Below are positions 1-22,689 of a stretch of DNA of 22,689 nt, piece after piece. The position numbers and the translations under genes were made by a program. The notes under the pieces are model-generated. The model did no database searches. It worked only from the letters and a program-made list of their open reading frames with translations, and had not been told where the DNA came from. This DNA comes from a virus. The stretch spans positions 1 through 22,689 of the IMG/VR virus record IMGVR_UViG_3300021085_000239; one strand, given 5' to 3'. Each line of letters begins with the position of its first letter. Positions within the stretch are counted from its first letter, which is position 1.

Positions 1-842
1 TGATGACACGTTCCTGGTCTAAAATCTACAGATGCGCCTTCAACTCTCTGATGAATAGTACGCTCGACACCTTCCGCATACTCCATATGACCAAGCCTAT
101 CGTACTTATAAGTATTACTAGCGCCATCCCAATTATCTTTAAGTGTTACGTTATTTCCATTGATCGCATCTATCTGTGCGAACCTGTCCACTTCGAAAAT
201 ATACGTACCGTCCTCGATTCCCTTAGCATCCGCAGTAAAAGCTACTTTACCTGAATTATAATATCTGCTAACAACGCCTTCAACCGGCATATTATTGGGA
301 AGTTGAGGGTCTCCTGGGTTCATAGTGGGTTTTAATCGTGCAGGATTAAACTCATTATTACGCCATCGAGCGTTACCACCACTGGTTACCATGCTTGAGG
401 TAAACGTGTCGCTAGAATCTTCAGGATATAAGTTGATGCCAGCCGCGATCACTCCTCGTGACCAGGTTTTAGCCTCAACTTCAAAACTAGGAAAGCCTCC
501 TACAACTGCAATCCAAATTTTATCGGTATCCGCTAATTTGGGAAAAGGGTTGTCTCCTGCGTTTGAAAGCGTTGCGTTTTTACTTCCGTTGGTAAGAGTA
601 ATAGTTGCAGGCCCTAAACGGGTTCTGCTGGGGGATCCCTCTAGCTCAATTATTCTATCATCATTTAAGAAAACAGAGGCGGCACCATCTACTAAGCCAT
701 ATACAGGGCCTTCCGAGAGCATATCCGTAGTAATAATTGTTTGATGACTTCTATTAGTCATCTTGTCTACCAAATTGTTAGGGCCACCGCCGTATACAGC
801 ACCGTTTGTATTGCCACCGCCGCCGTGTCGTAAATAATTCAT
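1..842 (-). CDS. J: Tail tip / host-specificity protein J-like, N-terminal part (cut by window edge)
   Basis: This frame starts at an ATG that overlaps the stop of the gpI-like gene (ATGA) and stays open for 280 codons to the left edge, so the 3' part is missing. The start reads MNYLRHGGGGNTNGAVYGGG. Near residues 40-65 comes a motif with SEGPVYGLVDGA and FLNDDRI, the usual opening of lambda gpJ-type central tail fibre proteins (D-M-L-SEGPIxGL followed by a structural-domain FLND). In that family the protein builds the tail tip below the baseplate hub and carries host-receptor contacts in its C-terminal half, which lies outside the window. The gene order M-L-K-I-J is exactly that of lambda. 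The family assignment is firm; receptor specificity cannot be judged. Confidence 0.9.
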   Translation of the reverse strand, partial: MNYLRHGGGGNTNGAVYGGGPNNLVDKMTNRSHQTIITTDMLSEGPVYGLVDGAASVFLNDDRIIELEGSPSRTRLGPATITLTNGSKNATLSNAGDNPFPKLADTDKIWIAVVGGFPSFEVEAKTWSRGVIAAGINLYPEDSSDTFTSSMVTSGGNARWRNNEFNPARLKPTMNPGDPQLPNNMPVEGVVSRYYNSGKVAFTADAKGIEDGTYIFEVDRFAQIDAINGNNVTLKDNWDGASNTYKYDRLGHMEYAEGVERTIHQRVEGASVDFRPGTCH

Positions 843-1549
843 CTTAAATGCCTCTGATCGTTGTACTCGTCTCTTTGGTTCTCAGAACCTCCAGTGGTTC
901 CTGGAATTGTTATAATGCTACCGTTTCCAAGGACTGGCAGCCCTGTAATACCTGGTACTCTACCATGGTTTACATCCATTGATAGGGGTCTTCCTGGTAT
1001 TCGTAGTTCCCCGTAAAGAACAGGTACAGGGTCTCCTGGTTTAATATTTTGAGCACCTCCATTGAAAGCATAGTTTTCGGGCGAGTCTTTATCTACGCTA
1101 GGGTCTGGTGCCATCATTTCTTGTATACCCGCTATTGCTAAATTAACTGCCAAACCTTCTATCGCTGTAACAATTTTTGCACCATGTGTTGCCATAAAGG
1201 TACCGGCATTTGCTGCTGCTGCCTTACCAGCGATGTAAGGGCCAACATATACTACAAGTATCACCGCGGCAACAATTTTTAAGGCTTTCTTAGAACCCGC
1301 AGGCACAGCAGAGATTGTCACATCTCCTTCCTCGAGGTTTAACAAAAGATCGTCTTCTGAAAGTGATCGACCTTCCTGCTCTATATGAAACCCAATACCG
1401 TCTTCGTTACATTTTAGAAGATAATCCCTAAACTCAGGTCTATTTGCATGAATACACCTAACAATTTCTCGACCTGAAGTAGCATTGACTTGAAACTTCC
1501 TTCCAAATCTTTCGCCTAATTCTCCTTGCAAGTGAACACTACGCATCAT
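839..1549 (-). CDS. I: Tail assembly protein I-like (236 aa)
   Basis: The N-terminal ~80 residues have the pattern of the lambda tail assembly I family: GELGERFGRKF, a Ser/Glu-rich helix start, then RPEFRDYLL, consistent with a ubiquitin-like fold. A hydrophobic stretch at about residues 89-108 (ALKIVAAVILVVYVGPYIAG) and an Ala-rich one up to 143 follow, then the family-typical NYAFNGGAQN and PVPVLYGELRIPG (about 159-186). The C-terminus is Gly-rich and variable. Lambda gpI (223 aa) is needed for tail tip initiation. The gene overlaps the K-like gene by 11 bases and the J-like gene by 4, so the three are surely one translational unit. Two ATGs lie at the start (1549 and 1546) and I cannot choose between them. 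Confidence 0.88.
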   Translation of the reverse strand: MMRSVHLQGELGERFGRKFQVNATSGREIVRCIHANRPEFRDYLLKCNEDGIGFHIEQEGRSLSEDDLLLNLEEGDVTISAVPAGSKKALKIVAAVILVVYVGPYIAGKAAAANAGTFMATHGAKIVTAIEGLAVNLAIAGIQEMMAPDPSVDKDSPENYAFNGGAQNIKPGDPVPVLYGELRIPGRPLSMDVNHGRVPGITGLPVLGNGSIITIPGTTGGSENQRDEYNDQRHLR

Positions 1550-2237
1550 AGCGATATACTCCTGTTAAATACTTTTTCCAAAATGGATATAAACTCTCTC
1601 TACAGGATAACCTGTTTTCTGCATGATGATAAAATATATCATCTCCTAAATAAACTCCACAGTGGTTGCCTACTGCGGCTTGTACAGTAAATATAATAAG
1701 GTCGTTTTCTTCCATATTTCCCTCTACCTTACTAAACCCATAATCTTTGATTATCTCCTCTGTGAAATAATCCAAATCTTTTTCCCACCAGTCATCTTCA
1801 AAAGCGGCTCTAGCAGGTATATTAATACCCTGTGCTGCTAAATAATCTCTCATTGCTTCAAAGCAGTCACTTACACCAAACTCGTAAGCTCTTCCATATA
1901 GGGGCTCTGTTTCTCTTACAGGCTGTTGAACATGAAGATCCATTTCTGGATAACTGAAAATATAATAAGGAACCCCTATTGCATTACAGTATTTAATATC
2001 TGAATCACTAGGCTCACAGCTCGCATCTGGGTGACTATGTACAATTCCTACTATATCTGATCTTTGAGATATTTTTATGTACTCTGTAGAGTCGATAATA
2101 AAATCAGAATCATCTTCGGCTACGTTTGTGCAAGGAAACCACTCTAACTCGCCTTTAATTACCGCTAGAACTCCACAACCCTCTCTAGGGTAATTCTCTT
2201 CAAAATGTTTTTCTATTTGTTCTAAAAATTGTATCAA
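1539..2237 (-). CDS. K: Tail tip assembly protein K-like: JAB/MPN + NlpC/P60 domains, probable TTG start
   Basis: There are two enzyme-like domains. The first (about residues 10-90) is a JAB/MPN metalloprotease fold: a Glu in YPREGCGVL, then HSHPDASCEPSDSD, giving the H-x-H...S...D JAMM zinc set. The second (about 115-232) is NlpC/P60-like: the catalytic Cys in GVSDCFEAMRDYL and the His in NHCGVYLGDD, with another His pair in FYHH. In lambda, gpK acts at the tail tip during assembly; the NlpC/P60 part could cut peptidoglycan on entry. No ATG exists before the JAB domain. A TTG at 2237 directly follows the L gene stop (TAA-A-TTG) and has AGGA upstream, so I prefer it over a TTG at 2270, which would overlap L by 32 bases and has no ribosome site. 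All expected catalytic residues are present. Confidence 0.9.
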   Translation of the reverse strand: MIQFLEQIEKHFEENYPREGCGVLAVIKGELEWFPCTNVAEDDSDFIIDSTEYIKISQRSDIVGIVHSHPDASCEPSDSDIKYCNAIGVPYYIFSYPEMDLHVQQPVRETEPLYGRAYEFGVSDCFEAMRDYLAAQGINIPARAAFEDDWWEKDLDYFTEEIIKDYGFSKVEGNMEENDLIIFTVQAAVGNHCGVYLGDDIFYHHAENRLSCRESLYPFWKKYLTGVYRYDA

Positions 2238-2238
2238 T

Positions 2239-3360
2239 TTAAAAGTTTCCTGCTCCGGGAAATGAACCAAACGGTATTACGGGGTTATGCTTTTTACTCT
2301 TGGGTAGAGACGCTTGAGATGCGTCAACGTGTTGAATAGCAAACCTACACTTACATGAATTTAAAGTTTTTCCACATAAATCCTCTCGTTCCCAATAAGG
2401 AGAGTTTAAGGCAGGCGTATTACCTTGATTATTAGTGGCGATTGATCTAAAAATACATCGTACACTATAGCCGTTAATAGTTACCTGCCTATACACTAAG
2501 TCTCCTAAACTATAAGTAGTTGTATTACCCCAGGAGGTAAATCCGTGTACCTCTTTCCAGTAGTTATCATTCGGAGGCGTAGTTGCAGCACTACTAGTAA
2601 AAACTGCTTGGGACTGATAATTTTTACCTCCATAAGATACATAACTTGATTGAGTATAGCTCTGTGAGTTTGAATATGCACTTATTGAGCTCAATAGGCT
2701 GACAGCTACTAAAGGCTCATCTTTTTCATTGAAGAACGTATCGTGAAGGTGACCATCTTCCGCATACCTTGTTTGGCTACTTCTGGGCCAAATACATCCA
2801 CCTTTTTGATATACTTGCTGTCCTTGATATACCCAAGAGCAATATTTTCCTACAGCTACTCTTCGTGGTATTTGGATTCCCTCTAGATCATAAACTGCTG
2901 CAAGTTCAAAAGTTACAGCAACACCTGTCATACTTGAGACCCTATCTATAACATACGAGGCAATATTCATTTCTACTGGAGGGTTGTTGCTGTTTCCTGT
3001 ACCGTCATCCAAATACTTCTCAAGTGTTGTTCTACGAGTAATTGTAGAGCCTACTAACTCGTCATATTCTTTGATACCAAGAGCTGTTTTTAAGACACTA
3101 GAAACATTTGCTATAGCAAGAGTAGGGCGTGCAGAGGCACCTGAAGTGGATTGTTCCACTCCGCCCATCAGTACAGGCAAAGCATTATATGTACGAACAG
3201 TAGAAGTGTTTACTCTATCTCTAAAATGAACATCCTGTAGTAGATCGTCTACTCCAGGGTGAAAGTAATATACTGTTCCACTTTTGTCAAGCTCAAAAAG
3301 CTCTACTAGGCCGCTATCTACTGTTTGCCCCTGTACGTCAGTTGCTATTAAATTACTCAT
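2239..3360 (-). CDS. L: Minor tail protein L-like with an inserted double CBM5/12-like module (373 aa)
   Basis: The N-terminal 220 residues follow lambda gpL (phage minor tail protein L), the tail tip hub layer that binds an iron-sulfur cluster through four cysteines. Candidate ligands are C174 (GKYCSW), C189 (GGCIWP), C329 (DLCGKT) and C336 (NSCKC); the last pair is seven residues apart as in lambda. Between C189 and C329 the spacing is 140 residues, where lambda, as I recall it, has about 23. The extra stretch (about 222-328) holds two tandem repeats, each with aromatic-x5-Y, V-x-Y-x-G or GDLVY, and a closing NP/PP...YW, which resemble carbohydrate-binding modules of family 5/12. Its start overlaps the M-like stop by 4 bases. 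At 373 residues the protein is longer than lambda gpL (about 232), mostly because of this insertion. Confidence 0.9.
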   Translation of the reverse strand: MSNLIATDVQGQTVDSGLVELFELDKSGTVYYFHPGVDDLLQDVHFRDRVNTSTVRTYNALPVLMGGVEQSTSGASARPTLAIANVSSVLKTALGIKEYDELVGSTITRRTTLEKYLDDGTGNSNNPPVEMNIASYVIDRVSSMTGVAVTFELAAVYDLEGIQIPRRVAVGKYCSWVYQGQQVYQKGGCIWPRSSQTRYAEDGHLHDTFFNEKDEPLVAVSLLSSISAYSNSQSYTQSSYVSYGGKNYQSQAVFTSSAATTPPNDNYWKEVHGFTSWGNTTTYSLGDLVYRQVTINGYSVRCIFRSIATNNQGNTPALNSPYWEREDLCGKTLNSCKCRFAIQHVDASQASLPKSKKHNPVIPFGSFPGAGNF

Positions 3361-3731
3361 GCTTCAAAAACTCTTCTTAAAGTTGCTGTTAGACTATAGT
3401 AGTCTCCGTATTCATAAACTGTTGAGTAGTTATCACAAACTACTTTTATTGCTTTTTCATTTCCCGAGCTGTTAGTGTCTGGTATTCTAAAAATGAAATT
3501 TGTTACTCCTGCTTTATCATCTAAAAAAGTTATTACATCATCAATAAACGCCTTTTCTCTTTGTCGAAAGGATATTGAATATTCTTCTGCAATATTATTT
3601 ATACCATTTATTACTCGCTGCTCATACCCGTCTCCGAATTTAGCCACCTGGACTGAAGGCGTGCTCTTTCTTGACATGCTTTTATCGGGCGTAGCATAAT
3701 CTGCTCCATTATAAATAAAACCTATTGCCAT
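3357..3731 (-). CDS. M: Minor tail protein M-like (124 aa)
   Basis: The motif VQVAKFGDGYEQR at about residues 27-39 and a C-terminal Y-x-S-L-T-A-T-L-R-R are typical of the lambda gpM family (about 109-130 residues). This protein forms the tail tip layer between the tape-measure-loaded hub and the tail tube. The start codon overlaps the stop of the tape measure gene (TAATG), and its own stop overlaps the start of L by four bases. Order and size match lambda H-M-L. No signal peptide or membrane segment is seen. Confidence 0.9.
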   Translation of the reverse strand: MAIGFIYNGADYATPDKSMSRKSTPSVQVAKFGDGYEQRVINGINNIAEEYSISFRQREKAFIDDVITFLDDKAGVTNFIFRIPDTNSSGNEKAIKVVCDNYSTVYEYGDYYSLTATLRRVFEA

Positions 3732-6700
3732 TATGATGCTCCATACGGGCTAAGTATACCGCCCGATCTTTTTTGATTTTGCATTTCTCTTTGCACAGCG
3801 ATAGCAATAGCTTGGCCCAGACCTTCAGCTTGATCATCATCCGCACTTTCTGTTGAGGTTGTACCATCTGTAGATACATTTACAACTACATTATTTTGCT
3901 GACTTCCTCCGCCTTTCATTTCGACAGGTATTTTTCCTCCATGAGGTAAAGGCACTACAGCTTCTGTGCCGTGCAATACGGCAGGGTAGCCTGCAGTTGA
4001 TCCTCGTGCAATACCGCCCGAAGCGTATCCTTGTACTTTCTTACCTTGAGAAAATACTCCACCGTTTCGTGCCCCCGGTAAAAAGAAACTACCCACACCT
4101 TTTAGAATGTCGGTAAACAGGCCAGAGCCGTCTTCCCCTCCAAAGAGTCCTGAGAATAAATCTCCGAAAAGATCTCCAAAACCATCCAATCCATCTTTAA
4201 ATATATTCCCTAATCCTTCTAAAAATCCTTGGTCGCCATGAAAAATAGACTCTACATTTCCTACAAACCCATCAAAGATTCCTTTTAAACCTTTACCTTT
4301 ACCGCCAGTGACGATAACTTCTTCCATCGTACCTTTGGGCAAATTTTTCCCTTCAGCAATATCTTCGGCGGTTACACCATCGGTCTGTCCTCCAGATTCT
4401 ATTCCTAAAAAGTCTGATCCTAGCTTTTTGAGTTTTTCCCCGATACCTAGACCTGAACCCGTTTTGCCATCTGTACCAGACCCTTTGCCTGTACCAGACC
4501 CTCCGCCTATATCAGACCCTCCGCCTATAAGATCTTCAGAAGTATTCCCAGTGTCGCCTGTTAGGGTTCCTGCAAGAGCATCCTTTATTTGCTTAGCTGC
4601 AATGGCTCCGCCCTCCACCATAGCTTTTTTCATTTTTTCTTCTGGTGTCTCTTTCTTTGCAAAGCTAAAAATATCACTTGTTAATTGTTTTGCTAACTGA
4701 TCTGCTGCTGCTTCGAGAGTACTTTGCGCGATTCCCATAATAGCATCTTTGAAACTACTTTCATTTCCTTTAATCAGATCTGCTATAGCTACCTGAGTAG
4801 ATCCTTCAGCTGCCGCAGTCATAGCATCAACAAGCTGATAATATCTATCTATATTACGCTCTACCTGCTCTTGTTGAGCGTTTAACAAGTGCAATTCATG
4901 TTGCATTGCTTCACGCTGCGCCTCGCTTAGTGTGAGGTCACCTTCGGAGTTGAGATTCATCTTATCAAGAATAGCTCTACGTTTTGCTTCAATCTGTGCA
5001 ATTTGTGTAAGATTATTTATCTGTTCTTTTTGAAGAGGAGTTGCTCCGATCATTGATTGAGCTCTTATTGCATTGAGTTTTTTCGTCTCATTAGCAAGAT
5101 TTATAGTAACACCTTCCAACTTAGTCATAAATTTAAGTTGGGTTCGCAACTCTGCAAGTCTTTTCTTCGCCCCTTCATTGTCTCCAACTTGCTTTAGCAG
5201 CTTCTCTTCTGCCTTTATCTGATCGTTGATCAGACTGATTAGCTTCGTTTGCGGTGTAATAAACATTTGTATTGCATTCTTTGCCGCAGTAAATTGCTTG
5301 TTTACTTCTTTTTGTTGTTGTTTCAAGAACGCAGACATTCCACCGGTTTCTTCAATTTCTTTAGCAAGCTCTGTGAAACGCTTTGCCTGCTCTGGAGCAA
5401 GCTTTCCTGTACTTTTCAATATATTTAAGTACATAAGGTACTCTCTACCAGAATCAGTTGCCGCCATTCCAGTTGCTTTAGTACCTTCAATAGCTATCTG
5501 TACTACTTCCTGTAGTGTATCTCCTGCTAATTGTGCTTGCTCTTCGAAATTATCTCCACCAAACAAACCAGAAAGAAGGCCTCCTCCTTTTAGTTTATTT
5601 TTGTATTTAGTTGCACTTCCTTGGCTACCGAAGTATCCTTCTTTGTTTGCCTCCTCACCAGCTTCGAATCTAGACATTTCTGGATTAAGTTTTTGAAGCT
5701 CTCTTACTCTCTTTCCGAACTCATTGATATTTGTACTCTTAACTGAAAAATTAGAAAGAGGATTAGTAGCTAGTGTCTCTAATAGACTAATTATTTGAGG
5801 AGCTACTTGCGCTGTTTGTTTACCGAAAGCTGCAATACTTTCTCTTGTTCTATCTACGACATGAGTAAGATTTCCTTCTCCATCAAATCTTTTTCTCATT
5901 TCATTCTGCATATCTGCGAATTTTTCAAATTCTTTGATGCTTTCTTTCATTGCAGAGGTTGTTTCTTGTATTTTATCCTTAAATTCTGTTAGTGCTTCAT
6001 CTTCTTTGAAAAAACCAAAGAACTCTAAAATACTTTTACCGAGATCTGCAACCATCATAATTATACCTATGACACCCAGTAGCTTCATCGCCCTATTTAC
6101 AGCTTTTCCCATCTTTGCCGCCGCTTTACTCATAAAGCTCATCGTTTTTTGCCAAATAACTTGTATTCTCTTAGTTGCGATTTTAGTAGTAGCAACTACC
6201 CTATCAGTTGTTCTTTTCCAGCTTCTATCAAGTTTGCTGTTACCTGCGATCATCGCATCAATAGCGGCAATATAAGCTCTTTTCTGTTGTTTAGTCATTT
6301 TCTTAACAATGCCTACGCCCTTATTCGCAGAGCGTTTCATTGCGGCTAATTGTCTCTTACTCGGAGTTCCTCCTGCTTGCATAACTCCTGCACCCGTACC
6401 TTCTTTTACATCTATGCCTTTTAAAGCTCCTTTACCAGCCCCTATTGGATCAGCGGCGGCTGCGGCTTTTACAGCCTCTAATTCTTGAATATCTAGCTTT
6501 GTTTGTTCAAACGCGGCTGAGGCTCTTTGAGCACTTTCTTCTGCTTTTTCAGCAAAATTAGTTAGTCCCGGTATAAGTTGCTTTATAAGAGGAACAGCTA
6601 ACAAACCTAAAGCAATAGCGAAAGATCTTATATTCTTACTAAAAAATTCGGCTACAGGCTCTCCGATCAGGGCGAAGAAAGATTTAACAGGTTTCAAAAC

Positions 6701-7480
6701 TTCATCAAATGCAACAGCCAGCTTATCCATAGCATTTGCTTGAATATCGGTGGCGGCGGCTACATGATTATATTTTTCGGCTAACTGTCCTTGTACTTCT
6801 GCAAATACCGCTTGTTTCTTTTCAAAGTTTGAAAGATCTTTTGCAGACTTATTTAGAGTTGCGGCATAGTTTTCTTGAGCATCTGCCAGTCGAAGTGTAA
6901 TACCCAATTCGTCCAAGAGTTCAGGCTCTGCCTTAGTAACACCACGAACTAGTCGATTGAAAGAATCTGTAACATCTCTACCCAGTATTTTTGCGACATT
7001 CGCTGCACCTTCTGCTAGTTCAGTTATCTGTCCTGCTCCTAACCCCGAGGCGATACCAATCGAGGCCGCTTCAGAAGCTGCCTGGAAGTTCAACATAGCG
7101 TCTGAAGCTGTTTGAATTTCGTTGGTCAAAGTTCTCATACCCTGACCTGTTGCACCTGTAAAGGCTACCTGCGCGTCTTGAACTACACGAAAGTCTGCGG
7201 CTGACTTTAAGAACTGAAAGGCGGCGCTTACGGCAAAGATGTTTGCTGCAAGAGTTGCATAAGCACCTACAAGACCCCCTGTGCCCTGTGCCATTTTTGA
7301 AAAGTTTTTAGTGGTATTGGAAGAAGCGTTGGCGGCTCCTTTTAGATTTCGATCAGCAGTGCGAGCGCCTTTTGCAACGTTATCTAGGCCTTCTCCGGCT
7401 TTTTTAGCACCAAGGCCGACCTTTTTAGTAGAACCTTTATCGTCTACTACTACGTCTATCTCTACTTTATTCTTTGCCAT
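3731..7480 (-). CDS. H: Tail tape measure protein (1249 aa)
   Basis: This is the largest gene in the window, placed between the tail assembly chaperones and M, the canonical position of the tape measure. The N-terminal ~260 residues are Ala-rich helix (e.g. KSAADFRVVQDAQVAFTGAT and an AAEGAANVAKILG segment) typical of TMPs. Two hydrophobic segments are visible, about residues 286-305 and 460-483, in line with a membrane-penetrating TMP. Residues about 500-930 are charged and predicted coiled coil. A Gly/Ser-rich repeat lies near 985-1003. The C-terminus carries the common TMP motif GGIARGSTAGYPAVLHGTEAVVPLP. Its length sets tail length: at roughly 0.15 nm per residue, about 180-190 nm (inference). 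No lytic transglycosylase or peptidase domain is evident. Confidence 0.95.
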   Translation of the reverse strand: MAKNKVEIDVVVDDKGSTKKVGLGAKKAGEGLDNVAKGARTADRNLKGAANASSNTTKNFSKMAQGTGGLVGAYATLAANIFAVSAAFQFLKSAADFRVVQDAQVAFTGATGQGMRTLTNEIQTASDAMLNFQAASEAASIGIASGLGAGQITELAEGAANVAKILGRDVTDSFNRLVRGVTKAEPELLDELGITLRLADAQENYAATLNKSAKDLSNFEKKQAVFAEVQGQLAEKYNHVAAATDIQANAMDKLAVAFDEVLKPVKSFFALIGEPVAEFFSKNIRSFAIALGLLAVPLIKQLIPGLTNFAEKAEESAQRASAAFEQTKLDIQELEAVKAAAAADPIGAGKGALKGIDVKEGTGAGVMQAGGTPSKRQLAAMKRSANKGVGIVKKMTKQQKRAYIAAIDAMIAGNSKLDRSWKRTTDRVVATTKIATKRIQVIWQKTMSFMSKAAAKMGKAVNRAMKLLGVIGIIMMVADLGKSILEFFGFFKEDEALTEFKDKIQETTSAMKESIKEFEKFADMQNEMRKRFDGEGNLTHVVDRTRESIAAFGKQTAQVAPQIISLLETLATNPLSNFSVKSTNINEFGKRVRELQKLNPEMSRFEAGEEANKEGYFGSQGSATKYKNKLKGGGLLSGLFGGDNFEEQAQLAGDTLQEVVQIAIEGTKATGMAATDSGREYLMYLNILKSTGKLAPEQAKRFTELAKEIEETGGMSAFLKQQQKEVNKQFTAAKNAIQMFITPQTKLISLINDQIKAEEKLLKQVGDNEGAKKRLAELRTQLKFMTKLEGVTINLANETKKLNAIRAQSMIGATPLQKEQINNLTQIAQIEAKRRAILDKMNLNSEGDLTLSEAQREAMQHELHLLNAQQEQVERNIDRYYQLVDAMTAAAEGSTQVAIADLIKGNESSFKDAIMGIAQSTLEAAADQLAKQLTSDIFSFAKKETPEEKMKKAMVEGGAIAAKQIKDALAGTLTGDTGNTSEDLIGGGSDIGGGSGTGKGSGTDGKTGSGLGIGEKLKKLGSDFLGIESGGQTDGVTAEDIAEGKNLPKGTMEEVIVTGGKGKGLKGIFDGFVGNVESIFHGDQGFLEGLGNIFKDGLDGFGDLFGDLFSGLFGGEDGSGLFTDILKGVGSFFLPGARNGGVFSQGKKVQGYASGGIARGSTAGYPAVLHGTEAVVPLPHGGKIPVEMKGGGSQQNNVVVNVSTDGTTSTESADDDQAEGLGQAIAIAVQREMQNQKRSGGILSPYGAS
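4472..4525 (-). repeat. Three 18-bp tandem repeats encoding the Gly-rich linker of the tape measure
   Basis: Three adjacent 18-bp units (4472-4489, 4490-4507, 4508-4525) share the core ACCAGACCC or ATCAGACCC followed by T-(T/C)-(T/C)-GCC. They encode GGGSDI, GGGSGT and GKGSGT near residue 990 of the tape measure. Because the unit is a multiple of three, gain or loss of a unit keeps the frame and would change only linker length. Confidence 0.8.
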
Positions 7481-7905
7481 TAGCCTTTAACGTTATGGGT
7501 GAAATTCTTTCCACCGCTCGCAGATTTACGTTCTTCTGCCTTTCTTTTCCTTTCTGCTTTGTCTGCTCTATGATTCATTAGGATGTTTTCCCAAAGTTTC
7601 ATAATATAGAGTATTGTCTTGGGGTCTTCTACTTCGTACAGGTCAAAGTAAAAATCTACTTTATGCCAAAATTTACCCATATATGTTCCCGACATTCCTT
7701 CCCATCTGTCCTCAAGAAGTCCAAATATAAAAAATGCCACTTGGACTTCAGTAGGGAAATCTGAAGTCTCGAGCGGCATTTTGTCAGGGTCTGGCTCTTC
7801 GCCTAGCTGTTCACAAATTAAGAGATATTTATCTACATCAATCTGATCTTGCTGTTTGGCATGTTTTTCAAGTAAACCCTTTATTTGATTTACTTGTTCC
7901 CAGTA
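7480..7905 (-). CDS. Tail assembly chaperone T domain, expressed as the -1 frameshift GT fusion
   Basis: This open frame has no start of its own near its beginning. Reading from the slippery site in the -1 frame relative to gene G it continues YWEQVNQIKGLLEK without a stop for 141 codons to 7480. Joined to the first 136 residues of G it gives a 277-residue GT protein. An internal ATG at 7779 would give only 99 residues (MPLETSDFPTEVQ), cut in the middle of the domain and without a ribosome site, so I regard it as not the real start. In lambda, gpGT binds the tape measure and recruits tail tube subunits; it is absent from the mature tail. Its end abuts the tape measure start (TAATG). The mechanism is well established for this gene pair; the site here is read directly. 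Confidence 0.85.
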   Translation of the reverse strand, partial: YWEQVNQIKGLLEKHAKQQDQIDVDKYLLICEQLGEEPDPDKMPLETSDFPTEVQVAFFIFGLLEDRWEGMSGTYMGKFWHKVDFYFDLYEVEDPKTILYIMKLWENILMNHRADKAERKRKAEERKSASGGKNFTHNVKG

Positions 7906-8312
7906 AAATTTTCTAGTTCACTCACTGTTTCTGTTACCCAAGTATCGAAATCACTTGAGTTTCTCATAAGGAGTTCTGCGTTTTCCTGAGTATGAACTAA
8001 TTCATCTTCCGGGTCAAGAGCCGAGACATCTACCAATAGAAGCTCTTCTAGGTACTGATACTTTAGGCCTGACCAACCTTTGATTACTGCTTTACAATAC
8101 TCTACTAGGAATTTTTCTTCGTTCAACTCTTCTTCTGGTTGACGAGTTTTCTTACTGAATTTTGTTGTAACACATTTTTTTCGTAGCTTTACTAGCTCTT
8201 CTCGGGCTAGATAACATAAGTCTACCGTCATGCCTTTGGCAAAAGGAAAATCAATTGTTACAGTTTTACTAGGAGTCATAAGACTCGCTAAAGAAATAGG
8301 GGATTCGCTCAT
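7890..8312 (-). CDS. G: Tail assembly chaperone G-like (140 aa)
   Basis: This is a small acidic soluble protein between the major tail protein and the tape measure, the position of lambda gpG. I see no strong sequence motif, but three points support the call: gene order, size, and a -1 slippery heptamer at codons 135-136 that leads into a long open frame. The last four residues (TGNK) are made only without the shift. It starts from ATG with AAGGA six bases upstream, just downstream of a terminator hairpin. Gene G is made in large excess over GT in the family. Confidence 0.85.
   Translation of the reverse strand: MSESPISLASLMTPSKTVTIDFPFAKGMTVDLCYLAREELVKLRKKCVTTKFSKKTRQPEEELNEEKFLVEYCKAVIKGWSGLKYQYLEELLLVDVSALDPEDELVHTQENAELLMRNSSDFDTWVTETVSELENFTGNK
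7905..7911 (-). other. Programmed -1 ribosomal frameshift site A_AAT_TTT
   Basis: On the minus strand the zero-frame codons are GAA AAT TTT ACT. The heptamer A-AAT-TTT fits X_XXY_YYZ, and after slipping back one base both tRNAs can still pair (AAA, TTT). It lies five codons before the G stop, and the -1 frame is open both through the G stop and for 141 codons beyond. Position and phase (-1) match the lambda G/GT site; the heptamer sequence itself differs from lambda's. No clear downstream stem was found by eye. Confidence 0.85.
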
Positions 8313-8344
8313 TTTTTGTCCTTGGATAATAAAGTTGTTTGATG

Positions 8345-8369
8345 AAAAAAGGGGTGAAAATCACCCCTT
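8345..8369 (-). terminator. Intrinsic terminator between major tail protein and chaperone genes
   Basis: Reading the minus strand, a perfect 9-bp stem AAGGGGTGA / TCACCCCTT (8361-8369 with 8349-8357) with a 3-base loop is followed directly by a run of T. This is a textbook rho-independent terminator. It follows the major tail protein gene, whose product is needed in large amounts, and would reduce read-through into the tail assembly genes. It is also only about 14-20 bases downstream of the predicted start of the promoter at 8390-8418. Confidence 0.9.
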
Positions 8370-8389
8370 GTTCCGATTTTCTATTTCAT

Positions 8390-8418
8390 AGTATAGTCGA
8401 AATGACCTCCTATGTCAA
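8390..8418 (-). promoter_or_regulatory. Sigma70-type promoter in the major-tail / chaperone gap
   Basis: The -35 box is TTGACA (8413-8418), the spacer is exactly 17 bases, and the -10 box is TATACT (8390-8395). Predicted start is near 8383. The intrinsic terminator begins 14 bases later, so the primary transcript should be about 40 nt unless termination is bypassed. The spacer happens to contain AGGAGG, but that lies upstream of the start and is not in the transcript. Confidence 0.75.
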
Positions 8419-8427
8419 GAATTATTT

Positions 8428-9558
8428 TTAGGTAGCTACATATTTGATGGCTAGTTCATCAGCACTTTCAATATTGCTTGGAAGTGCGTGGAAGTTAGTT
8501 TCTAATGAAATAACATCATCAATACTGTGAGTTGGTACTTCTAAGTGGCACTTAGGCATGTTCAACTGAAGTCGTGGAGTTCCTGTTCCACCAACTTTGA
8601 ACAATAGTCCAAACTCATTAGTAATCGTTGTAGTAGACTCAATGATATCCTCAAAAAGTTCTGCACTTGAACCTGTTTCAGCATTTAAGTAGCAAGTAAA
8701 GCTACCTGAAACAGAACGAGTACCAGTTACATGACCTAAAGGTTGGTTTACAACACCTAGGGTTTCTGGAGTAAGGAAAGTCATGTTGTTGGAGATAGTA
8801 ATGCTACCTCCAGTCAGTACTACATCATAACTTGCGTTAAAGTTGCCACTATCTGCACCTGTCAGAGTCAAAGAAGTTAGACGGTTACGGATAAAGTTAC
8901 CTGTACCATCAATACCTTCTGTAACTGTGGGAGTAATTGCTCCGCCAGAAAGGAAAGAATGATCAGAATCTTCTGCTTCTTTGATGATTGTGCCCATACC
9001 TGACCAGTTAATTGTTGCGATACCGTCAATGTCAAAGTCCAAAGTGGCTTCGTTAACACAACAGTTTGCAATATGGTAAACAGTTTCAGCACCGCCACCC
9101 ACTGCACCCATTACAAAAAATAAGTCAATAGTACCTAAAGTAGTTTTGTTAGAGCCTGTGAACGCAACATCAAGAGCACCATTGGTATCAGCAGTGTGGT
9201 CTAATCCTGGGAAAGTGTTTGAAGCATAAGTACCTGCTCCAACCATTTGTGCCCATAGAACTTCCTCTACTGCGTGAACTTTTGCTGCGCTGTCTGCGGC
9301 TCCTGAGCCACTGCCTGCTGACATAAACGGACGAACATAAGTAGAGAAACTCCACTCTGCAGGTGCGTATGAGTCAGTAAACATTTGTCGTGCACGACGA
9401 CTGTTTCCAGCCGTATCAGCCATTTCGTTCAGAGTAATCTCTGAAGCGTTTGTTGCTTGTGAGAATGAAAAGCCTTCAAGTACAGGAAGTTCCCATACAT
9501 TTGTACCGATTGCGGCATAGACTTTCGTATCTCTGCTAAAATATAATTGATCCGCCAT
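8428..9558 (-). CDS. Major tail tube protein (376 aa)
   Basis: Assigned from position (after the tail terminator, before the chaperone pair), length, and composition: rich in Thr, Ser, Gly and short beta strands (e.g. NRLTSLTLTGADSGNF, GGSITISNNMTF), without charged linkers. The opening MADQLYFSRDTKVY and SFSQATNASEITLNEMAD resemble tail tube proteins of phages with T5/marine-type tubes. It polymerises into hexameric rings around the tape measure. It has its own strong ribosome site (AGGAGATTAACT before ATG) and is closed by a strong terminator, consistent with high expression. An extra surface domain in the middle is possible given that lambda gpV has 246 residues. Confidence 0.8.
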   Translation of the reverse strand: MADQLYFSRDTKVYAAIGTNVWELPVLEGFSFSQATNASEITLNEMADTAGNSRRARQMFTDSYAPAEWSFSTYVRPFMSAGSGSGAADSAAKVHAVEEVLWAQMVGAGTYASNTFPGLDHTADTNGALDVAFTGSNKTTLGTIDLFFVMGAVGGGAETVYHIANCCVNEATLDFDIDGIATINWSGMGTIIKEAEDSDHSFLSGGAITPTVTEGIDGTGNFIRNRLTSLTLTGADSGNFNASYDVVLTGGSITISNNMTFLTPETLGVVNQPLGHVTGTRSVSGSFTCYLNAETGSSAELFEDIIESTTTITNEFGLLFKVGGTGTPRLQLNMPKCHLEVPTHSIDDVISLETNFHALPSNIESADELAIKYVAT

Positions 9559-9621
9559 AGTTAATCTCCTATGCTATCTTGAAAAGACAAGGACGTGAAC
9601 TTTTGTTCGTGCCTGTATTTT

Positions 9622-10071
9622 CTAGTATCGAACCTCTATGAGCATTTCGCCAACTCCTAGAGGTTCCAGTACACCTTCGTCAGTGTCTACACTAACGACC
9701 GTGATTTGTTGTGTATACTGAGTTGCGCCTTGGCGATCAGTATACGGTAAACGACTATTATCTTCCACGACAGTTTCTACATCTTCTAGTAGCTCTGCTA
9801 GAGCTTCTACAGCATCTTCTGCCTGAACATAACAACGCAATGTAATAGATAAAAATCTATCCTTGTACCCGCTTGCCTGATATTCTCGTGTTTCAGAACC
9901 GGCATTTAAATGAACTGCGGGAAATTCTTCTACTTCGTCCCAAAACTTTAATCGTGGGGATACATTTTCATTTAAATCTGTTAAAAACTGTCCCGTTCCA
10001 TTAATGTCCGAAAGTTTATCGACCAAAGCATTTACAATACCTGACCGTCTATTTGTATATGCTCTGCTCAT
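9622..10071 (-). CDS. Tail terminator / minor tail protein U-like (149 aa)
   Basis: The pattern is that of the gpU/HK97 gp9-type tail terminator: a short N-terminal helix (GIVNALVDKLSDI), FWDEVEEFPAVHLN, then GYKDRFLSITLRCYV and a long acidic helix AVEALAELLEDVETVV, ending in a beta strand pair. These proteins form a hexamer that caps the tail tube and joins it to the head. The start overlaps the preceding neck gene's stop (TAATG). Its position just upstream of the major tail gene is the one expected. Sequence identity to any named protein was not tested. Confidence 0.75.
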   Translation of the reverse strand: MSRAYTNRRSGIVNALVDKLSDINGTGQFLTDLNENVSPRLKFWDEVEEFPAVHLNAGSETREYQASGYKDRFLSITLRCYVQAEDAVEALAELLEDVETVVEDNSRLPYTDRQGATQYTQQITVVSVDTDEGVLEPLGVGEMLIEVRY

Positions 10072-11438
10072 TAAACTCTCCTAGTATAGAATCTTCCGAG
10101 TGCAAACTGTGCTGCGATTTCTCGAATAGATCTATCAATTAACTGTCTTGGGTCTCTTTCTGGGGATGACCAGTTACCTGAACTTCCCATTTCAAAAACC
10201 TCGTAAGGATTTCTTTGATACGTATAACCTATACTCGGAAAACCTTTTGCTGTTTGTACTATATCCGTAACTTGTACACTATCTGCAAACCGTCCTGTTC
10301 TATTTTCAAGTCCTGGTAGTTTCATATTTTTTCGTACAGTGTCCGGAAGTTCTTTGTTAATAATACCAATCAAGTGTAAGGGGCTGCTAGCAATACCTTT
10401 CTTTGTTCTCTGTTTTCTTCTAGTAGCTGTTTTTGCTGTAGCACTTTTTGTTGTTTTCTTGCTTTTCCCTGTACTTGTAACAGTTGCGTTGCTGGCTCCT
10501 CTAGAAGATCCTTTAGTTTTCTTTTTCGCTTTAACTCTTTTTGAGTTAGTTAGATTTCCAACTACAACATGTTCTGCAATATCTACAGCATTTTCTTTTA
10601 TTGATTTACTGCCTTTTCTTCCTGCTATCTCTGCATTTTTTGCCCATTTAAGTGCTTGCTTTCTTACCTGCTTAATAATGTTACCGAAATCTTCTGGTTC
10701 GTCTCCTGGTTTATTCGTTTTACCTGCTCCGATACTAATTTTGATATCTTCGTTAGGGGTTACTTTTAAGCCTCTCTTTTTCGTACCTTTGGTTTCCCAA
10801 GTAGTTAGAAGATCTCCGTATTTGTCTTGTATTGTTTTTGCTTCTGCTGAACTTAAAAAATCTTTAAAAAATCTAGTTTTGGACATCCACTTCATGGTCA
10901 TAGCTAAACGAGCGGAACCAATTGCTGTATTCTCTTTGTGAAGTCTATGGGTACCTTTTTTAAGAAGGCCTATATCTGACAAACCTGCACCTGCCGCAAA
11001 AGAGCTTGCTCTACCAGCTTCTACTTCTGCTTTTGCATCTGTAAGTTTATAGCTACCTAATTGTTCTTGCACAAAATCAATTAAGTGTGCTTTTATTCCA
11101 TCATACATATTTTTTGTAGTCTTACTTTCGTTAAAAACTATAACTTGACTATTATATTCTCTTATAGTGCCTTTATTCCTTTCGATAGAATTTTTTATCT
11201 TACTCCAAGCACTTTGTACACCTGCTTCAAAATCTATAGCTTCTAAGGGAGGAAATTGTGCGTTTTTATGTTTATCAGCATTTATAAGATTAGAGTAGCC
11301 CTCTTTCCAGGCTGCTACCATATTATCAGATTCTAATGTTACAATTTGTCTAAACTCGTCAACTTGTCCTCGGGCATAAGCATCATTTAAGGCTTTTACC
11401 ATTTCCTCTAAATGTTTTTTAGTTGCTGCTACTGCCAT
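10071..11438 (-). CDS. Putative neck / head-tail joining protein with long basic linker (455 aa)
   Basis: It lies between the head-tail connector and the tail terminator, where HK97-type phages carry head closure (gp7-like) and gp10-like proteins. The C-terminal ~100 residues (from about 352) with NRTGRFADSVQVTDI, YEVFEMGSS and DPRQLIDRSIREIAAQ look like the HK97 gp10 type, usually a whole protein of about 130-150 residues. Here it is preceded by about 300 helical residues and a Lys/Arg/Ser/Thr-rich linker (about 298-348: SKRVKAKKKTKGSSRGAS and a KKTTKSATAKTATRRKQR run). The N-terminal domain is not recognised. The linker could bind DNA near the portal (inference). The protein is about three times the normal length. 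Confidence 0.65.
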   Translation of the reverse strand: MAVAATKKHLEEMVKALNDAYARGQVDEFRQIVTLESDNMVAAWKEGYSNLINADKHKNAQFPPLEAIDFEAGVQSAWSKIKNSIERNKGTIREYNSQVIVFNESKTTKNMYDGIKAHLIDFVQEQLGSYKLTDAKAEVEAGRASSFAAGAGLSDIGLLKKGTHRLHKENTAIGSARLAMTMKWMSKTRFFKDFLSSAEAKTIQDKYGDLLTTWETKGTKKRGLKVTPNEDIKISIGAGKTNKPGDEPEDFGNIIKQVRKQALKWAKNAEIAGRKGSKSIKENAVDIAEHVVVGNLTNSKRVKAKKKTKGSSRGASNATVTSTGKSKKTTKSATAKTATRRKQRTKKGIASSPLHLIGIINKELPDTVRKNMKLPGLENRTGRFADSVQVTDIVQTAKGFPSIGYTYQRNPYEVFEMGSSGNWSSPERDPRQLIDRSIREIAAQFALGRFYTRRV

Positions 11439-12022
11439 TAAAAGTTCTTATACAGATCCAAGACACGTTTAATATGATCTGGGAACGCCACGTTGTTTCT
11501 TTGACTTGTAGAACCTTGGTTCTGAATACTTGCACCTGCAATAGTTTGACGCGCTTTGTGCTCGTCTTTTACATAGTAAGTAATCAAATCAATAACAGCA
11601 AGTTGTAAGTCTGCAGGACATTCTGAGTATCCTGCTTTATAGGTAATCTTTACAGCACCTGGGCCTGTAGGCCAGTTCTTTCTAGTGCCGTCAGTATTTA
11701 CTCTGTACACACTGTCAGTCGAGCCATCTACATAATATTCTGTGGAGGCAACAGTAGTATATGCTTTACTGAAGTCTTCTCGTTCTTGTACGGAAGTAAT
11801 ACTTACAAAGGGACTCTCTGTAAGCTGAACCAAGTTTGTAGACCAATTTATGCTAAACTCCTCTGTTTTATCGCTAGAGTAGTGATCTATAATGGTTGTT
11901 CCGCAGTAAGTTTTCACTAATTGACTTACGGCAGTAATTAAAGAATTGATGCGAGCATCTTCTTTTGTGCTCTGAATGTTTTCAGAGATTTTATATTCAT
12001 CTAATGTGATTAAATTTGCCAT
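11438..12022 (-). CDS. Head-tail connector, gp6-like adaptor (194 aa)
   Basis: The opening MANLITLDEYK followed by EDARINSLITAVSQLVKTYCGT is the standard beginning of HK97 gp6/DUF-type connectors (helix with D-x-x-L-x-x-L-I-x-A-x-S). After a beta-rich insert come PGAVKITYKAGY and PADLQLAVIDLITYYVKD, again family typical. The adaptor ring sits below the portal and receives head closure proteins. It lies directly after the capsid gene and a hairpin. The stop overlaps the following ATG (TAATG). Confidence 0.85.
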   Translation of the reverse strand: MANLITLDEYKISENIQSTKEDARINSLITAVSQLVKTYCGTTIIDHYSSDKTEEFSINWSTNLVQLTESPFVSITSVQEREDFSKAYTTVASTEYYVDGSTDSVYRVNTDGTRKNWPTGPGAVKITYKAGYSECPADLQLAVIDLITYYVKDEHKARQTIAGASIQNQGSTSQRNNVAFPDHIKRVLDLYKNF

Positions 12023-12034
12023 AAGTCCATTACT

Positions 12035-12061
12035 AAAAACTTAAGGGGAGCAAGCTCCCCT
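12035..12061 (-). terminator. Terminator-like hairpin after the capsid gene
   Basis: On the minus strand AGGGGAGC and GCTCCCCT (12054-12061 with 12044-12051) form a GC-rich stem with a 2-base spacer (in practice a 6-base loop), followed by TTAAG and TTTTT. The five spacer bases before the T-run make it a weaker terminator than the one at 8345-8369. It probably attenuates transcription after the highly expressed capsid gene or protects its 3' end. Confidence 0.7.
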
Positions 12062-12078
12062 CTCGTTTTGCTTTTAAA

Positions 12079-14052
12079 TTAAGCTACTAGATCGATCTTA
12101 ACTGCTGATCGGTTACCAGCTGAGTCTGCAACCAACTCTTCAAAGCCTAGGGCTTGTGAAGCGACGATTACATTACGCTGATTACCAACTTCGTAATCAG
12201 TCTCAACCTGTACACCACGTAGACGTGGGATTACATAGTTGCGAGTGTTAACAGCGAATGCTGCAGGTACGCCTGCGGCTTCAGCTGCGAAGCTGTCAGA
12301 TACGATTACGGGTGAACCGAATACCGCACCAATTTGACCAGTGATCTTAGTTGCAACATCAGAACCTACATCAGTAACGTCCTGGAAGCCTGCATCTTCG
12401 ATAAGTTCGAAGTAACGAGCTTGTGATACGATGTATGCAACATCAGCAGGGTTAACACCATACTTACCCATGTCCTTACGAGCAGCAAGTAGTTTAGCGG
12501 CAGTAAGTTTCTCGGCATCAGAGATGTCAAGAGTGTCAGCGTTAGCAGTTGCGAACCCGTCAAGACCAGTAATAGAACCAGAACCGTTGATGATAGCGTT
12601 GTCAACAGCGCGAGCGTGAGCACGTGCTACTGAATCGACTAGCATAGGCATCAAGTTGATGAGAACTTGCTCATCTACGTTGTTGTCCATGAAAGTCTGG
12701 CTGATCAAACGATAAGCGTTCAAGATTACCTGTGAAGGCTTGTAAGTGTTGTCTGAAGCACCACGGTTTTCCAAGTTACCAGCAGAAGCTGCACCAGTTT
12801 GGAAAGTTGCAGGCTCTACGTCAGGCTGGATAGGAAGAACAGTAGCAGCACCATTTACTTGAATTTCACGGAACAAGCCCGCAGTTTGCAAGTTAAGAGT
12901 AACTTCTTTCTCGATTTGACGAGAAACTTCCTGATCGATGTCACCAGCATTAGTAGTGTAGTCGATACCAGCTTTTTCCATGATGCCCTGAGCGAAGTCA
13001 GTGTTCATGCCTTTACCAGTGAAAGTACCTAGTAAAGATGCGTGCATGAAGTCCTTGCCCCACTTAGATAGGTCACCTTGACCACGGCCGTCAAACGTAC
13101 GCTTGCTGTTACGCATAGCTTCGATTTCAGCTTGTTTTTCTTCGAGGTCTTTGCTGAAACCAGCAATTACTTCGTCGATTTTTGCGTCTTTTTCTTGAAG
13201 TTTAGCTTCAACGTCAGACATAAGTTTTTCAACACCTGATTCAACACCAGAGTTTACTACGCTTTTAATTGATTCAGCTTGCAAAGCTTGTGCTTTTTCA
13301 GCTTCCTGAGCTGCTTTAGCTTGTGCTTCTTCAGCTGCTTTTTGCTCGGCCTGCTTTAAAGCAATTTTCATAGCAGTATCATCTGCTACTTTCTTTGCAA
13401 AAGCTTCCAAGTCGATGTTTTGATTATCCATCTTGATCTCCTGATCTGCGGAAATATCCGCGCTTACCGGTGTATCACTAGCTATTCCAGAAGTAATATC
13501 TTCATCCTTAGCCAGAGACTGACCGGCTAGATCTACACGCTTTGTGAAAGTTTTTTTGAATTCATTGTACTCATCTTCCGAGTCAAATGACTTCGCGAGC
13601 GAAAAAGTAGCTGATTGGTTGCATGGTACCGATACTACCGATACCTCAAACAGCTCAGCGTCCTTAATCATTAGTCCATCAGTTTCCTGTAAGTAATCAG
13701 CGTCCTTGACCCGGAAACCAACGGAAAAGGCTCCAAGTACGCCGTCTTTAACTAGTTGACAAACACTAGCAGGTGCAGCTTTGCTAATCTTTGCTTCAAG
13801 TTCTAAACCATTCGGGCCGGCTTTCAACCCCGTGGCTCGACCAATCGGCTTATCATAGTCATGATTAAACAGAATGATTGGATTTTTCTCAAAATTTGAC
13901 AAACCACCTTTTGTCCAAGCCTCTGCTGAGATTGAATCACCCGCGCGATCAAAGTCAGTAGTACTTGCCATACCTCGAATCATAACAGAACCATCTGCTA
14001 CTTCTTCTAGGGCTTTAAAGGTGGAAGTAAGATTAAAAATCTTATTCATCAT
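12079..14052 (-). CDS. Prohead protease - scaffold - major capsid protein fusion (657 aa)
   Basis: One uninterrupted frame joins three modules. Residues 1-155 are an S78-type prohead protease: H64 in LFNHDYDKPIGR, S110 in GAFSVGF, and an acidic residue in LFEVSVVSVPCNQ (E136). Residues about 208-315 are an Ala/Glu/Lys coiled coil, the delta/scaffold region. From about 318 (after NSKRTF) the HK97-fold capsid follows, with ATVLPIQPDVEP, PSQVILNAYRLISQTFMDNN, an NGSGSITGLDGF loop and a C-terminal ALGFEELV. HK97 itself keeps protease and capsid separate; fusions are known in other phages. A consensus internal ribosome site precedes M208. Two start ATGs (14052, 14049) follow AGGATAAAG. Cleavage near 315-318 would leave a mature capsid of about 340 residues (inference). 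Confidence 0.93.
   Translation of the reverse strand: MMNKIFNLTSTFKALEEVADGSVMIRGMASTTDFDRAGDSISAEAWTKGGLSNFEKNPIILFNHDYDKPIGRATGLKAGPNGLELEAKISKAAPASVCQLVKDGVLGAFSVGFRVKDADYLQETDGLMIKDAELFEVSVVSVPCNQSATFSLAKSFDSEDEYNEFKKTFTKRVDLAGQSLAKDEDITSGIASDTPVSADISADQEIKMDNQNIDLEAFAKKVADDTAMKIALKQAEQKAAEEAQAKAAQEAEKAQALQAESIKSVVNSGVESGVEKLMSDVEAKLQEKDAKIDEVIAGFSKDLEEKQAEIEAMRNSKRTFDGRGQGDLSKWGKDFMHASLLGTFTGKGMNTDFAQGIMEKAGIDYTTNAGDIDQEVSRQIEKEVTLNLQTAGLFREIQVNGAATVLPIQPDVEPATFQTGAASAGNLENRGASDNTYKPSQVILNAYRLISQTFMDNNVDEQVLINLMPMLVDSVARAHARAVDNAIINGSGSITGLDGFATANADTLDISDAEKLTAAKLLAARKDMGKYGVNPADVAYIVSQARYFELIEDAGFQDVTDVGSDVATKITGQIGAVFGSPVIVSDSFAAEAAGVPAAFAVNTRNYVIPRLRGVQVETDYEVGNQRNVIVASQALGFEELVADSAGNRSAVKIDLVA
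13429..13442 (-). promoter_or_regulatory. Internal ribosome-binding site and start inside the protease-capsid fusion
   Basis: The minus strand reads AGGAG-ATCAAG-ATG, a consensus Shine-Dalgarno with a 6-base spacer before an in-frame ATG at 13431 (M208). It falls exactly between the protease and the scaffold-capsid modules. Starting here gives a 450-residue scaffold-capsid protein without protease. That would solve the stoichiometry problem of the fusion, since few proteases but hundreds of capsid subunits are needed per head. Translation from it is inferred, not shown. Confidence 0.75.
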
Positions 14053-14389
14053 CTTTATCCTGTTTCACTGCTGGTTTAACAGCAGGCTTGACCGCTGCCT
14101 TTGGTGCCGGCTTTGGTGCTTTAGAAAGAGCCGGCTTTGGTGCTGGTTTAATAGCAGGTTTTGCCTTTTCTTCCTTTTTCTTCTCAATCAATTTCATAAG
14201 TTCTGGATGAGCTCCTTTCATCATTTCAATCGCTCGAGAATAACTTCTTCCTACGTTGCGAATACCTGATAACATGACGGGTTTGTCGTCTTGCTTAATG
14301 TACTCGTCTTGGGTCATGATCTTACCTTTTTCAGCAAAATACATTGCTAGGTCACGACATAGTTTAATTCTTTGTGGTCTATTCGACAT
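14042..14389 (-). CDS. Small protein with KPA-repeat tail between portal and protease-capsid (115 aa)
   Basis: I do not recognise this family. The first ~70 residues look globular and helical (RIKLCRDLAMYFAEKG, VMLSGIRNVGRSYSRAIEMM). The last ~45 are a Lys/Pro/Ala repeat with KPAPK and KPAVK units and an acidic end. I chose the ATG at 14389, which has AAGGA eight bases upstream and overlaps the portal stop by 11 bases. A longer frame from 14461 would overlap the portal by 83 bases without a ribosome site. Its 3' end overlaps the capsid fusion start by 11 bases, so the three are translationally linked. A head assembly role is plausible from position alone. Confidence 0.7.
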   Translation of the reverse strand: MSNRPQRIKLCRDLAMYFAEKGKIMTQDEYIKQDDKPVMLSGIRNVGRSYSRAIEMMKGAHPELMKLIEKKKEEKAKPAIKPAPKPALSKAPKPAPKAAVKPAVKPAVKQDKDDE

Positions 14390-15578
14390 CTTCATTTCCT
14401 TCTTCTGGTCTTCCGCCCTCATCGGGATTAGTTGCAGAACCTGCGATGTTTGCTGGGACACGAATATCTTCAGCTCCTTCTACAGGCTCAAACCCTAAAC
14501 GCTCTCTTGCTTCGTTAGGAGTTATAATACCGCCGTTCACTAGTGACGTGTAGTAGGCGGAGGCATCTCGTAGCTCAGGTTGTAGAGCAGGTATTTCTGT
14601 GATGTCTTCTTTTAAGTCAAAACCGAAATATCTTTCGAGTGCAAAATTAATTTTTCGAACTATAGGAAGTATAGTCTCAAGATAATACATTCGCATATTT
14701 GGGCGAATGTTGGCGTTGTTGCCAGAGTCCATCATAATTGGAGGTACTCCGAGCGCCTTCAAAATTATCTTTTCATTGTCGGCGATACTATTTTGAAAAT
14801 CGAGATCACGAAAATTTGTATTTGTGATAGCATCTACTTCAATACCGCCGTCCAAAATTAGGGGTCTACGACCGCCTGCTTCTGGTTGGTAACGTGACTG
14901 CCACGAAACCATCATACGTTCTTTGATCTTTTCAGAGAGTGTGTTTGGAGACTTGAGTACCAAGCCGGGAACAGCACCGTTCTTAAAAAAGTTGTCCTGA
15001 AACTTACGCATCTTCATCATAAGTTGCATAGTTCGTAAAGCAGGACTTAGGCGTGGAACACCTCGGTAAATAGAATGGAAGGAGTTTTCTTTTATATGAA
15101 TGATTTCACTAGGCTTGTAGTCAATTTTCTCATTAAAAGTAAACTTCTCAATATAAGTATCTTTACTTGCATGAATAACCATTTTATCAGAAGGAAGGTG
15201 GTACAAGTGTACGCCATCGTAGTAGATAAAGATGTTACCATCAAGTACAAAGTCAATAATTAAGTTACGTTTAAATGTGCTAATATCCTGAAAGGGATTT
15301 GGTTCTTGATTTAAAAGTAACTCAACTTTTGATCGTTTAATTCCTTTGATAACACTCATGCCTTTATGTTGTCCACCCACAAGAGTAGGAATCTCGGCAG
15401 CATCATCTACAATAATGTTTACGGCTCGGTTTACAATCTCTAGCTCTTCGTAGGCTCTTTCATAAGAAAAAGTAGGTTCGCGAGAGCTTTGAATTTCGTT
15501 GCCATAGTAAGATTGAGCAGGATTCAGTTTCTCCTCTACATCGGCGGGTTTGTTACTAAAAGGATTATACCATGCCAT
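14379..15578 (-). CDS. Portal protein, HK97 family (399 aa)
   Basis: Family features: N-terminal W-Y-N-P-F; EELEIVNRAVNIIVDDAAEIP near residue 45-65; KRNLIIDFVLDGNIFIYYDG near 104-123; IIHIKENS; RGVPRLSPALRTMQLM; the conserved segment KNGAVPGLVLKSP; and the C-terminal LGVPPIMMD plus NEARERLGFEPVEGAED. The dodecameric portal is the DNA entry vertex and docks the terminase. Length is typical for the family (about 400). It overlaps the HNH gene by 14 bases upstream and the KPA-repeat gene downstream. Confidence 0.93.
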   Translation of the reverse strand: MAWYNPFSNKPADVEEKLNPAQSYYGNEIQSSREPTFSYERAYEELEIVNRAVNIIVDDAAEIPTLVGGQHKGMSVIKGIKRSKVELLLNQEPNPFQDISTFKRNLIIDFVLDGNIFIYYDGVHLYHLPSDKMVIHASKDTYIEKFTFNEKIDYKPSEIIHIKENSFHSIYRGVPRLSPALRTMQLMMKMRKFQDNFFKNGAVPGLVLKSPNTLSEKIKERMMVSWQSRYQPEAGGRRPLILDGGIEVDAITNTNFRDLDFQNSIADNEKIILKALGVPPIMMDSGNNANIRPNMRMYYLETILPIVRKINFALERYFGFDLKEDITEIPALQPELRDASAYYTSLVNGGIITPNEARERLGFEPVEGAEDIRVPANIAGSATNPDEGGRPEEGNEDVE

Positions 15579-15933
15579 TATGTTTTTCTCTTTGAATCTC
15601 TACCCACCGCATCTGCTTTTTAGCAGTTCCTAAAGCTGGGTCTTTACCGTAAATTGAGTGAAGTTTTAGATGGTGAGTATGACACAATGTTGCTGTGTGA
15701 TCATAAAGCTCAGCATGATGTTCTTCTATAAAGTCATCCCGAAGTGACTGAATGTACTCAGGATTATGTTTGTTCTTTTTTAACCATTGATTTAACAATG
15801 GTGTGAGACTGTAATAATGGTGAAAGTCTAACTGCTCTGTCTCACCACAAATCTCGCAAGAGGAACCCTTCTCATACTTGGACTTTGCCTTATCTCGTAC
15901 ATACTTTACATAGTCGCGTTTTAGCTTAGGCAT
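15565..15933 (-). CDS. HNH nuclease-like protein next to terminase (122 aa)
   Basis: A zinc-binding HNH pattern is visible: CEIC (C26, C29), then LDFHHYYSLTPL (His38-His39, with the HNH first His), and CHTHHLKLH (C84, H87, H88, H92). Free-standing HNH proteins beside terminase and portal genes are common in cos-type siphoviruses, and HK97 gp74 stimulates terminase cutting. The location suggests the same job here rather than a homing endonuclease, although homing cannot be excluded from sequence alone. The start ATG is preceded by AAAGGAAA. A consensus promoter lies 34-62 bases upstream. The last 14 bases overlap the portal gene. Confidence 0.8.
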   Translation of the reverse strand: MPKLKRDYVKYVRDKAKSKYEKGSSCEICGETEQLDFHHYYSLTPLLNQWLKKNKHNPEYIQSLRDDFIEEHHAELYDHTATLCHTHHLKLHSIYGKDPALGTAKKQMRWVEIQREKHNGMV

Positions 15934-15959
15934 TTTCCTTTGGTTCCTCGATTTTTCAT
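15921..15959 (-). CDS. Possible 12-codon leaderless upstream ORF (MKNRGTKGKCLS)
   Basis: The ATG lies 7 bases after the -10 box, where transcription should start, so the transcript would begin at or next to this AUG. The 12 codons end in TAA inside the HNH gene, overlapping its start in another frame by 13 bases. It may be a leader peptide or simply chance. I include it because the TerS-like gene shows the same -10/ATG spacing. Confidence 0.35.
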   Translation of the reverse strand: MKNRGTKGKCLS

Positions 15960-15966
15960 TTAAAGA

Positions 15967-15995
15967 ATTATATCGGCTTTAGGGTAACTTGTCAA
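15967..15995 (-). promoter_or_regulatory. Consensus sigma70 promoter upstream of HNH-portal-capsid genes
   Basis: A perfect TTGACA (15990-15995), exactly 17 bases of spacer and a perfect TATAAT (15967-15972), between the TerL stop and the HNH gene. Predicted start is at about 15959-15961. It would drive HNH, portal and the capsid operon with host RNA polymerase. Confidence 0.85.
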
Positions 15996-16018
15996 TAACT
16001 ATTTTTGAGTAGGTATCG

Positions 16019-17323
16019 CTAGAAGGATACCTGTGCGGTTTGGAATGAATATAGTCCGTAGCGAAGACCGTCTGCCATGTGAGATGCCATGTTGTGCTTC
16101 GGTTTTTCCTTCATTAGATTTGGGTTGGGATCCCATTGATACGCATCGAGGCAAGCAAGGGACTGTTTGCATTCTTGATCGACAAAGAGTTTGTCGTTTT
16201 CGATAATGCCTGACACATGTCCAATTCCGTCAAGTACAGACTTCTTCGCGTTGATGGTGGAAATATCGTAGTTTTGCGCGAGATCGAACCGTGTTTGTTG
16301 AGCAGCTGAATCAATATAAATGAAATCAATATCCCAGCGATCAATGAGTTTCTGGATCTCGGTAGCGTGTTGCTCAGTCGTTCTCTCACTGTTAAAATAC
16401 TCATCTACTAAATAATACTTATCTGCATCCCAGTCGTACGCGAGTACACATAGTGCTGTGGGATCTTTGTAACCAACGTCCAACCCCGCAAAGACGTCCA
16501 TTTTACTAGTATCCAGCTGAGACAAGTCTTTGACTTGAGTCTCAAAGTTAAATTTCCATATCTGTCCTTCATAGGTATTGAAGTCAGCTTCGTATTCCTG
16601 TTTAAATTCTGCTTCTGACATAGACTTACGTGCTTCCGAAATATCCATCTCGCTCATACGTGGATTATCTCGATAGGTTGCTCGTATACTACACCATTCT
16701 GGAAAGTCTTCTGAGAATCCTCTGTAGAAGAACTCAGAGAACCAGTTGTTTCTGCCTCGAGGTGTTGAGATAAAAATTGCTTTCGAGTTATCTTTATCTA
16801 GTGTAGGTCGAAGGGCTACGTTGAAAGCATCCTTGCCGTCAGCAAGTGCGGCTTCGTCAAATATGATTAGATCGTAAGAACGGCCTACACAAGAGTCAAC
16901 CTGATTAACAGAACCCATTCTAACGGTAGACCCGTTAGAGAGTTCGATTACTTTATCTTTTGCGTTATCTTTTGTAACTTCTAGATCAAAGTGTTTAATT
17001 AGATTCCTCTGTAAATCAAAAGAAATCTGAGACAAAGAATAGTTGGGAGACATTATTAGAATATTAGAGCCAGGAACTAAGGACACGAGCTGTCCAATTA
17101 GATTGGCAATATAGGTCTTGCCTTGCCGACGGGAGACTGCGGCAGAGACAAACCGGTATTTTGGGTTGTTAATCGCATTGATAATTGCTATCTGCGAAGG
17201 TAACGGAGTGACGTTCAATAGCTCCAAGTATGAAGCTATAGGAAGTTTTATGAACTTTGTCTCAGATTGTAACTCTACAATTTCGTCAGAGATAATATCT
17301 CTGCGGCTTACTTCTACTGCCAT
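16019..17323 (-). CDS. terL: Terminase large subunit (434 aa)
   Basis: ATPase: Walker A at residues 64-71 (SRRQGKTY), Walker B LIIFDE at 152-157 with the catalytic Glu, and the coupling motif STPRG at 186-190. Nuclease: D282 in GLDVGYKDPTA, D338 in FIYIDSA and D418 in MADGLRYGLY, the three acidic metal ligands of the RNase H-like fold. The protein translocates DNA into the prohead and cuts it. Length is typical. The first ATG follows the stop of a 48-residue gene by one base. Unusually, the small-subunit candidate lies 3 kb upstream with about nine genes between. Confidence 0.95.
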   Translation of the reverse strand: MAVEVSRRDIISDEIVELQSETKFIKLPIASYLELLNVTPLPSQIAIINAINNPKYRFVSAAVSRRQGKTYIANLIGQLVSLVPGSNILIMSPNYSLSQISFDLQRNLIKHFDLEVTKDNAKDKVIELSNGSTVRMGSVNQVDSCVGRSYDLIIFDEAALADGKDAFNVALRPTLDKDNSKAIFISTPRGRNNWFSEFFYRGFSEDFPEWCSIRATYRDNPRMSEMDISEARKSMSEAEFKQEYEADFNTYEGQIWKFNFETQVKDLSQLDTSKMDVFAGLDVGYKDPTALCVLAYDWDADKYYLVDEYFNSERTTEQHATEIQKLIDRWDIDFIYIDSAAQQTRFDLAQNYDISTINAKKSVLDGIGHVSGIIENDKLFVDQECKQSLACLDAYQWDPNPNLMKEKPKHNMASHMADGLRYGLYSFQTAQVSF

Positions 17324-17324
17324 A

Positions 17325-17471
17325 TTAATCTTCTTTCTTTATAATTTGCCACATTCCCCAAGCGAAACCCGCCCAGGCTAATAGGTGTGCTATGCCACCG
17401 AATAAAATAACTGCACCACAGACGCCCATAAGAATTAGTGCGTCTTTTTTCTTTTTTAGCTTATCCAACAT
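17325..17471 (-). CDS. Small membrane protein (48 aa)
   Basis: A short gene filling the gap between the DUF1353 gene and TerL: it overlaps the DUF1353 stop by 11 bases and ends one base before the TerL ATG. The sequence begins MLDKLKKKKDALILMGVC, then a hydrophobic stretch from about residue 11 to 44 with Gly, Ala and Trp (AHLLAWAGFAWGMW), ending KKED. One long or two short membrane helices with positive N-terminal side are expected. Function unknown; the context of other membrane proteins allows a lysis or holin-related role. Confidence 0.7.
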   Translation of the reverse strand: MLDKLKKKKDALILMGVCGAVILFGGIAHLLAWAGFAWGMWQIIKKED

Positions 17472-18039
17472 GAGTGCCTCTCTTTTTATGTCCGTTCCAA
17501 GCTACAAATCCTGCAAGACGCAGTGACCAGTATGCTAGGTAGTTAAGAACTCGAAAACCGTTTACTTCGATACAGATGTCTCGAAAGATTCCATCCATAA
17601 ACTTCTGATCATGATAACCAATATCAGTTCCGTCTCTCTTCATAAGAGTTGCGTACTTGTATCCATAATCATGTACTAGGCCACCCATTAGAAGTACTCC
17701 TACTGGTGATAAGAAAGTTGCGAGAAACTTAGGAACAGATGCTCCATCAAACTCAAAACCTGCAGGTATCTTGTAGTCTTCACCATTCAGGCTGTAGTTA
17801 AAATCTTGTTCGATTCTCCACTTACGTGTACCCATCAACCACATTAAGATTCCTTTCCAAAAACCTTTATCTTTTGTTTTAATTGGTAAAGGCGACATAA
17901 CGGGCATAAACTTATATTTAAAGTTTACCAGTTTTTCTTCTTTTTTATCTATCTTGTTTACTACAAAACCTATGAGTACTAGTACGGACAATACTGTCCA
18001 TTGCCAAAAAGTCATTGCTAAATCAAGTAACATTTCCAT
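17461..18039 (-). CDS. DUF1353-family protein with N-terminal membrane anchor (192 aa)
   Basis: The family signature is clear: GFEFDGASVPKF (94-105), then LMGGLVHDYGYKYA (117-130) and DQKFMDGIFRDICIEVNG (144-161). Many phage and prophage members exist; their activity is not established, and the conserved His/Asp are compatible with an enzyme or metal site. A hydrophobic helix at about residues 11-28 anchors the N-terminus, so the domain should be on one face of the inner membrane. It starts on the stop of the EF-hand holin-like gene (TAATG) and sits among membrane and lysis-like genes. Some DUF1353 genes lie beside endolysins, but I cannot assign lysis. Confidence 0.8.
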   Translation of the reverse strand: MEMLLDLAMTFWQWTVLSVLVLIGFVVNKIDKKEEKLVNFKYKFMPVMSPLPIKTKDKGFWKGILMWLMGTRKWRIEQDFNYSLNGEDYKIPAGFEFDGASVPKFLATFLSPVGVLLMGGLVHDYGYKYATLMKRDGTDIGYHDQKFMDGIFRDICIEVNGFRVLNYLAYWSLRLAGFVAWNGHKKRGTHVG

Positions 18040-18356
18040 TATTTCTTCCCTGCGTATGCGTTGGCTCCAAAGAATGCTGAAACCAGGGCTGCGATAGCTA
18101 CAAAGTAAGTGGGAGCAATATCACCGATTATTTTAGCGGCGCTATCTAACCCGAATAATGATGTGCAGAATATGCCGAAAGGATAAAACAACATTCCCCA
18201 AAGAGAGAACCAAGTCATCTTTCGCATTGCATCACGCTGTGCATCTTGATCTTCTAGTTCTTTCCTACGAAACTCAAGGTACATTTCTTGTTCGACGGCA
18301 GAAACTTCTCCGTCACCATTTGTGTCTGCGGGATGAAAATTCTTGTCGTCTACCAT
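18039..18356 (-). CDS. Holin-like membrane protein with N-terminal EF-hand loop (105 aa)
   Basis: Residues 11-22 read DTNGDGEVSAVE, a complete EF-hand calcium loop (D1, N3, D5, G6, V8, E12). A charged helix follows (EFRRKELEDQDAQRDAMRK), then two membrane helices at about 48-67 (WFSLWGMLFYPFGIFCTSLF) and 82-101 (PTYFVAIAALVSAFFGANAY). Size and topology fit a holin or small channel. I recall similar proteins in marine phages. It overlaps the preceding basic-protein gene by 7 bases. A single EF loop suggests calcium-dependent binding or dimer formation, not shown. Confidence 0.75.
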   Translation of the reverse strand: MVDDKNFHPADTNGDGEVSAVEQEMYLEFRRKELEDQDAQRDAMRKMTWFSLWGMLFYPFGIFCTSLFGLDSAAKIIGDIAPTYFVAIAALVSAFFGANAYAGKK

Positions 18357-18658
18357 TTTACTTTATTCGCCCAATATGCTGCTGACATTTTGCCTTTAGC
18401 TATATTCTTGGCGTGTCGTGCTTTGAAAGACGCCCTCTTTTTCTTCATTCGAGTAGATTCTCCAGCCTTCGGCTTCCCTGCCGTTTTAGCTCCCTGCTGG
18501 CCGAAACGAATTGTTTTCACTTTAGTGCCAACTTTAGCTACAACGATATGAGACTTCTTAGCATGGCCTGGAGTACGTTTGGGTTTATTATAACCACTAA
18601 CGCCTGCCCGTTTTAACCTTGAGTCTTTTTTCTTCCTCGCTTTTCGCTTCGCTGGCAT
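18350..18658 (-). CDS. Lys/Arg-rich basic protein (102 aa)
   Basis: I chose the ATG at 18658 (MPAKRKARKKK), which follows GGAG and the lipoprotein stop; a longer frame from 18697 would overlap the lipoprotein without a ribosome site. Motifs: VSGYNKPKRTPGHAKKSHIVVAKVG, TIRFGQQG, and a C-terminal SFKARHAKNIAKGKMSAAYW ending NKVKW. Closely similar sequences (FNKPKRTP, KSYYARH) recur in marine phages as I remember, usually without function. The charge is extremely positive, so nucleic acid binding is likely but unproven. Confidence 0.8.
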   Translation of the reverse strand: MPAKRKARKKKDSRLKRAGVSGYNKPKRTPGHAKKSHIVVAKVGTKVKTIRFGQQGAKTAGKPKAGESTRMKKKRASFKARHAKNIAKGKMSAAYWANKVKW

Positions 18659-18662
18659 AAGT

Positions 18663-18854
18663 TTACTCCTTGTCTTGCTTGCCGGAATCGACGACACCTT
18701 TGACGTCTTGTCCGACTGCTACTGTAATATCTGCTACTGTGTTGCCTACTCCGCCTAGAGTATTGTTTACCATTGCCTGCGTGCCGTCAATGGCTGCATT
18801 CATGGTTCCACAAGCTCCTAGTAGTAGTGCAGATACTATAACTAAATACTTCAT
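18663..18854 (-). CDS. Small phage lipoprotein (63 aa)
   Basis: The start chosen is the ATG at 18854 (GGAGA eight bases upstream). The sequence MKYLVIVSALLLGACGTMNA carries a clean lipobox LLGAC, so Cys15 should be lipidated by the host. The 48-residue mature part is Gly/Val/Thr-rich with hydrophobic repeats (TLGGVGNTVADITVAVGQD). A frame extending to a GTG at 18932 adds 26 residues ahead of the signal peptide and is rejected. It might be an outer-membrane spanin subunit, but there is no adjacent i-spanin-like gene and no Pro-rich linker. A surface or exclusion role is also possible. Confidence 0.8.
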   Translation of the reverse strand: MKYLVIVSALLLGACGTMNAAIDGTQAMVNNTLGGVGNTVADITVAVGQDVKGVVDSGKQDKE

Positions 18855-18940
18855 TTGTTTCTCCGTATTGTCCTGCCCTTGGTCAAAAATGTGTCCGATA
18901 TACCGGGGAAGGGCCTTGCTGATAAGTGCCACTTGACACT

Positions 18941-19228
18941 TTATTTTCTTTTTCGCTTCATAGTAGCTTTACGCTTCTTTTTCACGAAAGTTTTAACCAT
19001 AGTGGGTTTACCACCAGGGTTACCTGCTTTTCGTTTTCTTCGAATAGCAGACTTCTTCTGTGCTGCGGTCATACGTGCTGCTTTTGAGGCTGGTACACAT
19101 TTAGGGTACTTACCTTTCTTTGCTTTGCTTCGTCCGCATTTTTCATACCCACCGCCCTTTTTAGGACGGGAGATATCTACCCACTTTTCTTTAAACCATT
19201 TTGTAAGTCCACCACGAGGCTTTGCCAT
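18941..19228 (-). CDS. Lys/Arg-rich basic protein, DUF6321-like (95 aa)
   Basis: The opening MAKPRGGLTKWFKEKWVDI, then PKKGGGYEKCGRSKAKKGKY, PKCVPASKAARMTAAQKKSA and GNPGGKPTMVKTF matches a short family I associate with DUF6321 in marine phages (R-x-G-L-x-x-W-F-x-E-x-W-V-D-I; K-Y-P-x-C). Cys37 and Cys58 could bind metal. The C-terminus is a long K/R run. It begins on the stop of the preceding basic gene (TAATG). The function of the family is not known to me. Confidence 0.75.
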   Translation of the reverse strand: MAKPRGGLTKWFKEKWVDISRPKKGGGYEKCGRSKAKKGKYPKCVPASKAARMTAAQKKSAIRRKRKAGNPGGKPTMVKTFVKKKRKATMKRKRK

Positions 19229-19416
19229 TACTTTTTCCCCATGCGGTACTTACCGCCTCGCTTCTTATATTCCTTCACTAAGAAAGCATTTGCGTAAGCT
19301 GAAGGATATACCTTAAACTTTCTCTTTACTTGGGCCTTTACTGCTGCGTATAGGCGCTTGTTTGTCGGTACTGGCTTCTTTTTCGCTGACTTCTTTCTCT
19401 TCCTTTTCACCGCCAT
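19228..19416 (-). CDS. Basic protein, DUF5872-like (62 aa)
   Basis: After a K/R-rich N-terminus the core VPTNKRLYAAVKAQVKRKF and YPSAYANAFLVKEYKKRGG is a compact signature (LYaxVK...YPSAYANxxLVxxYKxRGG) shared with DUF5872-type proteins common in phages and some cellular genomes. Residues 1-35 are encoded in a region that overlaps the upstream 75-residue gene in a different frame by 104 bases. Charge strongly positive. Possibly DNA or RNA binding. Confidence 0.8.
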   Translation of the reverse strand: MAVKRKRKKSAKKKPVPTNKRLYAAVKAQVKRKFKVYPSAYANAFLVKEYKKRGGKYRMGKK

Positions 19417-19540
19417 GAAATATCTCGTCTAGGGCTTCTACCCAGCCTGAGGCATCCTTTGCCTCTTTCTCTGTAGCAAACTTGTGTAGGTGTCCTTCTT
19501 CATCTCGCCAACACCATCGACCTTTTTTCTCAAAAATCAT
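19313..19540 (-). CDS. Small acidic-tailed protein overlapping the next gene (75 aa)
   Basis: Residues 1-30 (MIFEKKGRWCWRDEEGHLHK then FATEKEAKDA) look like a real domain: W-x-W-x-D-x-x-x-H with a Lys/Glu helix. The tail is Glu/Lys/Ser-rich. The ATG lies one base after the stop of the 25-residue gene and has GAGAGG upstream. The last 104 bases are shared with the DUF5872-like gene in another frame, so the C-terminal half may be selected less strongly than the N-terminal half. Function unknown. Confidence 0.65.
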   Translation of the reverse strand: MIFEKKGRWCWRDEEGHLHKFATEKEAKDASGWVEALDEIFHGGEKEEKEVSEKEASTDKQAPIRSSKGPSKEKV

Positions 19541-19541
19541 T

Positions 19542-19619
19542 TTATTTGCCTCTCTTCTTAGGCTTCTTCTTTTTGGGACGGCCTACCTGTGATCCGTAAG
19601 TTCCTTTACCTTTTGGCAT
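19542..19619 (-). CDS. 25-residue Lys/Arg/Gly-rich mini-protein
   Basis: The frame reads MPKGKGTYGSQVGRPKKKKP followed by KKRGK and a stop; 11 of 25 residues are Lys or Arg and none is acidic. It has AGGAGA seven bases before the ATG, sits exactly in the gap between two genes, and I recall near-identical MPKGKGTYGSQVGRP peptides in other marine phage genomes, which argues for a true gene despite its size. Automated callers would miss it. Confidence 0.7.
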   Translation of the reverse strand: MPKGKGTYGSQVGRPKKKKPKKRGK

Positions 19620-19629
19620 AGTCTTTCTC

Positions 19630-20058
19630 CTATGAGGCTAATACTACGATTAACCATACTAGAGCGGGTATTAAAACTCCTATACCGGCTACTATTTTTA
19701 TCCATAGTACGATGAATTCCATTTGTTTCGCTTTACGATGCTTTTCTTCTCGAAGAGCCTTTTCTCGTGCTCTCTTTGCATCTGCTTGAAACTGTAGCCA
19801 CGCATCCCAGATTCCGGGGTCGCCTGCATAAATCATATGCTCTCGTAGCCACTCTTCTTGCTTTCTAAGTTTCTGTAACTCCATGAAAGCTGCAAGTTCG
19901 TCTTTATTGCCATGAGCGTTAGATTTCTTTGCTACAGCAGACTTGCTATCAAAATACTTTACAGCCTCGTCTCCAACTTCAAAAAGATCTTTTCCGTTGC
20001 TGAGGGCTGTTTTGATGACCGAAAAGGCAGCATTTGCTGCGGCTATTTCGGCTAACAT
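19630..20058 (-). CDS. Membrane-anchored protein with conserved helical domain (142 aa)
   Basis: The N-terminal half begins MLAEIAAANAAFSVIKTALS and continues NGKDLFEVGDEAVKYFD, then a helix with LQKLRKQEEWLREHMIYAG and DPGIWDAWLQFQADAKRARE. I recall this pattern as a common conserved phage protein of unknown function. A basic charged helix leads to C-terminal hydrophobic residues 114-140. Thus a cytosolic domain tethered by a tail anchor is predicted. It begins on the stop of the XhlA-like gene (TAATG). Confidence 0.75.
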   Translation of the reverse strand: MLAEIAAANAAFSVIKTALSNGKDLFEVGDEAVKYFDSKSAVAKKSNAHGNKDELAAFMELQKLRKQEEWLREHMIYAGDPGIWDAWLQFQADAKRAREKALREEKHRKAKQMEFIVLWIKIVAGIGVLIPALVWLIVVLAS

Positions 20059-20264
20059 TATTGTGAGGTGAGAAGGGTAACCAACACACCCGCTAAGAAC
20101 AATATAACTGTTCCTCCCATTGTCATCATTCGGCTTTCAACACGGTTTAAGCTCGTTTCAAGATCCTCTAGTCTCTGGAAACAGGTCTTCCAACGCTCTT
20201 CGCACTGAACCTCGTGAGCATACATCTTCTTTTCGATTTCAGTTATTCTATCATTCTGTTCCAT
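20058..20264 (-). CDS. XhlA-like coiled-coil + tail-anchor protein (68 aa)
   Basis: Residues 1-45 are heptad-like (ITEIEKKMYAHEVQCEERW, FQRLEDLETSLNRVESRM), followed by one membrane helix at 47-66 (MGGTVILFLAGVLVTLLTSQ). This is the layout of the XhlA/haemolysin-type lysis accessory proteins, short coiled coil then C-terminal anchor. It overlaps the TerS-like gene end by 14 bases. A holin or antiholin role is an inference from topology. Confidence 0.65.
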   Translation of the reverse strand: MEQNDRITEIEKKMYAHEVQCEERWKTCFQRLEDLETSLNRVESRMMTMGGTVILFLAGVLVTLLTSQ

Positions 20265-20712
20265 TGAGTAGTTTTTCCATCAGCTTACCATAATTACCTT
20301 GACCGAAGGGTACGGACTCGTTAATCTGTACATTCGTTTGGTTTTTGATATTGCTGCCTTCTGCTTTGAGTAGATCAGCTTGAGCCTTGATCTCGTCCAT
20401 ACGCATTTTATGTGCCATTTGTAAGAGATCTGCAAGGTCTTTACTCGAGTAGACGCCAGATTCCTGGGCTTCTTCAAGTTTAGATGCAATCATCTCGTCT
20501 AGTAGGCTACCAATGTTGTTCTTGTTACGGTAGCCGAGGTCTAAGTATACAGTGTCGATATACTTTTTTACTTCTCGTTTATTCAGGACTTCTACTACCT
20601 GCTGTTCAGCAACTTGCAGATAGTCACATACGCCTCGGATATTCCCGAATTGTAAGTAAGAATTAGCTATCTCCAGTCCTTCTGGAGAAATTGTGGTTAT
20701 TTCCTTTGCCAT
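20251..20712 (-). CDS. Putative small terminase subunit (153 aa), leaderless start
   Basis: The N-terminal region has a helix-turn-helix-like pattern (PEGLEIANSYLQFGNIRGVC, DYLQVAEQQVVEVLNKREVKKYID) found in small terminase subunits, then an acidic helix KLEEAQESGVYSSKDLADLL and a helical stretch, ending YGKLMEKLLNGTE. The small subunit recognises phage DNA and regulates TerL. Support for the role comes from that pattern and from being in the packaging region; the distance to TerL (about 2.9 kb) is unusual. The ATG has no ribosome site and lies only 7 bases after a perfect -10 box. Confidence 0.65.
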   Translation of the reverse strand: MAKEITTISPEGLEIANSYLQFGNIRGVCDYLQVAEQQVVEVLNKREVKKYIDTVYLDLGYRNKNNIGSLLDEMIASKLEEAQESGVYSSKDLADLLQMAHKMRMDEIKAQADLLKAEGSNIKNQTNVQINESVPFGQGNYGKLMEKLLNGTE

Positions 20713-20719
20713 GTTACGA

Positions 20720-20748
20720 ATTATACTCAGTTGGGGCTAAATTGTCAA
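20720..20748 (-). promoter_or_regulatory. Consensus sigma70 promoter of the terminase/lysis-like operon
   Basis: TTGACA (20743-20748), 17-base spacer, TATAAT (20720-20725), both boxes perfect. Seven bases (TCGTAAC) separate the -10 from the ATG of the TerS-like gene, so the start falls at or next to that ATG. It is the only consensus promoter in the upstream half of the window and should transcribe TerS through TerL. Confidence 0.88.
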
Positions 20749-20765
20749 GAGATTTTTTTCTCAGG

Positions 20766-21224
20766 TTAGTCAGATAGCGGATTATCAAGTGCTCTCTGCA
20801 GTTTCTTCTCTAGTCGTTCTTCTAGATCTTCCATATCTTGCTCGGAATCTGCTTTCATTGCGTCTCGCTTAGCTTCAAAGCGTTCACTTGCTTTGTCGAT
20901 CATGTCCCGTACCTCATTTTCCATAGCACGTACTTTATCTTCTGCGCGGTCTGCTTGTTTCTCGATTGAAAGTATGTCATCTCTCAATCCAGTCTTAATA
21001 TCTCGTGTGTATTCGATGGCATCATCGAGCTTTTGCTCTATTTGAAGGTTTCTTGCTGCAATAGCATCTGTATCAATATTCTGTACGATTTCTTTCATGT
21101 CCATATAGTCTGCGTAAAACTCAAAGCCAGCCCATGCTGCACCACCAAGTGTGGAAAGTGCTGTGAGCACAACCATCATCTTGCCACCTTTGAATGTCAT
21201 TCCTCCAAACTCAAACTCTGCCAT
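20766..21224 (-). CDS. N-terminally membrane-anchored coiled-coil protein (152 aa)
   Basis: One hydrophobic segment at about residues 16-37 (MMVVLTALSTLGGAAWAGFEF) is followed by over 100 residues of charged coiled coil (LRDDILSIEKQADRAEDKVR, ERFEAKRDAMKADSEQDMED). The topology is that of an i-spanin or of a virion inner-membrane accessory protein, but no sequence motif decides this. The start overlaps the stop of the preceding secreted-protein gene (TAATG), so the membrane and secreted proteins are cotranslated. The stop is followed by GAGAAAAAAATCTC, a weak four-base stem. Confidence 0.7.
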   Translation of the reverse strand: MAEFEFGGMTFKGGKMMVVLTALSTLGGAAWAGFEFYADYMDMKEIVQNIDTDAIAARNLQIEQKLDDAIEYTRDIKTGLRDDILSIEKQADRAEDKVRAMENEVRDMIDKASERFEAKRDAMKADSEQDMEDLEERLEKKLQRALDNPLSD

Positions 21225-21697
21225 TAATCTTTTTCTCCCTCCGTTACTACAATATTGTTAGCTACGGGCGCTATAGGTACATCCTGAACAAACTGCAAGT
21301 TTCTTAAGTTCTGAACCTCTTGTTTTAACCTAAATACTTCCATTCTTTTCTTTTCGAGCTCTAACTGGTACAGACTATTACAATTGAGTCTTTCTTTTGG
21401 AGCTCCTATCGGTATAGTGATACGGGCATAAACACCTATATCATTTGTTTGTACACTTGATACTGGTTGAGTCATGTCATAGGGACTATCATATCCGCCA
21501 CTATCTAGAAAACCTACCACTCCTAGTTCTACATTTGTAGAAGAACCAATAGCGTTCTGACATTCTAGCTGTCCCGCTCTTATTCTGTCGGATGCGTAGC
21601 TTTGTGGTGACGAAGGTAAGTTCAGGTTAAGAGAACTTGAATCGCCCAAAGCCGATACGCATACGAATAACAGTAGTGCAAATATTAAAAATTTCAC
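21224..21697 (-). CDS. Secreted protein with beta domain and C-terminal coiled coil (157 aa, GTG start)
   Basis: The GTG at 21697 opens a signal peptide (MKFLIFALLLFVCVSALG, cleavage likely after the Gly or Ala). The mature part has NLNLPSSPQSYASDRIRAGQ, LECQNAIGSSTNVELGVVGF and DIGVYARITIPIGAPKERLN, then a helix LYQLELEKKRMEVFRLKQEV. I recall similar NLPSSP...CQNAIG...GVYARITIPIG proteins in marine phages but not a function. The two mature cysteines (46 and 106) could form a disulfide, as expected in the periplasm. The Val-Cys within the signal sequence does not make a good lipobox. Confidence 0.7.
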   Translation of the reverse strand: MKFLIFALLLFVCVSALGDSSSLNLNLPSSPQSYASDRIRAGQLECQNAIGSSTNVELGVVGFLDSGGYDSPYDMTQPVSSVQTNDIGVYARITIPIGAPKERLNCNSLYQLELEKKRMEVFRLKQEVQNLRNLQFVQDVPIAPVANNIVVTEGEKD

Positions 21698-21703
21698 GAT
21701 GTC

Positions 21704-22075
21704 TCACTTTAGTTTTGAACATATTCGAGAAGATACTATTGAAGGCTTAGTTACAGTCATTAATATCTTCGATTTAGAACAAATATACTTAGCGTTTTTG
21801 ATTCCTGTACCGCTAAGATATATTGTTATGTATTTTCTTTCTTTATAATTTATTGGGACTATCTTATTTTGAGTTGCAAACCGTACTGGATTCCACTTTT
21901 CATCAAATACGTTTATTCCATAGTAGTTTATTTCGGCTCTATCGTTAAAAAGAACCATGTCTGCTTTCATTATCCCTGGCATATGTGATATTTCTAGCTT
22001 GGGATAAGTAGGAGTAAACTGGTGGGCATTTGCATACCCACCGGTTAAGAGTAGAAGCAGTACTAGAAGTCTCAT
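21704..22075 (-). CDS. Secreted Ig-like / PapD-chaperone-like protein (123 aa)
   Basis: A signal peptide of 17 residues (MRLLVLLLLLTGGYANA) precedes HQFTPTYPKLEISHMPGIMK. The pattern of alternating strands (ADMVLFNDRAEINYYGINVF, WNPVRFATQNKI, RKYITIYLSGTG, KYICSKSK) resembles the N-terminal Ig-like domain of pilus chaperones, including the conserved-type VFD..W.P..FA segment. Full PapD chaperones have about 210-230 residues and two domains; this has only one. Two cysteines (99, 119) flank the end. Directly follows the pilin-like gene (TAATG). Tentative fold call, no homology search. Confidence 0.65.
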   Translation of the reverse strand: MRLLVLLLLLTGGYANAHQFTPTYPKLEISHMPGIMKADMVLFNDRAEINYYGINVFDEKWNPVRFATQNKIVPINYKERKYITIYLSGTGIKNAKYICSKSKILMTVTKPSIVSSRICSKLK

Positions 22076-22575
22076 TATTTAGCAATACACTCTGCCACAA
22101 TGAGTGCAGTATAGTTACCAGAAGGAAAAGCCTTTCCGTATCCATATTCTGCTTCTGAGGTTACGTTAAACCAAACGCTACCTGCTTTCACTAGATCAAA
22201 CTCTGTAGTGTGACCATTGTTATAAATAGCTTTGTCTGTGTTAAATACAGACATTTCCGAATCAGACATTTGACCTGCAACAGTTGTGCTTGTCCATTCT
22301 ACACTATCCGATAAGTTTGGAGAGCTTGAAAAGTCTGTTGGAGTTGTGATTACAGCTTTATACTTAGAAGCAGTAACGATATCATAACGAATGATTGGCA
22401 TTACACCTCCGTCTGCTGACTTCGTACTGAGCTTATCGACTGTAGGGTTACCAAACATACCTGGAGTGTCTGATTGAATTACACACTTTGATTCGATAAA
22501 TCCGTTTATTGGAATACTAGCTCCCGCTACATTTGCAGTAGCTGCTAGAATAGGTATTAATAATAGTTTTTTCAT
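22075..22575 (-). CDS. Secreted pilin-like / spore-coat-U-like protein (166 aa)
   Basis: Signal peptide MKKLLLIPILAATANVAGA, then a beta-rich domain. C31 in NGFIESKCVIQSD is followed by GMFGNP, and the C-terminus reads PSGNYTALIVAECIAK with C163. The combination of Cys near the first strand, FG, and final GxYT strand is what I would expect in spore coat U/CsuA-type or chaperone-usher pilin domains. The next gene is a one-domain chaperone-like protein, which strengthens the idea. An alternative is any secreted immunoglobulin-like protein. The ribosome site is AGGA nine bases from the ATG. Confidence 0.65.
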   Translation of the reverse strand: MKKLLLIPILAATANVAGASIPINGFIESKCVIQSDTPGMFGNPTVDKLSTKSADGGVMPIIRYDIVTASKYKAVITTPTDFSSSPNLSDSVEWTSTTVAGQMSDSEMSVFNTDKAIYNNGHTTEFDLVKAGSVWFNVTSEAEYGYGKAFPSGNYTALIVAECIAK

Positions 22576-22605
22576 ATTTTGAGTTCCTAGTGCGTGTGCA
22601 CGCCT

Positions 22606-22621
22606 CGATAATTAATTATCG
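22606..22621. repeat. 16-bp perfect palindrome CGATAATTAATTATCG
   Basis: A self-complementary 16-mer spanning the stop of the upstream partial gene and lying about 30 bases before the pilin-like ATG. It has no T-run after it, so it is not a terminator by itself. It may be a protein-binding site or chance in AT-rich sequence. Confidence 0.5.
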
Positions 22622-22689
22622 TATTGGGCTTCTACCATTTGTTCATGAAGCAATTGCTGAGCTAGCCCAACTCTCTTTGCTTTCTTATT
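22612..22689 (-). CDS. C-terminal end of an unknown gene cut by the window edge
   Basis: Only one minus-strand frame is open from the right edge: 25 codons ending KRVGLAQQLLHEQMVEAQYD plus Asn and TAA. The helix is amphipathic and plausible as the end of a real protein. Nothing can be said about its function. The other two frames stop within a few codons. Confidence 0.55.
   Translation of the reverse strand, partial: NKKAKRVGLAQQLLHEQMVEAQYDN

Follow-up and report, generated by a model that had tools for sequence, protein, structure and literature searches.

Predicted tandem CBM5/12-fold domains in the iron-sulfur loop of the lambda-type tail tip protein gpL of an uncultured phage

What is the segment of about 113 extra residues that separates the cysteine pairs C174/C189 and C329/C336 in the tail tip protein gpL of an uncultured virus of bacteria, and what would it do at the tail tip? 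The window, i.e. the whole stretch of DNA analysed here, is the 22,689-base IMG/VR virus record IMGVR_UViG_3300021085_000239. Its tail genes lie on the minus strand in the order M-L-K-I-J as in lambda (Table 1). In a sister contig J has at least 1979 aa and a PF13550 match, and a Pfam scan of this J detected no carbohydrate-binding module (CBM).

The gpL identity proposed in the preliminary description was confirmed by the sequence profiles of the lambda gpL family (PF05100 and TIGR01600) and by the HDI fold. The predicted structure matched lambda gpL (8iyk_L) with a Z of 14.4, and residues 4-166 matched lambda gpL and the RcGTA and R4C hubs in structure comparison; the matches of the window gpL to 6tba and 8gtc spanned residues 4-166 only. 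Lambda gpL shares the HDI, the four-cysteine iron-sulfur (Fe-S) domain and the gene order, but it has 232 aa and no insert, and its Cys2 (182) and Cys3 (205) are 23 residues apart, compared with 140 in the window gpL (PMC10721106). The lambda cluster ligands Cys173, 182, 205 and 212 correspond to C174, C189, C329 and C336 here (PMC10721106). These four, already singled out as cluster cysteines from the sequence, were invariant in an alignment of 52 gpLs and are the putative ligands of a cluster. The window gpL has six cysteines in total (174, 189, 302, 329, 336 and 338). The fifth one, Cys338 (motif CKCRF), adjoins the fourth Fe-S cysteine, occurs also in many related gpLs, and Cys302 lies inside repeat 2; the codons of Cys338 and Cys302 are at window positions 2347-2349 and 2455-2457.

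Table 1. Positions of gene L, its domains and the neighbouring tail genes in the window
Feature	Position	Strand	Evidence
Gene L, tail tip/hub protein gpL, 373 aa	2239..3360	-	PF05100 E=5e-28, TIGR01600 E=7e-30, phrog_18 E=3e-37
HDI / hub attachment domain, residues 1-166	2863..3360	-	Structure match over 4-166
Fe-S domain first half, C174 to C189	2794..2841	-	Both Cys invariant in 52 aligned gpLs; equivalent to lambda Cys173/Cys182 (PMC10721106)
Insertion, residues 216-328, Cys2-Cys3 loop	2377..2715	-	Absent from sampled cultured gpLs; pLDDT 93-98
Predicted CBM5/12-fold repeat 1, residues 225-273	2542..2688	-	PF02839 best stretch; Z 8.9, 1.8 A over 49 residues to 4tx8
Predicted CBM5/12-fold repeat 2, residues 274-328	2377..2541	-	Z 7.0, 1.9 A over 46 residues to chitinase C 1wvv
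Fe-S domain second half, C329 to C336	2353..2376	-	Both Cys invariant in 52 aligned gpLs
Gene M, distal tail protein	3357..3731	-	phrog_14 E=5e-27
Gene K, JAB plus NlpC/P60	1539..2270	-	PF14464 and PF00877
Gene I, tail tip assembly protein	839..1549	-	phrog_32 E=2e-31
Gene J start, runs off window	3..842	-	Open frame

Several other features of the window were recorded. The tail chaperone pair G/GT lies at 7480-8312, where the T frame, open from 7917, overlaps the G end at the canonical -1 slippery heptamer A AAT TTT (7911-7905), an arrangement ordinary for lambda-type tails. The head genes (12079-17323) are nearest to those of T5-like phages, with TerL 51% identical to Vibrio T5-like phages and a single 657-aa head protein in which the prohead protease is fused with the capsid protein. 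Since the head genes are T5-like and the tail is lambda-like, the phage is a mosaic. Two small, very Lys/Arg-rich proteins are encoded at 18350-19228, one of them weakly like DUF5872; they are possible DNA-binding virion proteins.

The preliminary description had placed an insert of about 107 residues at 2377-2697 (residues 222-328). Its location between Cys2 and Cys3 held, while its N-terminal border had to be moved, as the structured insert begins at about residue 216. The repeat strings quoted there were both found exactly as given. When scanned against PF02839 (CBM_5_12, curated cut-off 26.2 bits), the isolated insert (residues 216-329) scored 28.0-28.2 bits (E about 2e-6), and none of seven residue-shuffled copies matched. 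Inside full-length gpL the same match reached only 18.6 bits, under the cut-off, so the CBM assignment rests on the isolated insert together with structure prediction. Each scanned singly, 28 of 39 aligned inserts matched PF02839, the window's included. Throughout the family, a profile built from either repeat retrieved the other. The insert as a single sequence gave chance matches only among solved structures, so an alignment profile was needed; this profile retrieved the tandem CBMs of Vibrio DA1 (1e-8), ChiA1 (5e-4) and, weakly, chitinase C (0.02).

The fold was predicted with AlphaFold. The pLDDT of the insert was 95-98 in full-length gpL and 93.4 when the insert was folded alone, and the model contained two tandem CBM5/12-fold domains at high confidence (pLDDT about 93-98). 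Each is a small all-beta domain of about 45-50 aa, which in the predicted model matched CBM5/12 structures at 1.4-2.1 A over 45-49 residues, as found also with Foldseek. The ranked structure matches for the insert region were mostly CBM5/12 domains, and the nearest solved structures were the chitin-binding domains of chitinases and of the Vibrio chitin deacetylase. Repeat 1 was closest to the Chromobacterium chitinase domain 4tx8 (Table 1), and repeat 2, in the insert folded alone, matched chitinase B (1goi; Z 7.4, 1.4 A over 47). The Z values are middling alone, but they agree with the sequence profile. By these profile and model data, the insert is assigned as two tandem CBM5/12-fold domains of about 50 aa each in the Cys2-Cys3 loop, and the tandem CBM5/12-type repeats of the preliminary description were thus borne out.

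The Vibrio chitin-oligosaccharide deacetylase (DA1/COD; 4ny2, 3wx7) likewise has two consecutive CBM5/12-fold domains, and the structural match of the insert to this pair had a Z of 8.9 over 89 residues. The rmsd was 9-10 A over both domains, so the relative domain orientation differs from that of the phage insert. The DA1/COD domains are attached to an enzyme and keep the ligand Trp (QDWAPS), whereas the phage repeats lack it.

Whether the repeats could bind chitin was judged from the residues aligned with known ligand positions. The sequence of the ChiA1 domain, which agreed with that of 1ed7, served as the reference for aligning 119 phage repeats. The Tyr and Trp that form the conserved hydrophobic core of CBM5/12 (PMC8449059) were kept, with a Tyr662-like residue in 109/119 and a Trp696-like residue in 118/119 repeats, as was the loop proline (Pro689-like, 114/119). 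The column of ChiA1 Trp687 held no Trp and one Tyr among the 119 repeats. The consecutive Y-W or W-W pair that binds chitin in CBM5 (PMC8449059) was absent from all 119, its columns, assigned from sequence alignment rather than structure superposition, being mainly I/L/A/V and A/S/P. Window repeat 1 has one aromatic residue near these columns, the Phe in QAVFTSS. The aligned sequences and models therefore point to a CBM5/12 fold from which the known chitin-binding surface is absent. Since the repeats have lost the exposed chitin-binding aromatics but retain the core Tyr and Trp, chitin, which had been suggested as a possible ligand, is unlikely, and the insert was downgraded as a candidate chitin binder. 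That the repeats are true chitin or chito-oligosaccharide binders, which would place the phages on chitin particles or chitin-using hosts, would fit with their nearest structural and sequence relatives being chitinase and chitin deacetylase CBMs, but with the Trp687 equivalent and the aromatic pair both missing we give it a very small chance.

The distribution of the insert was examined by a profile scan of IMG/VR, in which 517 stretches encoded relatives; the best 80 of the 517 were used, plus 34 from a first scan, and insert-less gpLs were sampled by single-query searches. The Cys1-Cys3 spacing fell into bands of 32-43 residues (no insert), 99-121 (one repeat), 140-218 (two repeats) and 257-285 (S-CBS4 type). 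The sampled gpLs of named phages have 232-262 aa and no insert, except that of cyanophage S-CBS4. In a tree of the N-terminal core, with the insert left out, 41/41 CBM-bearing representatives were on one side with a support of 100/100, and the other side held 25 insert-less and two S-CBS4-type representatives. The four insert states required 5 changes on the tree, against a mean of 27 after shuffling, so that the distribution is most simply explained by a single gain with later shifts in copy number between one and two. Within the CBM-bearing clade of uncultured phages the repeat number is 1 or 2 and every sampled member carries the insert, although insert-less members may be under-sampled because, of the two patterns used for scanning, one reaches across the repeat end; the other (GKYCSW) does not. 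Among the gpLs sampled, the insert is thus restricted to a single clade and, being absent from most gpLs, is not universal in the family. A scan of genome contigs yielded one relative; it lies in a contig of a Porticoccaceae MAG, and this contig may in turn come from a phage. We infer a marine origin of the phage.

Some relatives showed further arrangements. In two gpLs (L051 and L091), CBM repeat 1 itself contains a further module of about 45-50 aa that shows a VGTxFxATGxGxGTG-like pattern, giving a domain within a domain within gpL. Another phage (L132; IMGVR_UViG_3300021087_000036, about 29.9-31.9 kb) encodes at 2897-4915 a 672-aa protein consisting for the most part of CBM5/12-type repeats, about eleven in tandem (PF02839 E=2e-39), which looks like a fibre or spike array, and its own gpL has a single degenerate repeat. 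Pantoea phage PA1 was dropped as a carrier of a CBM-bearing gpL, its match lying in a fibre-like 622-aa protein.

The gpL of S-CBS4 (465 aa; L036, 2507-3904) has a large insertion at the same Cys2-Cys3 position as the window gpL, but it is unrelated, lacks a Pfam CBM match and belongs to a gpL in its own clade. About 25 IMG/VR relatives (L146-L171) share with S-CBS4 an insert of roughly 230 aa at this site. The RcGTA g13 and R4C hubs, like the window gpL, carry their insert between the Fe-S/ion-binding halves, both of which bear cysteines, of a gpL-type hub, as judged by comparing the published boundaries with C189 and C329 here (PMC7296036, PMC10276861). Their insert was named oligosaccharide-binding for its likeness to the insertion domain of the LKA1 tailspike (PMC7296036, PMC10276861). 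It resembles a T4 gp27 domain, whereas the window insert consists of predicted CBM5/12-fold repeats (one or two in the clade). The RcGTA/R4C oligosaccharide-binding domain was not among the structure matches to the insert, an absence that does not exclude likeness. In the evolved Dit and Tal proteins of siphophages with Gram-positive hosts, as here, one or two CBMs sit in loops of tail-tip structural proteins, and host binding was demonstrated for some evolved Dits (PMC7291167). The modules of Dit and Tal are often BppA-like, whereas the Fe-S loop of this lambda-type gpL carries CBM5/12-like ones. The window gpL agrees with the evolved proteins in having a CBM-type domain in a loop of a conserved tail-tip protein that is absent in relatives. 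Literature searches found no paper describing CBM5/12 in gpL. What is new here is the module type and the clade, the insertion site being already known.

With the RcGTA and R4C hubs and the evolved Dit and Tal proteins as precedents, glycan adhesion is our best guess for the role of the insert. The hub ring of lambda is built of three gpL copies, whose Fe-S domains are on the outer surface of the cone (PMC10721106). If this arrangement holds here, each virion would display six repeats around the tip, facing outward from the cone. They may act as a low-affinity, multivalent glycan-binding decoration that steadies or positions the tail tip at the cell surface, the ligand probably being capsule, LPS or exopolysaccharide rather than chitin, and the main receptor contact would be supplied by J. 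Capsule or LPS as ligand, and gpL as a possible second receptor-contact protein besides J, had been suggested in the preliminary description. We assign a probability of roughly 0.6 to the reading as a low-affinity glycan-binding decoration, which would make the window gpL a lambda-type "evolved hub".

The mean identity of the repeats was 32-36%, compared with 50-51% for the hub core. Lower conservation and variable copy number are as expected of a surface module; a decoration that binds nothing would be just as likely to show the former, which does not prove a binding function. Repeats that keep the CBM5/12 fold but not sugar binding would serve as structural decoration, spacers or a steric collar round the tip. 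The conservation of core and loop-structure residues only, with the ligand aromatics lost, argues for such a role, which we nevertheless consider unlikely, since the insert is present in every sampled member of a diverse clade and similar modules of other phages sit in fibres, spikes and baseplates. In favour of the glycan-binding reading, the CBM5/12-type fold occurs also in solved host-contact parts of other phages, namely the Milano baseplate, the 7-7-1 and A-1(L) fibres and the Pam1 tailspike.

Small beta domains can also mediate protein contacts, and the repeats could accordingly be a docking platform for another virion protein, e.g. a side fibre, instead of a host-contact domain. The packing of lambda gpL against M and J (PMC10721106) would be in line with such docking, to which we give a small chance.

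The Cys2-Cys3 loop is without an insert in lambda and contains one or two predicted CBM5/12 repeats here (with the additional nested module in two relatives). In S-CBS4 it is occupied by an unrelated domain, and in the RcGTA and R4C hubs by one named oligosaccharide-binding. The Fe-S cysteines flank the loop, two on each side. We tentatively propose, as a rather doubtful generalization from these cases, that the loop may be a general plug-in socket for host-contact modules, with the Fe-S cluster as a staple that allows inserts; if this is true, the cluster of gpL gains a testable role. The range of CBM-decorated tips, earlier known from the Dit and Tal proteins of Gram-positive-host phages and from the RcGTA and R4C hubs, would widen to include uncultured lambda-tailed phages of a diverse clade, with the variation located in the Cys2-Cys3 loop. 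The Cys2-Cys3 spacing in gpL provides a searchable handle for candidate host-contact modules outside J.
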